A stretch of DNA of 64,000 nt from Cellulophaga sp. F20128 (GTDB lineage: Bacteria > Bacteroidota > Bacteroidia > Flavobacteriales > Flavobacteriaceae): positions 62,001 through 126,000 of the forward strand of contig NZ_JALKBA010000002.1 of NCBI RefSeq assembly GCF_023015805.1. Reading direction: 5' to 3'. The notes under the pieces are model-generated. The model made no database searches, had not been told where the DNA came from, and was given only the letters and a program-made list of their open reading frames with translations. The translations under genes were made by a program, and so were the position numbers. Each line of letters begins with the position of its first letter. The stretch's first letter is position 1. Positions 1 to 64,000 of this stretch are shown piece after piece.

Positions 1-156
1 ATGGCTACAATTACTACCGTGACAATGAAGAACGGAGTTAAAGAAAGCAATGCAGAAGTGATTACAGGTTCTTTGGAAGAAGTAAAAGAGCAAGTAGCAA
101 CTTTAAAAGGAGAAGAAAATAAAACTGTAGAAGTAAAAACGGTTATTGAGGAGTAA
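1..156 (+). CDS. Small charged protein, possibly the 3' end of a longer gene
   Basis: An open frame runs from the first base (ATG) to a TAA, giving 51 residues rich in Glu, Lys, Val and Thr with no Cys, signal peptide or membrane segment. It alternates short hydrophobic and charged stretches, as in a small beta/alpha protein. The window starts exactly on this ATG, so it may be a complete tiny gene or an internal Met of a longer one. A strong hairpin terminator follows 25 bases after the stop, which supports real transcription. I do not recognise the family. Confidence 0.5.
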   Translation: MATITTVTMKNGVKESNAEVITGSLEEVKEQVATLKGEENKTVEVKTVIEE

Positions 157-180
157 GACCCTCCTGCTTATAGAAATAAA

Positions 181-209
181 AAAACCACACGATTTCGTGT
201 GGTTTTTTT
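181..209. terminator. Bidirectional intrinsic terminator
   Basis: An 11-bp perfect stem (181-191 with 196-206) with a four-base loop has a T run on the right and an A run on the left. It can stop the small + strand gene and the convergent kinase gene on the - strand. Confidence 0.85.
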
Positions 210-232
210 GTTTTAATTTAGAAGATAAAATG

Positions 233-847
233 CTAAAACAAGCCGTTTATCTCTGCATCTATGGTGTTAATTACAAACCCTAAATCTTCAGGATTGTCAA
301 CAAAATTTAAATTATCAACATCAATAATTAATAATTTACCCTTGTCATAGCCATGTGCCCAAGCTTCATAGCGTTCATTTAAACGACTTAGGTAATCAAT
401 AGAAATGGTGTTCTCATACTCGCGACCCCTTTTGTGAATTTGGTTTACTAAATTAGGGATTGAACTTCTTAGATATATTAATAAATCTGGTGGTTGCACC
501 AAACTTTCCATAAGCTCAAAAAGGCTTGTGTAGTTCGTAAAGTCTCTATTGGTCATAAGGCCCATAGCATGTAAGTTAGGAGCAAAAATATAGGCATCTT
601 CATAGATGGTTCTATCTTGAATAATTTCTTCTCCGCTTTCTCTAATTTGTAATATTTGTCGGAACCTACTATTTAAAAAATAGATTTGCAGGTTAAAGCT
701 CCAACGTTCCATTTGTGTGTAAAAATCATCCAAATAGGGATTGTCTACTACGTCCTCAAAATTGGGTTGCCAGTTGTAATGTTTGGCAAGTAATCTCGTT
801 AATGTTGTTTTTCCGGCACCTATGTTTCCTGCTACGGCAATATGCAT
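233..847 (-). CDS. Deoxynucleoside kinase
   Basis: This 204-residue cytosolic kinase phosphorylates deoxynucleosides in nucleotide salvage. It opens with MHIAVAGNIGAGKTT, the P-loop of the dNK / deoxyadenosine-deoxyguanosine kinase family. It carries DRTIYEDAYIFA, the family's DRS/ERS-type motif region, and an Arg-rich lid (HKRGREYE). I place the start at the Met directly before the P-loop. An in-frame upstream start would add 16 residues without family resemblance, and the chosen length matches the usual ~205. The gene converges on the small gene at the window start and shares its terminator. Substrate preference cannot be read from the sequence. Confidence 0.9.
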   Translation of the reverse strand: MHIAVAGNIGAGKTTLTRLLAKHYNWQPNFEDVVDNPYLDDFYTQMERWSFNLQIYFLNSRFRQILQIRESGEEIIQDRTIYEDAYIFAPNLHAMGLMTNRDFTNYTSLFELMESLVQPPDLLIYLRSSIPNLVNQIHKRGREYENTISIDYLSRLNERYEAWAHGYDKGKLLIIDVDNLNFVDNPEDLGFVINTIDAEINGLF

Positions 848-1191
848 CTTGTTTACGTGTTTTGTTGTTGTTTGTTTAAGACAAAAAGGTTGCACAAGAT
901 AGGTGATAAGGGGTATATCTAAAAATGTTTAGCAGATTAAAGCAAATAATTTTTTTAGATTGGTTCCGTAGAATAAGGATCAATTTTAGTAATTGCTAAT
1001 CACTAGTATGTTTTGGTGTTCTAGTAGCAATAGTGCTTAAGTTAGTTTTGTTCTTTGTAAATTAGAGCATAAACAAATAAAAAACACCAATTTAGTAATG
1101 TTATTTATAGAGCATGTTAAAGCAAAAATTATATTGAGAATCAATTGTAGCAACATGAAATGTGATTAATCGAACTTTAAACACAAAAACA
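848..1191. other. Divergent promoter region between kinase and GLPGLI gene
   Basis: No gene is seen in these 344 bases. A perfect -7 element TAGTTTTG lies at 1043-1050 on the + strand, about 140 bases before the GLPGLI gene. A TTTG at 1012-1015 is farther from it than usual (27 bases), so the -33 assignment is weak. The rest is AT-rich with no clear hairpin. Confidence 0.4.
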
Positions 1192-2049
1192 ATGAAGATA
1201 ATTTTTTTAAGCTTTTTTTTAGTGGTGGGGATTTCATATACGGCTAGGGCCCAGGATTTTCAGGGCAAAGCAATGTATGATTTAAAAATTACGGATATAC
1301 CGGGTTTTGACGGCAATGACATTTCAGAGCCTGATAGAACTAATATTATCAATCGGATGAAAAGAGGAATGGAAAAAAGCTTCTCTTTAACGTTTGATCG
1401 AACAGCCTCGCTTTACCAACAAATTGAAAAACAGCTAATTGCCCCGCCACCGCCTCCACCACCCAGTGCAGGAGGTTCTAAGTGGACAGTTGTAGGTGTT
1501 TCTAAGAGCGCAGTTGTAGGTTCGCCGATTTTCAGCGGAGCTGGTTATGACACAGGTCAGCTTTATATAAACAGTACTGACAAAGAATACGTAAAAGAAG
1601 CGTCTATTTCTAATAAGTTGTTTTTAATTAAAGATGAATTAAAGCAACCAGATTGGAAAATGGAAGGCGAGACTAAAAAAATAGGAAAGTATATCTGTTA
1701 TAAGGCTACGCTTACAACTCCAATAAACAATGCAAGTAATGCTGCTCATAAAGATAATAATCTTCCAGAAACACCAACAGAAAAAACAATCACTGCTTGG
1801 TATACTTTAGATATTGCAGTGGGTCATGGGCCTGGAGACTATTGGGGACTTCCTGGTTTAATCTTAGAAGTTGAATTAGAAGGACGCAAATTGGTGTGCT
1901 CTGAAATTATTCTGAATCCAGCTGAAAAAATTGAAATCAAGGCCCCTGAGAAAGGGAAGGTTATTAATCAGAAAGATTTTGATAATATTTTGGCTAAAAA
2001 AAATGTCAAAACGAGTCAGACTATGCAGGTAATTGAAGTAAGAAGGTAG
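1192..2049 (+). CDS. GLPGLI family secreted protein (first copy)
   Basis: This 285-residue exported protein belongs to the Bacteroidota-specific GLPGLI family, whose function is unknown. A signal peptide occupies about residues 1-20, ending near ARAQD. The family motif appears as GDYWGLPGLILEVE near residue 225, preceded by TEKTITAWYTLDI. A run of eight prolines in the form APPPPPPPS sits near residue 85. I use the ATG directly before the signal peptide; a GTG 30 bases upstream is unlikely. It has its own terminator, so it is separate from the next GLPGLI gene. GLPGLI genes often sit beside outer-membrane receptors, as here. Confidence 0.9.
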   Translation: MKIIFLSFFLVVGISYTARAQDFQGKAMYDLKITDIPGFDGNDISEPDRTNIINRMKRGMEKSFSLTFDRTASLYQQIEKQLIAPPPPPPPSAGGSKWTVVGVSKSAVVGSPIFSGAGYDTGQLYINSTDKEYVKEASISNKLFLIKDELKQPDWKMEGETKKIGKYICYKATLTTPINNASNAAHKDNNLPETPTEKTITAWYTLDIAVGHGPGDYWGLPGLILEVELEGRKLVCSEIILNPAEKIEIKAPEKGKVINQKDFDNILAKKNVKTSQTMQVIEVRR

Positions 2050-2113
2050 CAATATTGTTTTTGTTACGCCATACTCTAACTTTTTAGCATTGGCCTTAAT
2101 TCAATGAATTAGC

Positions 2114-2155
2114 GGTTATGACAAACTTATTTTAGTTGGTCATAACCTTTTTTTT
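2114..2155 (+). terminator. Intrinsic terminator after first GLPGLI gene
   Basis: A nine-base perfect stem GGTTATGAC / GTCATAACC (2114-2122 with 2139-2147) with a 16-base loop is followed by eight T's. The ~255 bases after it, up to the next gene, hold no gene. Confidence 0.8.
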
Positions 2156-2411
2156 GTGATCTTTTTGATTAAGAAAAACAATTTCTAATCTTTGATAATC
2201 CATGTTTTACTTTGTATCGGTTTTCGTTTACGGCAAATCGGTACTCTGCTTATGGCCTCTTCTTAAGGCATAGTTTGTTTTGCGAAATTTGATAGTGCTT
2301 AATTTTTTTGGCAATATTTTAACACAAGCAGTTTAAACCAATTACACTTTTTATAATCTAAAACCAGAACAAACAATCAATCCATTTTTTTTGGATATAA
2401 AAATTAATAGA

Positions 2412-3254
2412 ATGAAAAATATATTTTTAACCGCTTTTGCGGTACTGTGTTTCACTTTAAATGGTAATGCGCAAGATTTTCAAGGGAAGGCTATTTATGA
2501 AATACGAATGACGCAAGCACCAGATTTTGGAGGTAGGGATTTGTCTGATGCTCAAAAGAAAGAATTTACAGAGCGTATGAAGAGTGGCATAGAAAAAAGT
2601 TACACCCTTTCTTTTGACAGAACATCATCGTATTATGAGGAAAATGAAAAGTTAGAAGCGCCAGGCGGTGGTGGAGGTGGCCGTGGGTTTCGATTTGGAG
2701 GCGGAGAAGAAGCTGGTAAACTGTATAAAAATATTAAAGATAAAAAGTACGTCAAACAAATAGAGATGTACAGCAAGTTGTTTTTAATAGAAGATGACTT
2801 AAAAACGCCAGAATGGAAAATGGGCGCGGAAACTAAAAAAATTGGGAACTATACAGCGTATAAGGCTACGCTTACCACGGCAATAGATACAACAGGTGCA
2901 GGAGAAATGGCTAGAATATTTAGTAGAAACCGAAATGGTCAAGGTAGTACTCCAAGAGAGATTCCTACAGAAAAAACTGTGACAGCATGGTATACTTTAG
3001 ATATCCCTGTTAGCCTTGGGCCTGCAGAATATTGGGGGCTTCCTGGTTTAATTCTGGAAATTGAACAAGATAGATCTATACTAGTATGTTCTAAAATTGT
3101 TATGAATGCTACGGATATTGTTGAGGTAGAAGCACCCTCTAAGGGGAAAAGCATTAATCAGGAAGATTTTGATGAGCTCATGGCAAAAAAACGTATGGAA
3201 ATGATGCAGAACTTTCAAGGACGTGGCGGTAGAGGCGGTGGCGGTAGACGTTAA
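2412..3254 (+). CDS. GLPGLI family secreted protein (second copy)
   Basis: This is a 280-residue paralogue of the previous gene with the same layout: a signal peptide (about 1-20, ending near GNAQD), the stretch SYTLSFDRTSS, and the motif AEYWGLPGLILEIE. Where the first copy has a proline run, this one has a glycine run (APGGGGGGRG), and its C-terminus is a Gly/Arg tail (GRGGRGGGGRR). I choose the ATG before the signal peptide over a TTG 21 bases upstream. It ends 45 bases before the outer-membrane protein gene, so the two are probably one transcript and functional partners. The biochemical role is unknown. Confidence 0.9.
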   Translation: MKNIFLTAFAVLCFTLNGNAQDFQGKAIYEIRMTQAPDFGGRDLSDAQKKEFTERMKSGIEKSYTLSFDRTSSYYEENEKLEAPGGGGGGRGFRFGGGEEAGKLYKNIKDKKYVKQIEMYSKLFLIEDDLKTPEWKMGAETKKIGNYTAYKATLTTAIDTTGAGEMARIFSRNRNGQGSTPREIPTEKTVTAWYTLDIPVSLGPAEYWGLPGLILEIEQDRSILVCSKIVMNATDIVEVEAPSKGKSINQEDFDELMAKKRMEMMQNFQGRGGRGGGGRR

Positions 3255-3299
3255 TTCCGATCATACAATTAAATACACATATAAATACACAAAGAATTA

Positions 3300-6068
3300 A
3301 TGATTAAATTAATGAGGTTTTTTGCTATTGCAGTATTGTTTGCTGCAACTAGCACGGTTTCTGCTCAAAAAATAACCCTTTCAGGTATAGTTACAGATAG
3401 TGTTAACAATCCGTTAGATATGGCAAATGTTGTTGCCATAAATCAAGACACCAAAATTTTAGACGGTTTTGGAATAACGAGTGTAAAAGGAATGTATAAG
3501 ATTAATGTAAACGCCAATGCCAATTACAGTTTAAAAATTAGCTATTTAGGGTATAAAACCAGAGAGGTTTTAATACAGACCAAAGATGCAGATATTACAG
3601 CGAATTATATATTGGCAGAGGAAGCTCAAAGTTTAGATGGGGTAGAGATTACCTATGAAATGCCAGTGACCATCAAAGGTGATACCATAGAATACAACGC
3701 AGATTCTTTTAAAACTGGAACAGAGAAAAAGTTAGAAGATGTGTTAAAAAACCTTCCGGGTGTTGAAGTTAATGACGATGGAGAGATAGAGGTAGAAGGT
3801 AAAACTGTTGGTAAAGTAATGGTTGAAGGAAAAGACTTTTTTGATGGGGATAGTAAATTGGCATCCAAAAATATTCCATCGAATGCGTTAGATAAAATTC
3901 AGATTTTAAAAAACTTCAGTGAAGTAACGCAATTAAGTGGTGTTAGTAACAATCAAGATAGTTACGCTATAAATATCAAACTTAAGGAAGGCAAAAAGAA
4001 CTTTTGGTTTGGAGAGGTTACTGCTGGTGGTGGTAATGACGAGCGATTTATTGCCCACCCTAAATTATTTTATTACCATCCAGAATACAGTATCAACCTG
4101 ATAACTAATTTTAATAATATAGGCGAGGTGCCATTTACCCGTAGAGATTACTACAGGTTTACTGGTGGTTTTCGTGGTGGAGGTAGCGCTGGTAGTGGTA
4201 CAAGCTTTAATGTAGGATCTAGTGATATGGGTTTTTTAACAACGCAAAACAACAGAGCCAAAGATATTAATGCGCGATTTGGTGCGGCAAACTTTAGTTT
4301 TTCTCCTAAAAAAACCTGGGATTTAAGCGGATTTGCCATTTACTCTGGCAACTCTACAGATATGCAACAGAATACCTTTAGACAGTATAAAGCAAGAACA
4401 GATGGTTCACAACCCTCTCCTGATGAATCTACGGAGAGCGTTACTGCTCAAAAGAGCGATTTAGGGTTGTTAAAGTTGAGTTCTAGCTACAAGCCAAATG
4501 CAAACAATCATTTTGATTACGATATTTTTGGTAGAATTTCAACCCAAAAAGAAGATCAGGATTTGTTTTCAACACTTACAGGAGATGTTACTGAAATTCA
4601 AAAACAAAACCCGTATAGTATCAACCAAAATGCAAATTACTACTACACCCTAGATGCGAAAAATATTTTTGCAGTAGAGGCGCAGTATTTAATTCAAGAA
4701 GATGATCCTTTTTACAATGCCTCTTTATCGCAAAGTGATCAATTTAGATTGGATGATGTATTGGGGATGGATCAGTCACAAACTGGTTTTGATGTAGTGC
4801 AAGACAAATTGATAAAAACAAACAAGTTAGATGCTAAAATAGATTACTGGCATATAACAGGAGATAAGAGTAATATTAAATTTACAGCAGGTTCTTTGCT
4901 AAGTACACAGGAGTTTAGTTCTGATATCTTTCAAATTTTAGACAATGGAAATAAATTCACCTTAGATGGTGCTATCAATGATGTTGCAAATGATGTGAAA
5001 TACAATTTTAACGATCTCTATCTTGCCTTTGAATACCGACTTAAGGCTGGTATTTTTACGATTACTCCAGGGGTTTCTGTACATAATTATACAACCAAAA
5101 ATGCTCAATTGGGTACTACGGTAAAAGATGAGTTTGTAAGATTACTACCTAGTTTTAATACAAGAGTGCAATTGAAGAAGAGTGAGGATATAAACTTTGA
5201 CTATCGATTAACCAATAGTTTTTCTGATGTAAGTCAGTTTGCGGCAGCCTTTGTTATGAACAATTACAACTCTTTGTTTCAAGGAAATAGGGATTTGGAA
5301 AGCGCCTTATCGCATAACATAAGTCTGCGCTATAATAATTTTAATATGTTTAATTTTAGCAATATCAGAGGCTCGGTTTCCTATAATAAAAGAGTAGACC
5401 AAGTTCGTAATATTTCTGATTTCTTAAATTATCCAAACCCAGATTACCCGGCGACTTCAGACGATGAATTTATACAGACATCAAACAGGATATCATCGCC
5501 ATTCAATTCAAATTTTGCAGATGAAACCTTTTCAGCAAATGGTTCTTTTGAAAGAACTTTTGGGAAGATAAAAGCTGGTTTAGGAGCCAACTTAAATTAT
5601 TCTAAATTCAATCAGATTGTGGATAATGAACAGGCTATTAACGAATCTTTCTCTACTTCCTATAACGGTAGTTTAGGGACTAGATTTCAGAATGCTCCAA
5701 ATATTGAAGTGGGTTATAATTTATCGGTGAATACCTATGAGCAACCCAGTGGTTCCGCAATCACCTATTATACGCATAGACCCAATGTAAAAGTAGATGC
5801 AGCGTTCTTAAAAGGTTTTATATTTAATGCAGACTATTCTTATTACAATTATAAAAATGAAGTAGAATCTATTAATACCTATACGTTTTTAGATGCCTCA
5901 TTAGGATATCAGAAGAAAGATAGCAAATGGGAATATATAGTTGGAGTTACCAATTTGTTTAATACTACCTCTTTAAACCAAGATAGTGATAACGCCTTGT
6001 TTGTGAGTACTAGTGAATATTTTATTCAACCTAGATACGTAACCTTAAAAATTAGATACAACCTATAA
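3300..6068 (+). CDS. Outer-membrane beta-barrel protein with carboxypeptidase-like regulatory domain
   Basis: This is a 922-residue outer-membrane protein. A signal peptide (about 1-22, ending STVSAQ) is followed by a CarboxypepD_reg-like beta-sandwich (about 25-105, KITLSGIVTDSVNNPLDMAN). Next comes a plug-like region containing YNADSFKTGTEKKLEDVLKN-type sequence, and then a long barrel of alternating aromatic strands ending in the short strand RYVTLKIRYNL with a terminal Leu. This is the TonB-receptor-like outer membrane protein beta-barrel family. No SusD partner is nearby; the upstream GLPGLI protein is the likely partner. The substrate cannot be inferred. A terminator follows. Confidence 0.88.
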   Translation: MIKLMRFFAIAVLFAATSTVSAQKITLSGIVTDSVNNPLDMANVVAINQDTKILDGFGITSVKGMYKINVNANANYSLKISYLGYKTREVLIQTKDADITANYILAEEAQSLDGVEITYEMPVTIKGDTIEYNADSFKTGTEKKLEDVLKNLPGVEVNDDGEIEVEGKTVGKVMVEGKDFFDGDSKLASKNIPSNALDKIQILKNFSEVTQLSGVSNNQDSYAINIKLKEGKKNFWFGEVTAGGGNDERFIAHPKLFYYHPEYSINLITNFNNIGEVPFTRRDYYRFTGGFRGGGSAGSGTSFNVGSSDMGFLTTQNNRAKDINARFGAANFSFSPKKTWDLSGFAIYSGNSTDMQQNTFRQYKARTDGSQPSPDESTESVTAQKSDLGLLKLSSSYKPNANNHFDYDIFGRISTQKEDQDLFSTLTGDVTEIQKQNPYSINQNANYYYTLDAKNIFAVEAQYLIQEDDPFYNASLSQSDQFRLDDVLGMDQSQTGFDVVQDKLIKTNKLDAKIDYWHITGDKSNIKFTAGSLLSTQEFSSDIFQILDNGNKFTLDGAINDVANDVKYNFNDLYLAFEYRLKAGIFTITPGVSVHNYTTKNAQLGTTVKDEFVRLLPSFNTRVQLKKSEDINFDYRLTNSFSDVSQFAAAFVMNNYNSLFQGNRDLESALSHNISLRYNNFNMFNFSNIRGSVSYNKRVDQVRNISDFLNYPNPDYPATSDDEFIQTSNRISSPFNSNFADETFSANGSFERTFGKIKAGLGANLNYSKFNQIVDNEQAINESFSTSYNGSLGTRFQNAPNIEVGYNLSVNTYEQPSGSAITYYTHRPNVKVDAAFLKGFIFNADYSYYNYKNEVESINTYTFLDASLGYQKKDSKWEYIVGVTNLFNTTSLNQDSDNALFVSTSEYFIQPRYVTLKIRYNL

Positions 6069-6090
6069 ACAATATTGTTTGTTTGCAATA

Positions 6091-6138
6091 GGGGCTGTGG
6101 TCAACAAATAAATTTGTAACCATGGCCTCTTTATTTTT
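6091..6138 (+). terminator. Intrinsic terminator after the beta-barrel gene
   Basis: A long imperfect stem pairs GGGGCTGTGGT..ACAAAT with ATTTGT..ACCATGGCCTC, with G-U pairs, and is followed by a T-rich stretch at 6129-6137. Confidence 0.75.
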
Positions 6139-6189
6139 ACTAAGATTTAGATTTTCTTTGAAATGATTTTTCAAATCCAACTAATTTTA

Positions 6190-6197
6190 TACTTTTG
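6190..6197 (+). promoter_or_regulatory. -7 promoter element for metK leader
   Basis: TACTTTTG matches the Bacteroidota -7 consensus TAnnTTTG exactly and ends 13 bases before the riboswitch begins. The nearest TTTG upstream (6157-6160) is 29 bases away, longer than the usual spacing. Confidence 0.55.
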
Positions 6198-6210
6198 TGG
6201 TTCTAATTAA

Positions 6211-6280
6211 GAGGAAGGATTTGACTGATTGCAACCTCGTATACTGATTTCAGTAATACAAAAAATGCTAAAACAGAGTA
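6211..6280 (+). promoter_or_regulatory. SAM-II-like riboswitch (long-loop form) upstream of metK
   Basis: The segment carries the conserved SAM-II core in order. P1 is GAGG (6211-6214) pairing with CCTC (6235-6238), enclosing GATTTGACTGATTGCAA, and AAAAATGCTAAAAC follows downstream, corresponding to the AUG-GCUAAA strand of the pseudoknot. Between the two parts is an additional hairpin, GTATACTGA (6239-6247) with TCAGTAATAC (6250-6259), which makes this a long-loop form. It sits about 80 bases before metK, the SAM synthetase gene, the expected target of SAM feedback. After the core, GTTGATTTTTTTCAAC and a pyrimidine-rich stretch may belong to the expression platform. Confidence 0.8.
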
Positions 6281-6361
6281 TTCGTTGATTTTTTTCAACA
6301 CTTTCCCCTGTTTTTTGCAATCGGCAACACTTTTTCTCATTTACAATAAAAGTATAGTGTT

Positions 6362-7618
6362 ATGGCATATTTATTTACATCAGAATCGGTTAGTGAAGGA
6401 CATCCTGATAAAATTGCAGATCAAATTAGTGATGCATTATTGGATAATTTTTTAGCTTTTGACCCAGAAAGTAAAGTAGCTTGTGAAACCTTGGTGACCA
6501 CAGGGCAAGTAGTGCTGGCAGGAGAGGTTAAAAGTGATACCTATGTTGATTTGCAGAGTATTGCAAGAGACGTAATTAATGCAATTGGATATACTAAAGG
6601 AGCCTATCAATTTAGTGGAGACTCTTGCGGTATCATATCTTTAATACACGAGCAATCTAAAGAAATTAACCAAGGAGTAGATCGAGGTACTAAAGAAGAA
6701 CAAGGGGCAGGTGATCAAGGAATGATGTTTGGTTATGCTACCAACGAGACAGAAAATTTCATGCCATTGGCCTTAGATTTGTCGCATAGAATCTTAAAAG
6801 AATTAGCGGTGCTTAGAAGAGATGGGAAAGACATACCGTACCTGCGTCCAGATGCCAAATCTCAAGTAACCATAGAATATTCAGACGATAATGTTCCGCA
6901 GCGGATAGATACTATTGTTGTATCTACACAACACGATGAGTTTGATGCTGATGATGATAAAATGTTGGCTAAAATAAAGGAAGATATCATTACTATTTTA
7001 ATGCCAAAGGTAATTGCCCAATTGCCAGGATATGTGCAAAAGTTGTTTACAGATAAGATTAAATATCATATTAACCCTACCGGTAAATTTGTAATTGGAG
7101 GGCCTCATGGCGACTCTGGTTTAACGGGGCGTAAAATTATTGTAGATACCTATGGCGGTAAGGGAGCCCACGGTGGTGGTGCCTTTAGTGGTAAAGATCC
7201 TAGTAAGGTAGATCGGAGTGCAGCCTATGCAGCAAGGCATGCCGCTAAAAATTTAGTAGCTGCTGGTGTTGCCGATGAGATTTTGGTACAGGTGAGTTAT
7301 GCTATTGGAGTTGTAGAGCCTACCTCTATTTATGTAGATACCTATGGCACTTCAAAAGTGAATTTAACGGATGGAGAAATAGCAAAGAAAGTAGGCCAGC
7401 TTTTTGATATGCGACCTTTTGCTATTGAAGACCGCCTAAAATTGCGAAATCCAATTTATTTAGAAACGGCAGCCTACGGACATATGGGAAAAGAACCAAG
7501 AACGGTTACCAAGGTTTTTGAATCTCCCTATAACGGAAGAATAGAAAAAGAAGTAGAGTTGTTTACATGGGAGAAACTAGATATGGTCAATGCTATTACA
7601 GCTGCTTTTGGTTTGTAA
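6362..7618 (+). CDS. metK: S-adenosylmethionine synthase (MetK)
   Basis: This 418-residue cytosolic enzyme makes SAM from methionine and ATP. It shows the family signature near the N-terminus ([20 protein letters not shown]), the catalytic-loop region [12 protein letters not shown], and the phosphate-binding [15 protein letters not shown] and [20 protein letters not shown] motifs. The last of these supplies the conserved Lys and Asp residues. Length is slightly above the usual ~385-400 because of a short insert near residue 170. The ATG is 85 bases after the SAM-II-like riboswitch, so expression is probably repressed by its own product. It begins the methionine block that continues with metY. 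Confidence 0.97.
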
Positions 7619-7750
7619 GGTTAACTAGTGTGGTTTCGAGTTTGCTAGGAATGTAGAAAAGACCGCTGTTGTTTTTTGCGGAATATTTAATTTATTTAGC
7701 ATTTTATATATTTTATACCGAAAGATTAGGATTTTAAATTTTTCTGAGCA

Positions 7751-7758
7751 TATATTTG
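7751..7758 (+). promoter_or_regulatory. -7 promoter element for metY leader
   Basis: TATATTTG is an exact TAnnTTTG match 29 bases upstream of the SAM-I riboswitch. Transcription would start near 7763. No clear TTTG is found at the -33 spacing. Confidence 0.5.
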
Positions 7759-7787
7759 CAACACAAAGTTCAAACACTTATTGAATA

Positions 7788-7897
7788 GTTATCAAGAAAG
7801 GCGGAGGGATTAGACCCTGTGAAACCTTAGCAACCCTTTATGCAAATAGAGAAGGTGCTAAATTCTACCACGTACTTTTGTACCATAGGCAGATAAC
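7788..7897 (+). promoter_or_regulatory. SAM-I riboswitch (S-box) upstream of metY
   Basis: The classic S-box core is present. P1 is GTTATC (7788-7793) pairing with GATAAC (7892-7897). Inside are AAGAAAGGCGGAGGGA, the kink-turn strand GACCCTGTGAAACC, TTAGCAACC and GGTGCTAAATTCTACC, plus a P4 hairpin closed by GTAC/GTAC around 7872-7882. A weak hairpin ATCCAA/TTGGAT (7908-7921) followed by pyrimidine-rich sequence may act as the expression platform. The downstream gene makes homocysteine, so SAM should repress it. Confidence 0.93.
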
Positions 7898-8033
7898 GAG
7901 ACAAACCATCCAATTTTGGATCGTGAATTTCTATTTTCTTTTTAACTTTTTAATTTATAAACCTCCGTGCACTGTCGGCATGATTTGGGTTTGGATTTTT
8001 ATTTTATCAATTTAACAATTAAAAGAAGAAATT

Positions 8034-9308
8034 ATGAGTACACTAAAATTTGCAACAAACGCATTACACGCAGGTCACGACACCACACAAACTGGAGGCG
8101 CTAGAGCGGTGCCAATTTATCAAACATCCTCTTACGTTTTTAACGATACAGATCATGCAGCTCGATTGTTTTCCTTGGGAGAATTGGGGTATATCTACAC
8201 GCGTTTAAACAACCCTACAAATCAAATTTTACAAGATAGATTGGCCGCAGTAGAAGGTGGCGTTGGAGCCGTTGTTTTTGCTTCAGGTGCATCTGCTATT
8301 TCTACAGGATTACTTACGCTTTTAAAAGCAGGAGACCATATTGTAGCCTCTAGCAGTTTATACGGTGGAACGTTTAATTTATTGAATGTTACCTTGCCAA
8401 GATTAGGAATTACTACAACCTTTGTAGATGCTTCAAACCCAGAAAATTTTAAGGCAGCGGTACAAGACAATACAAGAGCCTTTTTTGTGGAATCTTTAGG
8501 GAATCCTAAATTAGATGTTTTAGATCTTAAGGCTATTTCTAAGCAAGCAAAAGCAGCCGAAGTGCCATTTATCGTAGATAATACTGTGGCAACTTCAGTG
8601 TTGGTAAACCCTATTGAGCATGGTGCTAACTTGGTGATCCATTCCTTGACAAAATACATTGGTGGCCAAGGAACTTCTTTGGGTGGTGCCATAATAGATG
8701 CAGGTACTTTTGACTGGACCAACGGAAAATTTCCGGAATTCACAGAGCCATCTGCCGGATACCACGGATTAGTATACAGTGAAGCCTTAGGAGCTGCAGC
8801 ATTTACTTTTAAATTAATCTTGGAAGGATTGAGAGATTTTGGAGGGGCTTTAAGTCCGTTCAATGCATTTCAAATAATTCAAGGGTTAGAAACCTTGCCA
8901 TTGCGTATTAAGCAACACAGTAAAAATGCACTGGAACTTGCAACTTGGTTAGAAGGTAGAGAAGAAGTTGAATGGGTAAATTACCCAGGTTTAAAGAGTA
9001 GTAAATATTACGATTTAGCAAAAGAATACTTGCCAAACGGTCAAAGTGGGTTGGTGACTTTTGGAGTAAAAGGAGGCTTTGAAGCTGCTAAGAAAGTAAC
9101 AGATGCAACTAAAATATTTTCACTGCTTGCCAATATTGGAGATACAAAATCTTTAATTATTCACCCAGCAAGTACTACGCACCAACAATTAACAGCAGAA
9201 CAACAAACAGCAGCAGGAGTTGGTCAAGATTTAATTCGTTTGTCTGTTGGTTTGGAAGATATTGAGGATTTAAAGGCCGATTTGGAAACAGCTTTTGCAG
9301 CACTTTAA
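8034..9308 (+). CDS. metY: O-acetylhomoserine sulfhydrylase (MetY-type, PLP enzyme)
   Basis: This 424-residue cytosolic PLP enzyme of the Cys/Met metabolism family makes homocysteine from O-acetylhomoserine and sulfide. The PLP lysine lies in HSLTKYIGGQGTSLGG near residue 208. The N-terminal stretch GARAVPIYQTSSYVFNDTDHAARLF and the length of ~425 are typical of MetY and longer than cystathionine gamma-synthase or lyase. It sits behind a SAM-I riboswitch and 65 bases ahead of the fusion that makes acylhomoserine, so the two are probably co-transcribed. A second, shorter enzyme of the same superfamily lies at 13233. Substrate choice (acetyl versus succinyl) is inferred from family and context. 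Confidence 0.93.
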   Translation: MSTLKFATNALHAGHDTTQTGGARAVPIYQTSSYVFNDTDHAARLFSLGELGYIYTRLNNPTNQILQDRLAAVEGGVGAVVFASGASAISTGLLTLLKAGDHIVASSSLYGGTFNLLNVTLPRLGITTTFVDASNPENFKAAVQDNTRAFFVESLGNPKLDVLDLKAISKQAKAAEVPFIVDNTVATSVLVNPIEHGANLVIHSLTKYIGGQGTSLGGAIIDAGTFDWTNGKFPEFTEPSAGYHGLVYSEALGAAAFTFKLILEGLRDFGGALSPFNAFQIIQGLETLPLRIKQHSKNALELATWLEGREEVEWVNYPGLKSSKYYDLAKEYLPNGQSGLVTFGVKGGFEAAKKVTDATKIFSLLANIGDTKSLIIHPASTTHQQLTAEQQTAAGVGQDLIRLSVGLEDIEDLKADLETAFAAL

Positions 9309-9331
9309 TTTTTTATTAAAACTCATAACTA

Positions 9332-9361
9332 AAATTTACCACGGTAATTCGTGGTAAATTT
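9332..9361 (+). other. Perfect hairpin between metY and the fusion gene
   Basis: A 12-bp perfect stem AAATTTACCACG / CGTGGTAAATTT (9332-9343 with 9350-9361) has a six-base loop and ends 12 bases before the next ATG. It lacks a proper T tract, so it is more likely a processing or stability element than a full terminator. Confidence 0.6.
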
Positions 9362-9373
9362 AAATAGAACGCG

Positions 9374-12300
9374 ATGCTACATCATTTAAAAATCAATAAT
9401 TATAAAACCATAAGTGGGGTAACTCAGGATATAGACCTGTCTTATCAAGTTTTTGGAGCTGCCTTACATACGGCTCCCATTGTGCTGGTAAATCACGCCT
9501 TAACGGGGAACTCTAATGTCTCTGGAGAAGGGGGTTGGTGGTCCTCCTTAATTGGGGATGATAAATGTATAGACACTAAGAAATTTACGGTCTTAGCCTT
9601 TAATATTCCTGGGAATGGCTTTGATAGTTTTGTTATTGATAATTATAAAGATTTTGTAGCTAGAGATATCGCCTATATCTTTTTGGCCGGCTTAAAAGAG
9701 CTGAAAATAAATTCGGTTTTTGCAACTATTGGCGGCTCTTTAGGTGGGGGCATAGCATGGGAAATGGCAGCATTAAACCCAAGCTTAACCGAACATTTAA
9801 TTCCCGTAGCATCCGATTGGAAATCTACGGATTGGCTTATTGCAAACTGCCAAATTCAAGAGCAGTTTTTGGTTAACTCTAAACAGCCTGTTCATGATGC
9901 GCGGATGCATGCCATGTTGTGTTACCGCACCCCAGAATCTTTTAAGGAGCGTTTTAATCGCAGTACAAATACAGAGCAGCAAATTTTTAGCGTGGAAAGT
10001 TGGTTGCGACATCACGGTGAAAAATTGCAAGAACGCTTTCAATTGTCGGCTTATAAGTTAATGAACCAACTGCTAAAAACAATTGATGTCACAAGAGAAG
10101 GCAATCAGTCGTTTGTAAACTTGCAAAATAGCAATACCAATATTCATATAGTAGGGGTAGATTCCGATCTGTTTTTTACAGCCAAAGAGAATAAAGATAC
10201 TTTTAAGCAATTGGCACAAGCCAATAGTAACGTGACTTACGGTGAAATACATTCCCTTCATGGGCACGATGCTTTCTTAATAGAGTTTCAACAATTGGAA
10301 CAGATCTTAAAAAACGTTTTTAGTGCTAACGGAAAATCAAAACAGATTAAAGTCATTAAAATTGGGGGTAAATCTTTAGCCAATGGCGATGGGATCTCTC
10401 ATGTGATTGCTAAAATAGCATCAAAGGTAAAGGCCGAAGAGAATATTGCCGTAGTTGTTTCTGCACGGGGAAACTCTACAGATGATTTGGAAGCATTGTT
10501 AGATTTAGCAGCGAATGCCAGCCCGTACAAATCGGCTTTTGAGGCCTTCGCTAGCTATCAAAAAAATGGTTTGGATATAGATTTATCTTCGGAATTTAAT
10601 GAACTCCTTAGACTGTTAGATGGAGTGGCATTGTTGGGCGATTATAGCTTGCGTATAAAAGACCAAGTATTGGCATTTGGAGAATTAATCTCTGCAAAAG
10701 TGTTGGTGGCCTTATTGGCAAAAGAAGGGATTAAAGCAGAGGTTTTGGATGCCCGGAAACTTATAAAGACCGATGCTACCTATGGTAGCGCCAATGTATT
10801 GGAAGAAATTTCCAAAGAAAATGTACAGGTTGCGTTTGCAAAGCTCCAAGGAGATACTATTCCGATTATCACAGGATTTATTGGATCTGATGAAGAGGGG
10901 AAAACAACCACCTTGGGAAGAAATGGCAGTAATTATTCTGCTTCTTTATTCGCTAATTTTTTAAATGCGGAAGAGTTGCAAAGTTATACCCATGTAGATG
11001 GTATTTTTACAGCCAATCCAGATTATGTTGCAGATGCTAAGCGAATAGAGCAGCTCAGTTATTCTGAGGCCAATGAACTGGCTAATTTTGGAGCCACTAT
11101 TTTGCATGCAAAAACCATTATTCCATTACTAGAAAAAAATATTCCACTGCGTATATTAAATACCTTCAACAATGATAATGAGGGGACTTTAATAAGCGCC
11201 AAAACGTCTAAAGAAGGTATTAAATCGCTTTCTGTGATAGAAAATGTAGCCTTGGTAAATTTAGAAGGTCGCGGATTGTTAGGAAAAGCTGGGATCGATG
11301 CTCGTATTTTTAAAACTCTGGGCGATGCCAATATTAGTGTAAGTATCATTTCTCAAGGATCTTCGGAAAGAGGTATTGGTTTGGTTGTAGATGCTGCCAA
11401 AGCAGTAACCGCAAAAACAGTATTGGAAAAAGAATTTACATCAGATTTCCATTCCAAGGATATTAATTTAATAACCGTGGTAAAAGATGTCTCTGTGATT
11501 TCAATCGTGGGGCAAGATTTAAGCACTTTTCACAAACCCTACAATGCGTTAATTAAAAACCGAATAGTGCCCTTATTGTTCAACAATACGGTATCTGGTA
11601 AAAACGTGAGTTTGGTCGTTAAAAAATCGAATTTACACAAGGCATTAAATGTCATGCACGGTCAGATTTTTGGGGTGAGTAAAAAAGTCAACATTGCCAT
11701 CTTTGGGCATGGTACCGTTGGTGGTACACTGATAGAGCAAATTTTAAAATCTTCTAAAGTTATTGAAGAGCGCAAAGGAATCAATATCAATGTTTTTGCC
11801 GTTGCTAATTCTAGAAAAGTACTGCTAAATAAAAAAGGGATTACTAAAAACTGGAAAACTAATTTAGAAGCAAAGGGCAAAGCCTATGAGCTAAAAGATG
11901 TTTTTGAATATGCAGAAAAACATCATTTAGAAAACTTAATTGCGATTGATAATACCGCCAATGAAAACTTTGTGGCGCATTATATCGATTTTGTAAAAAA
12001 TGGATTCGATTTAGTTTCCTCCAATAAGATAGCAAATACCTTAGCATTTAGTCTGTACAAAGAATTACGAGAAGAGTTAGATAAGCATCAAAAACAATAC
12101 TTGTATGAGACAAATGTAGGCGCTGGCTTACCATTGATAGATACCATCAAGTTACTGCATTTATCGGGTGAAAACATCACCCGTATAAAGGGGGTGTTTT
12201 CAGGATCCTTGAGTTATATATTTAATACGTTTTCTGAGAGCGATGTGCCTTTTTCTAGCATTTTAAAAGAAGCTATGGAAAAAGGGTATACAGAACCAGA

Positions 12301-12757
12301 CCCACGAGAAGATTTGTGTGGAAATGATGTGGGTAGAAAGCTATTAATTTTGGCTAGAGAATTAGAATTAAGCAATGAATTCTCAGATATTAATATTCAG
12401 AATTTAATACCAGAATCTCTCCGAGCAGGGGATAAAGTTGAATTTTTAAAACAAACCGATGCCTTGGATAGCGCATTTGCTGCCATAAAAGAAGCACAAA
12501 AACCCAATCATGTATTGCGTTATGTTGGCGATTTACACGGCAACCTACAAGAAGAAAAAGGAATTTTAGATGTCAAGTTGGTTTCGGTACCTAAAGAAAG
12601 TGCATTGGGGCAAGTAAAAGGATCCGATTCTATAATAGAGATATATACCGAGTCTTACGGAGAAAACCCGCTTGTTATTCAGGGCGCAGGAGCCGGAGCA
12701 GCAGTAACGGCTCGAGGTGTTTTTGGTGATATTTTACGGATAGCCGAGAAAGGGTAG
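9374..12757 (+). CDS. Fusion: homoserine acetyltransferase-like domain + aspartate kinase + homoserine dehydrogenase
   Basis: One uninterrupted 1127-residue frame joins three enzymes of the aspartate pathway. Residues 1 to ~320 form a MetX-like alpha/beta hydrolase: nucleophile elbow GGSLGG (Ser122), Asp near 263-265, and His298 in HGHDAFL, so the catalytic triad looks intact. Residues ~325-770 are an aspartate kinase with TLGRNGSNYSA, VDGIFTANPD and ACT regions; its first motif reads KIGGKS instead of the usual K-F-G-G-T-S. Residues ~772-1127 are homoserine dehydrogenase, with the nucleotide fold IFGHGTVGGTL and GYTEPDPREDLCGNDVGRK. The kinase-dehydrogenase pair is the known ThrA layout; the N-terminal acyltransferase is the unusual addition. 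It would carry flux from aspartate toward acylhomoserine for MetY/MetZ. Confidence 0.9.
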   Translation: MLHHLKINNYKTISGVTQDIDLSYQVFGAALHTAPIVLVNHALTGNSNVSGEGGWWSSLIGDDKCIDTKKFTVLAFNIPGNGFDSFVIDNYKDFVARDIAYIFLAGLKELKINSVFATIGGSLGGGIAWEMAALNPSLTEHLIPVASDWKSTDWLIANCQIQEQFLVNSKQPVHDARMHAMLCYRTPESFKERFNRSTNTEQQIFSVESWLRHHGEKLQERFQLSAYKLMNQLLKTIDVTREGNQSFVNLQNSNTNIHIVGVDSDLFFTAKENKDTFKQLAQANSNVTYGEIHSLHGHDAFLIEFQQLEQILKNVFSANGKSKQIKVIKIGGKSLANGDGISHVIAKIASKVKAEENIAVVVSARGNSTDDLEALLDLAANASPYKSAFEAFASYQKNGLDIDLSSEFNELLRLLDGVALLGDYSLRIKDQVLAFGELISAKVLVALLAKEGIKAEVLDARKLIKTDATYGSANVLEEISKENVQVAFAKLQGDTIPIITGFIGSDEEGKTTTLGRNGSNYSASLFANFLNAEELQSYTHVDGIFTANPDYVADAKRIEQLSYSEANELANFGATILHAKTIIPLLEKNIPLRILNTFNNDNEGTLISAKTSKEGIKSLSVIENVALVNLEGRGLLGKAGIDARIFKTLGDANISVSIISQGSSERGIGLVVDAAKAVTAKTVLEKEFTSDFHSKDINLITVVKDVSVISIVGQDLSTFHKPYNALIKNRIVPLLFNNTVSGKNVSLVVKKSNLHKALNVMHGQIFGVSKKVNIAIFGHGTVGGTLIEQILKSSKVIEERKGININVFAVANSRKVLLNKKGITKNWKTNLEAKGKAYELKDVFEYAEKHHLENLIAIDNTANENFVAHYIDFVKNGFDLVSSNKIANTLAFSLYKELREELDKHQKQYLYETNVGAGLPLIDTIKLLHLSGENITRIKGVFSGSLSYIFNTFSESDVPFSSILKEAMEKGYTEPDPREDLCGNDVGRKLLILARELELSNEFSDINIQNLIPESLRAGDKVEFLKQTDALDSAFAAIKEAQKPNHVLRYVGDLHGNLQEEKGILDVKLVSVPKESALGQVKGSDSIIEIYTESYGENPLVIQGAGAGAAVTARGVFGDILRIAEKG

Positions 12758-12776
12758 TAGTTTTGTAAAGGCTAAA

Positions 12777-12815
12777 GGTGGCTGAGCGTAGTCGATGGTG
12801 GCTGAGCGTAGTCGA
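12777..12815 (+). repeat. Tandem pair of short dispersed repeat (GGTGGCTGAGCGTAGTCGA)
   Basis: Two copies of a 19-base unit lie 20 bases apart (12777-12795 and 12797-12815), just after the fusion gene. The core CTGAGCGTAG-CGA recurs near 13191-13213 in reverse orientation and inside the larger repeat at 36444-36551. Confidence 0.85.
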
Positions 12816-12842
12816 AGCCAAAGGATTAAAAATAATACAGTT

Positions 12843-13165
12843 ATGAAAAAAGGCTGGGTTTCTGTTTTGGAGTGCGCTGATGGTAGTTTTATACTGGAAG
12901 TACAATTGATCTTGAAAAGAGGTTGATGCAGCACCAAGAAGGGACCGGAGCTAATTATACTAAAAAAAGATTGCCTGTTACCTTGATATATGTTGAAGCC
13001 TATAGTGTTATTGCAAAAGCATTTTATAGAGAAAAACAGATTCAGGGATGGGGCAGGGCAAAAAAAGAGGCTTTAATTGCAGGCAAGTTAGCTGATTTAT
13101 CACAGTTGTCTGAATGTACAAATGAAACAAGCCATACATTGTATAAAGAAAAAAGAAATGAATAA
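12843..13165 (+). pseudogene. Frameshifted GIY-YIG nuclease-like gene (UPF0213 type)
   Basis: From the ATG at 12843 the first frame reads [13 protein letters not shown], the start of a GIY-YIG domain, then stops after 27 codons. Adding one base in the T run at 12887-12890 restores [16 protein letters not shown], which joins the second frame: [11 protein letters not shown], then [20 protein letters not shown], the hallmark C-terminal half. The restored protein would have 107 residues. The break is in a short homopolymer, so a sequencing error is possible. If real, the gene is inactivated. It is flanked on both sides by short repeats sharing the core CTGAGCGTAG. GIY-YIG domains cut DNA; the cellular role of this small family is unclear. 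Confidence 0.8.
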
Positions 13166-13190
13166 ATGGTGGTAGATTGTGACCTAAATT

Positions 13191-13213
13191 GACTTCGGCT
13201 ACGCTCAGTCACC
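13191..13213 (-). repeat. Short dispersed repeat, reverse orientation
   Basis: Read on the - strand, this is GGTGACTGAGCGTAGCCGAA plus GTC, the same family as 12777-12815 but in the opposite direction, so the nuclease pseudogene is bracketed by inverted copies. Its ends (GGTGAC / GTC) can form a short stem. Confidence 0.75.
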
Positions 13214-13232
13214 ATTTGTATACATAGAGATA

Positions 13233-14399
13233 ATGACAAAGAAAAAATTTGAAACAAACGCCATACGCACACAGCTAGAACGCTCACAACATTTAGAGCA
13301 CTCAGTGCCTTTGTACCTAACGTCTAGTTATGTGTTTGAAGATGCAGAAGATATGCGTGCTTCCTTTGCGGAAGAAAAGAACAGAAATGTATATTCCAGA
13401 TATTCCAATCCCAATACATCAGAATTTATAGAAAAAGTATGTCAGATGGAAGGCGCAGAAGCTGGTTTTGCTTTTGCCTCTGGTATGGCAGCTGTTTTTT
13501 CCACCTTTGCCGCCTTATTAGAAAGTGGTGATCATGTGGTGTCTTGTAAGAGTATTTTTGGGTCTACCCATAGTTTGTTTGTCAATTTTTTTCCGAAATG
13601 GAACATTTCTACCAGTTATTTTAATATTGATGATGTAGCCTCCATAGAAAAACTAATTACCCCTAAAACTAAGGTGTTGTATGCAGAATCACCCACAAAC
13701 CCAGCAGTAGATGTGTTGGATTTGGAAGTCTTGGGTGCCATTGCTAAAAAACACAATTTAATACTGATAATAGACAATTGTTTTGCCTCCCCCTATTTAC
13801 AACAACCTATAAAGTTTGGAGCCCATTTGGTCATCCATTCGGGGACCAAATTAATGGATGGTCAAGGTAGGGTGTTAGCTGGTATTACGGTTGGTAGTGC
13901 CGATTTAATAGACAAGGTATATCGTTTTTCTAGAATCTCAGGACCGGCACTCTCTCCTTTTAATGCATGGGTATTGTCTAAAAGTTTAGAGACCCTTGCG
14001 GTACGTGTAGACCGGCATTGTAGCAATGCCTTGCAATTGGCGGAATATTTAGAGAACCACCCCAAAGTAAATTGGGTAAAATATCCATTTTTAAAATCGC
14101 ATCCTCAACATGCAATTGCTATCAAGCAAATGAAAGCCGGGGGTTGTATTGTGGCTTTTGAAGTAAAAGGCGGCCTTAAAGCCGGACAAGAATTTTTTGA
14201 TGCTATAAAATTACTATCGCTGTCTGCCAACTTGGGCGACTCTAGAAGTATTGTAACGCATCCTGCTTCTACCACACACAGTAAATTAACCGTTGAAGAT
14301 CGTGAATCTGTGGGTATTACAGACGGTACGGTACGGGTTTCTGTTGGCTTGGAGCATATAGATGATATTATGGCCGATATTCAACAGGCGCTAGGGTAG
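13233..14399 (+). CDS. metZ: Trans-sulfuration PLP enzyme, O-succinylhomoserine sulfhydrylase-like (MetZ)
   Basis: This 388-residue cytosolic PLP enzyme of the Cys/Met metabolism family most resembles O-succinylhomoserine sulfhydrylase. The PLP Lys is in HSGTKLMDGQGRVLAG near residue 208. Other family stretches are VYSRYSNPNTSEF, GAEAGFAFASGMAAVFS and SRSIVTHPASTTHSKL. It should combine an acylhomoserine with sulfide or cysteine to give homocysteine or cystathionine. It is shorter than the MetY at 8034, and having both next to an acyltransferase suggests division of labour or redundancy. It is the last gene of the methionine block before the accessory region. MetB-type activity cannot be excluded. 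Confidence 0.85.
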   Translation: MTKKKFETNAIRTQLERSQHLEHSVPLYLTSSYVFEDAEDMRASFAEEKNRNVYSRYSNPNTSEFIEKVCQMEGAEAGFAFASGMAAVFSTFAALLESGDHVVSCKSIFGSTHSLFVNFFPKWNISTSYFNIDDVASIEKLITPKTKVLYAESPTNPAVDVLDLEVLGAIAKKHNLILIIDNCFASPYLQQPIKFGAHLVIHSGTKLMDGQGRVLAGITVGSADLIDKVYRFSRISGPALSPFNAWVLSKSLETLAVRVDRHCSNALQLAEYLENHPKVNWVKYPFLKSHPQHAIAIKQMKAGGCIVAFEVKGGLKAGQEFFDAIKLLSLSANLGDSRSIVTHPASTTHSKLTVEDRESVGITDGTVRVSVGLEHIDDIMADIQQALG

Positions 14400-14528
14400 T
14401 GGAAACAGTGAAAAGTACAAAATACGAAGTCGACAGTAGGGTATCCAGAATCATGAATCACTTTTGATTTAAATTGTGGATTTGTTTTTTGTTTATGTGT
14501 TGCTATTGTCACCAGATTTTGTTTTTTC

Positions 14529-14563
14529 AACCATCAACCATCAACCATCAACCATCAACCATT
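14529..14563 (+). repeat. 7-bp tandem repeat (AACCATC, five units)
   Basis: Four exact copies plus one with a single change are arranged head to tail in the gene-free 14400-14722 stretch, at the edge of the accessory block. Such arrays slip easily and may vary between strains. Confidence 0.9.
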
Positions 14564-14608
14564 CCTGGTCCCAAGATCTAGTACACTATGGAAATTTATA
14601 GGCATTCG

Positions 14609-14708
14609 CCTACAGTTACTTTTATAATACTAAAAAATAAACTAGATTAGTACGCTCCCCCCATAAAAGAAATAACAGTACACATACAGATAGCTGTACG
14701 TTGTGCAT
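14609..14708 (+). repeat. Structured intergenic repeat, copy A
   Basis: This copy is nearly identical in its core to copy B at 16462 (TACTTTTATAATACTAAAAA, then AATAAACTAGATTAG, then GAAATAACAGTACACATACA) and clearly related to copy C at 20737. Its ends are imperfect inverted repeats (TACAG..TTAC against GATAGCTGTA), and ACTTTTAT near the start can pair with ATAAAAG near 14663. It stops 14 bases before the Abi-like gene. Confidence 0.85.
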
Positions 14709-14722
14709 AATTTAAAAAAAGA

Positions 14723-15556
14723 ATGGCAGACCTAAGTTTTCAAGACAAAAGATATTTAGAAAGAATGTTTGAAATGGAAGGTGGATATGTCTTGGACTTT
14801 AGTAATCGCACTTTTCATAATTTCATTTATGATTCAATTAAGTTTAATATAGAAGAAGAAAAATATTATAGCAACGGAGAATCAAAAGCGAGAAGATTGA
14901 GAGTATTTTGGGATACAGAATCAAACTATAATGTTGGACTACTTATTGAGAAATTATTAGAATATTGGCTCGTACAAGTGAATATGGGGGAGCGTAAAAT
15001 AGATAACCTCTTAGAAAGATTACATAATGAGTGTGAAAAGATATCTGAAAGGCTAAAATCGGACACGATTGTTAGTGAAATCGAAGTAATTAAGGAAGTT
15101 GAAGATGATAGAGATTTTAGCTTGCTTGCAAAATCTATTCGTGAAAGCATTAATAAAAATGAGCCAGAAGTTGCCTTAGATAGATTGCATACTTACGTAA
15201 TGAAATTTATTAGACAGCTTTGTGAAAACCACAAGATTGAGGTTAATAAAGATGAATCATTAAATGCAATATTTGGCAAATACGTTAAATTCATTGTGGC
15301 TAGCGACAAAATTGAATCCGTAATGACTGAGCGAATTTTAAAATATTCCATTCACGTTATAGAGGCTTTCAACGATATAAGAAACAATAGAAGTTTTGCG
15401 CACGATAATGCTATTTTAAATTATCCCGAAAGCGTACTAATTTTCAACAACGTAACAAACTCGATAAAATTTATCGAATCAATTGAGAAAACAATTGAAA
15501 TAGAAAACCAAAAAGTAGAAACGGAATCAGCAAATTGGGAAGATTTGCCATTTTAA
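14723..15556 (+). CDS. Abortive-infection-like protein with C-terminal HEPN/Abi-C domain
   Basis: This 277-residue soluble protein is a phage-defence candidate. The N-terminal ~75 residues contain GYVLDFSNRTFHNFIYDS and SKARRLRVFWDTE, a pattern I associate with the AbiJ-type N-terminal domain of Abi proteins. The C-terminal ~115 residues resemble the Abi-C/HEPN domain, with RNNRSFAHDN giving an R-x6-H motif of the kind found in HEPN RNases. The middle is a charged, probably helical linker. The gene stands alone on the + strand, directly after repeat copy A, with a tRNA 3'-end fragment about 230 bases downstream, which fits an acquired defence gene. Activity is inferred only from motifs. Confidence 0.72.
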   Translation: MADLSFQDKRYLERMFEMEGGYVLDFSNRTFHNFIYDSIKFNIEEEKYYSNGESKARRLRVFWDTESNYNVGLLIEKLLEYWLVQVNMGERKIDNLLERLHNECEKISERLKSDTIVSEIEVIKEVEDDRDFSLLAKSIRESINKNEPEVALDRLHTYVMKFIRQLCENHKIEVNKDESLNAIFGKYVKFIVASDKIESVMTERILKYSIHVIEAFNDIRNNRSFAHDNAILNYPESVLIFNNVTNSIKFIESIEKTIEIENQKVETESANWEDLPF

Positions 15557-16036
15557 ACATATCTAAGAGCCTATGCAATAAAGTAGAATTAGTAACCAGT
15601 TATCTATTGGACCTCAGTCAACTTCTGTTCTTCGCGTTAGCAATAATGTTTATTGAATTGATAAAATCTGTAATTATGGAAAAATTGAAAATGATTATTC
15701 GTGAAGCGACCCTCGTGTGAAGAATGGAGCCTTTGCTTTGGAATATTAGTAGCTGATGAAACTTAAACTTTTTTAGGACAGAGGGTTTTGTGGGTTCGAG
15801 TCCCCCGCTTCACACCACTTAAAAAACTATGCACAACAAAACCTAAACGTAATGCGGAGTTTAGGGCTAAATCGAAAGGTTTGTGTATTTTTATGAAGTC
15901 GCGAAATCTTTGGGATTTCGCTTTTGAACAAAAAAAAGAAAAAACAAAACCAAAAGATTTCGCTACGTGCGTGGCGGAAAGCAAACGCTAGTTTGCTCCC
16001 GTACTGTTCATAGCTAAACCGTTAGCTTTAATTTGA
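15557..16036 (+). other. Gene-free stretch with tRNA fragment and hairpins
   Basis: No gene is supported in these 480 bases. They hold the tRNA 3'-end fragment described separately, a hairpin CCTAAAC/GTTTAGG (15842-15848 with 15859-15865), and a second hairpin GCGAAATC/GATTTCGC (15901-15908 with 15914-15921) followed by four T's, which may be a weak terminator. The run ends in CCGTTAGCTTTAATTTG directly before the next ATG. Confidence 0.6.
15790..15817 (+). tRNA. tRNA 3'-end fragment (T arm, acceptor strand and CCA)
   Basis: GTGGG-TTCGAGT-CCCCC is a T arm with one mismatch, followed by GCTTCAC, a discriminator A and an encoded CCA. The matching 5' acceptor GTGAAGC occurs exactly at 15701-15707, but the 117-base span between the two ends shows no convincing D or anticodon arm. 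I read it as a remnant or disrupted tRNA, possibly an old attachment site, not a working gene. Confidence 0.55.
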
Positions 16037-16441
16037 ATGACCGACATAGACAAACAACTTTTTTTAGAACATTTTATTCCGACTGAATTGGAAGGGAAAA
16101 GAAAAGTTATGTTTGAAAACGGTTCTTCTATAACAACTAAATATAAATCCGAATTCAAATATTTCGTGAAATATAAACCTGGAAATTATGCCGACTATTA
16201 TTCGCCTATATTTATTTTTAAAACAGATAATGATTTAAAGATAAAAATAACCCCAATTCCGAATTTCTATACATTTATTTTTATCCCAATAGCACTGGTC
16301 ATTATAAATTATTATGAAAATTTAGAAAATGAAAATATTTGGACTATTGTAATTGCTCTGATTTTATTTGTGATTTTTGTACAGTTCGTATTAATAATCC
16401 CAAGTCTTTTGAATATTAGAAAACGAGTGAATGAAAAATAA
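16037..16441 (+). CDS. Small membrane protein of unknown function
   Basis: This 134-residue protein has a soluble N-terminal part (about 1-75, beta-rich and charged) and two predicted membrane helices (about 78-92, FYTFIFIPIALVIIN, and about 100-122, IWTIVIALILFVIFVQFVLI), then a short basic tail. There is no signal peptide and I recognise no family. It lies alone between accessory junction sequences (GTTAGCTTTAATTTG before it, GCTAACAACACCTACAATTC after it), as expected for a cassette-like orphan gene. Base composition is more AT-rich than the sulfur genes on either side of the block. Confidence 0.65.
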   Translation: MTDIDKQLFLEHFIPTELEGKRKVMFENGSSITTKYKSEFKYFVKYKPGNYADYYSPIFIFKTDNDLKIKITPIPNFYTFIFIPIALVIINYYENLENENIWTIVIALILFVIFVQFVLIIPSLLNIRKRVNEK

Positions 16442-16461
16442 TAAAACTAAAGCTAACAACA

Positions 16462-16575
16462 CCTACAATTCGGGTTACTTTTATAATACTAAAAAATAAA
16501 CTAGATTAGGACTCCCCCTTCCCCCTATAGTAGAAATAACAGTACACATACAGTTATCCGTTTGTTGTAGTGCAT
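16462..16575 (+). repeat. Structured intergenic repeat, copy B
   Basis: This copy is 33/33 identical to copy A over TTACTTTTATAATACTAAAA through CTAGATTAG, and again over AGAAATAACAGTACACATAC. Its ends form an imperfect inverted repeat: CTACAATTCGGGTTAC at the left against GTTATCC-GTTTG-TTGTAG at the right. It directly precedes the promoter of the toxin-antitoxin pair. Confidence 0.88.
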
Positions 16576-16585
16576 TTGAATAAAA

Positions 16586-16617
16586 TTTGCATTGTACGGC
16601 AAATAACCGTACATTTG
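16586..16617 (+). promoter_or_regulatory. Toxin-antitoxin promoter with embedded operator palindrome
   Basis: TTTG (16586-16589), a 20-base gap and TACATTTG (16610-16617) match the Bacteroidota promoter consensus exactly. Between and overlapping the elements is a perfect 7-bp inverted repeat TGTACGG / CCGTACA (16593-16599 with 16607-16613, spacer seven). This is the expected place for an autorepressing ribbon-helix-helix antitoxin to bind. Confidence 0.8.
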
Positions 16618-16634
16618 TATCAAACAAATTTATA

Positions 16635-16916
16635 ATGGGAGCACAAATAAGCAAAGACGAACGGATAGAGTTAAGAGTTTCCTCTACTGACAAAAGAATT
16701 TTCAAAAGAGCTCAAAAGCTTAGCGGGGATAAGTCATTCAGCAGCTTTGTTGTTCGTATAGTTAAAAAGAAAGCAGAAGAAATTGTTGCTGAAAAGGATA
16801 GGATTATTACTACTGAAAATGACCGTCAAGTTTTTTTTGATGCCGTCTTTAGCAATACAAAACCAAATAAAAATTTAGTAGCAGCTGCTAAAAGATACAA
16901 ATCAAAAAAAGCCTAA
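16635..16916 (+). CDS. DUF1778 antitoxin (ribbon-helix-helix)
   Basis: This 93-residue protein has an N-terminal ribbon-helix-helix segment (RIELRVSSTDKRIFKRAQKL, about 11-30) typical of DUF1778/TacA antitoxins, then a helical middle and a basic C-terminal tail (AAAKRYKSKKA) of the kind that neutralises the toxin. I take the ATG at 16635. A longer frame starting at 16587 would run across the operator and lie upstream of the likely transcription start. It is two bases from the GNAT toxin gene, so the pair is one transcript. It should repress its own promoter through the palindrome at 16593-16613. Confidence 0.88.
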   Translation: MGAQISKDERIELRVSSTDKRIFKRAQKLSGDKSFSSFVVRIVKKKAEEIVAEKDRIITTENDRQVFFDAVFSNTKPNKNLVAAAKRYKSKKA

Positions 16917-16918
16917 GA

Positions 16919-17410
16919 TTGGATATTTCTATACTAGACAAGACTCACAATAGAAAGAATTTTGAATGTGAAGAGCAGTCGCTTACAGACTATATCCAAA
17001 GACAAGTTAGTCAAGATGTAAAAAAAAGACTTGCAATTTGTTTTGTAGCTACAGATGAGGATTATAATGTTATAGGCTATTATACTCTTACCAGCGAAAG
17101 TCTTGGAAGAGAGCTAATACCTGAAAAATACCTCAAAAAAGTACCCAAGAATTATAATGCGCCTGTAATCTTACTTGGTCGATTAGCCAGGGATGTAAAG
17201 GAAAAAGGCTCCGGTCTCGGAGAACACCTTTTGCTAGATGCTCTATTCAGAGCTTTTACCCTATCCGAAGAAAGTATCGGTGCAATGGCTGTGGTCGTTG
17301 ATCCAATTAATAAATATGCCGTGAAGTTTTATAAAAAGTTTGGATTTGAACAACTACCAGATAGTGAAAAAATGTTCCTTTCAATGAATACAATTAAGCA
17401 GATTGTATAA
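16919..17410 (+). CDS. GNAT-family toxin (acetyltransferase)
   Basis: This 163-residue GNAT acetyltransferase resembles the TacT/AtaT toxins, which acetylate aminoacyl-tRNA and stop translation. The acetyl-CoA-binding motif reads LGRLARDVKEKGSGLGEHLL (about 82-101), and the C-terminal AVKFYKKFGFEQLP holds the conserved Tyr near 144. The N-terminus FECEEQSLTDYIQRQVSQD is typical of this toxin clade. The only workable start is TTG, two bases after the antitoxin stop. Context and family make the toxin role likely; the exact tRNA target cannot be read. Confidence 0.88.
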   Translation: MDISILDKTHNRKNFECEEQSLTDYIQRQVSQDVKKRLAICFVATDEDYNVIGYYTLTSESLGRELIPEKYLKKVPKNYNAPVILLGRLARDVKEKGSGLGEHLLLDALFRAFTLSEESIGAMAVVVDPINKYAVKFYKKFGFEQLPDSEKMFLSMNTIKQIV

Positions 17411-17571
17411 AAAAACGCACCACAACAACACCTACAATTCAGTCTTGCTATTTCCTATGAATAAATTCAGTACTTTTAATCTGGATCGATTCCAATTCTA
17501 AAAAATCCTAAATGATTTCTCAGACAGCAGTTATAGATTAAACGTTGGCAACAATATGAAAACCGAAAACT
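17411..17571 (+). other. Cassette-junction-like spacer
   Basis: This 161-base spacer begins with CAACAACACCTACAATTCAG, repeating the junction AACAACACCTACAATTC seen at 16455-16471, and ends with AACGTTGGCAACAATATG. No gene is present. An ATG at 17556 opens only an eight-codon frame overlapping the start of the next gene. Confidence 0.45.
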
Positions 17572-18021
17572 TTGAGATTTAAAACAGCATTTTTCATATC
17601 ATTCTTTTTTTGCATTTTTTCTGCATTTGGACAACGGACTTTAAGGGGGAAAACTATCGACCAATTTTTAGAAAGTGCCATAGGAATTACAATATTCGAC
17701 AAAGACACAATCAAAATTGGACAATCTGACTTGAATGGGTATTTCCAAATCAAATTACCCAAAGAAACGGATAAATTAATTTTTGCTGGTGTTGGCTATG
17801 AATGGGCAACGATTACAGTCTCTAAGGAATGTGAAAATCAAGAGATAATTTTGTTTTTGGCAACTACCTACGATTTTATGTCACCTAGAAAAGTTGACAG
17901 ACATCGGAAAAAAGAATTTGAGAAATTACCCGAGTTGCACTCTCAAGCCTTCCAAAAAGGAATTTTTGAAACTGAAAAACCTTGTGTCATTCGAAAATTT
18001 GAATCATATCAGCCAAAATAA
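17572..18021 (+). CDS. Secreted protein with carboxypeptidase-regulatory-like domain
   Basis: This 149-residue protein has a signal peptide (about 1-20, AFFISFFFCIFSAFGQ) and a short beta-sandwich (about 22-100, RGKTIDQFLESAIGITIFDKD..GYFQIKLP) typical of Bacteroidota CarboxypepD_reg-like domains, but without a barrel or enzyme attached. The best start is TTG at 17572. An ATG 16 bases upstream is in another frame and ends after eight codons, so either the TTG is used or a small deletion broke the original start. It is another single orphan gene of the accessory block. Function is unknown. Confidence 0.65.
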   Translation: MRFKTAFFISFFFCIFSAFGQRTLRGKTIDQFLESAIGITIFDKDTIKIGQSDLNGYFQIKLPKETDKLIFAGVGYEWATITVSKECENQEIILFLATTYDFMSPRKVDRHRKKEFEKLPELHSQAFQKGIFETEKPCVIRKFESYQPK

Positions 18022-18239
18022 CTGAATAAAAATACTGTTGCAAATACCATATATAATTTATTGCTAGTTCTTGCCTACTTGTGAAGCCCGAAGCGCTGGG
18101 GCTGTCGCATTTTCTGCCTTCCTGCAGACAGGTTCATTTTTTATTGGTTAACTTCGTTGCGGAAGCCTACAAGGACCCTCACAAGAAGTGTAATATGTAA
18201 ATGCAGCATTCTCATAAAATTAAAATCATTGGTATTCTT
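18022..18239 (+). other. Gene-free spacer before small hypothetical gene
   Basis: No gene is seen. The stretch contains TGTTGCAAATACCATATATA near its left end and a GC-richer patch with CCTGCAGACAGG (around 18120-18132) of the short imperfect-palindrome type common between Bacteroidota genes. It resembles the other junction spacers of this block. Confidence 0.4.
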
Positions 18240-18464
18240 ATGAAAGTAAACTTATTGTCATGTGATGCCCAAAGACCAGATAGAAGGGCAATTGCCAACT
18301 GTATTGCAGAGATAGCAACTAATATGGATGAATCTTTGTCTCATCAACTTACAGACATTCTTTTAGAAGGAGATTCCGTTGCTATTGAAATGGAAGATAA
18401 AAGCTCCGGTTCCGCCTTAAGAGCTTTGCGGAAATTAAGTATTGACTACGAAATTATAGAATAA
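18240..18464 (+). CDS. Small hypothetical protein
   Basis: A 74-residue acidic protein starts at the ATG at 18240 (MKVNLLSCDAQRPDRRAIAN), with a predicted helix, a loop and a final strand (LRKLSIDYEIIE). An upstream in-frame ATG at 18201 would add 13 residues. There is no membrane segment and no recognised domain. The C-terminal helix-strand pattern is reminiscent of small alpha/beta domains such as the L7/L12 C-terminal fold, but that is only an impression. Confidence 0.5.
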   Translation: MKVNLLSCDAQRPDRRAIANCIAEIATNMDESLSHQLTDILLEGDSVAIEMEDKSSGSALRALRKLSIDYEIIE

Positions 18465-18652
18465 GCTTCTATGGCCCTAAAACAATATGGGCTGTAAAAG
18501 GGTTTGAAGGAAAACGCCCTACCATCCAAAAAAAAGCTGGAGTACTCAGCGGGTATACCATTATTGTTTTTTGAAGTTATTATTTTCTATAAAAAAATAA
18601 TGGTTAACTAAAAAAATAAACAAAACATAAAGCTTTAGCTTCGTACATAGAC

Positions 18653-18674
18653 GGAAACAAAAAGTTTCCCTTTT
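18653..18674 (+). terminator. Weak hairpin with T run upstream of histidine kinase
   Basis: GGAAAC / GTTTCC (18653-18658 with 18664-18669) has an A5 loop and is followed by CTTTTT. The six-base stem could be a weak terminator or attenuator 37 bases before the kinase start. The 240 bases before the kinase hold no other feature I can support. Confidence 0.4.
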
Positions 18675-18710
18675 TGCCATAGCCGAGCTGTTTGCCATAA
18701 TAATGATACT

Positions 18711-19913
18711 ATGAAAGAAGCAAAAGAGCATGCTAATGAAAAAGAAAGATTAAAGGCTTTAGAATCCTATTCCATACTTGATACGCTTTCAGAATCTGAT
18801 TATGATGACATAACTGCCATTGCAGCAGAAATATGTGGGACTCAAATTTCTTTAATTAGCTTAATTGATAGTAAGCGTCAATGGTTCAAATCTCACTATG
18901 GCGTAGATGCATCAGAAACACCTAAAGAATATGCCTTTTGTGTGCATGCCATAAATGACCAAGACAACATATTCATTGTTGATGATGCCAGAACAGATGA
19001 GCGCTTTTTTGACAATCCCTTAGTAACAGGAGATCCAAAGATAGTCTTCTATGCAGGTGTGCCTTTAATAAGTGATAATGGCCTTCCTTTAGGGACTTTG
19101 TGCGTTATAGACAGAAGGCCAAAATTACTAAGCGAGGGTCAATTAAGATCTCTAAGAGCTCTAGGGAATCAGGTAATGAATATGTTAAACCTTAGAAAGA
19201 CGCGGTTAACCTTAGAGGAAGCTTTATTAAAATTGGAAGAAAAAAATCAAGACTTAGATCGTTTTGCATCGGTTGCAGCGCATGATTTAAAAGCACCCTT
19301 GGCAAACATCATAGTATTGTCACAACTAGTTACAGAAGCGTATAGTGCTAAGATAGATGCTGAAGGCCAGGAAATGCTAAGCTTAATTTCGAAATCATCT
19401 GATAATCTAAATAATATGATCGACGGATTACTAGAATATACGAGATCTGAAAGTGTTTTAAAAGAAAAAAAATCAGAAATAAATCTTACAGATTTAATTG
19501 AAAGCATTACTGGGCTTTTCGCTTATGAGAATAATTTGAAACTCAATTTAAAGACTTCAATTAAAAGCATAACTACAAACAGAGCCGCGCTGGAGCAAAT
19601 TTTGATAAACCTTGTTGCTAATGCTATTAAATATAATGATAAGAAGACTATTGAAATAGAAGTTGGAATAACAGCTACTGCGAGTCACTATGAACTTTAT
19701 GTTCAAGACAACGGACTTGGCATTGCTTTGGAAGATCAAGACAAGATTTTTGAAATCTTTGAAGTTATTTCACCCCAAGATAAATATGGTAAACGTGGTA
19801 ATGGTATAGGCTTAGCCACAGTAAAAAAAGTAGTAGAAAAAAGCGGAGGGTTGATAAAAGTAGAATCAAAACTGAAAAAGGGGGCAAAATTTATATTTAC
19901 GATTGAAAAATAA
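18711..19913 (+). CDS. GAF-domain sensor histidine kinase
   Basis: This 400-residue protein has no membrane segment. A GAF domain spans about residues 22-165 (ICGTQISLISLIDSKRQWFK, FCVHAINDQD, FYAGVPLISDNGLPLGTLCV), then a coiled linker, HisKA with the phospho-acceptor His191 in SVAAHDLKAPLANI, and a HATPase domain with the N box NLVANAIKYND, G1 DNGLGI and G2 GNGIGLATVKK. It is a cytosolic two-component kinase. No response regulator is adjacent, so it is an orphan kinase, and its signal is unknown. It is preceded by a weak hairpin and stands alone in the accessory block. Confidence 0.9.
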   Translation: MKEAKEHANEKERLKALESYSILDTLSESDYDDITAIAAEICGTQISLISLIDSKRQWFKSHYGVDASETPKEYAFCVHAINDQDNIFIVDDARTDERFFDNPLVTGDPKIVFYAGVPLISDNGLPLGTLCVIDRRPKLLSEGQLRSLRALGNQVMNMLNLRKTRLTLEEALLKLEEKNQDLDRFASVAAHDLKAPLANIIVLSQLVTEAYSAKIDAEGQEMLSLISKSSDNLNNMIDGLLEYTRSESVLKEKKSEINLTDLIESITGLFAYENNLKLNLKTSIKSITTNRAALEQILINLVANAIKYNDKKTIEIEVGITATASHYELYVQDNGLGIALEDQDKIFEIFEVISPQDKYGKRGNGIGLATVKKVVEKSGGLIKVESKLKKGAKFIFTIEK

Positions 19914-20089
19914 CTTTTGTCTACAATACCGTATCCTTTAAAAAGCCATAGTCCGGTGCTCTAAAATAATAGAGATGCGCTTCTTACCAGGGGCAACCTT
20001 CGTTGTCCTATTTTCTTAGTCTATTAATACTATTTTGTCTAGAACTTCGTTTGTCATAAACACCCTTAATAAAAAACAAATCAATTCGT

Positions 20090-20599
20090 ATGAAACTATT
20101 AAAAATTAGTACCCTGGCATTTCTTTTTCTCGCATTCTATTCATGTGATAAATTGGATGAGCTTACAGAAGTAGATGTCAATGTTACGGAAACAGCAAGT
20201 CTTACCGTTGCAGTTTTGCAAGGTGAAAGCAGTTTTAGTGAAAGTATTACAATTTCTGTAGACGATGAACAGGTTCAAGATAACCTAGATCGTATAGAAA
20301 GTGTTACCGTAAAGAACCTGAGCTATACCTTTAAAAATGTAACAGGGAATGCAGATGCTACGCTATCGGGGAGTATGACCTTTGGTATGGCAAGTATTTC
20401 TTTTAGTGATGTAAATCCAACAACCATAGAAGGTCAAGCGGTTGCCATAACCAATACAGATGTGCTTAATGCATTTGCACAGGCCATAAAAAATGGAGCA
20501 GAAGCAACAGTTGTTCTTGAAGGAACAGCTCAGAATGCACCTGTTTCTGTAACCGTAGAATTAACGGCAGAACTGGAAATTGTAGTAGACGTTCTATAA
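20090..20599 (+). CDS. Putative lipoprotein of unknown function
   Basis: This 169-residue protein has a lipoprotein signal (MKLLKISTLAFLFLAFYSCD, lipid-modified Cys near 19). The mature part is rich in Thr, Val, Ser and Ala and looks all-beta, with regularly spaced strands ending ELTAELEIVVDVL. I recognise no domain. It stands alone with its own strong terminator and is probably anchored in the outer membrane facing the periplasm or surface. Confidence 0.7.
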   Translation: MKLLKISTLAFLFLAFYSCDKLDELTEVDVNVTETASLTVAVLQGESSFSESITISVDDEQVQDNLDRIESVTVKNLSYTFKNVTGNADATLSGSMTFGMASISFSDVNPTTIEGQAVAITNTDVLNAFAQAIKNGAEATVVLEGTAQNAPVSVTVELTAELEIVVDVL

Positions 20600-20627
20600 T
20601 AGGTACATCACCTTTTAAATAAATTTA

Positions 20628-20659
20628 ATCCTCAAGACGTAATCTTGAGGATTTTTTTG
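20628..20659 (+). terminator. Intrinsic terminator after lipoprotein gene
   Basis: A ten-base perfect stem ATCCTCAAGA / TCTTGAGGAT (20628-20637 with 20643-20652) with a five-base loop is followed by seven T's. Confidence 0.93.
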
Positions 20660-20736
20660 TGGTGTATAGGGTAAGATAATTGTATAAGCACTTATGGTAA
20701 AGCATAGTTCTTGTTAAACAGTAGAAATTTAGATGC

Positions 20737-20840
20737 ATATGACTGCAAATACTTTTATAACACTAAAAATCCATTAGAGTAGTACTACGGATATAAAAGA
20801 AATAACAGTATTATAGATATATTCGTATGTTGTATGTAAT
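20737..20840 (+). repeat. Structured intergenic repeat, copy C (diverged)
   Basis: This is related to copies A and B: TACTTTTATAACACTAAAAA, then AGTAGTAC, then ATAAAAGAAATAACAGTA, ending in GTATGTTGTATGTAATTTAA. The ends (CATATGACTGCAAATAC against GTATTC-type sequence) again form an imperfect inverted repeat. It precedes a decayed coding fragment, and a partial fourth copy lies at 21177-21205. Confidence 0.78.
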
Positions 20841-20937
20841 TTAAGAGAATGTAATGACGCAAAAACTGAAAGAAAAATTCAGAATTCTATTTTAGAATAT
20901 TAGAACAATCCACCTAAAATTAAGACTTTCATGATTC

Positions 20938-21084
20938 ATTGACGGTTCAGAAAAATGGTCTTTATGTATAGCAATTGAACAGTTTGGAAAGTATTCTAAA
21001 AATGGGTTTCAAAATAGCAGAGGGTATATTCTTTTTGGCAAAGAAAAAGAACATTGTAACGAACTTCAAATAGTTAAACGTTAA
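20938..21084 (+). pseudogene. Decayed coding fragment
   Basis: A 48-codon open stretch without a start codon begins IDGSEKWSLCIAIEQFGKYS and ends ELQIVKR before TAA. It reads like protein-coding sequence but has an upstream in-frame stop and no start, so it is probably the tail of a lost accessory gene. The family is not recognised. Confidence 0.3.
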
Positions 21085-21176
21085 AAATCCTAATGAACTT
21101 TCAGAGGGTCTTTCTTCTTTATCTGTATAAAGACACTTAACCTCAATGGAAAATAAAAGCATACGAATCGCTTTGT

Positions 21177-21205
21177 TACGTATTTTTATACTAAAAAAAT
21201 GCACA
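21177..21205 (+). repeat. Partial copy of the structured repeat
   Basis: TACGTATTTTTATACTAAAA plus AAATGCAC matches the left core of copies A-C (TACTTTTATAATACTAAAAA) with small gaps. It lies 24 bases before the xylanase start. Confidence 0.45.
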
Positions 21206-21228
21206 AAATTATCTAAAGAGATAAAATT

Positions 21229-22431
21229 ATGGTCAGCAAAAATTCAATTACTAGCTTTATTCTGACTGTGTCACTAGCTGCCACTGTCTACGGTCAGCAC
21301 AATACCAACTCGGCATTTCAAAAGACGCTAAAGGAAGCATACGCTGGCAAATTTCTCATAGGAACTGCAAGCGATTTGAGAGGAATTTCTGAGGACGAGC
21401 TTACGAGCGTTAAAACGCAATATGACATCATTACTCCAGAGAATTGTATGAAACCGCAACCTCTTCATCCTTCGGAAGGTAAATACAATTTTAAGACTCC
21501 TGATGCCATAGTTGAATGGTCTAAGCAGAATGGTGTAAAGGTTTGGGGACATACCTTGGTGTGGCATTCACAAACGTCCCCTTGGTTTTTCCAGGCAGAG
21601 AACCCAGAGATAGAAGAAGGTGTAGAACCAGCTAGGCATCGCGTAGTGAATAGGAATCCTATTGCACCTCGTTCTACTGCGACAGAAATATGGCGTAATA
21701 GTATCCAGGGTAAGATAGCGAGCCGTCAAGTAGTGCTGCAGCGTCTTAAGGATCACATTATGACCGTTGCTGGGCGATACAAAGGATCCGTTATTGGATG
21801 GGATGTTGTCAATGAATCGATTGCCGATGGCGGTGACGGAACTACAGAAAACCTGCGAGATTTTAGCTGGTATAAAGTTGTTGGCCCAGATGTATTGACT
21901 TTGGCTTTCAAGTGGGCGCACGAGGCCAATCCTGACGCACAACTTTATTACAACGATTATAATATTGAGCAAGGGGCAGTTGAAAATAAGGGCAAACACG
22001 CCAGTTCTATGTTACTACTAAAGCGTCTCATAAAAGAAGGTGCTCCAATTACTGGGGTGGGAATTCAGGGACATTGGCACTTAGACACCAACCTAGCAGA
22101 TGTTGAAAAGGCAATTGAAAACTATGCATCTCTTGGGCTAAGGGTATCTATTACAGAATTGGACGTAACCGCAACTGGTCATAATAGTGGTGCTTTTGGC
22201 GTAAACCAAGGAGAGAGAACTATACCGGTAGAAAACTATCAAAAACAGGCGGAGGTATACAAAGAACTGTTCGAGATTTTTATGCGTCACTCCGATGTCA
22301 TCGATCGCGTCACTTTTTGGGGGATTAGCGATACCCGATCATGGCGCAGGGGACAAGCTGCGCTTTTATTTGATGGGCAGTTGCGGCCCAAACCAGCGTT
22401 CAAGTCTGTTATTGATGCAAGTTCAAATTAA
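21229..22431 (+). CDS. Secreted endo-1,4-beta-xylanase, glycoside hydrolase family 10
   Basis: This 400-residue exported enzyme cleaves the xylan backbone. A signal peptide (about 1-22, ending AATVYGQ) is followed by a single GH10 barrel. Typical stretches are FLIGTASDLRGI, YDIITPENCMKPQPLHPSEG and VWGHTLVWHSQTSPWF. The acid/base Glu196 is in WDVVNESIADGG, the nucleophile Glu310 in VSITELDVTATG, and the substrate-binding WGISDTRSWR lies near the C-terminus. No carbohydrate-binding module or sorting domain is attached. It stands alone in the accessory block, with no SusCD pair or other hydrolase nearby, which suggests separate acquisition. Confidence 0.93.
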   Translation: MVSKNSITSFILTVSLAATVYGQHNTNSAFQKTLKEAYAGKFLIGTASDLRGISEDELTSVKTQYDIITPENCMKPQPLHPSEGKYNFKTPDAIVEWSKQNGVKVWGHTLVWHSQTSPWFFQAENPEIEEGVEPARHRVVNRNPIAPRSTATEIWRNSIQGKIASRQVVLQRLKDHIMTVAGRYKGSVIGWDVVNESIADGGDGTTENLRDFSWYKVVGPDVLTLAFKWAHEANPDAQLYYNDYNIEQGAVENKGKHASSMLLLKRLIKEGAPITGVGIQGHWHLDTNLADVEKAIENYASLGLRVSITELDVTATGHNSGAFGVNQGERTIPVENYQKQAEVYKELFEIFMRHSDVIDRVTFWGISDTRSWRRGQAALLFDGQLRPKPAFKSVIDASSN

Positions 22432-22823
22432 GTAAACTCTGCTTCTCTCTGAAGATGAAAATTTATAAACATTGTCTATTGATGAAAAATTAATCAATCA
22501 AAACAAATTGAAAAAGAGTATATTGAATTAGCTGAGGGTATATATCTTATTACATTTATTTTCGATACTTCCGAATGAATTGAAATTTGAACTGATTGGA
22601 ACAAAAACTTATTTGAACCAAATAAAGTAGAATCATTTTAAATGAAAAAAATAAAATACGAAATGCCAAAAAAGGACAGAGCTATAAAGTGTTAAATTAG
22701 AAGGTTAGTGCGTGTTTACCAAGACCGTCAAATTTTTAAATTTGGCTTTTAGAATAGAAAAATGAAAATGATTGAGAAAAGTAGTGGACAACCTGGGATA
22801 TGTATATAGAGAGATTCAGCTAA
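22432..22823. other. Gene-free stretch with decayed coding traces
   Basis: No intact gene is present. Around 22505-22580 a short frame reads QIEKEYIELAEGIYLITFIF before a stop, and other frames continue for 10-15 codons each, suggesting a degraded gene. No strong hairpin or repeat is seen. Confidence 0.35.
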
Positions 22824-22964
22824 TTATAACTGTCTTCTAGCCTTTTTGTTTCTACTACTTCGGAAGTTCCTACCACTTTTGGTATAATACGTTACAAAAG
22901 CCCAAACTATGCTTATAACAATAATTAAAATAATTATCTGATAAAAATCACCTGGCAAATTCAT
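22824..22964 (-). CDS. Possible small single-pass membrane protein
   Basis: A 46-residue frame on the - strand starts MNLPGDFYQ and carries one convincing membrane helix (IIILIIVISIVWAFVTYY) followed by a strongly basic tail (SGRNFRSSRNKKARRQL). Helix plus basic tail is typical of real tiny membrane proteins, but there is no homology evidence and the surrounding DNA is decayed, so it may be chance. A longer frame would start at 23039. Confidence 0.35.
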   Translation of the reverse strand: MNLPGDFYQIIILIIVISIVWAFVTYYTKSGRNFRSSRNKKARRQL

Positions 22965-23100
22965 ACTATGAATATAAGAAAAATTTCTAAACTTCTTGTT
23001 AACAAAAATTCTATTGCCTAAACTGTATAAAAAAATCACGCTGACTTTCTCTCTTTTGTCTTTTCTGATTATTTCTAATTTTAGGAATAATAAACTTATG

Positions 23101-23143
23101 AAGTACTGTGGTAAAAAAAAGCGTTTTTTTTACCACAGTACTT
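23101..23143. other. Perfect 43-base hairpin
   Basis: Two 20-base arms (23101-23120 and 23124-23143) are perfectly complementary with a GCG loop. The outer part is AAGTACTGTGGT/ACCACAGTACTT; the inner part is A8/T8. It lacks an external T tract and lies ~115 bases before the Rrf2 gene start. It may be a barrier or terminator at the border between the accessory block and the sulfur operon. Confidence 0.85.
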
Positions 23144-23257
23144 CTATTGCTGTCATCGTATGATTATTCTATTTGTGATTTTAAAAAAGAAATGGACTGG
23201 TGATCATAAATTTTGTTTATTCCAAAAAACGAAAATTATTTAAATCCCAATTTTGCC

Positions 23258-23265
23258 TATCTTTG
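23258..23265 (+). promoter_or_regulatory. -7 promoter element abutting the Rrf2 start codon
   Basis: TATCTTTG matches TAnnTTTG and ends only four bases before the ATG, which predicts a leaderless or nearly leaderless mRNA. No TTTG sits at the expected -33 spacing. Confidence 0.5.
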
Positions 23266-23269
23266 TACC

Positions 23270-23677
23270 ATGCTATCCAAAAAAACCAAGTACGGACTAA
23301 AGGCTTTAACCTATTTAGCTCAAAAAAAAGACAGGAATCCTGTTCCTATTGGAGAAATTGCCCAACAGAATAATATTTCTCAAAAATTTTTAGAAAGTAT
23401 TTTGCTGACCCTCAGAAGAACAGGGGTTTTGGCATCTAAAAAAGGCAAAGGCGGGGGTTATTATTTATTAAAAGAACCGGCCAATATTCAGATGACAGAT
23501 GTTATACGGGTGTTAGAAGGCCCCATTGCTATGGTACCTTGTGTTAGTCTTAATTTTTATGAAAAATGTGACGATTGCCCAGATGAGGTGGCTTGTTCCG
23601 TACATAAATTAATGCTTCAGGTTAGAGATAGTGCCTTAGAAATATACCGGAGCAATACCTTAGCCGATCTTATTTAA
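23270..23677 (+). CDS. Rrf2-family transcriptional regulator
   Basis: This 135-residue DNA-binding protein begins MLSKKTKYGLKALTYLAQKK. It has a winged helix (about 20-60, IGEIAQQNNISQKFLESILL, then KGKGGGYYL) and a Cys cluster (PCVSLNFYEKCDDCPDEVAC) that could hold an iron-sulfur cluster as in IscR. I start at the ATG at 23270; an upstream in-frame start would extend into the promoter. The gene opens the sulfate-reduction cluster, and a 17-base dyad motif occurs before cysH and before the sulfite reductase gene, so it is the obvious candidate to control those genes in response to cysteine, sulfide or Fe-S status. This link is inference. Confidence 0.9.
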   Translation: MLSKKTKYGLKALTYLAQKKDRNPVPIGEIAQQNNISQKFLESILLTLRRTGVLASKKGKGGGYYLLKEPANIQMTDVIRVLEGPIAMVPCVSLNFYEKCDDCPDEVACSVHKLMLQVRDSALEIYRSNTLADLI

Positions 23678-23820
23678 TTTTTTTACAAAGCCTAAAGGTA
23701 ATTCAGCTTTTAGGTACACTGCGTAATAGGCAAGCTAACGATACCGTAGGTTGCTCTTTCTTAATATTCTACGGGGCTCAAACAGCAACACAAAAGCCTT
23801 TTTCACAATCCATAATAATC

Positions 23821-23855
23821 CCTATGTATTTTTAGTAATCTACTAAAACTATAGG
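23821..23855 (+). promoter_or_regulatory. Candidate operator 1 upstream of DUF2061-cysH operon
   Basis: TCTACTAAAACTATAGG (23839-23855) is one of three related 17-base sites. To its left, CCTATGTATTTTTAGTA (23821-23837) is an inverted partner, so TTTTAGTA and TACTAAAA form an 8-bp dyad around ATC. It lies 40 bases before the -7 element at 23895-23902. Confidence 0.55.
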
Positions 23856-23894
23856 ATTTGTTTGTTTTTTATTATGATTTTTCAAAATTTAGTT

Positions 23895-23924
23895 TACTTT
23901 TGTAATCCCTACTAATTATATAGG
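23895..23924 (+). promoter_or_regulatory. Promoter -7 element with candidate operator 2
   Basis: TACTTTTG (23895-23902) is a perfect -7 element. CCTACTAATTATATAGG (23908-23924) follows immediately and would cover the transcription start, a natural repressor position. It differs from operator 3 before the sulfite reductase gene at only four of 17 bases. Confidence 0.6.
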
Positions 23925-23942
23925 GTAATAAAAATTAACCAA

Positions 23943-24206
23943 ATGATTGCTGATCAATTGATTTTAAATAAAGAAACTTCTAAAGGAAGTTACAAGTCAG
24001 ACATACAGTCAGAGAGCCCCAAAAGGAGTATAGTAAAGTCTATAAGTTGGAGAATTGTAGGAACAATAGATACCGTTATAATTTCTTGGTTTGTTACAGG
24101 AGCATTAACCTTAGCCTTTTCAATTGGGTTAATAGAGTTGGTGACAAAAATGGCCTTGTATTTTTTTCATGAGCGTATTTGGAATTCAATTAAGTGGGGT
24201 AAATAA
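23943..24206 (+). CDS. DUF2061 membrane protein
   Basis: This 87-residue protein consists of a charged N-terminal ~30 residues and a DUF2061 domain (KRSIVKSISWRIVGTIDTVI, then FSIGLIELVTKMALYFFHER) with two short hydrophobic segments. DUF2061 proteins are often encoded at the start of sulfate-assimilation operons; their role is not established, though a membrane function linked to sulfate uptake has been suggested by context. It is 22 bases ahead of cysH and directly downstream of the candidate operators, so it is probably the first gene of the operon. Confidence 0.88.
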   Translation: MIADQLILNKETSKGSYKSDIQSESPKRSIVKSISWRIVGTIDTVIISWFVTGALTLAFSIGLIELVTKMALYFFHERIWNSIKWGK

Positions 24207-24227
24207 GAACGTATAAGTAGCGATAAG

Positions 24228-24851
24228 ATGGGTTTTACAGAAGATATTATTAAAAATTTGAATGCTCAGTTTAGGGGGATTCCGCCTGTAGAAATAATTT
24301 CTTGGGCCATAGAGTATGCTAGAAATGCAGTGGTAACTACAAATTTTAGACCTTATGAGGTCGCTATTTTGAATGCAGTTACCGATATTAAAAAGGATAT
24401 TCCTGTAATTTGGTGTGATACGGGCTATAATACGCCCAATACTTATAAACATGCAGAAACCATAATTTCTAGTTTAGATCTTAATGTAAAACTGTATGTT
24501 CCCTTGCAAACCACTGCTCATAGAGATGCCGTAATGGGTATCCCCGCTATAGAGGATCCAAGGCATGCAGCATTTACAGAACAAGTAAAGTTGGAGCCTT
24601 TTAAAAGGGCAATGGCAGAACACAAGCCAGACGTTTGGTTTACAAACCTTAGAAAAGGGCAGACTGCCTTACGAGATTCTTTGGGAATTTTAAGTCTAAG
24701 TAAAGACGGGGTATTAAAAGTGAGTCCGTTTTACCATTGGAGCGATACACAGTTAGATGCGTATTTGGAACAACGCAATTTGCCCAACGAACACAAATAC
24801 TTTGACCCTACAAAAGTATTGGAGAATAGAGAATGTGGCTTGCATACCTAA
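24228..24851 (+). CDS. cysH: Phosphoadenylyl-sulfate reductase (CysH)
   Basis: This 207-residue cytosolic enzyme reduces activated sulfate to sulfite with thioredoxin. The PP-loop-like fold shows IPVIWCDTGYNTPNTY and WFTNLRKGQTALR, and the catalytic C-terminal motif is ECGLHT. The two Cys-Cys pairs that bind a [4Fe-4S] cluster in APS reductases are absent (the matching region reads EQVKLEPFKRAM), so by family rules it should act on PAPS. No APS kinase (cysC) is present in this window and CysN here lacks a kinase domain, which leaves the substrate question open. It lies between DUF2061 and cysD in the operon. Confidence 0.9.
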   Translation: MGFTEDIIKNLNAQFRGIPPVEIISWAIEYARNAVVTTNFRPYEVAILNAVTDIKKDIPVIWCDTGYNTPNTYKHAETIISSLDLNVKLYVPLQTTAHRDAVMGIPAIEDPRHAAFTEQVKLEPFKRAMAEHKPDVWFTNLRKGQTALRDSLGILSLSKDGVLKVSPFYHWSDTQLDAYLEQRNLPNEHKYFDPTKVLENRECGLHT

Positions 24852-24887
24852 GCGGGTGTAAACGAATAATTAAAAAAAAATTAGATT

Positions 24888-25826
24888 TTGGAAATAGCTG
24901 AAATAGAAACAACCATTAAGAATAACCTAGTGAAGGTAGATACCAATGCACTCGAAAGCGAAGCCATCTATATATTGCGAGAAGTAGCTGCTCAATTTGA
25001 GCGTCCAGTACTCTTGTTTTCTGGAGGAAAAGATTCCATCACATTGGTGCGTTTGGCGCAAAAGGCATTTTGGCCTGCGAAAATTCCATTTCCATTAATG
25101 CATATTGATACGGGGCATAATTTCCCAGAAACGATTGCTTTTAGAGATAAATTGGTAAAAGAATTAGGTGTAGAACTTATCGTTAGAAACGTTCAGGATT
25201 CTATTGACGAAGGAAAAGTTATCGAGGAAACAGGAAAGTACTCGAGCAGAAATATGTTGCAAACTACTACGCTTTTAGATGCTATTGAAGAGTTTAAGTT
25301 TGATGCCTGTATTGGTGGAGCTCGTAGAGATGAAGAAAAAGCAAGAGCCAAAGAACGTATTTTTTCGGTTCGGGATGATTTTGGGCAATGGGATGAAAAG
25401 AAGCAACGACCAGAATTGTTTGATATGTTGAACGGAGAAATAGAAATAGGACAAAATGTTCGTGTTTTTCCAATCAGTAACTGGACAGAATTAGACGTTT
25501 GGAGTTATATAGAAAAAGAGGAAATTGAAATTCCATCCATCTATTTTGCACATAAAAGAAACATCTTTTTAAGAGATGGTTTAATCTGGTCTGCGGAAGA
25601 TGATGTTGTTTTTAGAGCAGAAGATGAGGTCGTAGAAGAACGATGGGTACGTTTTAGAACTGTTGGCGATATGTCATGTACAGCAGCTGTATTATCGCAT
25701 GCCGATTCTATCAAAAAAGTAGTGGCAGAAATTAGAGATTCTAAAATTTCAGAAAGAGGTGCGCGTATCGATGATAAACGTTCCGAGGCAGCTATGGAAA
25801 AAAGAAAACAACAAGGGTACTTCTAG
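24888..25826 (+). CDS. cysD: Sulfate adenylyltransferase small subunit (CysD)
   Basis: This 312-residue cytosolic ATP sulfurylase subunit forms adenylyl sulfate with CysN. The PP-loop SGGKDS is at residues 45-50 (the usual form is S-I-G-K-D-S or similar), followed by HIDTGHNFPE, GARRDEEKARAKER, VFPISNWTELDVW and a C-terminal ARIDDKRSEAAMEKRKQQGYF-like tail ending in GYF, all typical of CysD. The only plausible start is TTG at 24888, since no ATG lies close to the conserved N-terminus. It follows cysH by 36 bases and precedes cysN by 115. Confidence 0.95.
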   Translation: MEIAEIETTIKNNLVKVDTNALESEAIYILREVAAQFERPVLLFSGGKDSITLVRLAQKAFWPAKIPFPLMHIDTGHNFPETIAFRDKLVKELGVELIVRNVQDSIDEGKVIEETGKYSSRNMLQTTTLLDAIEEFKFDACIGGARRDEEKARAKERIFSVRDDFGQWDEKKQRPELFDMLNGEIEIGQNVRVFPISNWTELDVWSYIEKEEIEIPSIYFAHKRNIFLRDGLIWSAEDDVVFRAEDEVVEERWVRFRTVGDMSCTAAVLSHADSIKKVVAEIRDSKISERGARIDDKRSEAAMEKRKQQGYF

Positions 25827-25941
25827 TAGATAGTGCAGAGTATTAAGTGAATTAAGATATTTTTTAAAAATAGTTGTGGCTGATTTTATTGAATCCTAAA
25901 GGTTTTAAAACGAACAACCAACAACGATCAACGAATTAAGA

Positions 25942-27189
25942 ATGAACGTACTAAAAATAGCAACAGCAGGGAGTGTAGATGATGGTAAAAGTACCTTGAT
26001 AGGGAGATTGCTGTACGATACAAAATCGCTAACCGATGATAAGTTAGAAGCTATCGAAAAAACGAGTAAGCAAAAAGGATATGACTATTTGGATTTTTCT
26101 TTGGCAACAGACGGACTCGTAGCAGAAAGAGAACAAGGGATAACCATAGATGTTGCACATATTTACTTTTCAACAGCAACCAAAAGTTATATTATTGCAG
26201 ATACACCAGGGCATGTAGAGTATACCCGTAATATGGTAACTGGTGCCTCCACATCCCAAGCGGCAATTATTTTAATAGATGCTAGAAAAGGAGTGATAGA
26301 GCAAACCAATCGTCACTTTTTTATCAATAATATGCTGCGTGTTAAAGATGTTATTGTAGCGATTAATAAAATGGACCTAGTCGATTTTTCCGAAGAAAAA
26401 TACAATGCAATTAAGGCCGATTTTGAGAAATTAATGGCAAAAAGAGAATATCAAGATCAAAAAATTACATTTATTCCCGTGAGTGCCTTAAAGGGTGATA
26501 ATGTGGTGAATAAATCTGAAAATATGGAGTGGTATAAAGGGCAAACACTTTTAGAACACTTTGAAGATCTAGATCGCAAGGATATTTTTAATGTAGGAAC
26601 CCCTCGCTTTCCAGTACAATATGTAATTCGTCCTAAGACCGATGAATTTCATGATTTCAGAGGATTTGCAGGGAAAGTATACGGTGGGGAATTAAATGTA
26701 GGCGATGAAGTAGTAGTATTGCCCTCCATGACAAAGTCTAAAATAAAAGACATTTATTTTTACGATAAAAAATACAAAACCGCTACAAGGCGTTCTTCAG
26801 TTACCATTACCTTAGAAGATGAGGTGAATGTAAGTAGAGGAGATATGTTGGTAAAAGTAGGTGACCTTCCTACCATAGGCAAGGAGTTTACAGCCACAGT
26901 TTCTTGGATGGATTCAGACAAGCTAACAACGGGGAAAAAATATGTGGTGCAACACGGAGTCAATAAAGTGTTGGCCAAAGTAGACAACATCCACCATAAA
27001 ATTAACCCAGATTATTCAGGGGTACATGCGGCTATCAACGGCTTAGAGATGAATGATATTGCCCAAGTTACATTTAAATTAAACAAACCAATTTTTTATG
27101 ATTCTTTCAAGGATCACAGAACCAATGGGTCCTTTATTTTAATAGATCCGCAGACCAATACAACGGCCGGAGCAGGATTTATCAACTAA
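25942..27189 (+). CDS. cysN: Sulfate adenylyltransferase GTPase subunit (CysN)
   Basis: This 415-residue EF-Tu-like GTPase couples GTP hydrolysis to sulfate activation by CysD. G motifs are present: G1 GSVDDGKST (10-18), G2 region REQGITIDVAH, G3 DTPGHVEYTRNM and G4 NKMDL, followed by two beta-barrel domains. The length matches CysN alone; the C-terminal APS kinase (CysC) found in some homologues is absent. A strong hairpin follows the stop, before the sulfite reductase gene. Confidence 0.95.
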   Translation: MNVLKIATAGSVDDGKSTLIGRLLYDTKSLTDDKLEAIEKTSKQKGYDYLDFSLATDGLVAEREQGITIDVAHIYFSTATKSYIIADTPGHVEYTRNMVTGASTSQAAIILIDARKGVIEQTNRHFFINNMLRVKDVIVAINKMDLVDFSEEKYNAIKADFEKLMAKREYQDQKITFIPVSALKGDNVVNKSENMEWYKGQTLLEHFEDLDRKDIFNVGTPRFPVQYVIRPKTDEFHDFRGFAGKVYGGELNVGDEVVVLPSMTKSKIKDIYFYDKKYKTATRRSSVTITLEDEVNVSRGDMLVKVGDLPTIGKEFTATVSWMDSDKLTTGKKYVVQHGVNKVLAKVDNIHHKINPDYSGVHAAINGLEMNDIAQVTFKLNKPIFYDSFKDHRTNGSFILIDPQTNTTAGAGFIN

Positions 27190-27198
27190 AAAAAAGGG

Positions 27199-27233
27199 GA
27201 CATAAAAGAGTGTTTTTTACACTCTTTTATGTC
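27199..27233 (+). terminator. Strong hairpin between cysN and sulfite reductase gene
   Basis: A 15-bp perfect stem GACATAAAAGAGTGT / ACACTCTTTTATGTC (27199-27213 with 27219-27233) has a T5 loop. No external T run follows, so it may be a partial terminator or an mRNA end-protecting structure dividing the operon. Confidence 0.7.
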
Positions 27234-27239
27234 TAATAA

Positions 27240-27275
27240 CCTATTAAGTCTATAGGAGATTACTAATTATAAAGA
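27240..27275 (+). promoter_or_regulatory. Candidate operator 3 upstream of sulfite reductase gene
   Basis: CCTATTAAGTCTATAGG (27240-27256) matches operator 2 at 13 of 17 positions and operator 1 at 13 of 17. A weaker second copy, TTACTAATTATAAAG, follows at 27260-27274. The position 35 bases before the ATG suggests control of this second transcription unit. Confidence 0.6.
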
Positions 27276-27290
27276 AACCAGAATTAGGAG

Positions 27291-29381
27291 ATGCAAAGTT
27301 TTAGAACAGAAATAGAGAACCCGGTAGTAGAAAAAGATATTCTTGCTTTAGAGGCTAAAATTAGAGAGTTTAATGAAGGTAAGCTCGATGAAGAAAAATT
27401 CAGAAGCCTACGTTTAGCCCGTGGTATATACGGTCAGCGCCAACCAGGTGTGCAAATGATTCGTATTAAATTACCCTACGGCAAAGTTTCAAGCAAGCAA
27501 CTAAAACGTATTTGCGATGTTTCTGGAGAATATTCAACCGGACGTTTGCATATTACCACCCGTCAAGATATTCAAATTCATTATGTAGATATAGAACGCA
27601 CCCCAGAATTATGGGCGCAATTGGCGAAGGATGATGTGACCATTAGAGAGGCATGCGGTAATACAGTGCGTAATGTAACGGCTAGTGAAACTGCAGGTAT
27701 AGATGTAAAAGAGCCTTTTGATGTTTCTCCCTATGCACAAGCCTTGTTCGAGTATTTTTTACGCAATCCTATTAGTCAAGAAATGGGACGAAAGTTTAAA
27801 GTTTCTTTTTCTTCTAGTGACGAAGATACAGGACTGTCTTACATGCATGATCTTGGTTTTATTGCCAAAATTGAAAATGGAGTCCGAGGCTTTAAAGTAG
27901 TTCTTGCTGGTGGATTAGGTTCGCAACCACGGCATGCAGATGAGTTATTTGCCTTTCTTCCTACGGATAAGATTATCCCGTTAATGGATGGTGTTGTTCG
28001 TGTTTTTGATCGGTACGGAGAACGTAAAAGTAGGGCCAAGGCGCGAATGAAATTCTTGTTAAAAGACATCGGCTTAGACGGATTTAAAGCCTTGTTGGAA
28101 GAAGAACAAAAAGCAGTTCCCATTCAGACTTTTCCAGTAGATGTAGCCGCGTATCCTGCGGTTTCCATAGCAAATGCCGCTACGCCTACAGTAGAAATAG
28201 AAGACAACAGCGCTTTTGAGCAGTGGAAAAACACCAATTTGGTGCCACAAAAACAAAAAGGGTATGTTGCCATAGGTATTAAAGTAAAGTTGGGCGATTT
28301 CTATATTGAAGAAGCGCGTCAATTGGCAGATTTAGTTGACCTATACGCTGCAGGTGAATTGCGACTTTCATTGCGTCAGAATATATTAATACCCTATGTA
28401 AAGGAGGAGTTAGTGCCCTTCTTTTACACAGAACTTAAAAAATTAGGATTTGTAGAAGCAGGTTATAATAAGGCGTCCGATATAACTGCTTGTCCAGGAA
28501 CTGATACCTGTAATTTAGGAATTGCGAGTAGTACAGGAATTGCAGATGAGTTAGAGCGACTTATAACTGCGGAATATCCACAATACATCAATAACGAAGA
28601 TATTAATATAAAAATTAGTGGTTGTATGAATGCCTGTGGGCAACACAATATGGCTAGCATCGGATTCCAAGGAATGTCTGTGCGTACTAAAAATAAATTG
28701 GTGGCTCCAGCACTGCAAGTCTTGTTGGGGGGTGGCAATTTTGGGAATGGAAATGGTCGTTTTGCAGATAAGGTTGTAAAAGTACCTAGTAAAAGAGGAC
28801 CAGAAGCCTTGCGATTAATTTTAGACGATTATAATGCAAATGGAAACGGACAATCGTTTACGGCTTATTATGTAGACAAAGGAGAACATTATTTCTATGA
28901 CTATTTAAAGCATTTAACAGATGTAGACAATTTAACCCAAGACGATTTTATTGATTGGGGAACAACAGAACGCTACGAAAAAGCCATTGGAGTAGGAGAA
29001 TGTGCCGGTGTTGTCATCGATTTAATAGCAACATTGTTATTTGAAAGCGATGAGAAAATAGAAAGTGCATCGGTAGCCTTGGAAGAAGAGAAATGGGCAG
29101 CTAGTATTTACCATTCCTATTCGGCCATGGTGAATTCTGCTAAGGCCTTATTAACAGCAGAGAATACAAAAACAAATACACATATCAGTATCATCAAAGA
29201 TTTTGATACGCATTTTGTAGCAACGAATAGAATTAGTTTGGAAGCGACTTTTGAAGAGATTGCATTGCAGTTAAAGAGCAATGAGCCAACAAAAGCATTT
29301 GCAACACAATATTTAAAAGATTCTAAAAACTTTTTGCAAGTGGTACAGGAATATAGAAAACAAGAACTGGTAGAAGCATAG
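27291..29381 (+). CDS. Ferredoxin-type sulfite (nitrite/sulfite) reductase with C-terminal HEPN-like domain
   Basis: This 696-residue cytosolic enzyme reduces sulfite to sulfide in a six-electron step. Two repeated ferredoxin-like/catalytic halves are seen (STGRLHITTRQDIQIHYVD near 85 and LRLSLRQNILIPYV near 360). The siroheme/[4Fe-4S] ligands lie in CPGTDTCNLG and SGCMNACGQH. Residues ~590-696 form an extra helical domain (YHSYSAMVNSAKALL) that resembles HEPN and is not needed for catalysis; it lacks the R-x4-6-H nuclease motif. Context (siroheme genes and ferredoxin reductase downstream, cysDN upstream) supports sulfite over nitrite as substrate. Two candidate operator copies precede it. 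Confidence 0.9.
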   Translation: MQSFRTEIENPVVEKDILALEAKIREFNEGKLDEEKFRSLRLARGIYGQRQPGVQMIRIKLPYGKVSSKQLKRICDVSGEYSTGRLHITTRQDIQIHYVDIERTPELWAQLAKDDVTIREACGNTVRNVTASETAGIDVKEPFDVSPYAQALFEYFLRNPISQEMGRKFKVSFSSSDEDTGLSYMHDLGFIAKIENGVRGFKVVLAGGLGSQPRHADELFAFLPTDKIIPLMDGVVRVFDRYGERKSRAKARMKFLLKDIGLDGFKALLEEEQKAVPIQTFPVDVAAYPAVSIANAATPTVEIEDNSAFEQWKNTNLVPQKQKGYVAIGIKVKLGDFYIEEARQLADLVDLYAAGELRLSLRQNILIPYVKEELVPFFYTELKKLGFVEAGYNKASDITACPGTDTCNLGIASSTGIADELERLITAEYPQYINNEDINIKISGCMNACGQHNMASIGFQGMSVRTKNKLVAPALQVLLGGGNFGNGNGRFADKVVKVPSKRGPEALRLILDDYNANGNGQSFTAYYVDKGEHYFYDYLKHLTDVDNLTQDDFIDWGTTERYEKAIGVGECAGVVIDLIATLLFESDEKIESASVALEEEKWAASIYHSYSAMVNSAKALLTAENTKTNTHISIIKDFDTHFVATNRISLEATFEEIALQLKSNEPTKAFATQYLKDSKNFLQVVQEYRKQELVEA

Positions 29382-30173
29382 ATGATGGAGGTAAGAAAAA
29401 ATGATACCAATGAAAATGGACTGCTTACCGTTGTTGGTGCAGGTCCTGGAGATGTAGAGCTAATTACCCTAAAGGCAATAAAAGCATTGCAAAATGCCGA
29501 TGTGGTTTTGTATGACGCCCTTGTAAATGAAGATTTATTGGAATATGCAGGGAATGCCGAGCAAATCTTTGTAGGTAAAAGAAAAGGATGTTATGCCTAC
29601 CAACAAGAACAAATCAATGAACTAATTGTACAACGTGCAAAAAGCAAAGGGAAGGTGGTTCGCCTCAAAGGAGGAGACCCCTTTATTTTTGGACGTGGAT
29701 CTGAAGAAATGGAATATGCCGCTAGTCACGGTATTGCTGTGGCAATGGTACCTGGGATATCTTCTTCGGTAGCCGTACCGGCATTCCAGAATATTCCCGT
29801 GACTAAAAGAGGTAGTTCAGAAAGCTTTTGGGTCATCACCGGAACAACCAAAAACCATAAACTATCTGCAGATGTTGCCTTGGCTGCCAAGTCTAGTGCT
29901 ACCGTGGTTATTTTAATGGGGATGGGGAAATTGTCAGAAATCATAGCACTTTTTCAGTCGGAAGGAAAATCAGAAACTCCAGTTGCAATCATTCAAAATG
30001 GAACTAGAATCAATGAAAAAGTGGGGATAGGGACTATTGCCACCATAGAAAATGTAGTAAAAGAGCAAGGCCTATCCAACCCTGCCATTATTGTAATTGG
30101 TGAGGTGGTAAAACACAGAGAACAGTTGTTAAAAGTGCAAGAAAAAGCAGCAACCAAAGCCTTAGTATATTAA
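29382..30173 (+). CDS. cobA: Uroporphyrinogen-III C-methyltransferase (SUMT)
   Basis: This 263-residue enzyme methylates uroporphyrinogen III twice with SAM to give precorrin-2, the first step toward siroheme. It shows the SUMT hallmarks VVGAGPGDVELITLKAIKAL, DALVNEDLL, RLKGGDPFIFGRGSEE and VPGISSSVAVPA. The start ATG follows the sulfite reductase stop with no gap, so translation is coupled. The next enzyme of the pathway lies two bases downstream. Its product is needed for the siroheme of the upstream reductase. Confidence 0.95.
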   Translation: MMEVRKNDTNENGLLTVVGAGPGDVELITLKAIKALQNADVVLYDALVNEDLLEYAGNAEQIFVGKRKGCYAYQQEQINELIVQRAKSKGKVVRLKGGDPFIFGRGSEEMEYAASHGIAVAMVPGISSSVAVPAFQNIPVTKRGSSESFWVITGTTKNHKLSADVALAAKSSATVVILMGMGKLSEIIALFQSEGKSETPVAIIQNGTRINEKVGIGTIATIENVVKEQGLSNPAIIVIGEVVKHREQLLKVQEKAATKALVY

Positions 30174-30175
30174 AA

Positions 30176-30757
30176 ATGGAACGGAACAATCTATATCCTA
30201 TTTTTTTAAAAACAACGCAATTACAGATTCTCATTGTAGGTGGGGGTAATGTGGCAGAAGAAAAGCTGCGTTTTTTAACCAAGTCTAGTCCAGATGCTAA
30301 TGTAACCTTGGTAGCGCCTTTGTTTGCAGAAAAAACGGTGCAACTGGCATCACAATTTAAGGTAACTACAATTACAGATGTGTACAATGCAAAATATTTG
30401 GAAGCAAAGCAACTGGTAGTTGCGGCGACGAATGATGAAGCGGTAAACAAACAAGTGTATAAAGATTGCAGAGCCCAACATACTTTGGTGAATGTAGCCG
30501 ATAATCCGCCTTATTGTGATTTTTATATGGGGGGTATTGTAACCAAAGGCAATGTAAAAATAGGGATATCTACCAATGGAAAATCGCCAACAACTGCAAA
30601 GCGGTTACGACAATTTTTCGAAGATGTAATTCCAGAAGATATCAATACAATGGTTCAAAATTTAAATGCCTATCGAAAGACCATCAAAGGAGATTTTGAG
30701 CAAAAGGTAGATCAAATGAACCAAATTACGAGTTCCCTAGTAGATCGGGAAGATTAA
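30176..30757 (+). CDS. Precorrin-2 dehydrogenase / sirohydrochlorin ferrochelatase
   Basis: This 193-residue enzyme of the CysG N-terminal/Met8p family oxidises precorrin-2 and may insert iron to complete siroheme. It starts MERNNLYPIFLKTTQLQILI, then the NAD-binding GGGNVAEEKLRFL, VVAATNDEAVNKQVYKDCR, and VNVADNPPYCDFYMGGIV with the catalytic Asp region. The C-terminal part is short, as in Met8p-like proteins. It is tightly linked to cobA (2-base gap), giving a two-gene siroheme module inside the sulfate operon. Confidence 0.92.
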   Translation: MERNNLYPIFLKTTQLQILIVGGGNVAEEKLRFLTKSSPDANVTLVAPLFAEKTVQLASQFKVTTITDVYNAKYLEAKQLVVAATNDEAVNKQVYKDCRAQHTLVNVADNPPYCDFYMGGIVTKGNVKIGISTNGKSPTTAKRLRQFFEDVIPEDINTMVQNLNAYRKTIKGDFEQKVDQMNQITSSLVDRED

Positions 30758-30848
30758 TAAGTAAGAAGAAAAATTAAAAAATAGAGCGTACAAACTGTAA
30801 AGGCTAAACTTCCAAGCAAGTGCCGGTTTTTACTAAATTTCAATACAA

Positions 30849-31910
30849 ATGATTAAGACAGATATTCTAATAATAGGAGCAGGACCAACAGGATTATTTA
30901 CGGTTTTTGAAGCAGGATTGCTAAAATTAAAATGTCATTTAATTGATGCTTTGCCGCAACCAGGCGGACAGTGTTCAGAAATTTATCCGAAAAAACCCAT
31001 TTATGATATTCCCGCTTTTCCAGAAATCCTTGCAGGAGATCTGGTCAACAATCTTATGGAACAAATAAAACCTTTTGAACCTGGATTTACCTTGGCAGAA
31101 CGTGCAGAAACACTAGATACCCTAGAAGATGGTTCTTTTGTGGTTACCACAAACAAAGGCACAAAACACAATGCTCCAGTTGTAGTGATCGCTGGCGGCT
31201 TGGGTTCTTTTGAGCCCCGAAAACCACCCCTTGAGAATATCTTGGATTTTGAAGATAAAGGTGTTGCCTATATGATAAAAGACCCAGAAGTATATCGCAA
31301 TAAAAAAGTACTTATTGCTGGAGGTGGGGATTCTGCCTTAGACTGGGCTATATTCTTAGCAGATGTTGCGTCAGAAGTTTCATTAGTGCACCGAAGAAAT
31401 GAATTTAGAGGGGCTTTAGATTCCGTTGAAAAAGCAGCAGCCTTAGCTAAAATTGGTAAGATTAAATTGTTTACCGAGGCTGAGGTTAAAAAGTTATACG
31501 GAGACGATCATTTAGAAGCCGTAGTTGTAAAATACAACGATGAAGAAAAAGGAGAAAGCTATATAGAAGTAGATAATTTTATTCCCTTGTTTGGCTTGTC
31601 GCCAAAATTAGGTCCCATTGGAAGTTGGGGACTAGAAATAGAGAAAAACGCCATTAAGGTAGATAACTCCTACGACTACCAAACAAACATTCCCGGTGTA
31701 TATGCTATTGGGGATGTAAATACATACAAAGGAAAATTAAAATTAATTTTATCTGGTTTTCACGAGGCCGCTGTAATGTGTCAGAGTGCGTACCAACGCA
31801 TTAACCCTGGGAAAAGATATGTTATGAAGTATACCACCGTTGGTGGGGTAGAAGGCTTTGACGGCAGCAAAAAAGTGGCCAAAAAAGAAGTGGTACAAAG
31901 CATTTCCTAA
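30849..31910 (+). CDS. Ferredoxin-NADP reductase, thioredoxin-reductase-like type
   Basis: This 353-residue flavoprotein of the TrxR-like FNR (YumC) type has an FAD-binding GxGxxG near the N-terminus (DILIIGAGPTGLFT), PQPGGQCSEIYPKKPIYDIP (no CxxC redox pair, which separates it from thioredoxin reductase), an NADPH-binding GGGDSALDWA, and the C-terminal FAD motif YAIGDVNTYKGKLKLI. It should pass electrons from NADPH to ferredoxin, the donor of the sulfite reductase encoded upstream. It is 91 bases after the siroheme gene and ends the operon. Confidence 0.92.
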   Translation: MIKTDILIIGAGPTGLFTVFEAGLLKLKCHLIDALPQPGGQCSEIYPKKPIYDIPAFPEILAGDLVNNLMEQIKPFEPGFTLAERAETLDTLEDGSFVVTTNKGTKHNAPVVVIAGGLGSFEPRKPPLENILDFEDKGVAYMIKDPEVYRNKKVLIAGGGDSALDWAIFLADVASEVSLVHRRNEFRGALDSVEKAAALAKIGKIKLFTEAEVKKLYGDDHLEAVVVKYNDEEKGESYIEVDNFIPLFGLSPKLGPIGSWGLEIEKNAIKVDNSYDYQTNIPGVYAIGDVNTYKGKLKLILSGFHEAAVMCQSAYQRINPGKRYVMKYTTVGGVEGFDGSKKVAKKEVVQSIS

Positions 31911-31922
31911 AACAGAAATTCT

Positions 31923-31954
31923 AGACCTATATGGAGTAAAAACCATATAGGTCT
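31923..31954. terminator. Hairpin after ferredoxin-NADP reductase gene
   Basis: A 12-bp perfect stem AGACCTATATGG / CCATATAGGTCT (31923-31934 with 31943-31954) has an eight-base loop. It is followed by A's rather than T's, so it is not a classical terminator, but it marks the end of the sulfite reductase operon. Confidence 0.6.
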
Positions 31955-31973
31955 ATAAAAAAGCCATCATTAT

Positions 31974-32005
31974 TTTGGTTTTCATAAAGCTGTGGTGTTA
32001 CTTTG
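31974..32005 (+). promoter_or_regulatory. Likely promoter of the metH operon
   Basis: TTTG (31974-31977), a 21-base gap, and TACTTTG (31999-32005, the -7 consensus with one base missing from the spacer) place a start near 32010, about 30 bases before the SAM-I riboswitch. Confidence 0.5.
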
Positions 32006-32038
32006 CAGCTTAATTAGTTCATTACAAAACTGAAAATA

Positions 32039-32154
32039 GTTATCAAGAAAGGTGGAGGGATTAGACCCGCTGAAACCTTAGCAACCCTTTATCTAGTAAA
32101 GAAGGTGCTACATTCTACCAAAGTGCTCCATAGGTGGCTACTGCGGCAGATAAC
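32039..32154 (+). promoter_or_regulatory. SAM-I riboswitch (S-box) upstream of metH
   Basis: The core is nearly identical to that at 7788: P1 GTTATC (32039-32044) with GATAAC (32149-32154), AAGAAAGGTGGAGGGATTAG, ACCCGCTGAAACC, TTAGCAACC and GGTGCTACATTCTACC. A 240-base leader follows before the metH start, mostly filled by a structured repeat. SAM should shut off methionine synthase. Confidence 0.94.
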
Positions 32155-32209
32155 AACACAAATGAAAAGCAATTTTCTTTTCCTTTCCTTACTTGATATT
32201 TTTTAACTA

Positions 32210-32344
32210 GCGTTCCCATTCGCTCAACATAATTTGTTTCGCAATGTGGGCCGGGCTTTTGGTAGTCGCTTTTTAATGTTTGCCCTTCGGCTTCGCTCCG
32301 GGCGCGCATCAAAAGAGCTTCAACAAAACCGCAATCCCTAACGC
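32210..32344 (-). repeat. Structured dispersed repeat, left copy (- orientation)
   Basis: Read on the - strand it starts GCGTTAGGGAT, contains TTGTTGAAGCT, GGAGCGAAGCCGAAGGGCA and CATTAAAAAGCGACTACC, then AAGCCCG, and ends GGGAACGC. The same ordered blocks occur at 36444-36551 in the opposite direction. It fills most of the leader between the SAM-I riboswitch and metH. Confidence 0.85.
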
Positions 32345-32393
32345 GCCCAAAGTCAAGTTTTCAACAGTGAACAGTAGATACGGATAAGAGGTT

Positions 32394-33395
32394 ATGAAAC
32401 CAATACAAGACATATTAAAAGAGAGAATTTTAGTGCTAGATGGTGCCATGGGGACTATGCTACAGCGCTATAAATTTACGGAAGAAGATTTTCGCGGGGA
32501 ACGTTTTGCAGATTGGAAACATCCCTTGCAAGGAAACAATGATTTGTTGTCCTTAACGCAACCAGAAGCCATTGCAGAAGTACATCGCAAATACTTTGCC
32601 GCAGGTGCAGATATTGTGGAAACCAATACCTTTTCGGGGACTACCATCGCTATGGCAGATTATTTTATGGAAGATTTAGTGTACGAGCTCAATTATGAGT
32701 CGGCACGCATTGCCAAACAAGTTGCTGATGAATTTACAGCAAAAGAACCACACAAACCTAGGTTTGTAGCAGGGAGTATTGGTCCTACCAATAAAACGGC
32801 AAGCATGTCACCAGATGTCAACGATCCCGGATTTCGGGGCGTTACTTTTGATGAGCTTCGTATCGCTTATAAATTGCAAACTGAAGCCTTGTTAGATGGC
32901 GGTGCAGATATCTTATTGGTAGAAACAATTTTTGATACCCTGAATGCCAAAGCAGCATTGTTTGCCATAGAAGAGGTAAAGGAAGAGCGCGGAATAGAAG
33001 TGCCTATAATGGTGAGTGGTACTATTACCGATGCTTCAGGGAGAACCTTATCTGGACAAACAGCAGAGGCTTTTTTAATATCCATCAGTCATATTCCAAT
33101 TTTGTCTGTTGGGTTTAACTGTGCCTTAGGTGCCAATCAGTTGGTACCCCATTTAGAAGTGCTAGCAGCAAAGACCCAATTTGGGGTTTCTGCGCACCCA
33201 AATGCAGGTCTACCAAATGCCTTTGGAGAGTATGATGAAACTGCAGAGCAAATGGCAGAACAGATTAAAGAATACGTAGAAAAAGGATTGGTAAATATCG
33301 TTGGCGGTTGTTGTGGTACAACACCAGAACATATTAGTGCCATTGCCAATTTGGTGAAGGATTATGATCCAAGGTCAGTTTTTGAAGACCGTTAA
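32394..33395 (+). CDS. metH: Methionine synthase, homocysteine-binding subunit (MetH N-terminal half)
   Basis: This 333-residue protein equals the first module of Met[13 protein letters not shown] near the N-terminus, [31 protein letters not shown], the first zinc Cys in VGFNCALGA, and the Cys pair in [11 protein letters not shown]. It binds zinc and homocysteine and accepts a methyl group from the cobalamin carried by the other half, encoded at 33711. The separate chain is complete at both ends (ATG, TAA), so this is a true split gene, a layout known from other flavobacteria. It is under the SAM-I riboswitch. Confidence 0.94.
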
Positions 33396-33429
33396 TGGTT
33401 TTTTGTCCTAAGAAATTAAGGAAGTAATT

Positions 33430-33711
33430 ATGATTCTAGAGGTTGCTATTTTAAATATTAAGCCTGGGTTTTCGGAAGATTTTGAGAAAAATTTTAAGGA
33501 AGCTCAAAAGATAATTGCAGCAAGCCATGGTTATATTTCACATGAATTAAAAAAGTGCATAGAAGTCAGCAATAAATACATACTATTGGTACAATGGGAG
33601 ACTGTAGAAGATCATGAAGAAGGATTTAGAAAATCTAAGGAATATCAACAATGGAAGGCATTATTGCACCATTATTACAAACCATTTCCAATAGTAGAAC
33701 ATTATATATAA
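33430..33711 (+). CDS. Antibiotic biosynthesis monooxygenase (ABM) domain protein
   Basis: This 93-residue protein has the ABM ferredoxin-like fold pattern: [20 protein letters not shown], a helix, [40 protein letters not shown] and a final strand FPIVEHYI. Such small dimeric proteins include haem-degrading and quinone-modifying monooxygenases, but many have no known substrate. It sits between the two metH halves, 34 bases after the first. Its stop overlaps the start of the second (TAATG), so it is translated with them. A link to methionine synthesis is inferred only from this position. Confidence 0.88.
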
Positions 33712-36431
33712 TGAGTACGAACAACGATCAACAAATACCTAGATTTTTAAAACTAAGTGGATTGGAACCTTTGGTGGTGACACCAGATACCAATTTTGTA
33801 AACGTTGGAGAGCGTACCAATGTGGCAGGTTCTAAAAAGTTTCTACGGTTAATAAAAGAAGAAAATTTTGAAGAGGCCCTAGATATTGCCAGACACCAAG
33901 TAGAAGGTGGGGCGCAGATCATAGATATTAATATGGATGACGGACTTATAGATGGCAAGGAGGCCATGGTTAAGTTCCTAAATCTTGTTATTGCAGAGCC
34001 AGATATTTCTAGAGTGCCCATAATGATCGATAGTTCTAAATGGGAAATTATAGAAGCCGGACTTCAAGTAGTCCAAGGCAAATGTGTGGTAAATTCTATT
34101 AGCCTTAAAGAAGGAGAAGCAGAATTTATTCAGCATGCAAAATTGGTTAAGCGCTATGGTGCAGCAGTCATTGTCATGGCTTTTGATGAGGTGGGGCAGG
34201 CAGATAATTACGAAAGGCGTATAGAAATAGCAAAACGTTCCTATGATGTTTTGGTCAACAAAGTAAAATTTGCACCGGAAGATATTATTTTTGATTTAAA
34301 TATATTTCCCGTGGCCACCGGAATGGATGAGCACAAGCTCAATGCCTTAGATTTTATAAAAGCCACAGCTTGGGTGCGTCAAAACCTACCACATTGTAAT
34401 GTAAGTGGTGGCGTTAGTAATGTGTCGTTCTCGTTTAGAGGAAATAACCCAGTACGAGAAGCCATGCATTCGGTATTTCTATACCATGCCATTCAAGCGG
34501 GTATGAATATGGGGATTGTAAACCCAACCATGTTAGAAGTCTATGACGATATTCCAAAAGATTTATTGGAACGCGTAGAAGACGTTATGCTCAATAGAAG
34601 AGATGATGCTACAGAGCGACTCCTAGATTTTGCAGAAACCGTAATTGGCAAAGCAAAAGAAAATACGGTCGATTTATCGTGGCGTGAAGAACCCATTCAG
34701 AGTAGAATTACCAGAGCCTTGGTAAAAGGAATAGATCAATATATTGTAGAAGATGTTGAAGCAGCACGGCAGGCAGTAGACAAGCCTATAGAGGTTATAG
34801 AAGGGCATTTAATGACAGGGATGAACGTGGTGGGTGATTTGTTCGGTAGCGGAAAAATGTTTTTACCACAGGTGGTAAAATCGGCCCGTGTAATGAAAAA
34901 GGCAGTAGCCTATTTGTTGCCCTATATAGAAGAGGAAAAATTGAGAAATCCGCAAGCAGGAGATTCCAAAAATGCAGGTAAAATACTAATGGCAACCGTT
35001 AAGGGAGATGTGCATGATATTGGTAAAAATATTGTGGGTGTGGTGCTAGCATGTAACAATTACGAGATTGTAGATATGGGGGTGATGGTGCCACCAGAAA
35101 AAATTATTCAAAAAGCAAAAGAAGAACAAGTAGACGTTATTGGATTAAGTGGTTTAATAACACCTTCTTTGGACGAAATGGTATTCTTGGCCAAGGAGAT
35201 GGAGCGCCAAAATTTTAAAGTCCCATTACTTATAGGCGGGGCAACAACAAGTAAGGCGCACACGGCTGTAAAAATAGACCCACAGTATAAAAATGCAGTG
35301 GTTTATGTAAATGACGCCTCACGAGCGGTAACGGTAGTGGGCGATTTATTAAAAAAAGGAACCGCTGAAAAATACAAGGAGACCATAAAATTAGACTACG
35401 AAGAGTTTCGCAAGCAGTTTTTAAAGCGTGGTAAGCATAAAGAATACCTAACCATTGCAGGCGCCAGAAAAAATAAATATCAAATTGATTGGAATACATC
35501 AGAAATTGTAAAACCAAATCAATTGGGGATTCAAGTTATAGAAGCCTATGATTTAAGTAAGTTAAAAGAATTTATTGACTGGACACCCTTCTTTAGAAGC
35601 TGGGAGCTGCACGGAAAATATCCAGCGATCTTAACCGATGAGGTGGTTGGGGAACAGGCAACAGAATTGTTTGGCGAAGCCAAAACCATGTTGAACAAAA
35701 TCATTGATGAAAAATTACTCACAGCCAAAGCTGTTTTTGGACTATTTCCTGCGAATACCATCAATGACGATGATATAGAAGTAAGCGCTCCAAGTGAAGC
35801 AGAGGGGGAAAGTAAAACCTATACGTTTAGAACCCTCCGTCAGCAATTAAAAAAATATGCAGGCAAACCAAATTTTGCCTTGTCAGATTTTATTGCACCC
35901 AAAGAAAGTGGAGTACAGGATTATATAGGCAGTTTTTGTGTGAGTACCGGTTTTGGAGCCGAAGAAATGGCAGAGGAATTTCGGAAGAATTTAGACGATT
36001 ATAACTCTATCATGGTAAAGGCGTTAGCAGACCGTTTAGCGGAAGCTTTTGCTGAGTGTTTGCACAAAGAAATTCGATTAAAACACTGGGGTTATGCTAC
36101 GGATGAAACCTTAGACAACGAGGCTTTAATCAAAGAAGAATACAAAGGCATTAGGCCCGCACCAGGATATCCTGCTTGCCCAGATCATTTAGAAAAACCA
36201 ACCATATGGGAGCTTTTAAATGTAAAAGAAGCCATTGGGGTAGAACTAACAGATAGTATGGCGATGTGGCCAGCAGCATCGGTTTCTGGGTATTATTTCG
36301 GAAATCCGGAAGCACGCTATTTTGGAGTAGGAAAAATAAAGGAAGATCAAGTAGCAGATTTTGCAACGCGAAAAAATATAGAATTAGAAGTCGCTTTACG
36401 ATGGCTAGCACCAAATATTGCGGACGATTAA
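33711..36431 (+). CDS. metH: Methionine synthase, folate/cobalamin/reactivation subunit (MetH C-terminal half)
   Basis: This 906-residue protein carries the remaining MetH modules. The methyltetrahydrofolate (pterin) domain spans about 10-290 ([30 protein letters not shown]). The cap and cobalamin domain span about 310-560, with the cobalt-ligand motif [12 protein letters not shown] and [13 protein letters not shown]. The SAM-binding reactivation domain spans about 570-906 ([12 protein letters not shown]). I start at the ATG overlapping the ABM gene stop (TAATG); a longer reading from 33651 would overlap that gene. Just before the reactivation domain a short stretch, [10 protein letters not shown], resembles a translated dispersed repeat. 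It works with the subunit encoded at 32394. Confidence 0.95.
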
Positions 36432-36443
36432 AATAGCGGTATT

Positions 36444-36551
36444 GCGTTAGGGATAGAGGTATTGTTGAAGCTATTGTAATGTGGGCACTGAGCGTAGCCG
36501 AAGTGCAAGCATTAAAAAGCGACTACCGATAGCCCGACCGATAGGAACGCC
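36444..36551 (+). repeat. Structured dispersed repeat, right copy (+ orientation)
   Basis: This shows the same ordered blocks as 32210-32344: GCGTTAGGGAT, ATTGTTGAAGCT, GCACTGAGCGTAGCCGAAGT (whose ends GCACT/AGTGC form a hairpin), GCATTAAAAAGCGACTACC, TAGCCCGACC, and GGAACGCC. It lies between metH and metF. The internal block is the short repeat found around the GIY-YIG pseudogene. Confidence 0.88.
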
Positions 36552-36573
36552 AAAAAAGAGATAATATAGACAG

Positions 36574-37527
36574 ATGAAAGTAACGGATCACATCACAAAC
36601 GCAAAGGGAAAAACATTGTTCTCTTTTGAAATTATTCCGCCAGTAAAAGGAAGGAACATTCAGGAATTATACAATAATATAGACCCCTTAATGGAGTTTA
36701 AGCCTCCGTTTATTGATGTTACAACCTCTAGGGAAGAGTATATTTATATAGACCGGGATGGGTTGTTAGATAAAAAACTAACGCGCATGCGCCCGGGTAC
36801 CGTGGGTATCTGTGCCTCTATAAAACACAAATACAATGTAGATACTGTACCGCATGTGCTTTGTGGTGGATTTACAAGAGAAGAAACAGAGTACCTTTTG
36901 GTAGATTGTCATTACCTAGGTATAGATAATGTGATGGCCTTGCGCGGAGATGCCATGCGAGAAGAACAATATTTTGAACCTACCAAAGGCGGACACCAAT
37001 ACGCTGTAAGTTTGGTAGATCAGATTCAGAAATTAAATTGTGGTTCCTATCTACATGAAGTGATAGAAACAGATAATTGTGCAGATTTTTGTATCGGAGT
37101 TGCCGGTTATCCTGAAAAACACATGGAAGCTCCTTCTCTATTGTCCGACTTAAAACGCTTGAAACAAAAAGTAGATGCTGGGGCAGATTATGTGGTAACC
37201 CAGATGTTTTTTAATAACGAAAAGTACTTTGAGTTTGTTGCCGCTGCCAAAGATTTTGGTATTAATGTACCTATAATTCCAGGGATTAAACCCATTGCTG
37301 TAAAAAGACATTTGCAATTATTGCCACAGGTATTTAAAATAGACCTGCCACAAGACTTAATAGATGGGGTAGAAAATTGTAAGGATAATAAAGCGGTGCG
37401 CCAAGTAGGTATAGAGTGGGCCATACAGCAATCCAAAGAATTAAAAGCAGCGGGAGTTCCGGTATTGCATTACTATTCTATGGGGAAATCTGATAATATT
37501 AAAGCGATTGCTCAGGAGATTTTTTAA
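36574..37527 (+). CDS. metF: Methylenetetrahydrofolate reductase (MetF)
   Basis: This 317-residue flavoenzyme reduces 5,10-methylene- to 5-methyl-tetrahydrofolate, the methyl donor for MetH. Family stretches include LFSFEIIPPVKGRN with the catalytic Glu, FIDVTTSREEY, LRGDAMREEQYFEPTKGG, VGVAGYPEKHMEAP-like CIGVAGYPEKHMEAPS, GADYVVTQMFF and IPIIPGIKPI. Length is in the usual 290-320 range. It follows metH by 140 bases that contain a dispersed repeat, and probably shares its transcript and SAM control. Confidence 0.96.
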   Translation: MKVTDHITNAKGKTLFSFEIIPPVKGRNIQELYNNIDPLMEFKPPFIDVTTSREEYIYIDRDGLLDKKLTRMRPGTVGICASIKHKYNVDTVPHVLCGGFTREETEYLLVDCHYLGIDNVMALRGDAMREEQYFEPTKGGHQYAVSLVDQIQKLNCGSYLHEVIETDNCADFCIGVAGYPEKHMEAPSLLSDLKRLKQKVDAGADYVVTQMFFNNEKYFEFVAAAKDFGINVPIIPGIKPIAVKRHLQLLPQVFKIDLPQDLIDGVENCKDNKAVRQVGIEWAIQQSKELKAAGVPVLHYYSMGKSDNIKAIAQEIF

Positions 37528-37591
37528 GAGGTAGATTTTGATGGTTTAATTTTGAATGTCTAGTCTATAGTTATCCATCAACTAAAATCCC

Positions 37592-37599
37592 TACTTTTG
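37592..37599 (+). promoter_or_regulatory. -7 promoter element before lipid A deacylase gene
   Basis: TACTTTTG is an exact consensus match that ends seven bases before the ATG, again predicting a very short or absent leader. Confidence 0.5.
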
Positions 37600-37605
37600 C
37601 ACGCA

Positions 37606-38694
37606 ATGAAAATAAAATTTCTCTTTTTAACGCTGTTTTCAATAGGCTGTTATGCACAGCAAAACAGTAAAATTGTTGTAGATGCCAATCAGTTTTATGG
37701 CTCTATATTGCTACATAATAATGATATTTCACATTTAATTAAGGCGCATCCTGCGGGTTTAATTCTAAGTTACAATAGAAAAACCTACGGTGCTGAGGCA
37801 TGGGAGCAACATTTTAACTATCCAGATGTAGGCTTTTCCTTTGTATATCAGGATATGAATAATAGTACCTTGGGAAAAAATTACAGTGTGTATGCCCACT
37901 ATAATTTTTACTTTTTAAAGCGTAATATTCAATTTAGAATGGGGCAAGGTATCGCCTATACCACCAACCCCTACAACAAGGAAACCAATTTTAGGAACAA
38001 TGCCTACGGATCTCACTTTATGAGTTCTACCTATTTGATGTTGAATTATCAGAAGGAAAATATATACAAAGGATTAGGATTTAAGGCAGGAATTTCAGTC
38101 ATTCATTATTCCAATGCTAATTTTAAAGCCCCGAATACCTCTACCAATACCTTTGCCTTTAATGCGGGACTTACCTATGATTTGGATGGGGGAGAAAAGA
38201 TTGAGTATACAACCATAGCAGATACTACAGATTTTAAAGAACCTGTGCATTACAATTTTGTTTTTAGAGGCGGATTAAATGAGAGTGATGTTATTAATAT
38301 GGGGCAATCACCCTTTTATATTTTGTCGGCCTATGCCGACAAACGAATTGGAAGAAAAAGCGGTTTGCAAATTGGCGCAGATGTGTTTTTCTCTAACTTT
38401 TTAAAAGAATTAATCGTTTATAAATCCATTGCCTTTCCGGAGTTGAATGTGCAGCCCAATGACGATTATAAAAGAGTAGGTGTGTTTTTAGGACATGAGT
38501 TGTATATTAATGAAATGTCTGTGATCACCCAGTTGGGGTATTATGTTTATTATCCGTTTGATTTTGAAGGTAGGGTATACAATAGAATTGGATTAAAACG
38601 TTATTTTGGAAATAAAGTATTTGGAGCAATAACCTTAAAATCGCACGGAGCCAAGGCAGAAGCGGTTGAATTTGGTGTAGGTATTAGATGGTAA
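37606..38694 (+). CDS. Acyloxyacyl hydrolase / lipid A 3-O-deacylase (PagL-like)
   Basis: This 362-residue outer-membrane protein has a signal peptide (about 1-18, ending GCYAQ) and a beta-barrel of aromatic strands. The stretch AGISVIHYSNANFKAPN holds the His-x-Ser pair of the PagL catalytic site, followed by TNTFAFNAGLTYDL. The protein is longer than classical PagL (~170 residues), as usual in Bacteroidota. I use the ATG at 37606 over a TTG nine bases upstream. It would remove an acyl chain from lipid A at the cell surface. The lipoprotein gene downstream is four bases away. Confidence 0.82.
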   Translation: MKIKFLFLTLFSIGCYAQQNSKIVVDANQFYGSILLHNNDISHLIKAHPAGLILSYNRKTYGAEAWEQHFNYPDVGFSFVYQDMNNSTLGKNYSVYAHYNFYFLKRNIQFRMGQGIAYTTNPYNKETNFRNNAYGSHFMSSTYLMLNYQKENIYKGLGFKAGISVIHYSNANFKAPNTSTNTFAFNAGLTYDLDGGEKIEYTTIADTTDFKEPVHYNFVFRGGLNESDVINMGQSPFYILSAYADKRIGRKSGLQIGADVFFSNFLKELIVYKSIAFPELNVQPNDDYKRVGVFLGHELYINEMSVITQLGYYVYYPFDFEGRVYNRIGLKRYFGNKVFGAITLKSHGAKAEAVEFGVGIRW

Positions 38695-38698
38695 TGGT

Positions 38699-39463
38699 AT
38701 GAAGATAATGAATAGATTGGTATTGTTTTTTGGTATTGCAATTGGGTTTTTAGGTTGCAATAGTGAACATGTGTCTGATTGTTTTCAGAATGCAGGAGCA
38801 ATAATGCGGGAGGAAATTTCAGTTCCAGATTTTTCAAAGATTATCGTTTTTGAAAATATAGAACTCATAGTAAAACAAGGACTGGAACAGAAAGTTGAAG
38901 TAGAAACAGGCGAGTTTCTTCGCAATGATATTAGCGCAGTTGTTGAAGATGGGAGATTGGTTTTACGTAACAGTAACGCTTGTAATTTTACACGAGAGTA
39001 TGGGATTACCAAATTTTATATTACGTCTCCTAATATTACAGAAATTAGAAGTAGCACCGGTTTAGATATTAGTAGTGACGGGGTGTTGACCTATAATTCT
39101 TTAGTGCTAGTATCTGAAAGTTTTAACAATCCTGAAACAGATTCTACCAGTGGCTTGTTTAATTTGGAAATACAAAACACTACGGTCTCAATTGTCTCCA
39201 ATGGGTTGGCTTATTTTAAGTTAAATGGAAGTACGGAGAATTTTAACATCACCTTTGCAGCGGGTGATTCTAGACTGAGTGCAGAAAATTTAGTAGCGCA
39301 GAACGTACGTGTAAATCATAGAAGCTCTAACGATATGCTGGTAAATCCGCAAGTAGCTATCAGTGGAGAAATTAGGGGAACCGGAGATGTGATCAGTTTT
39401 ACAGAACCACCATCGGTAACCGTAACCGAATTGTACAAAGGAAGACTGATCTTTAGAAATTAA
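38699..39463 (+). CDS. GIN-domain (DUF2807) lipoprotein
   Basis: This 254-residue exported lipoprotein has a signal ending GFLGCNSE with the lipid-modified Cys near residue 20. The mature part is a GIN/DUF2807 beta-helix-like domain (FSKIIVFENIELIVKQGLEQ, then FYITSPNITEIRSSTGLDIS). Such domains are common in Bacteroidota and have no proven function; they are thought to be surface or periplasmic binding modules. Two in-frame ATGs (38699 and 38708) are possible. It lies between the deacylase and serine hydrolase genes with 4- and 9-base gaps, so the three are likely one operon. Confidence 0.82.
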   Translation: MKIMNRLVLFFGIAIGFLGCNSEHVSDCFQNAGAIMREEISVPDFSKIIVFENIELIVKQGLEQKVEVETGEFLRNDISAVVEDGRLVLRNSNACNFTREYGITKFYITSPNITEIRSSTGLDISSDGVLTYNSLVLVSESFNNPETDSTSGLFNLEIQNTTVSIVSNGLAYFKLNGSTENFNITFAAGDSRLSAENLVAQNVRVNHRSSNDMLVNPQVAISGEIRGTGDVISFTEPPSVTVTELYKGRLIFRN

Positions 39464-39472
39464 TACACTAGT

Positions 39473-40555
39473 GTGAAATCATTATTCGCTTTCCTAAAAG
39501 GCTTCTTAAGAGGGTCAAAATTACTCCAAAAAGGAAAAACTACTGCATTTGAAGAAGCTGATGCGTTGCTTCAGTCTTTGATCACTGAAAACAAAGTTCC
39601 AGGGATATCAATTGCGGTATCCAAGGGCAATCAAATCATTTTTGAAAAAGGCTATGGTTTTGCAGATCTTGAAAATAAAATTCCGGTTATTCCCCAAGAA
39701 ACTATTTTTAGAATAGCAAGTGTTTCCAAACCTATTGCAGCTACAGCTTTGGCTATATTGGTAGCTGAAGGTAAAATAGATTTGGATGCCTCGTTTTATA
39801 ACTATGTTCCGTATTATCCCAAAAAAGAGTTCGATTTTAGTATTCGGCAATTGGCAAGTCATACTGCCGGTATTCGAGGGTATCGGGGTACAGAATATGG
39901 CTTAAATAAACCGTACACCATAGAAGACAGTCTCGTGATTTTTAAGGATGATGACCTATTGTTTAAACCGGGTACTGCGTATCAGTATACCAGTTATGAT
40001 TGGGTGTTAATTTCCTTAGCCATACAAGAGGCAAGCGGAATGCCCTTTGAAAAATATGTGCAAGAAAAGGTGTTGCAGCCCTTGCAGATGTTCAATACCT
40101 TTCCGGAAGTAATAGGAAATTCTAAGTCGAATACAACAAAATTTTATACTAAAAATAGGACAGGCTTTAGAAAGGCAATGTCGGTAAATAATTTTTTTAA
40201 GCTGGCAGGTGGCGGGTATTTGTCCACCACCTCAGATATTCTAAAATTAGGGAACGCATTTCTAAACAATTCTCTGATTCCTGAAAGCATAAAAGATGCG
40301 TTTTTAACCGCAGCAACCATAAATGGAGTATCTACCTATTACGGCTTGGGTTGGCAGGTTAGTTCAGATGTTATGGGTAGAACCTATTATGGGCATATAG
40401 GAAATGGGGTAGGAGGCTACTCTAATTTTTTTGTATATCCCAAAGAAGAGGTGGTGGTTTGTATTTTAACCAATGGCACCAATCCTAATATCCAGGAAGT
40501 TCTGGATAGGGTGGTAGAAATGTTTGTGGCTAAAACCAAAGAGACTATCCAGTAA
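39473..40555 (+). CDS. Serine hydrolase of the beta-lactamase / class C family
   Basis: This 360-residue serine hydrolase has the acylation motif SVSK (near 88-91), the Tyr-x-Ser variant in YTSYDW and a late GHIGNGVGGYSN in place of the KTG box. This fits the beta-lactamase/esterase/peptidase family, whose members here are usually D-aminopeptidase- or esterase-like and not resistance enzymes. No clear signal peptide is seen; the N-terminus is basic and moderately hydrophobic. The start is GTG at 39473. Its last codons overlap the 3' end of convergent gldA by 11 bases. Confidence 0.88.
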   Translation: MKSLFAFLKGFLRGSKLLQKGKTTAFEEADALLQSLITENKVPGISIAVSKGNQIIFEKGYGFADLENKIPVIPQETIFRIASVSKPIAATALAILVAEGKIDLDASFYNYVPYYPKKEFDFSIRQLASHTAGIRGYRGTEYGLNKPYTIEDSLVIFKDDDLLFKPGTAYQYTSYDWVLISLAIQEASGMPFEKYVQEKVLQPLQMFNTFPEVIGNSKSNTTKFYTKNRTGFRKAMSVNNFFKLAGGGYLSTTSDILKLGNAFLNNSLIPESIKDAFLTAATINGVSTYYGLGWQVSSDVMGRTYYGHIGNGVGGYSNFFVYPKEEVVVCILTNGTNPNIQEVLDRVVEMFVAKTKETIQ

Positions 40556-41435
40556 TCTCCGTAAACAAACTTTCAAGATTTTTATTCTTTCTACTTAATT
40601 GAAGTGTTTTTAACTGATTGTCATGTGCAAAATCGAACACTACGGGTCGCATATCTTTTGTGGTGTCAAAAACAATTTCATAGACAAAACCTCCAGTATT
40701 TTTTGCCTGCACTACATGGGGTAATTTTTGCAATAGTTGTTCTTCAACCCGATAATCAAATTCCACCTCAATTACCTGTTCTTGATTTTCGCGCAAGTCG
40801 GTTAGTTTTTTATCAGCCACGATAACCCCTTTGTCTATTATGACTACACGATCACATACCGCTTCCACCTCTTTCATAATGTGTGTAGATAGTAAAATGG
40901 TTTTTTCTTTTCCGATGTCCTTGATCAGTTTCCGAATTTCCAACAACTGATTTGGGTCCAAACCCGTTGTAGGTTCGTCTAAAATTAAAACTTCTGGGTT
41001 GTGTAACAAAGCAGCGGCCAACCCAACCCGTTGCCTATAGCCTTTGGATAATTGTTCAATTTTTTTATGTGCCTCTGGCGTAAGCCCGGTTTGTGCTATA
41101 ACTTCTGCAATTCTTTCTTTGGGTACATTGTATACATTAGCATTAAAAGCTAAATACTCTTTTACATACATATCTAAATACAACGGATTGTGTTCTGGCA
41201 AATACCCAATGCTTTTTTGTACATTGATTTTGTCGGTAACATTGTAGTTATTTACTGCCGCTTCCCCGCTATCTGCCAATATATAAGTGGTAAGGATTTT
41301 CATTAAGGTAGATTTACCTGCTCCATTAGGGCCAAGAAAGCCAACAATTTCCCCTTTATTTATATTGAAAGACACCTTATTTAGTGCTTTTTGGGTTCCA
41401 AAATTTTTGCAAATATTCTCTACGGAAATAGACAT
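40545..41435 (-). CDS. gldA: Gliding-motility ABC transporter ATPase (GldA)
   Basis: This 296-residue ABC ATPase has Walker A GPNGAGKST (near 35-43), the signature LSKGYRQRV, Walker B VLILDEPTTGLD and switch His in LLSTHIM. The C-terminal ~75 residues (ending SRKNKNLESLFTEITG) match the GldA type. With the membrane proteins GldF and GldG, which are not in this window, it forms the transporter associated with gliding in flavobacteria. It is transcribed alone toward the serine hydrolase gene. Confidence 0.92.
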   Translation of the reverse strand: MSISVENICKNFGTQKALNKVSFNINKGEIVGFLGPNGAGKSTLMKILTTYILADSGEAAVNNYNVTDKINVQKSIGYLPEHNPLYLDMYVKEYLAFNANVYNVPKERIAEVIAQTGLTPEAHKKIEQLSKGYRQRVGLAAALLHNPEVLILDEPTTGLDPNQLLEIRKLIKDIGKEKTILLSTHIMKEVEAVCDRVVIIDKGVIVADKKLTDLRENQEQVIEVEFDYRVEEQLLQKLPHVVQAKNTGGFVYEIVFDTTKDMRPVVFDFAHDNQLKTLQLSRKNKNLESLFTEITG

Positions 41436-41643
41436 AGCTATAGATTTTCATCAAAAATAATGTAAATAATACAAAACTCAGTTGTAAAATTGTAATTCAA
41501 TAATTTGTTGGAAATACCGTCTTTCCCCATTGTTTCGTTAACAAAACCTTAACATTTTAAAAAAACGTCTTTTAATTTTTTGTTAAAAAAATACATAAGG
41601 ATATTAAATATTGTGTTAGGTTTAAAAAAAATGTAGGATAAAA

Positions 41644-41673
41644 TTTGTTTTTTAAATTTAATAACTACCTTAG
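41644..41673 (+). promoter_or_regulatory. Promoter of the pheA leader transcript
   Basis: TTTG (41644-41647), 18 bases, and TACCTTAG (41666-41673, one mismatch to TAnnTTTG) place the start near 41678, 15 bases before the leader peptide ATG. The rest of the 257-base gldA-leader gap shows only AT-rich sequence. Confidence 0.6.
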
Positions 41674-41692
41674 CCCCATAATTATAAGAATA

Positions 41693-41749
41693 ATGAATAC
41701 AAGATATTTCTGGAACGGTTTTTATTTTTACTTCTTTAAGAGAGGTTAG
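41693..41749 (+). CDS. Aromatic-rich leader peptide of the pheA operon
   Basis: ATG to TAG encodes 18 residues, MNTRYFWNGFYFYFFKRG. Nine of 18 are aromatic (five Phe, three Tyr, one Trp). It lies between a promoter and an intrinsic terminator directly upstream of prephenate dehydratase. The stop codon overlaps GGGACT (41749-41754), which can pair with AGTCCC (41789-41794), the left arm of the terminator. That is the geometry of ribosome-controlled attenuation: stalling on Phe/Tyr codons leaves GGGACT free to disrupt the terminator. It is too small for ordinary gene finders. Confidence 0.85.
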   Translation: MNTRYFWNGFYFYFFKRG

Positions 41750-41815
41750 GGACTGTTGTAATATTTTGTAATATAGATATAATAAAAAAGTCCCGTGAAA
41801 AACGGGACTTTTTTT
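41749..41815 (+). terminator. Attenuator (terminator and antiterminator) before pheA
   Basis: The terminator stem AAGTCCCGT / ACGGGACTT (41788-41796 with 41802-41810) has a five-base loop, is extended by A-T pairs, and is followed by a T run to 41815. The alternative pairing GGGACT (41749-41754) with AGTCCC (41789-41794) would break it. The stem ends 31 bases before the pheA ATG. Confidence 0.88.
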
Positions 41816-41845
41816 ATGCTTAAAAATAATAGGATAAGAATAGAA

Positions 41846-42673
41846 ATGGCATTAAGAATTGCAATACAAGGTATAAAGGGATCTAACCACCACCAAGTTG
41901 CCAATGAGTATTTTGGTAATAAGGTAGAATTGGTAGAATGTCTTTCTTTTGATGAGTTAATTCATCAACTTATGACGGGCTATGCCGATGAGGCTGTTAT
42001 GGCTATAGAAAATTCCATCGCAGGTTCTATCATACCTAATTATGCTTTGGTATATAATAATAACCTGCATATTATTGGAGAGCATTACCTAAATATTCAT
42101 CATCATTTGATGGCTTTGGCGGGGCAGAAAATTGAAGACATTCAAGAAGTGCATTCGCACCCCATGGCTTTGCTTCAATGCAAAGAATTTTTAAGAAGTC
42201 ACGCTCATATAAAATTGGTAGAATCTGTAGATACGGCAGAAACAGCACAGCGGATTCAAAAAAACAACTTAAAAGGGATAGCGGCAATAGCTCCTAAAGT
42301 AGCGTCAGAATTATATAGCCTGGAAGTTTTAGCTTCAGAAATACAAACGATAAGTAATAATTCTACCCGTTTTATTGTGCTTTCAAAGGAAGATAGAACA
42401 ACTCAGGAAACAGCAATTAATAAAGCTTCTTTACGCTTTGTTTTGGATCATAAACGCGGCAGTTTGGCAGCGGTATTAAATGTGGTAAGCGACTGTAACT
42501 TAAACTTAACCAAAGTGCAATCCTTGCCTGTTATAGAACGACCTTGGAAATATTCATTTTTTGTGGATGTTACTTTTGATAAATATTCGCATTACGAAAA
42601 AGCAAAGGCTCTGTTAGAAATAATGGCAGAAGAATTTAAAGTATTAGGAGAATATAAAAACGCTAGAGTATGA
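41846..42673 (+). CDS. pheA: Prephenate dehydratase (PheA)
   Basis: This 275-residue enzyme converts prephenate to phenylpyruvate, the branch step to phenylalanine. The dehydratase domain has LRIAIQGIKGSNHHQVANEY, AVMAIENSIAGSI and the NSTRFIVL motif. A C-terminal ACT domain (about 195-275, LDHKRGSLAAVLNVVSDCNL, VIERPWKYSFFVD) should bind phenylalanine for feedback. There is no chorismate mutase domain; that is fused to the DAHP synthase of this operon. I start at the ATG before ALRIAIQG; earlier in-frame starts fall inside the attenuator hairpin. It overlaps the next gene by four bases. Confidence 0.95.
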   Translation: MALRIAIQGIKGSNHHQVANEYFGNKVELVECLSFDELIHQLMTGYADEAVMAIENSIAGSIIPNYALVYNNNLHIIGEHYLNIHHHLMALAGQKIEDIQEVHSHPMALLQCKEFLRSHAHIKLVESVDTAETAQRIQKNNLKGIAAIAPKVASELYSLEVLASEIQTISNNSTRFIVLSKEDRTTQETAINKASLRFVLDHKRGSLAAVLNVVSDCNLNLTKVQSLPVIERPWKYSFFVDVTFDKYSHYEKAKALLEIMAEEFKVLGEYKNARV

Positions 42674-43815
42674 AAACAGCTGATAGATTAGCCCATATTC
42701 AGGAGTACTATTTTTCTAAAAAATTGAGAGAAGTACGTGGATTAATGGCAGAAGGTAGACCCGTAATTAATATGGGTATCGGTAGTCCAGATTTGGAGCC
42801 TTCCGCTAGTGTTGTTGCTGCCATAAAAAATGCGGTTGATGATGCAGGTGCTCACCAATATCAAAGTTATCAAGGTTTGCCAGAGCTAAGAGCGGGCATT
42901 GCCAATTTTTATAAGACTAATTTTCAGGTAAGTGTAAATCCAGAGGATGAAATTTTGCCGTTGATGGGTTCTAAGGAAGGGATTCTTCATATTAGTATGG
43001 CTTTTTTAAACGAAGGAGATGAGGCTTTAATTCCAAATCCTGGATACCCAACCTATACTTCTGTAACTAATTTAGTAGGTGCCGTACCTAAATACTATGA
43101 TTTAGTAGGTGAAAACCAATGGTTTCCAGATTTGGAAGCATTAGGGAAACAAGATTTATCTAAGGTTAAAATAATGTGGGTATGTTACCCTCACATGCCA
43201 ACAGGGGCAACAGCTACAACAACACAGTTAGCTGCCTTGGTGCAATTTGCAAAAAGAAACAACATATTATTGGTGAACGATAATCCATACAGTTTTGTTT
43301 TAAATGATGAGCCAAAAAGCATTTTAAGTATTGAAGGAGCAAAAGAATGTACCTTGGAATTAAACTCTTTGAGTAAGACCTTTAATATGGCCGGATGGCG
43401 TGTGGGCATGGTGTTGGGTAGTAGTGACCATATCACAGCGGTGTTAAAAGTGAAAAGCAATATGGATTCGGGTATGTTCTACGGCATACAAAAAGGAGCC
43501 ATTGCAGCCTTGCAGAGTAGTAAGCAGTGGTTTCAAGATTTAAACAAGGTGTACACAGCTCGTAGGGAATTAATTTTTCAATTAGCAGATAAATTAAATT
43601 GTAGCTATGACAAAAATGCTGTTGGCATGTTTGTTTGGGCTAAATTACCTGAAGATAGTGTTTCTTCAGAAAAATTTATAGATGCCATTTTGTACGATAA
43701 AAATATTTTTTTAACCCCAGGAACCATTTTTGGTAGTAATGGAGAAGGTTATATTCGATTTTCACTCTGTGTAACTGAGGAAAAAATAAAAGAAGCAATT
43801 AAGAGACTAGGGTAG
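42670..43815 (+). CDS. PLP-dependent class I/II aminotransferase (aromatic amino acid type likely)
   Basis: This 381-residue fold-type I aminotransferase shows GIGSPDLEPSASVVAAIKNA, the substrate/PLP region YQSYQGLPELR, VNDNPYSFV with the Asp that contacts the PLP nitrogen, and the PLP lysine in ELNSLSKTFNMAGWRVGM near 238. It sits between pheA and tyrA, so the probable job is transamination of phenylpyruvate and hydroxyphenylpyruvate. The family also includes aspartate, methionine and LL-diaminopimelate aminotransferases, so specificity is inferred. It overlaps pheA by ATGA and is two bases from tyrA. Confidence 0.9.
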   Translation: MKTADRLAHIQEYYFSKKLREVRGLMAEGRPVINMGIGSPDLEPSASVVAAIKNAVDDAGAHQYQSYQGLPELRAGIANFYKTNFQVSVNPEDEILPLMGSKEGILHISMAFLNEGDEALIPNPGYPTYTSVTNLVGAVPKYYDLVGENQWFPDLEALGKQDLSKVKIMWVCYPHMPTGATATTTQLAALVQFAKRNNILLVNDNPYSFVLNDEPKSILSIEGAKECTLELNSLSKTFNMAGWRVGMVLGSSDHITAVLKVKSNMDSGMFYGIQKGAIAALQSSKQWFQDLNKVYTARRELIFQLADKLNCSYDKNAVGMFVWAKLPEDSVSSEKFIDAILYDKNIFLTPGTIFGSNGEGYIRFSLCVTEEKIKEAIKRLG

Positions 43816-43817
43816 GG

Positions 43818-44678
43818 ATGAATGTATTTGTAATTGGCATAGGATTAATAGGAGGCTCAATGGCCAAGGATATCAAAAGATTTAATCCTGCTGCTAAAAT
43901 ATATGGTGTGGATATTAATGAGGCGCATGTAGATGAAGCACTTGCCTTAGGTCTTATTGATGAGAAAGCTTCGTATGCAGATTTAGCAATTGCCGATATT
44001 GTTATTGTAAGTATCCCAGTAGATGTGTTGGTGCGCGAGTTGCCTATAATTTTAGATGCGGTTCATGATAATGCCATAGTTATAGACGCCGGATCTACAA
44101 AGGCATTGCTCTGTAAAGTAGTTGATAATCATGTAAAAAGAAGAAATTTTTTAGCCTGTCATCCTATAGCTGGAACCGAATTCTCTGGCCCCTCTGCTGC
44201 GATTGAAAATTTGTTTGAAGGCAAAACAAATATTATATGTGAGGTAGAAAAAACGGCTTTTAAATTACAAGAAAAGGCTTTGGATCTTTTTCAGAAAATG
44301 GGAATGCGAATTCGGTATATGAATGCGGAGGCGCATGATAAACACATTGCTTACGTTTCTCATTTATCACATATTAGTTCCTTCATGCTCGGGAAAACAG
44401 TGATTGAAAAGGAGAAAAATGAACGCGATATTTTTGATATGGCCGGTAGTGGATTTGAAAGTACAGTGCGATTGGCTAAAAGTTCACCCGCTATGTGGAC
44501 ACCAATTTTTGAACAGAACAAAGAAAATGTTTTAGAAACATTAGAAGAATATATACAAAATTTAGAAGCCTTTAAGCAAATGATTGTTGAGGACAATTTT
44601 AAAGGCATTTATAGTGAAATGCGTGAAGCAAATAAAATAAAAGAAATATTAAACGGAATCCCTCAGAATAAAAACTAA
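43818..44678 (+). CDS. tyrA: Prephenate dehydrogenase (TyrA)
   Basis: This 286-residue enzyme oxidises prephenate to hydroxyphenylpyruvate for tyrosine. The NAD fold VFVIGIGLIGGSMAKDIKR is followed by IVIVSIPVDVL, IDAGSTKALLC, the substrate motif CHPIAGTEFSGP and HDKHIAYVSHLSHISSF with the catalytic His. No ACT domain is present, so control is likely through the operon attenuator or the DAHP synthase. It is tightly packed between the aminotransferase and DAHP synthase genes. Confidence 0.95.
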   Translation: MNVFVIGIGLIGGSMAKDIKRFNPAAKIYGVDINEAHVDEALALGLIDEKASYADLAIADIVIVSIPVDVLVRELPIILDAVHDNAIVIDAGSTKALLCKVVDNHVKRRNFLACHPIAGTEFSGPSAAIENLFEGKTNIICEVEKTAFKLQEKALDLFQKMGMRIRYMNAEAHDKHIAYVSHLSHISSFMLGKTVIEKEKNERDIFDMAGSGFESTVRLAKSSPAMWTPIFEQNKENVLETLEEYIQNLEAFKQMIVEDNFKGIYSEMREANKIKEILNGIPQNKN

Positions 44679-44686
44679 ATAGTAAA

Positions 44687-45769
44687 ATGGAAAATTCAAA
44701 ACAAATGAGAACTTGGTTGGACGATATGAAATTGGACCATCCGTTAGTAATTGCAGGACCTTGTAGTGCTGAAACAGAAGAGCAAGTATTAAAAATTGCA
44801 CATCAACTAAAAGATACAGATGTAAACTATTACCGTGCAGGTATTTGGAAACCACGTACAAGACCAGGAAATTTTGAAGGCGTTGGCGCTTTAGGATTAA
44901 AATGGTTAAAAAAGGTAAAAGAAGAAACTGGATTAAAGACAGCAACAGAAGTAGCAAACAGAGCACACGTAGAATTAGCGTTGGAAAATGACGTAGATTT
45001 ATTGTGGATTGGTGCTAGATCTACTGTAAGTCCGTTTATCATGCAAGAAATTGCAGATGCCTTGGAAGGTACAGATAAAATTGTTTTGGTAAAGAATCCT
45101 ATAAACCCAGATTTATCATTGTGGTTGGGTGGTATTGAGCGTTTGTATACAGCAGGTATTAAAAACTTAGGTGCTATTCATAGAGGTTTTTCAACCTATG
45201 AAAAAACAAAATATAGAAACATTCCAGAGTGGCAATTGGCTATTGAGTTTCAAAACAAATTCCCTGATTTACCTTTAATTAGTGATCCTTCGCATATTAC
45301 AGGAAACAGAGATATGATTTTTGATGTTTCACAAACAGCTTTAGATCTTAATTTTGATGGCTTAATGATAGAAACTCATTTTGATCCTGATAATGCATGG
45401 AGTGATGCTGCACAGCAAGTAACACCAGACAAGTTAGTGCAAATTATGCGCGATTTAAAAATTAGAAAAGAGTCTGATCCAGAAGCAGAATACAATAAAG
45501 AGTTGAGTAATTTAAGAGCTCAAATTGATGTTATTGATTCTCAGTTGATTGATACAATGGGAAAAAGAATGAAAATTTCTGATGGTATTGGTGCTTTAAA
45601 AAAGCAAAAGAATGTTGCAGTGCTTCAATCTACCAGGTGGAACCAGATTTTAGGCGCTATGATTCTTGAAGGGGAATCTAAAGGATTAAGTGAAGAGTTT
45701 GTTTTAAAAATGTTTAAGGCAATACACCAAGAGTCTATAAATCACCAGGAAAAAATAGTAAACGGATAA
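44687..45769 (+). CDS. Bifunctional DAHP synthase / chorismate mutase
   Basis: This 360-residue enzyme has type Iβ (KDO8P-like) DAHP synthase at about 1-262 (PLVIAGPCSAETEEQV, YYRAGIWKPRTRPGNFEG, LWIGARSTVSPF, DPSHITGNRDM, GLMIETHFDPDNAWSDA). A C-terminal AroQ chorismate mutase spans about 268-355 (LRAQIDVIDSQLIDTMGKRM). It makes the first intermediate of the shikimate pathway and converts chorismate to prephenate, the substrate of PheA and TyrA encoded upstream. The mutase part usually acts as an allosteric sensor for the synthase. A terminator ends the operon 10 bases later. Confidence 0.95.
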   Translation: MENSKQMRTWLDDMKLDHPLVIAGPCSAETEEQVLKIAHQLKDTDVNYYRAGIWKPRTRPGNFEGVGALGLKWLKKVKEETGLKTATEVANRAHVELALENDVDLLWIGARSTVSPFIMQEIADALEGTDKIVLVKNPINPDLSLWLGGIERLYTAGIKNLGAIHRGFSTYEKTKYRNIPEWQLAIEFQNKFPDLPLISDPSHITGNRDMIFDVSQTALDLNFDGLMIETHFDPDNAWSDAAQQVTPDKLVQIMRDLKIRKESDPEAEYNKELSNLRAQIDVIDSQLIDTMGKRMKISDGIGALKKQKNVAVLQSTRWNQILGAMILEGESKGLSEEFVLKMFKAIHQESINHQEKIVNG

Positions 45770-45778
45770 AAAGAGTAT

Positions 45779-45808
45779 AAAAAATCCCGATGGTAACATC
45801 GGGATTTT
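45779..45808. terminator. Bidirectional terminator after the aromatic operon
   Basis: ATCCCGAT / ATCGGGAT (45784-45791 with 45798-45805) is flanked by A5 and T5, and serves both the aromatic operon and the convergent secreted-protein gene. Confidence 0.9.
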
Positions 45809-45831
45809 TATTTAAATTTTTGGTAAAATTA

Positions 45832-46272
45832 TTATTTTTTAAAAATATAACGGGTAATAAAAATGCCCTGGCCATCGCCTTTGCCGCCTTCGCTTTCAAC
45901 AGCGCTAGTTACAAAAGCAAGTTCCCATCCTTCTTGTATCATCGCATTGATCTTTGAAGAAATAATAGCATCATTCGCCGCAATATTCTGGAACCTTATG
46001 CCGCCAATATTATAAAAGTTTAATAGTTTGGTTTCATCAAAATCTTTAACTCTAATCTCATCTCTTTTAGACTTGTTTCTAGTGTTGTCTTCTTCAGTTT
46101 GTGTAGATGTAAATTCTTTGTAATCCTTATCTTCATTCGCTGAGATTAGTCTAGAACGTCCTAATCCGTTAGGAACTATAGATTCTACACTGGTAATAAT
46201 TTTAAATTGTTGTGCAGACAACTCTAAAGTGGTGCAGCAAATAATAAAGGCAACAAATACTAATTTTTTCAT
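45832..46272 (-). CDS. Secreted hypothetical protein, DUF4177-like C-terminus
   Basis: This 146-residue exported protein has a signal peptide (about 1-20, ending LELSAQ), a charged middle (EEDNTRNKSKRDEIR), and a C-terminal alpha/beta stretch INAMIQEGWELAFVTSAVES plus FITRYIFKK. That arrangement is reminiscent of the small DUF4177 fold (a helix with GWEL, then two strands). I do not recognise a function. It stands alone on the - strand. Confidence 0.72.
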   Translation of the reverse strand: MKKLVFVAFIICCTTLELSAQQFKIITSVESIVPNGLGRSRLISANEDKDYKEFTSTQTEEDNTRNKSKRDEIRVKDFDETKLLNFYNIGGIRFQNIAANDAIISSKINAMIQEGWELAFVTSAVESEGGKGDGQGIFITRYIFKK

Positions 46273-46361
46273 GGAATTTTAATTTAATTATTAAAATCAA
46301 ACGGTAAAAAAAATAGTGTAGTATATTGCTTATATTGTTTCTTTGTAAAAAATAACGAATA

Positions 46362-47315
46362 ATGATAGGAACTGTTTATAAATCTACAGGCAGCTGGTAC
46401 ACTGTAAAAACAGATGCCGGGAAGTTTTATGATTGCAGAATAAAAGGGAAGTTTCGCTTAAAAGGGATAAAAAGTACAAATCCTATCGCGGTAGGGGATC
46501 GCGTAGCTTTTGATCTCGAAAAAAGTGGGGATGAAACCAACGCAACCATTACGGAGATTAAAGGCAGAAAAAACTATATTGTTCGTAAATCTGTTAATTT
46601 GTCCAAACAGACCCATATCATTGCTGCCAACTTAGATCAGGTATTCTTAATGATTACCCTAAACAATCCACAGACATTTACAAGTTTTATAGATCGGTTC
46701 TTAATTACAGCAGACGCCTATCGGATTCCTGCGGTTCTATTGTTTAATAAAATAGATTCTTATGATGAAGAAGAGCTGTTAGAAGTTAAATACTTGGCAG
46801 CCTTATATAGAAATATTGGCTACCATTGTATTGGAATTTCAGCCCAAACAGGGCATAACGTGGCAAAGGTGAAAGAATTAATGACAGGAAAAACTAGTAT
46901 GTTTTCTGGACATTCCGGAGTTGGGAAATCCACCTTAATCAATACCATAGACAGTACACTAGATATTAAAACCAAAGCAATTTCTGAACAACACATGCAA
47001 GGGCAACATACCACAACCTTTGCAGAAATGTACGACTTAGATTTTGGAGCTCAAATCATAGATACGCCTGGGATTCGTGGTTTTGGTATTGTAGATATGG
47101 ATAAAGCGGAAATAGGAGATTACTTCCCTGAATTTTTTAAGCTAAAGGATCAATGTAAATTTAATAATTGTTTGCATATAGACGAACCAAAGTGCGCCAT
47201 TAAGGATGCGTTAGAAGCAGATAAAATTGCTTGGAGTAGGTATAAGAGTTATGTGCAAATGATAACCGATGAGGATGAAAATTATAGAGTAGATATTTAC
47301 GCAGAAGGAAAATGA
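46362..47315 (+). CDS. rsgA: Ribosome small-subunit maturation GTPase RsgA
   Basis: This 317-residue circularly permuted GTPase helps mature the 30S ribosome. An N-terminal OB fold (GTVYKSTGSWYTVKTDAGKF) is followed by G4 NKIDSY before G1 GHSGVGKSTLIN and G3 DTPGIRGFG. A C-terminal zinc-binding segment QCKFNNCLHIDEPKCAI completes the family. Overlap by four bases with dtd (ATGA) indicates coupled translation. Confidence 0.96.
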   Translation: MIGTVYKSTGSWYTVKTDAGKFYDCRIKGKFRLKGIKSTNPIAVGDRVAFDLEKSGDETNATITEIKGRKNYIVRKSVNLSKQTHIIAANLDQVFLMITLNNPQTFTSFIDRFLITADAYRIPAVLLFNKIDSYDEEELLEVKYLAALYRNIGYHCIGISAQTGHNVAKVKELMTGKTSMFSGHSGVGKSTLINTIDSTLDIKTKAISEQHMQGQHTTTFAEMYDLDFGAQIIDTPGIRGFGIVDMDKAEIGDYFPEFFKLKDQCKFNNCLHIDEPKCAIKDALEADKIAWSRYKSYVQMITDEDENYRVDIYAEGK

Positions 47316-47764
47316 GAACAGTAATACAAAGAGTTTCCCGGGCAAGTGTAACCGTAGAAGGGAAGCTAATTTCAAAAATAGATAGTGGTCTTTTAATTTT
47401 ATTGGGTATTGAAAATAACGATGCTCAAGAAGATATTGAATGGCTTTCTCGCAAAATTGCAAATCTTAGGATTTTTAATGATGAAGATGGTGTCATGAAT
47501 ACATCGATCACCGCAATAGGAGGTGATGTTATTGTTGTAAGTCAGTTTACATTACATGCGGCTACAAAAAAGGGAAATAGACCTTCGTATATTAAAGCTG
47601 CAGGTCCAGAGTTAGCAGTACCCCTATACGAGCAATTTGTAAAGCAAATGGAAAAGGACTTGGGTAAAAAAGTAGGGACAGGTGTTTTTGGTGCAGACAT
47701 GAAGGTCGATTTATTAAATGATGGTCCGGTTACCATTCTCATCGATTCAAAAAATAAAGAGTAA
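47312..47764 (+). CDS. dtd: D-aminoacyl-tRNA deacylase (Dtd)
   Basis: This 150-residue enzyme removes D-amino acids wrongly attached to tRNA. It starts MRTVIQRVSRASVTVEGK, has the conserved VSQFTLHA and ends with GPVTILIDS, carrying the Gly-x-Pro active-site motif that excludes L-amino acids. Length is normal. It overlaps the rsgA stop and is followed 64 bases later by a secreted transglutaminase gene. Confidence 0.96.
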   Translation: MRTVIQRVSRASVTVEGKLISKIDSGLLILLGIENNDAQEDIEWLSRKIANLRIFNDEDGVMNTSITAIGGDVIVVSQFTLHAATKKGNRPSYIKAAGPELAVPLYEQFVKQMEKDLGKKVGTGVFGADMKVDLLNDGPVTILIDSKNKE

Positions 47765-47828
47765 TTTTAAAAATCAGTTTGTTCTAAAATTTCGATTTAT
47801 TATATTTAGGCAATTCCTAACCATAACC

Positions 47829-49745
47829 ATGCGCATATATACCTTCATTGTTTTTCTTTTCTTTCTTGATCTATTAACTGCACAGAACAATGAATACCAA
47901 TCCATTCTTATTGATGAAAGCCTAACTAAAAATGTGAATGCTGTAGTTCGTTCAGATGAGATGGTTATACATACCACTTCAAAAAAAGAAATGAAGGTAA
48001 CCTTAAGAAGAGTTGTTACCGTTTTAAATAAATATGGAGATAGCGACATTCAAACTTCTGTTGGGTATGATAATAGTAGGAAAATAAATAAATTATATGC
48101 AGTGGCTTATGACCAATTCGGGAATGAATTGGATAAGTTTAAGGAAAAAGATTTTACAGACGTAAGCGCCGTAGACGGAGGCACACTATACTCAGATTAT
48201 AGAGTTAAATATTTAAATTATACTCCGGTAAAGTATCCTTATACGATGGAGTTTAACTACCAATATACTACGCCTAATACAGGAGAAATCATCCCAAGTT
48301 GGTATTTTTTAGACGGGTATTTAGTAAGTACCGAAAAGAGTAAAATAAGCTTTCTTTTTGATGAGGAAGACTTAAAACCAGAGATAAAAGAAAAAAATTT
48401 GGAGGGGATTCAATTTGTAAAGACGGTCAATGAGAATAGTATCGTCTATGAAGCCAAGAATATTGCAGCCTATAGGCAGGAAAGTTTAAGTCCGTCTTTT
48501 GGTAAGATTGCACCTAAGTTAATCATCAGGCCAGTAAATTTCACCTATGAGGGTTATGATGCCAGTATACATACTTGGGATGATTTAGGAAAATGGATGT
48601 ATAACAATCTTATTGTCGGTAGAGATGAATTAACAGAAAGTACAAAAGGCAGTATCAAGTCCTTAACAAATGGAGTTACAGACAATTTAGAGAAGGCTAA
48701 AATAGTGTATCAATACGTGCAGGACAATACCAGATATATTAGTGTGCAAGTTGGTATTGGGGGTATGCAACCCATCAGTGCTATAGATGTTGATAGAGTG
48801 AAGTACGGAGACTGTAAAGGTTTGTCTAATTATACCAAAGCGCTCCTAGAAACCGTTGGTGTCACCTCTTATTATACCCATGTTGAGGCAGGGAATTATA
48901 AGGTTGACTTTGAGGACGACTTTGCTTCCTTGGCAGATGGGAATCACGTAATTTTAGCAATTCCGTATCAAGGCAACTATTATTGGATAGATTGTACATC
49001 TCAGATTCACCCCTTCGGATTTATAGGAGACTTTACAGATGGTAGAAAGGTTTTAATTATTAAGCCAGATGGAGGAGAAATAGCGACGACCACAACCTAT
49101 GTGGGAGAAGATAATCATCAATCCACCACAGCAGAAATCACCCTGAATAAGGATGGGGAAATTGCAGCTGTCGTAGATATAGTAACCAAAGGAATTCAAT
49201 ACGATGATCGGTTTTATTTGGAAAATAAAGCAGCCAATGATATTACGAAATACTACAAATCGTATTGGGGGTATATCAATAATTTAAACATCGACCAGTT
49301 TGGTTTTAAGAACGATAAAAATAAAATAGTCTTTACGGAAACGGTACAGGTTACCGCCGCAAATTATGGTTCTATAAGTGGAGATAGAATTTTATTTATG
49401 CCTAATGTATTCAATAAAAATAAGAATGTTCCGGATCGGGAAAGGAATAGAAAATTTCCATTAGAAATACAAAGGGGATACTTTGATGAAGACGAGTTTG
49501 TAATTTTCCTACCCCTTGGTTATGAGGTTGAAGCTATGCCTAAAGGCACTACTATTGAGAACGAATTTGGTTTGTATACAACAAGCTTGGAATTGTCAGA
49601 AGACAAAAATAGTATTCGGTATAAGCGCAGTTTATTCATTAAAAATGGACAATATGCTAAAGAAAAATATAAAGACTATAGAGATTTTAGAAAGAAAGTT
49701 TCACTAGAAGACAGTGCCAAGGTTGTACTGATTAAAAGAGATTAA
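47829..49745 (+). CDS. DUF3857 and transglutaminase-domain secreted protein (first copy)
   Basis: This 638-residue exported protein has a signal peptide (about 1-20, FIVFLFFLDLLTAQ), a DUF3857 beta-rich domain (about 40-240), a transglutaminase-like core (about 275-380) with Cys in VKYGDCKGLSNYTKALLETV, His in THVEAGNYKV.. / GNHVIL, and Asp in WIDCTSQIHPFG, and a C-terminal DUF3858-like beta domain. I start at the ATG before the signal peptide, since the longer frame overlaps dtd. Family function is unknown; a peptidase or cell-envelope role is likely. A paralogue follows 20 bases later. Confidence 0.9.
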   Translation: MRIYTFIVFLFFLDLLTAQNNEYQSILIDESLTKNVNAVVRSDEMVIHTTSKKEMKVTLRRVVTVLNKYGDSDIQTSVGYDNSRKINKLYAVAYDQFGNELDKFKEKDFTDVSAVDGGTLYSDYRVKYLNYTPVKYPYTMEFNYQYTTPNTGEIIPSWYFLDGYLVSTEKSKISFLFDEEDLKPEIKEKNLEGIQFVKTVNENSIVYEAKNIAAYRQESLSPSFGKIAPKLIIRPVNFTYEGYDASIHTWDDLGKWMYNNLIVGRDELTESTKGSIKSLTNGVTDNLEKAKIVYQYVQDNTRYISVQVGIGGMQPISAIDVDRVKYGDCKGLSNYTKALLETVGVTSYYTHVEAGNYKVDFEDDFASLADGNHVILAIPYQGNYYWIDCTSQIHPFGFIGDFTDGRKVLIIKPDGGEIATTTTYVGEDNHQSTTAEITLNKDGEIAAVVDIVTKGIQYDDRFYLENKAANDITKYYKSYWGYINNLNIDQFGFKNDKNKIVFTETVQVTAANYGSISGDRILFMPNVFNKNKNVPDRERNRKFPLEIQRGYFDEDEFVIFLPLGYEVEAMPKGTTIENEFGLYTTSLELSEDKNSIRYKRSLFIKNGQYAKEKYKDYRDFRKKVSLEDSAKVVLIKRD

Positions 49746-49765
49746 CCAGCCATAAACCAAAATCT

Positions 49766-51766
49766 ATGTTGAAGAAGTGTTTAAGAATAGCCTTATTTTT
49801 AGTCGTAAGCCAGGTTGCCATGGCTCAAGAGTTCGATTATGGCAAGGTGTCTAAATTGGAATTGGAAGAGAAAACACATCCCATAGATTCCTCAGCCAGT
49901 GCTGCTTTTTTATTCAAACAGCGAACTACTTTTTTTCAATTTAGTGATAGTGAAGGTTTTCAGGTGGTTACTGAAATTTATGAGCGTATTAAAATTTATG
50001 ACAAAGAGGGGTTTGATTACGCTACAAAGCAAGTTAATTTGTATAGGGCTAACCAGGGCAACAAAGAAAAATTTACGGGCCTTAAGGCTGCCTCTTATAA
50101 TTTGGTAAAAGGTAAAATAGAAGAATCCAAATTAAAGAAAGACGGTATTTTTGAAACTGAATTATCCGATTATTACGATCAGACTAAATTTACAATGCCC
50201 AATGTAAAAGAAGGTACTGTAGTAGAATATAAATATAGAATAACCTCTCCCTTTATTTACAATGTAGATGAGTATGTAATGCAAGAAAATGTACCTATTA
50301 ATAAAATAGAGGCTAGCTTTAGTGCACCGGAGTTTTATAATTTTAAGATTAATGTTAAGGGATATTTGAGCGTGAGTCCAGTTAAGACTACTAATCGTAA
50401 AACTATAATCTCGAGTGGAGCAGACAGATCTGGTAATGTTACCTCTTTTAATGCCAATAAATTAGAATATATAGATCACATTCATACCTATACTTTAGCC
50501 AATGTGCCGGCTATGCGGGAAGAGCCTTATGTGAATAATATAGATAATTATAGATCTACTGTAAAATATGAATTATCGTATGTAAAATACCCAAATAGCA
50601 TCCCCAAGTATTATTCAACCACCTGGGAAGATGTGGTAAAATCCATTTACGATAATCCGAGGTTTGGAGAGGAGCTTAATAAAAACGGATATTATGAGGA
50701 TGATATTGATGTATTAATTGAGGGAGTTACGGATCCAGCTAACAAGCTTGCACTCCTATTTAATTATGTAAAATCAAGGGTAAAGTGGAATGGGTATTAC
50801 GGATACAATACCAATTTAGGGGTTAGAAAAGCCTATAAAGAGCAAACGGGAAATATTGCAGATGTCAATTTAATGTTAACCTCTATGTTGCGCTATGCTG
50901 GTTTGGATGCCAATCCAATTTTGGTAAGTACAAGAGGGAACGGCGTTGCTATTTTTCCTACGAGGGAGGGGTATAATTATGTAATAGCGGGTATAAATAT
51001 AGGTAATAGTTTGGTGTTATTAGATGCTTCAGATACTAATAGTTTGCCCAATGTATTGCCTGTAAGGGCTTTGAATTGGCGTGGTAGAATGATCAAAAAA
51101 GGAGAAGAATCTTTAGAAGTAAATTTATATCCTAATGCGTTGTCGTCCGAGACAAAAAATGTGTTGGCCAATTTGCAGGAAGATGCAAGCCTAACAGGGA
51201 TGATTCGGAATGTTAAAACATTACATGATGCTAAACTGTATAGGGATGTCTTTAACGGTGCTGATGAAGATAATTTTATTGAAAAATTAGAGAATAAATA
51301 TGAAATGGAGATTGAAGATTTTAAAGTGGATAACGCCAAGGAATTAGAGATGCCTATTACAGAAACCTTTAAATTTGTAAAGGAAAATCAAGCCGATATT
51401 ATCGGCGATAAGATTTATTTTTCACCATTGTTCTTTTTACGAACCGCTGAAAATCCATTTAAAATGGAGAAAAGAGAATTTCCTATAGATTTTGGGTATC
51501 CATCAGAAAACACGTATCGGGTGATGGTGAATTTACCAGAGGGTTATAAGGTAGCCTCTTTACCTGAGGCTAAATCCATGTCCTTGCCTGAGAACTTAGG
51601 AAGTTTTATGTTTACGATTACCGAGAACGGAAAACAAGTGCAGTTACTTGTAAGAACAACAATGAATAATGCGCTTATAACGCCAGTTTATTACGATGTT
51701 TTAAAAGAGTATTTTAAACAATTAATTGAAAAAGAAAACGAAAAAGTAGTTTTAATAAAAGTCTAA
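49766..51766 (+). CDS. DUF3857 and transglutaminase-like secreted protein (second copy)
   Basis: This 666-residue exported paralogue of the previous gene has a signal peptide (about 1-20, LFLVVSQVAMAQ), a DUF3857 domain and a transglutaminase-like core. The position matching the Cys of the first copy reads TGNIADVNLMLTSMLRYAGL, so the catalytic Cys is replaced (Asp-Val-Asn instead of Asp-Cys-Lys), suggesting loss of enzyme activity. VLLDASDTNSLPNVLP matches the Asp region. The C-terminal domain ends KENEKVVLIKV, echoing the first copy's SAKVVLIKRD. The pair may work as an active/inactive set. It overlaps the next gene (TAATG). Confidence 0.88.
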   Translation: MLKKCLRIALFLVVSQVAMAQEFDYGKVSKLELEEKTHPIDSSASAAFLFKQRTTFFQFSDSEGFQVVTEIYERIKIYDKEGFDYATKQVNLYRANQGNKEKFTGLKAASYNLVKGKIEESKLKKDGIFETELSDYYDQTKFTMPNVKEGTVVEYKYRITSPFIYNVDEYVMQENVPINKIEASFSAPEFYNFKINVKGYLSVSPVKTTNRKTIISSGADRSGNVTSFNANKLEYIDHIHTYTLANVPAMREEPYVNNIDNYRSTVKYELSYVKYPNSIPKYYSTTWEDVVKSIYDNPRFGEELNKNGYYEDDIDVLIEGVTDPANKLALLFNYVKSRVKWNGYYGYNTNLGVRKAYKEQTGNIADVNLMLTSMLRYAGLDANPILVSTRGNGVAIFPTREGYNYVIAGINIGNSLVLLDASDTNSLPNVLPVRALNWRGRMIKKGEESLEVNLYPNALSSETKNVLANLQEDASLTGMIRNVKTLHDAKLYRDVFNGADEDNFIEKLENKYEMEIEDFKVDNAKELEMPITETFKFVKENQADIIGDKIYFSPLFFLRTAENPFKMEKREFPIDFGYPSENTYRVMVNLPEGYKVASLPEAKSMSLPENLGSFMFTITENGKQVQLLVRTTMNNALITPVYYDVLKEYFKQLIEKENEKVVLIKV

Positions 51767-52092
51767 TGAATATAGAAAACGCACAAGAGGCCGTTGATGC
51801 TTGGATTAAAACCCATGGCGTACGTTATTTTAACGAACTTACCAATATGGCACAACTTACAGAAGAAGTTGGTGAGGTTGCCCGGATCATCGCTCGTAGG
51901 TATGGAGAACAAAGTGAAAAAGAGTCAGACAAATCTAAAGATTTAGGGGAGGAGTTAGCAGATGTGCTTTTTGTAGTGCTGTGCTTGGCAAACCAAACCG
52001 GAATAAATTTACAAGAGGCCTTTGATAAAAAGCTCGACATAAAAACAAAGCGAGATCACGATAGGCATCACAACAACGAGAAGTTAAAATAA
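51766..52092 (+). CDS. MazG-like nucleotide pyrophosphohydrolase
   Basis: This 108-residue all-helical protein of the MazG-like NTP pyrophosphohydrolase family has the metal-binding motif EEVGEVARIIARRYGEQ followed by DLGEELADVLFVVLCLANQT, giving the E-x2-E and E-x2-D pattern. It would hydrolyse non-canonical or excess nucleotides. Translation is coupled to the preceding gene by a TAATG overlap, and aroA begins 22 bases later. Confidence 0.9.
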   Translation: MNIENAQEAVDAWIKTHGVRYFNELTNMAQLTEEVGEVARIIARRYGEQSEKESDKSKDLGEELADVLFVVLCLANQTGINLQEAFDKKLDIKTKRDHDRHHNNEKLK

Positions 52093-52114
52093 TTACATTT
52101 TTAAAACAATAACA

Positions 52115-53347
52115 TTGAAATTACACCTTTCCCCACCACCGTCTAATTTGCTACAGTCTGCAATTAAAATAACAGGCAGTAAAAGTGAATCTAACCGTTT
52201 ACTTCTACTAAAAGCACTCTATCCAAATATTGAGATTAAAAACATATCCAATTCAGATGATGCCCAAGTCATGGAAAAAGGGATTGCGATCTCTAAGGGT
52301 GAAGTAGATATTCATCACGCAGGAACTGCCATGCGTTTTTTAACAACGTATTTTTCATCCCAGGAAGGAAAAGAAGTTGTGCTTACCGGGTCTAAACGAA
52401 TGACAGAACGACCCATTGGAGTTTTGGTAGATGCTTTAACCGCTTTAGGGGCAGATATAACATACACTAATAATATAGGGTATCCGCCGCTACATATCAA
52501 AGGAAAAAAATTACACAAGAAAAACGTTAGTCTTCCTGCAAACATAAGCAGTCAATATATTTCATCCTTATTGCTCACTGCACCTAGTTTAGAAAATGGT
52601 CTAGAACTAGAATTGGTTGGTAAAATAACATCGGTGCCTTATATAAAAATGACATTAGCCCTACTATCACAAATAGGTGTGGAGAATTCCTTTGAAGGCA
52701 ATACCATTAAAGTGGCGTCAAAACAAACAATTCCTGCCACTACTATGGTTGTAGAATCAGATTGGAGTTCTGCCTCTTATTTTTATAGTATAGTTGCCTT
52801 AGGTGAAGTAGGTACATCAATAAAATTATCGGCCTATAAAAAAGATAGTTTGCAAGGAGATAGCGTTTTGGCTGAGATTTATACAGAATTCGGAGTGGAA
52901 ACTACTTTTGGGGAACACCATATTGTTTTGAAAAAAATTAAAAGCGAACAGCAAACCAAGTTGCAATTCAATTTGGGCAATGCACCAGATATAGCGCAAA
53001 CCATAGCGGTAACTTGCTTTGGATTAGGGCTTGGTTGTCATTTAACAGGATTACATACCTTAAAAATTAAAGAAACAGACCGTTTGGAGGCCTTGCAGGT
53101 CGAATTATCAAAACTAGGAGCAACTATTGTTGTTACTAATGATAGTTTAACCTTGGAGCCGTCAAATTCTATAAATAAAGATATCGCCATAGATACTTAT
53201 AATGACCATAGAATGGGCATGGCTTTTGCCCCCTTAGCTCTAAAAACATCCCTATTCATTAACGATGCGGGTGTTGTTTCAAAATCATATCCAGATTTCT
53301 GGACAGATTTAAAGCAACTTCAATTTAATATAATAGAGGCATCATAG
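52115..53347 (+). CDS. aroA: 3-phosphoshikimate 1-carboxyvinyltransferase (EPSP synthase)
   Basis: This 410-residue enzyme is the sixth step of the shikimate pathway. Substrate-binding stretches are present: KITGSKSESNRLLLLKAL, HHAGTAMRFLTTYFSS (the PEP-binding Thr-Ala-Met-Arg), KRMTERPIGVLVDAL, PANISSQYISSLLL, KIKETDRLEAL and YNDHRMGMAFAPLAL. It is slightly shorter than the ~430 norm. The start is TTG at 52115; no ATG fits. It is distant from the aromatic operon and tied to the MazG-like gene. Confidence 0.93.
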   Translation: MKLHLSPPPSNLLQSAIKITGSKSESNRLLLLKALYPNIEIKNISNSDDAQVMEKGIAISKGEVDIHHAGTAMRFLTTYFSSQEGKEVVLTGSKRMTERPIGVLVDALTALGADITYTNNIGYPPLHIKGKKLHKKNVSLPANISSQYISSLLLTAPSLENGLELELVGKITSVPYIKMTLALLSQIGVENSFEGNTIKVASKQTIPATTMVVESDWSSASYFYSIVALGEVGTSIKLSAYKKDSLQGDSVLAEIYTEFGVETTFGEHHIVLKKIKSEQQTKLQFNLGNAPDIAQTIAVTCFGLGLGCHLTGLHTLKIKETDRLEALQVELSKLGATIVVTNDSLTLEPSNSINKDIAIDTYNDHRMGMAFAPLALKTSLFINDAGVVSKSYPDFWTDLKQLQFNIIEAS

Positions 53348-53366
53348 TAATTAAATGGTGTTTTAC

Positions 53367-53398
53367 TTGACAACGCCTATGCGATGATAGTATATTTG
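53367..53398 (+). promoter_or_regulatory. Promoter of queA
   Basis: TTG (53367-53369), 21 bases, and TATATTTG (53391-53398, exact -7 consensus) predict a start near 53403, about 29 bases before the queA ATG. Confidence 0.65.
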
Positions 53399-53431
53399 CA
53401 AACTCAAAAATGATTACTAAAATTATTCTAA

Positions 53432-54481
53432 ATGAAATTATCGAGCTTTAGTTTTGAACTTCCAGACAATTTATTAGCAGAATACCCATCAGAAAACAGG
53501 GATGAAGCTAAATTGATGGTGATCCATAGGGAAACCGGAAAAATTGAACATAAAATGTTCAAAGACCTTATCAATTATTTTGATGAGGGAGATGTGATGG
53601 TTTTAAACAATACAAAGGTTTTTCCTGCTCGTTTGTATGGTAATAAAGAAAAAACAGGTGCTAGAATTGAAGTTTTCTTATTGCGCGAGTTAAATGCTGA
53701 ACAGCGTTTATGGGATGTTTTAGTAGATCCTGCTCGTAAAATTAGAATAGGAAACAAACTGTATTTTGGTGATGATGAAACGCTAGTAGCTGAGGTTATA
53801 GATAATACGACGTCTAGAGGAAGAACACTTCGTTTTTTATACGATGGTTCTTATACAGATTTTAGAAGAAAATTAAAAGAATTAGGAGAAACACCACTTC
53901 CAAAGTACATCAAAAGAGATGTAGAAGAGTCTGATGAAGAGCGGTATCAAACTATTTATGCAAAGCATGAAGGCGCAGTGGCAGCACCAACAGCTGGCTT
54001 GCACTTTTCGAAGCATTTGTTAAAAAGATTAGAAATCAAGGGTATCGATTTTGCTGAGCTAACGCTACATGTTGGTTTGGGAACGTTTAACCCAGTTGAA
54101 GTAGAGGATCTTTCTAAACATAAAATGGATAGTGAAGAACTCATTATTGATGAGAAAGCAACAGAGATTGTAAATAATGCGCAAGCTAAGAAACGTAGAA
54201 TTTGTGCAGTAGGAACAACAGCAATGCGTGGTCTAGAAAGTGCAGTGTCTACTAGTGGTCAACTAAATACTTATGAAGGGTGGACCAACAAGTTTATCTT
54301 CCCTCCCTATGACTTTAGTATAGCGAACTGTATGGTAACTAACTTTCATTTGCCTAAATCTACCTTACTTATGATGGTTTCTGCATTTATAGGGCATGAT
54401 TTAATGAAGAAAGCCTATAAAGAGGCCATTTTAGAAGGCTATGAGTTTTACTCTTACGGTGATGCAATGCTTATTGTTTAA
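53432..54481 (+). CDS. queA: tRNA preQ1(34) S-adenosylmethionine ribosyltransferase-isomerase (QueA)
   Basis: This 349-residue enzyme transfers and rearranges the ribose of SAM onto preQ1 in tRNA, a late step of queuosine synthesis. Family stretches include [75 protein letters not shown] and [16 protein letters not shown]. Length is typical. It has its own promoter and is followed by a long hairpin shared with the rlmN leader. Confidence 0.96.
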
Positions 54482-54506
54482 ATAAGTATTCAAATTAAAT
54501 ATATTA

Positions 54507-54549
54507 AATCCCGCCTGTTTTCTATCATTGCATAGAAATTGGCGGGATT
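54507..54549 (+). terminator. Long two-part hairpin between queA and rlmN
   Basis: An outer stem AATCCCGCC / GGCGGGATT (54507-54515 with 54541-54549) and an inner stem TTTCTAT / ATAGAAA (54519-54525 with 54532-54538) are separated by a small internal loop. CTTTTAT follows. It probably ends the queA transcript. Confidence 0.75.
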
Positions 54550-54574
54550 AACTTTTATAGACTACCTTAATAGT

Positions 54575-55618
54575 GTGGAAAAAACGAAGAAAAAAGACAT
54601 ACGGGCATTAACCAAGGATCAATTACGAGATTTTTTTGTAACCCAAGGCGACAAAGCCTTTAGAGGCAATCAAGTATACGAGTGGTTATGGCACAAGGGA
54701 GCGCATTCCTTTGAAGCCATGACCAATGTTTCTATGGAAACAAGGCAGTTGTTAGATGCTCATTTTGTCATAAACCATATCAAGGTAGATCAAATGCAAC
54801 GCAGTAGCGATGGTACTATAAAAAACGCGGTACAATTGTATGATGGTTTAATTGTAGAATCGGTTTTAATTCCAACAAAAACGAGAACAACGGCTTGTGT
54901 TTCTAGTCAGGTTGGTTGTAGTTTAGATTGTCGGTTTTGTGCTACCTCTAGATTAAAACGCATGCGTAATTTAAATCCGGATGAGATTTACGATCAGGTG
55001 GTTGCTATTGACAACGAGAGTAGGTTGTATTTTGATCGCAAGTTGAGTAATATCGTTTTTATGGGCATGGGAGAGCCTTTAATGAACTATAATAATGTTT
55101 TAAAGGCAATAGAGATGATTACCTCTGAGGAAGGCTTAGGGATGTCGCCTAAAAGAATAATTGTATCTACCTCGGGTGTGCCAAAATTAATTAAGAAAAT
55201 GGCAGATGATGCCGTGAAATTTAAACTGGCAGTTTCTTTGCATTCGGCTATAGATGAAATACGAACTTCTATAATGCCGTTTAATGCTACGTTTCCATTA
55301 AAAGATTTACGCGAAGCCTTACAATATTGGTATGCTAAGACCAAAAGTAGAATCACCTATGAGTATGTAGTATGGGAGGGTATTAATGACACCCAAAACG
55401 ATGCCAATGCCTTGGTAGATTTTTGCAAGTTTGCCCCATCAAAAGTAAATTTAATAGAATACAACCCTATTGATGATGGAGAATTTCAACAAGCCTCAAA
55501 TGCGGCCATAGAAATGTATGTAAAAACATTAGAGCGCAATGGAATTACGGTTACAGTAAGGCGTTCTAGAGGAAAAGATATCGATGCAGCTTGTGGACAA
55601 TTAGCGAATAAAAGCTAA
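54575..55618 (+). CDS. rlmN: 23S rRNA (adenine2503-C2)-methyltransferase (RlmN)
   Basis: This 347-residue radical SAM enzyme methylates A2503 of 23S rRNA and A37 of some tRNAs. The cluster motif CRFCATSR follows QVGCSLD (C-x3-C-x2-C), and the family's GMGEPLMNYNNVLKAIE, VSTSGVPKLI, LAVSLHSAIDEIR and the C-terminal RRSRGKDIDAACGQLAN with the methyl-carrying Cys are all present. I choose the GTG at 54575; a TTG at 54539 lies inside the queA terminator hairpin. Length with this start matches the family. Confidence 0.93.
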   Translation: MEKTKKKDIRALTKDQLRDFFVTQGDKAFRGNQVYEWLWHKGAHSFEAMTNVSMETRQLLDAHFVINHIKVDQMQRSSDGTIKNAVQLYDGLIVESVLIPTKTRTTACVSSQVGCSLDCRFCATSRLKRMRNLNPDEIYDQVVAIDNESRLYFDRKLSNIVFMGMGEPLMNYNNVLKAIEMITSEEGLGMSPKRIIVSTSGVPKLIKKMADDAVKFKLAVSLHSAIDEIRTSIMPFNATFPLKDLREALQYWYAKTKSRITYEYVVWEGINDTQNDANALVDFCKFAPSKVNLIEYNPIDDGEFQQASNAAIEMYVKTLERNGITVTVRRSRGKDIDAACGQLANKS

Positions 55619-55733
55619 GAAATAAGGTCGTCATTATTCCTTTACCCTAATTTTAATAACGGTAGTCTAACTTATGCTAGGGAGTATAATATTTTAGTTA
55701 CTTTTGCCTTTCCAAATTCAACGAATTACCTTT

Positions 55734-56711
55734 TTGAAAATCGTAGCACAAATAAAGGAACCTGTAAATAAGGAAATGGAACTTTTTGAAAAAAAGTTTC
55801 ATGAATCCATGTCGTCTAAGGTTGCCTTACTTAACAGAATCACCTATTACATTGTAAATAGAAAAGGCAAGCAAATGCGACCTATGTTTGTGTTCCTTAC
55901 CGCCAAATTGGTTTCTGGTGGTACAGTGAACGAGCGAACCTATCGGGGGGCAGCTGTAATAGAACTCATACATACCGCTACTTTGGTGCATGATGATGTG
56001 GTGGATGACAGTAACAAACGACGTGGCTTTTTCTCCGTAAATGCCTTGTGGAAAAACAAAATTGCTGTCTTAGTGGGCGATTTTCTACTCTCTAAAGGTT
56101 TATTGCTTTCTATTGACAATGGTGATTTTGACCTTTTAAAGATTATTTCCGTCGCAGTACGAGAAATGAGTGAAGGCGAATTACTGCAAATTGAAAAAGC
56201 AAGAAGGTTAGATATTACGGAAGACATCTATTATGAAATCATCCGACAAAAAACAGCAACGCTTATCGCTGCTTGTTGTAGCCTGGGCGCCTGTTCTGTA
56301 AGTCCAGATTCTGACGATGTTGAAACGTTTCGGAAATTTGGAGAGCTTATTGGAATGGCTTTTCAAATCAAAGATGATTTGTTTGATTATGGTGATGCGG
56401 AAATAGGCAAGCCAACCGGAATAGATATTAAAGAGCAAAAAATGACATTGCCGTTAATCCACGTATTAAACAATTGCTCTAAAAAAGAAAAAAGCTGGTT
56501 GATCAATTCAGTGAAGAAATATAATAAAGACAAAAAGCGGGTTAAAGAAGTCATTGCTTTTGTAAAAGAACGCGGTGGGCTAACCTATGCTGAAGAAAAA
56601 ATGAACACTTTTAAAAGGGAAGCACTCCTCCTTTTAGATAAATATCCTGCCTCTGACTATAAAAGTTCCCTTGTACTTATGGTGAGCTATGTAGTTGATA
56701 GAAAAAAATAA
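55734..56711 (+). CDS. Polyprenyl (octaprenyl-type) diphosphate synthase
   Basis: This 325-residue prenyltransferase builds long isoprenoid diphosphates for quinones or lipid carriers. The first Asp-rich motif HDDVVDDS (near 83-90) and the second KDDLFDYGD (near 208-216) are intact, with RKGKQMRP for IPP binding. I start at TTG 55734 (KIVAQIKEPVNKEMELFEKK), the usual flavobacterial N-terminus; a TTG 30 bases earlier adds unlike sequence. A perfect -7 element TACTTTTG at 55699-55706 supports this. The small bulky residues before the first motif (TATLV) suggest a long-chain product, probably for menaquinone. Confidence 0.92.
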   Translation: MKIVAQIKEPVNKEMELFEKKFHESMSSKVALLNRITYYIVNRKGKQMRPMFVFLTAKLVSGGTVNERTYRGAAVIELIHTATLVHDDVVDDSNKRRGFFSVNALWKNKIAVLVGDFLLSKGLLLSIDNGDFDLLKIISVAVREMSEGELLQIEKARRLDITEDIYYEIIRQKTATLIAACCSLGACSVSPDSDDVETFRKFGELIGMAFQIKDDLFDYGDAEIGKPTGIDIKEQKMTLPLIHVLNNCSKKEKSWLINSVKKYNKDKKRVKEVIAFVKERGGLTYAEEKMNTFKREALLLLDKYPASDYKSSLVLMVSYVVDRKK

Positions 56712-56822
56712 TACTTTTATTGTCTTGTAAATCAGTTCGGTATAATTTAATTTTAAAAATTATTCCGTTGCAGGCAACGTTTGTAGAACGTCTGTTGTCT
56801 ATATAGAAAGAAGACCTTAATC

Positions 56823-57392
56823 GTGAAAATAATTACACTGTATACTAACGAAAAAACCCTTATTAAAAAGGCAGCCCAGGCAGACAGGGAAGCGCAAGAA
56901 CGTTTGTACACTACTTATGCTCCTAAAATGCTGAGCGTTTGTAGACAGTATGTGAAAGATCTCCAATTTGCGGAAGATGTTATGGTTGGGGGATTTTTAA
57001 AAGTGTTTACCTATTTAGATACATTTAAGTTTGAAGGGAGTTTTGAAGGCTGGGTTCGAAAAATAATGGTGCGAGAGAGTATCACCTTTTTGCGCAAAAA
57101 AAAGCCTATCGTATTTGATGATGAAGTGTTTGAGCGATCAGCACCAAAACATATTACAAGTGCTCCAGACTTGGATGTAGAGCAAGTACAAATGCTTATA
57201 GATGCCTTGCCTAATGGATACAAAATAGTATTTGTACTCTATGCTATAGAAGGGTATTCCCATAGTGAGGTCGCCGAACAATTACAGATTTCAGAAAATA
57301 CATCAAGATCGCAACTTTTTAAGGCAAGGAAAATGTTGCAAGAACAATTGGAAAAAATTAAAAAAACGGAAATCATATCGTTTGAATCCTAA
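56823..57392 (+). CDS. RNA polymerase sigma factor, ECF-like sigma-70
   Basis: This 189-residue sigma factor has region 2 (about 20-90, YTTYAPKMLSVCRQYVKDLQ, FEGWVRKIMVRESITFLR) and region 4 (about 125-175, LPNGYKIVFVLYAIEGYSHS, EVAEQLQISENTSRSQLFKA). The start is GTG at 56823. A membrane-anchored protein gene 12 bases downstream is the probable regulator. The signal it responds to is not visible. Confidence 0.9.
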   Translation: MKIITLYTNEKTLIKKAAQADREAQERLYTTYAPKMLSVCRQYVKDLQFAEDVMVGGFLKVFTYLDTFKFEGSFEGWVRKIMVRESITFLRKKKPIVFDDEVFERSAPKHITSAPDLDVEQVQMLIDALPNGYKIVFVLYAIEGYSHSEVAEQLQISENTSRSQLFKARKMLQEQLEKIKKTEIISFES

Positions 57393-57404
57393 AAAATAAA
57401 ATAA

Positions 57405-58160
57405 ATGGCACCTTTAAAATTTGAAGAGCATTTAAGAGATAAGTTAAAAGAGCGGGACATAAAACCCTCTAAAAACGTATGGGCTAAAATTGCCAATGGA
57501 TTGGAGCAGCAAGAAAAGCCCAAGAAAATAAAAATGCCTTATTATGCAATTGCAGCCTGCCTTATTGGTTTGGTGATAGCAACTGTTTGGTTCGTGAATA
57601 AAGCCCCAGAGACAGGAAGTACACCTCAAATAGTTGATGTTGAACCTAAAGTTGATCAGGAGTTAAATTTAGTTAAGCCTAAAACAGAAAGCGACCAAGA
57701 ACAGTTGGTGGAGACAATCGTTAAAGCCGCTGAAAAGCAAGAAACTATAGCGCCATTAGCCAAAAAGCAGCCTAAAAATATACCAAAACAAAGACTTTCG
57801 CCAGAAACATCTCCAAGGGTAATTGTGCAAAATGAAGCTAAAAGTGTGCCTGATTTTACAGATAGTATGCCCGGAAATAGCCTTGTAGATACCAAGCTTA
57901 GTGGAGTGATGCAAAAACTAGCCTTGTTGGAAAAAAATAATATTGTGGTTTCTGATGCCGAAGTAGATGCGCTCTTGCGCAAAGCACAACAAGAAATACT
58001 GACAGAAAAGGCGGTAAAGGCAGGTATTTCTGTAGATGCTATGGCCTTGCTTCTAGAGGTTGAAGATGAGCTAGATAAAACCTTCAGAGATCAAATCTTT
58101 GACAACCTTAAAAAGGGATACCTAAAATTAAAAACTGCAGTGGCAGATCGCAATAATTAA
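57405..58160 (+). CDS. Single-pass membrane protein, probable sigma-factor partner
   Basis: This 251-residue protein has a cytosolic N-terminus of ~45 residues (FEEHLRDKLKERDIKPSKNV, typical of flavobacterial anti-sigma-like proteins), one membrane helix (about 48-66, YAIAACLIGLVIATVWFV), and a long Lys/Glu/Pro-rich periplasmic part ending in a helical segment. It lacks the zinc Cys/His motif of ZAS anti-sigma factors. Its position right after the sigma gene and before an outer-membrane-like protein suggests signal transmission across the inner membrane. No family function is proven. Confidence 0.75.
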   Translation: MAPLKFEEHLRDKLKERDIKPSKNVWAKIANGLEQQEKPKKIKMPYYAIAACLIGLVIATVWFVNKAPETGSTPQIVDVEPKVDQELNLVKPKTESDQEQLVETIVKAAEKQETIAPLAKKQPKNIPKQRLSPETSPRVIVQNEAKSVPDFTDSMPGNSLVDTKLSGVMQKLALLEKNNIVVSDAEVDALLRKAQQEILTEKAVKAGISVDAMALLLEVEDELDKTFRDQIFDNLKKGYLKLKTAVADRNN

Positions 58161-58256
58161 GAACATTCATCAATCAAAGTTTTATTGAGTTCTTCTAACA
58201 TTTCCTTAGGTTGAGATGTTGGAAGGGCGATAAAACACAGCTAAAATTTAATCATT

Positions 58257-59318
58257 ATGAAAAAAATTACACTTTACATCGCCTTATTTTTAAGCTCCTT
58301 TTGCCTGCAAAATGTGGTAGCTCAAGAAACTGTTCAAGAGAAAGTTGAACAGTTGATAAAGGAAAAGGAACAAATTAGAATGTTTGAAAAAGAGGCACTT
58401 AAATTAGAAATTGAAGCCATAAACAAACGTTTTACTAAAAATGAAATTACGGCGCAAGAAGCCCAAAACTTAAAGGCGGAGGCGGCAAAAAATAGGGCCT
58501 TAAATATAGAAAACAGAATAGCTATTTTAGAGAATAAGATAGCATTGTTAGAAAGAAATGGAACAACTGAAGTAGTTTCCGATTCTATGGGATCGAAATT
58601 GGAAGTTAAAATTTTTGATTTGAAACTCAATGATAAATCGGTTTTACTGGGAAATAGAACAAAGGACTCTGTAAAGTATGATGTCCGTACAAAGTCAGAT
58701 TTTGTTTGGGCTATAGGTTTAAATAACGCCATAATTGATGGGCAGTCTTTAGATGATTCTCCTTACAAAATTGGAGGTAGTCGCTTTTTTGAAATGGGCG
58801 TAACCTGGAGAACAAGAGTGTTTAAGCACACCAATGCGGTACGCTTGCACTACGGTTTTTCTTTTCAGTTTAATGGTTTAAAAGCTAAAGATAACCAGTA
58901 TTTTGTTGAAAATGGTGAGCAGACAGAATTGCAAGAATTTGAGTATAACCTAAAAAAATCAAAATTGCGAATGGATAATTTAGTTTTTCCTGTGCATTTA
59001 GAATTTGGCGGGTCTAATAAGGTTGTCAAGGACAACAGTATGCGATACTATTTGGATAAAAAATTTAGGTTTGGGATTGGAGCTTATGGTGGTTTTAGTA
59101 TTGGAACGCGGCAAAAACTAAAATATAAAGTAGATGGTGACCGTACTAAGGATAAGTTTAAAAGAGATTACAATACCTCAGATTTAATTTACGGACTAAG
59201 TGCTTATATGGGCGTGGGAGAAACACAGTTGTATGTGAAGTATGATTTAAATCCAATTTTCACCAATGCCTTGGTGGAACAACACAATATATCCATAGGG
59301 CTTCGGTTCGATTTGTAA
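58257..59318 (+). CDS. Outer-membrane beta-barrel-like protein with coiled-coil N-terminus
   Basis: This 353-residue exported protein has a signal peptide (about 1-22, ending QNVVAQ), a coiled coil (about 25-105, rich in Glu, Lys, Leu and Ala with ENRIAILENKIALLERNG), then about 220 residues of alternating strands ending VEQHNISIGLRFDL, a beta-barrel C-terminal signature. It is the third gene after the ECF sigma factor and membrane partner, so it may be a target or sensor of that system. I recognise no specific family. Confidence 0.72.
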   Translation: MKKITLYIALFLSSFCLQNVVAQETVQEKVEQLIKEKEQIRMFEKEALKLEIEAINKRFTKNEITAQEAQNLKAEAAKNRALNIENRIAILENKIALLERNGTTEVVSDSMGSKLEVKIFDLKLNDKSVLLGNRTKDSVKYDVRTKSDFVWAIGLNNAIIDGQSLDDSPYKIGGSRFFEMGVTWRTRVFKHTNAVRLHYGFSFQFNGLKAKDNQYFVENGEQTELQEFEYNLKKSKLRMDNLVFPVHLEFGGSNKVVKDNSMRYYLDKKFRFGIGAYGGFSIGTRQKLKYKVDGDRTKDKFKRDYNTSDLIYGLSAYMGVGETQLYVKYDLNPIFTNALVEQHNISIGLRFDL

Positions 59319-59340
59319 AAATAAATGCGTGCCAAATAAA

Positions 59341-59380
59341 AAGCCCTAAAACAATCAATTTTGTTTTAGGGCTTTTTTTT
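59341..59380 (+). terminator. Intrinsic terminator after the sigma operon
   Basis: A 14-bp perfect stem AAGCCCTAAAACAA / TTGTTTTAGGGCTT (59341-59354 with 59361-59374) is followed by T8. Confidence 0.95.
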
Positions 59381-59484
59381 TATTGTTAGTCTATTTTATA
59401 GAATTAGTTCTTATTTTAATCCATTAGAATGAAATCATAAAACAGAGTTCAGTATATTTACCCCAGTAAAAAAACTTCCAAAAA

Positions 59485-61458
59485 TTGATATCAAAATCTA
59501 CCATAGATCAAGTGTATGAAACTGCTCGTTTAGAGGAGGTCATTGGTGATTTTGTACAGCTAAAAAAATCGGGTTCTAATTTCAAAGGCCTTAGTCCGTT
59601 TACAGATGAGCGTTCACCAAGTTTTATGGTATCACCTGTAAAACAAATTTGGAAAGATTTTAGTAGTGGTAAAGGGGGGAATGTGGTTGCTTTTTTAATG
59701 GAACACGAGCATTTTACCTATCCAGAGGCCATTAAATATTTGGCGAGAAAGTACAATATTGAAATAGAAGAAACCGAACGTACAAACGAAGAGAAGGAGC
59801 AGGCTGATGAAAAGGAAAGCATGTACCTGGTTTCTGAATATGCACAAAAATACTTTTCAGAAGTACTATGGGAACGTGAGCTAGGAAAGGCCATAGGGTT
59901 AAGCTATTTTAAAGAAAGAGGGTTTACCGAGGAGACCATAAAAAAGTTTGGTTTAGGCTATTGTTTAGACCAGTGGGACGCTTTTACAACGGCAGCATTA
60001 GGCAAGGGGTATAAAATTGAATACTTAGAGAAAACAGGGTTAACCATTGTAAAACCTCAAGAAGGCCAAGAGGCTAAAAAGTTCGATAGGTTTAAGGGGC
60101 GTGTTTTGTTTCCAATCCATTCCATGAGTGGAAGGGTGCTGGGTTTTGGAGGTCGTATTCTAACGAGTGATAAAAAGGCAGCGAAATACTTAAACTCTCC
60201 TGAAAGTGATATTTACCATAAAAGCAAAGTGCTTTATGGTATTTACCATGCCAAGCAAGCCATTGCAAAGGAAGATAATTGTTATTTAGTAGAAGGTTAT
60301 ACCGATGTTATTCAATTTCACCAACGAGGCATACAGAATGTTGTAGCCTCTAGTGGTACGGCTCTTACATCAGACCAAATTCGTTTAATAAACAGGCTTA
60401 CCAAGAATATTACGGTATTGTTTGATGGGGATGCGGCTGGGTTGCGAGCCTCTTTACGTGGGATAGATTTAATCTTAGAACAAGGAATGAATGTTAGGGT
60501 CTGTACCTTTCCGGAAGGTGAAGATCCTGATAGTTTTTCTAAAAACAACTCCCTTGAAGATGTAACTCAATATTTAGAAGATAATTCTAAAGATTTTATA
60601 CAATTTAAAGCCTCCTTGCTTATAAAGGAAACGGCGAATGATCCCATAAAAAGAGCAGAAACAGTTCGGGATATAGTACAAAGTATTTCTAAAATTCCAG
60701 ATCAGATAAAGAAGGAAATATACATTCAAGAGTGTGCTAGTTTAATGAACATTTCGGAAGCTGTTCTATTTAATACACTGGCTCAAATTGGAAAAAAAGA
60801 CATTGCCGATACGCATAAGAAAGAGCGACAAGAGCAAAAATCTTTTGAAGTTGTTAAGAATGAACCAGTTCAAGAAAAACTAGATGTACAGTATTTGTTG
60901 GAAAAGAAAATTATAGAATTACTCTTGTTGTATGGTGACACACAACAAGAGTTTGATGATTTGTTGTTAAAGGAAGATGATAAGGGAGAATTGGTGCTGG
61001 AGAAAGAAATAATAAAATCTAAGGTTTATGAGAAAATATATTTAGACCTGCAGGAAGATGAAATTGAGCTTGCCAATCAGAAATTTAAAAGTATTTATTT
61101 TAAATTGATGGAAGAATTGAATGAGAAAGAACATTTTGAAGCCAATAAGTTCATTGCTAACTTAGATCAAGAATTGGTGATAGAGATTTCATCCATTTTA
61201 ATGGAAGAAGAAAAGTACATATTACATGATTGGGAGCGCAAAGAGATATATCCCAAGGAAAAATCATCTGGAATAGGGCAGTTGGTTAGTGAAACAATAT
61301 TAACGCTTCGGTGTTACCTCATTAAGAAGAGAATTGGAACCCTTCAGGAGAAAACGCAAGTACTAGATAATGACAACGCAGAAACTCTGGAAGAAATTAT
61401 GGGGTATTTACAGCTGAACGTTTTGTTGGGTAAAAAATTAGCTCGCGTACTTTCGTAA
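59485..61458 (+). CDS. dnaG: DNA primase (DnaG) with degenerate zinc-binding site
   Basis: This 657-residue primase makes RNA primers at the replication fork. The N-terminal CHC2-type domain is recognisable (GLSPFTDERSPSFMVSPVKQ, then WKDFSSGKGGNVV), but all four zinc ligands are replaced: Ser37, Thr40, Asp58 and Ser61. The catalytic TOPRIM core is intact (YLVEGYTDVI, ASSGTALTSDQ, LFDGDAAGLRA), and a C-terminal helicase-binding region follows. The start is TTG at 59485, which gives the expected N-terminus. I believe zinc-less primases occur in related flavobacteria, but I cannot check this here. It converges on the response regulator gene and shares its terminator. Confidence 0.95.
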   Translation: MISKSTIDQVYETARLEEVIGDFVQLKKSGSNFKGLSPFTDERSPSFMVSPVKQIWKDFSSGKGGNVVAFLMEHEHFTYPEAIKYLARKYNIEIEETERTNEEKEQADEKESMYLVSEYAQKYFSEVLWERELGKAIGLSYFKERGFTEETIKKFGLGYCLDQWDAFTTAALGKGYKIEYLEKTGLTIVKPQEGQEAKKFDRFKGRVLFPIHSMSGRVLGFGGRILTSDKKAAKYLNSPESDIYHKSKVLYGIYHAKQAIAKEDNCYLVEGYTDVIQFHQRGIQNVVASSGTALTSDQIRLINRLTKNITVLFDGDAAGLRASLRGIDLILEQGMNVRVCTFPEGEDPDSFSKNNSLEDVTQYLEDNSKDFIQFKASLLIKETANDPIKRAETVRDIVQSISKIPDQIKKEIYIQECASLMNISEAVLFNTLAQIGKKDIADTHKKERQEQKSFEVVKNEPVQEKLDVQYLLEKKIIELLLLYGDTQQEFDDLLLKEDDKGELVLEKEIIKSKVYEKIYLDLQEDEIELANQKFKSIYFKLMEELNEKEHFEANKFIANLDQELVIEISSILMEEEKYILHDWERKEIYPKEKSSGIGQLVSETILTLRCYLIKKRIGTLQEKTQVLDNDNAETLEEIMGYLQLNVLLGKKLARVLS

Positions 61459-61480
61459 AGCAAATATTCCAATAAGAAAT

Positions 61481-61520
61481 CAAAACAAAAAAACCAGCAT
61501 ATTGCTGGTTTTTTGTTTTG
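61481..61520. terminator. Bidirectional terminator between dnaG and response regulator
   Basis: AACCAGCA / TGCTGGTT (61492-61499 with 61503-61510) is extended by A/T pairs and outer CAAAAC/GTTTTG, giving a T run on both strands. Confidence 0.92.
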
Positions 61521-61536
61521 ATAAAATTTTAAATAA

Positions 61537-62166
61537 CTAGTAAATATCTAAAGCTTTCGCTTGTTGTAATAAATCTACCATATTATCTACATTTAATTTT
61601 TTCATTAAACGCGCCTTATAGGTGCTAATCGTTTTCTCATTTAGGCTAAGGCCTTCGGCAACATCTTTATTTCTTTTGCCACTAGCAAGCATTTTTAGGA
61701 CCTCTACCTCTCTTGTAGATAGTTTTCTAAACAATCTCCTAGGTTTTTGAGTGCCTTCGTCAAAGGCAAGTCGCTGTGCTAATTCATTGGTGATAAACAT
61801 TTTTCCATCACTAATTTTTTCTAAGGCTGCAACAATATAATCTAAATCGGCAGACTTTGATAGGTATCCTTGAGCGCCGGCTCTAATAGAGCTAATGGCA
61901 TAAACGTCTTCAGACTGTCCGCTGTACATAAGAACTTTAACGTCTGGATAGCTCTTCTTCATTTTTCGTAAGCAGGCAATCCCATTTATTTCAGGAAAAT
62001 CCATCTCTAACATTAAAACATCAGGAATTTCGTTTTCCAATTTGTAAAAAAGCTCTGCTGAAGAATTAGCGGTGCCAATTACCTTGAAGCCTGTATCATT
62101 ATTTAAAACTTGTGTAATTCCAACTTGTACAACAGGATGGCTATCTGCAATAAATACTGTTTTCAT
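61537..62166 (-). CDS. NarL/LuxR-type response regulator with altered phospho-site
   Basis: This 209-residue protein has a receiver domain (about 1-120) and a LuxR helix-turn-helix (about 145-209, LSTREVEVLKMLASGKRNKD, then LNEKTISTYKARLMKKLNVD). In the receiver, the phospho-acceptor position reads Glu54 in MLEMDFP instead of Asp, and the second acidic residue near the N-terminus is Ser9 (IADSH). The Lys (GYLSKSAD) is kept. Such a regulator may be permanently active or respond to something other than phosphorylation. It is transcribed alone; the 170 bases upstream, toward nadE, should hold its promoter. Confidence 0.9.
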   Translation of the reverse strand: MKTVFIADSHPVVQVGITQVLNNDTGFKVIGTANSSAELFYKLENEIPDVLMLEMDFPEINGIACLRKMKKSYPDVKVLMYSGQSEDVYAISSIRAGAQGYLSKSADLDYIVAALEKISDGKMFITNELAQRLAFDEGTQKPRRLFRKLSTREVEVLKMLASGKRNKDVAEGLSLNEKTISTYKARLMKKLNVDNMVDLLQQAKALDIY

Positions 62167-62336
62167 TTCTTTTGTTTTATTAAAATTTAAGCTTACTTCC
62201 TGTTTAGATAATAAAATTCATACAAGAAAAGTCAGGTTAAATCATATATTTCAAGAGCAAAAGTCTTTTTTAATTGTTAAATATAAGCATTATTGGCGTT
62301 TTATTCGTTTTATTTTACAAAATATAGGTTGATTGG

Positions 62337-63125
62337 TTATTTTAATCCATTGGGGATCTTACAAATAGGGATTGGATTCATCTTATGTTGGTTGGCAGTA
62401 TTCAACTTTTTGTATAATACAAATACTTCTTTTTGTCTGTCAGTAAAATGGTCAGTATTCATTCCCTGCTCATCGGCTAACATAGCCCATTCTAATTCTG
62501 GATAAGAAGCACCTATTTGATCTTCATCAGTTCTATCGTCTCCCCAAAGTCCATCTGTAGGGGCTGCTTTTATAATGTCAGAATTCACACCGAGAAACTG
62601 GGCTATTTCATAGACCTCGCTTTTCATTAAATCCGCAATAGGACTAATGTCTACACCACCATCACCGTATTTGGTGTAGAAGCCAACGCCAAAATCCTCT
62701 ACCTTATTACCAGTTCCTGCTACCAAATAACCGTGCAGGCCTGCAAAGTAATAAAGACTGGTCATTCGCAACCGTGCTCTTGCATTTGCGAGCGATAAAA
62801 ACCGATCATCTTCATTTGCAACGCTCGGTAGTGTGTCTATAAAACTATCAAATACAGGAGTGAGGTTTACCAATTGTCGTTCTACATGATTGTAATTCCC
62901 TTGCAGCCACTCAATATGCCTAGCGGCTCTTGAAACTTGATTTTCTGCTTGGTGAATAGGCATTTCTAGGCAAAGTAAATCCAAACCTGTTTTGGCACAC
63001 AGGGCAGAAGTCACGGCAGAATCGATTCCTCCAGATATTCCAATGACAAAACCTTTAATATTGGCTTTGGTTGCATAATCTTTAAGCCAGCTTACAATAT
63101 GATTCGTTACTTTTTCTGTTTGCAT
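62337..63125 (-). CDS. nadE: NAD+ synthase (NadE), ammonia- or glutamine-independent form
   Basis: This 262-residue enzyme completes NAD synthesis from deamido-NAD. It has the PP-loop ISGGIDSAVTSALCAKTG (near 28-45), GTGNKVEDFGVGFYTKYGDG, and VDISPIADLMKSEVYEIAQF, with TDGLWGDDRTDEDQIG. The length and lack of a nitrilase domain show the short, ammonia-dependent type. It is divergent from gldB, with 95 bases between the starts. The nadE-gldB neighbourhood is one I associate with gliding flavobacteria. Confidence 0.95.
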   Translation of the reverse strand: MQTEKVTNHIVSWLKDYATKANIKGFVIGISGGIDSAVTSALCAKTGLDLLCLEMPIHQAENQVSRAARHIEWLQGNYNHVERQLVNLTPVFDSFIDTLPSVANEDDRFLSLANARARLRMTSLYYFAGLHGYLVAGTGNKVEDFGVGFYTKYGDGGVDISPIADLMKSEVYEIAQFLGVNSDIIKAAPTDGLWGDDRTDEDQIGASYPELEWAMLADEQGMNTDHFTDRQKEVFVLYKKLNTANQHKMNPIPICKIPNGLK

Positions 63126-63153
63126 AGAACACCTTTATTACGTTGAAAACTAT

Positions 63154-63219
63154 TAACTTTGTCAGCGTAAAAATAAAGTGTAACATCTTAATATTATAAT
63201 GTTAACTCAATTACTTTTG
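63154..63219 (+). promoter_or_regulatory. Two candidate -7 elements before gldB
   Basis: TAACTTTG (63154-63161) and TACTTTTG (63212-63219) both fit TAnnTTTG. The second ends one base before the gldB ATG, so only a leaderless transcript could use it; the first would give a ~55-base leader. Confidence 0.45.
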
Positions 63220-63220
63220 A

Positions 63221-64000
63221 ATGAAACAGCCTATTTACGCACTTTTTGTCCTTTTTGCACTCTTTTTTGGGTGTAAAGAAGATTCTAAAGAAGCCCAAGA
63301 AATTAATAAAATAAAGGTAGATCTAACTATTTCCAGATTTGATAGGGAAATAGCAGCAGCTCAAGCAAGTGACATCCCTTTATTAAAAGAAAAGTATCCG
63401 TATTTGTTTCCTGAGCAATACCCAGATAGTATATGGGTTAACAATTTAAAGGATACCCTTCAGATTTCTATATTGAAAGAAGTAGAAGGTGCTTTTGGAG
63501 ATTTTAAGGAAGAAGCAGAAAAAATAGAACGGTTTTACAAACATGTTTTGTATGCTTTTCCCCAAGAAAGACTACCAAAAGTGGTTACGGTAATTTCTAA
63601 TGTAGACTACAATAACCCAGTGATCATAACCAATGAATTAGTATTGTTGGGTTTGGATAATTATTTAGGCCCTGAACATAAATTTTATCAAGGTTTTCAA
63701 AAATACATTGCCGCTGGTTTAGATCAGAAGTACTTGCTTAGTGATATTGCTAGTGCCTTTTCTAAAAAAGTAGTGGCGTACCCAAGCAGTGACAGAACAT
63801 TTTTGGCGCAACTCGTATATTATGGAAAGGTATTGTATTTAAAAGACAAATTAATTCCTTTTGAAAGCGATGCCATTAAGATAAAATACTCCCAAGAAGA
63901 TATGGATTGGGCTGCTATTAATGAGGAACAAATATGGCGTAATTTTATAGAGAATGAATATTTGTATAGTACGGATAAAAAACTAGCACTTCGCTTTTTA
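63221..64000 (+). CDS. gldB: Gliding motility lipoprotein GldB (partial, cut by window end)
   Basis: The frame is open from the ATG to the last base of the window (260 codons), so the C-terminus is missing. The N-terminus is a lipoprotein signal (LFVLFALFFGCKE, lipid-modified Cys near residue 17). The mature part matches GldB: KVDLTISRFDREIAAA, LKEKYPYLFPEQYPDSIW, LVLLGLDNYLGPEHKFYQGF, YIAAGLDQKYLLSDIASAF and YYGKVLYLKDKLIP. It supports gliding and the associated secretion machinery at the cell envelope. Its exact role is not established. Confidence 0.92.
   Translation, partial: MKQPIYALFVLFALFFGCKEDSKEAQEINKIKVDLTISRFDREIAAAQASDIPLLKEKYPYLFPEQYPDSIWVNNLKDTLQISILKEVEGAFGDFKEEAEKIERFYKHVLYAFPQERLPKVVTVISNVDYNNPVIITNELVLLGLDNYLGPEHKFYQGFQKYIAAGLDQKYLLSDIASAFSKKVVAYPSSDRTFLAQLVYYGKVLYLKDKLIPFESDAIKIKYSQEDMDWAAINEEQIWRNFIENEYLYSTDKKLALRFL

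Follow-up and report, generated by a model that had tools for sequence, protein, structure and literature searches.

How is an operon that serves both the phenylalanine and the tyrosine branch of aromatic biosynthesis controlled in a genus such as Cellulophaga, a member of a phylum in which ribosomes initiate without Shine-Dalgarno sequences? The question is raised by a 64,000-nucleotide stretch of the Cellulophaga sp. F20128 genome (hereafter, the window), in which four plus-strand genes follow a short frame rich in aromatic codons. Pfam searches confirmed the gene order given in the preliminary description of this DNA: pheA, encoding prephenate dehydratase (41846–42673, PF00800; the ACT domain of the product fell below the Pfam cut-off), a class I/II aminotransferase gene (42670–43815, PF00155), tyrA, encoding prephenate dehydrogenase (43818–44678, PF02153/PF20463), and a DAHP synthase gene (44687–45769, PF00793/PF01817), whose product is fused to chorismate mutase. 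The window PheA is 86–88% identical to its counterparts in three named Cellulophaga loci (L002–L004). The gene upstream of the leader is divergent, lying on the minus strand with its ATG at 41435.

The leader peptide frame, MNTRYFWNGFYFYFFKRG, occupies positions 41693–41749 of the plus strand, with ATG at 41693–41695 and TAG at 41747–41749, and has the 18 codons and nine aromatic residues (five Phe, three Tyr, one Trp) originally attributed to it. Its aromatic density was matched by none of 2000 dinucleotide shuffles of 41640–41845 and was reached in only one of 1240 tiles covering both strands of the window, namely, the leader itself. A DNA pattern for the Phe/Tyr run, with two mismatches allowed, matched the window 27 times (6.7 expected), and the only exact match was at 41720–41737. 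The Bacteroidota-type promoter claimed ahead of the leader corresponds to a promoter-like site of the −33/−7 type, TTG-N18-TACCTTAG, at 41645–41673 of the plus strand; the −7 consensus for such promoters, TAnnTTTG, is given in PMC9723704. Of 52 leaders, 25 are preceded by the strict pattern TTG-N17..21-TAnnTTnG, which occurs in 1.0% of shuffles; it was not found ahead of the other 27.

Between the leader and pheA, an intrinsic terminator with a T-run spans 41784–41816 (plus strand). The T's occupy 41809–41816, and the hairpin as trimmed ends at 41814, 31 bases before the pheA ATG, as first reported. The leader RNA fold has a z-score of −7.08, and none of 200 shuffles was as stable. Four segments can be defined, all on the plus strand. 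Segment 1 (41714–41724) lies inside the leader and, in the minimum-energy fold without a ribosome, pairs with 41747–41757. Segment 2, GGGACT (41749–41754), the 5′ arm of the antiterminator, shares its first base with the last base of the leader stop codon; segment 3, AGTCCC (41789–41794), is common to the antiterminator and the terminator. Both are defined by the pairing and covariation tests described below, and segment 2 also by footprint modelling. Segment 4, GGGACT (41804–41809), the 3′ arm of the terminator, is defined by sequence and by the covariation count. The complementarity of segment 2 to the left arm of the terminator, noted in the preliminary description, is evident from the sequence.

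We conclude with high confidence, on the basis of computation, that the pheA leader is a ribosome-mediated transcription attenuator sensing Phe and Tyr. A leader frame containing codons for the operon products, an intrinsic terminator, and a mutually exclusive antiterminator were all found computationally, with an assumed size of the ribosome footprint. Transcription would begin some 15 bases upstream of the leader ATG, as the promoter-like site suggests, with a ribosome translating the leader behind RNA polymerase. When charged tRNA-Phe or tRNA-Tyr (possibly also tRNA-Trp) is short, the ribosome would stall at an aromatic codon with its leading edge just short of GGGACT at 41749–41754. The free GGGACT could then pair with AGTCCC at 41789–41794 once the latter is made, and the resulting antiterminator would delay or prevent terminator formation, allowing the operon to be transcribed. 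With a good supply of charged aromatic tRNAs, the ribosome would reach the Lys-Arg-Gly-stop end of the frame and cover GGGACT, so that the terminator at 41784–41816 would form ahead of pheA. Since the leader contains both Phe and Tyr codons, a shortage of either amino acid would allow transcription of an operon with roles in both branches. Charged-tRNA sensing, transcription–translation coupling, and the size of the read-through change are parts of the scheme that we infer.

The preliminary description had proposed a check in close relatives, with loss of the aromatic codons or of the GGGACT/AGTCCC pairing counting against attenuation. At the level of sequence, the leader passes this check: both are conserved, and the pairing covaries. 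Around Cellulophaga, segment 2 and the left terminator arm read GGGACT/AGTCCC, and compensatory changes are seen in close relatives: GGAACT/AGTTCC in L073 and AGGACT/AGTCCT in L009 and L055. Segment 2/3 pairs of other lineages are GGATTGT/ACAATCC or GAGACTTTGTA/TATAAAGTCTC; the largest sampled genus (g10) has AGGATTGT/ACAATCCT or GGGATTGT/ACAATCCC, genus g11 has GAGACTTTGTAT/ATATAAAGTCTC or GAGGCTTTGTA/TATAAAGCCTC, and CGAGGC/GTCTCG and AAGGCT/AGCCTT occur elsewhere. Many segment 2/3 changes between lineages yield G-U pairs rather than double changes. When terminator arms were dealt among 51 genera, the own arm scored 18.02 compared with 14.16 (sd 0.40) for dealt arms, and none of 2000 deals was as good. 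Taken genus by genus, 39 of the 51 scored above their shuffles at p 0.05, and a foreign arm paired as well as the own arm in 24% of cases on average.

Relatedness inflates such arm-dealing tests, and counts made on an alignment of 19 sequences therefore matter as well. In the aligned antiterminator, 96.2% of cells were paired, a level reached in eight of 500 shuffles; when the arms were slid, at most 57.1% were paired. The covariation score was matched in none of 500 shuffles. The shuffle controls were weak for the two antiterminator pairs changed on both sides (reached in 26 of 500 shuffles) and for the pair types (181 of 500). The aligned terminator was 100% paired and had four pairs changed on both sides, each value being reached in none of 500 shuffles. 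Among 40 distinct window-type pairs, representing 106 leaders, 15 cells were changed on both sides compared with 6.4 when arms were dealt (1 of 1000 deals), and 84.4% of cells were paired compared with 81.2% (2 of 1000). Counting covariation in one fixed register across all lineages gave a weak signal (60.4% paired, 57.8% when dealt; 24 of 500); the pairing register differs between lineages.

Toeprints with E. coli ribosomes place the footprint edges at −15 and +11 relative to the A-site. We modelled the ribosome at each leader codon with two assumed footprints, −15 to +11 and −13 to +12. Before segment 4 is made, the predicted antiterminator probability with the first footprint was 0.86–0.99 at codons 1–15 and at most 0.03 from codon 16 onward; with the second, it was 0.91–0.99 at codons 1–15, and 0.00 afterwards. 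With both, the modelled switch was from 0.93–0.98 at Phe15 to 0.00–0.03 at Lys16, and codon 16 is the first codon beyond the last aromatic codon of the window leader. The opposite outcomes proposed earlier for stalled and non-stalled ribosomes were thus reproduced in the model. The minimum-energy fold contains the segment 1:2 hairpin, and without a ribosome, before segment 4, the probability of 2:3 pairing was 0.48. With all segments made, the equilibrium probability of the terminator was 0.99–1.00 at every ribosome position. Since the terminator always wins at equilibrium, the switch must be kinetic, with timing deciding the outcome.

The same modelling was applied to 52 leaders, i.e., 51 genus representatives and the window. 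With the ribosome at the last aromatic codon, 46 of them had an antiterminator probability of one half or more. The probability fell below that level in 49 leaders, always within three codons past the last aromatic one and in 42 cases after one or two codons. Six of the 52 were already under one half when the last aromatic codon occupied the A-site, and three of these six show no drop. In five, a ribosome parked at a far-downstream stop codon would, according to the model, leave segment 2 free. The spacing itself points the same way. Among 51 genera, 46 have an antiterminator helix that starts 7–12 nucleotides past the last aromatic codon, compared with 22.7% in shuffles; the search began at that codon, so that negative offsets were impossible and offsets up to 31 possible. 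In the window, as in many relatives, 11 bases separate the end of the last aromatic codon from GGGACT.

In the nearest relatives, the leader peptide is nearly constant. The leader has 23 codons in 69 of the 80 nearest loci (the best 80 of 199 confirmed), where it typically reads M-T-x-x-YFWNGFYFYFFFKRGxGLL-stop, with the frame continuing through GGGACTG, and in 78 of these 80 loci the stop codon lies 3′ of segment 2. A TAG that ends the frame at GGGACT was seen in the window, L005, and L187, and the window leader has one Phe codon fewer than those of L002–L004. The initial reading as a textbook-like attenuator is supported; the shorter, 18-codon frame with its early TAG represents a local variant. 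In distant genera, inspection by eye indicated that the aromatic run is kept and the rest of the peptide differs, and both the order of the aromatic block and its flanks vary between genera (e.g., MSNNRFYFSNTYYFFFRK, MLHNNFTRFYFYFYFFSKSRDFVLCC, and MTVFYTYFNNWFYFFFSKRNEALYV). The leaders of the 51 genus representatives, which were picked for aromatic density, add up to 1188 residues, of which 269 are Phe, 170 Tyr, and 31 Trp; every one has both Phe and Tyr codons, and 31 have Trp codons.

In total, 242 regions upstream of pheA were inspected, including the window, with some species present in two sets. Leaders of L098, L181, L209, L240, and L245 were read by eye, the automatic choice being wrong for L098 and missing for the others. 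A leader followed by a terminator was detected in all 81 regions comprising the window and the best 80 of 199 confirmed loci. A second set took in 108 regions, of which 100 came from the 277 genomes found PheA-positive in a search of the order and eight from genomes of the same genus; the detector found the device in 105, or 106 counting L181, and L159 (G395) and L178 (G025) were without it. In these two sets, the detector gave one false positive on 189 reverse strands and four on 189 shuffled sequences. Together with the 20 and 18 regions considered next, the second set covers 138 of the 277 PheA-positive genomes of the order, the window's own genome aside; the order sample leaves out 19 genomes of g10 as near-duplicates.

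Two families of the order depart from this picture. None of the 19 regions from the 0.59–0.64 Mb genomes of family f16 has the device as judged, though a pheA homologue is kept; detector matches in three of them (L190, L204, and L206) were judged to be due to chance, since their frames are poor in aromatic codons and lack any long aromatic stretch. From their size, we take these genomes (L190–L208) to be, probably, those of cockroach endosymbionts (Blattabacterium); if so, the absence of the device before pheA at ca. 0.6 Mb would fit a nutritional endosymbiont that has lost feedback on Phe/Tyr supply. In a larger f16 genome (G269, 1.3 Mb), the device is retained at L181; it is also present, by eye, at L209, from another family analysed alongside the small genomes. 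At L181, the half of the element from segment 2 to the hairpin is tandemly duplicated, and TGTG, not a T-run, follows the first hairpin. In family f5, the device was present in one of 18 regions and judged absent in 17 despite a pheA homologue. Outside the order, 60 genomes were searched, and 15 regions (17 matches minus the window's genome and G016) were analysed; the detector found the device in nine, or 11 counting L240 and L245, and L238, L242, L244, and L248 were without it.

Leaders of other composition precede other amino acid genes in the same genome. The trpE leader (L211, 1297–1410) scores 75.5 bits with RF01692, above its gathering threshold, and contains WWW. A candidate His-run leader, MRNNNTHHHFLTCYQAS, was recognised by eye before hisG (L210), and a candidate Ile/Val/Leu leader, MKNKFNIIQVILTTFGG, lies 330–276 bases upstream of ilvD (L213). 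A terminator-like hairpin follows each of the three. A covariance model of the pheA leader, R1, finds one strong copy in its own genome (128.1 bits); the next match (29.8 bits) is, by eye, a plain terminator. In a family search of 60 genomes, 54 had R1 matches at E ≤ 0.01, the weak ones spanning the terminator part only. Ten stretches around chosen matches included pheA leaders (L259 and L264), a leader before a hydroxylase gene (L255), and an ilvD-like locus (L257); six (L256, L258, and L260–L263) had no recognised leader. At L257 (G482), the match precedes an ilvD-like gene, named by eye, and the small frame, MNKSTLKIIFNVIVVIDAGRHGMV, is rich in Ile and Val.

The hydroxylase locus L255 (192–335), from genome G206, has a Tyr-run leader, MKNLNNTYYYYPILTRRIGQ, and a terminator before a Biopterin_H (PF00351) gene; G206 had no PheA match in the order search. 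A further search of 119 genomes gave six Biopterin_H matches at E ≤ 1e-20, all of which were read. A run of four to five Tyr codons and a terminator precede the gene at four of the six, in three genera: L265 (MSRQNTYYYYYFTPLHKE), L266 (MKRKNTYYYYLNSTP), L268 (MNNNCTYYYYYTDPNWN), and L269, read by eye and starting with GTG, whose genome (G048) also has a PheA match. L267 and L270 do not show this combination. With L255 included, Tyr-run leaders with terminators are present at five of seven Biopterin_H loci read. In the four Tyr-run loci computed, L255 among them, antiterminator helices have 5–8 pairs and start 9–16 bases past the last Tyr codon, a looser spacing than at pheA. Judging by their family, the Biopterin_H enzymes at these loci should make Tyr from Phe.

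Other functions of the leader have to be weighed against attenuation by codon supply. Were the ribosome stalled by a specific nascent peptide sequence, the peptide should matter rather than its codons, and the peptide is indeed almost constant among close relatives (around YFWNGFYFYFFFKRG). Across genera, however, the aromatic block persists while its order and flanks change; in this genome, leaders vary in composition with the product of the operon (Trp, His, Ile/Val/Leu), and Tyr runs precede aromatic-hydroxylase genes in others. Such arrest therefore has only a slim chance of being correct. An RNA that senses its ligand or tRNA directly, as a riboswitch or a T-box, with the small frame incidental, would likewise present a structured 5′ region ending in a terminator. 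However, nothing in Rfam scores at or above its gathering threshold at this site (the T-box model, RF00230, gives 10.1 of 93 bits), and the spacing runs from the last aromatic codon and fits a ribosome footprint, making direct sensing very improbable. The short conserved frame could also encode a microprotein followed by an unrelated constitutive terminator. We give this next to no credence, because the alternative pairing covaries with the terminator arm; moreover, since the upstream gene is divergent, the terminator at 41784–41816 does not serve that gene.

Attenuation through a leader peptide is the mechanism of the enterobacterial pheA, trp, his, and ilv attenuators (RF01859 Phe_leader and RF00513 Trp_leader). 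The Cellulophaga pheA leader resembles these in having control codons, mutually exclusive antiterminator and terminator, and a terminator just 5′ of the first gene. Unlike them, it mixes Phe and Tyr (and Trp) codons and precedes genes of both the Phe and Tyr branches, and it is not expected to have a Shine-Dalgarno sequence, a property of the phylum according to the abstract of PMC6847099. It scores 25.4 bits with RF01859 (gathering threshold, 55) and by this score is not a member of that family. The Bacteroid-trp leader, RF01692, which appears in Table 1 of PMC2864571 (excerpt), is from the same phylum and also combines a leader peptide with a terminator. With this model, the pheA leader obtains 23.1 bits, below the gathering threshold of 49, unlike the trpE leader of the same genome. 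In the latter, the control codons are a Trp run, and segment 2 appears by eye to pair with the loop and right arm of the hairpin.

The statement in the preliminary description that such leaders are rarely reported for Bacteroidota was too strong, given RF01692, PMC9723704, and Table 7 of PMC1173090. PMC9723704 describes, for Flavobacterium psychrophilum, a structured 5′ element ahead of pheA that is conserved in other genera of Flavobacteriaceae, and reports "strong clues" of leader peptide attenuation ahead of amino acid operons; the same gene and family being involved, that element is probably the one analysed here. Table 7 of PMC1173090, as extracted, lists a putative attenuator, from the Merino website, before the Bacteroides thetaiotaomicron operon pheA > hisHb > aroA-aroQ > tyrA. 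That operon has the same gene set in another order, and the entry is a database prediction with no leader peptide described in the extract. Small ORFs of B. thetaiotaomicron reminiscent of attenuation leaders are mentioned in the excerpt of PMC7366714; those of PMC4833913 and PMC6847099 contain nothing on a pheA leader. Among the listed titles and abstracts of open-licence papers, none described how a pheA leader of this kind works in Bacteroidota or reported Tyr-run leaders ahead of phenylalanine hydroxylase genes. Thus, the kind of attenuator is already known, and the pheA leader is partly anticipated in print; the conservation and footprint-spacing evidence and the Tyr-run leaders before aromatic-hydroxylase genes are added here.

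Taken jointly, the results make it reasonably probable that leader peptide attenuation is an old, class-wide layer in the control of aromatic metabolism in Bacteroidia. It would use the last control codon as the point from which the ribosome's 3′ footprint is measured, and would have been re-tuned by codon replacement, with mixed Phe/Tyr(/Trp) codons at pheA-tyrA and four to five Tyr codons at biopterin-dependent aromatic hydroxylases of the phenylalanine type. Codon re-tuning and its implication for coupling in the phylum is the more novel part. If attenuation is class-wide, close transcription–translation coupling would be needed in a phylum without Shine-Dalgarno initiation; and as the mechanism needs a ribosome close behind RNA polymerase, such leaders could provide a simple and well-conserved read-out of coupling in Bacteroidota. 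The match between codon composition and operon product, Tyr-run hydroxylase leaders included, amounts to a natural codon-swap experiment, and the pheA leader could serve as a ready-made Phe/Tyr sensor in a phylum that is common in the gut, in the sea, and in fresh water.

At a permissive Rfam threshold, all matches in the pheA leader were below gathering. The top one by E-value was a minus-strand match to a Brucella sRNA; it reflects the terminator hairpin read in reverse and was rejected. Elsewhere in the window, one SAM-II and two SAM riboswitches score above gathering (6205–6281, 7786–7899, and 32037–32156).
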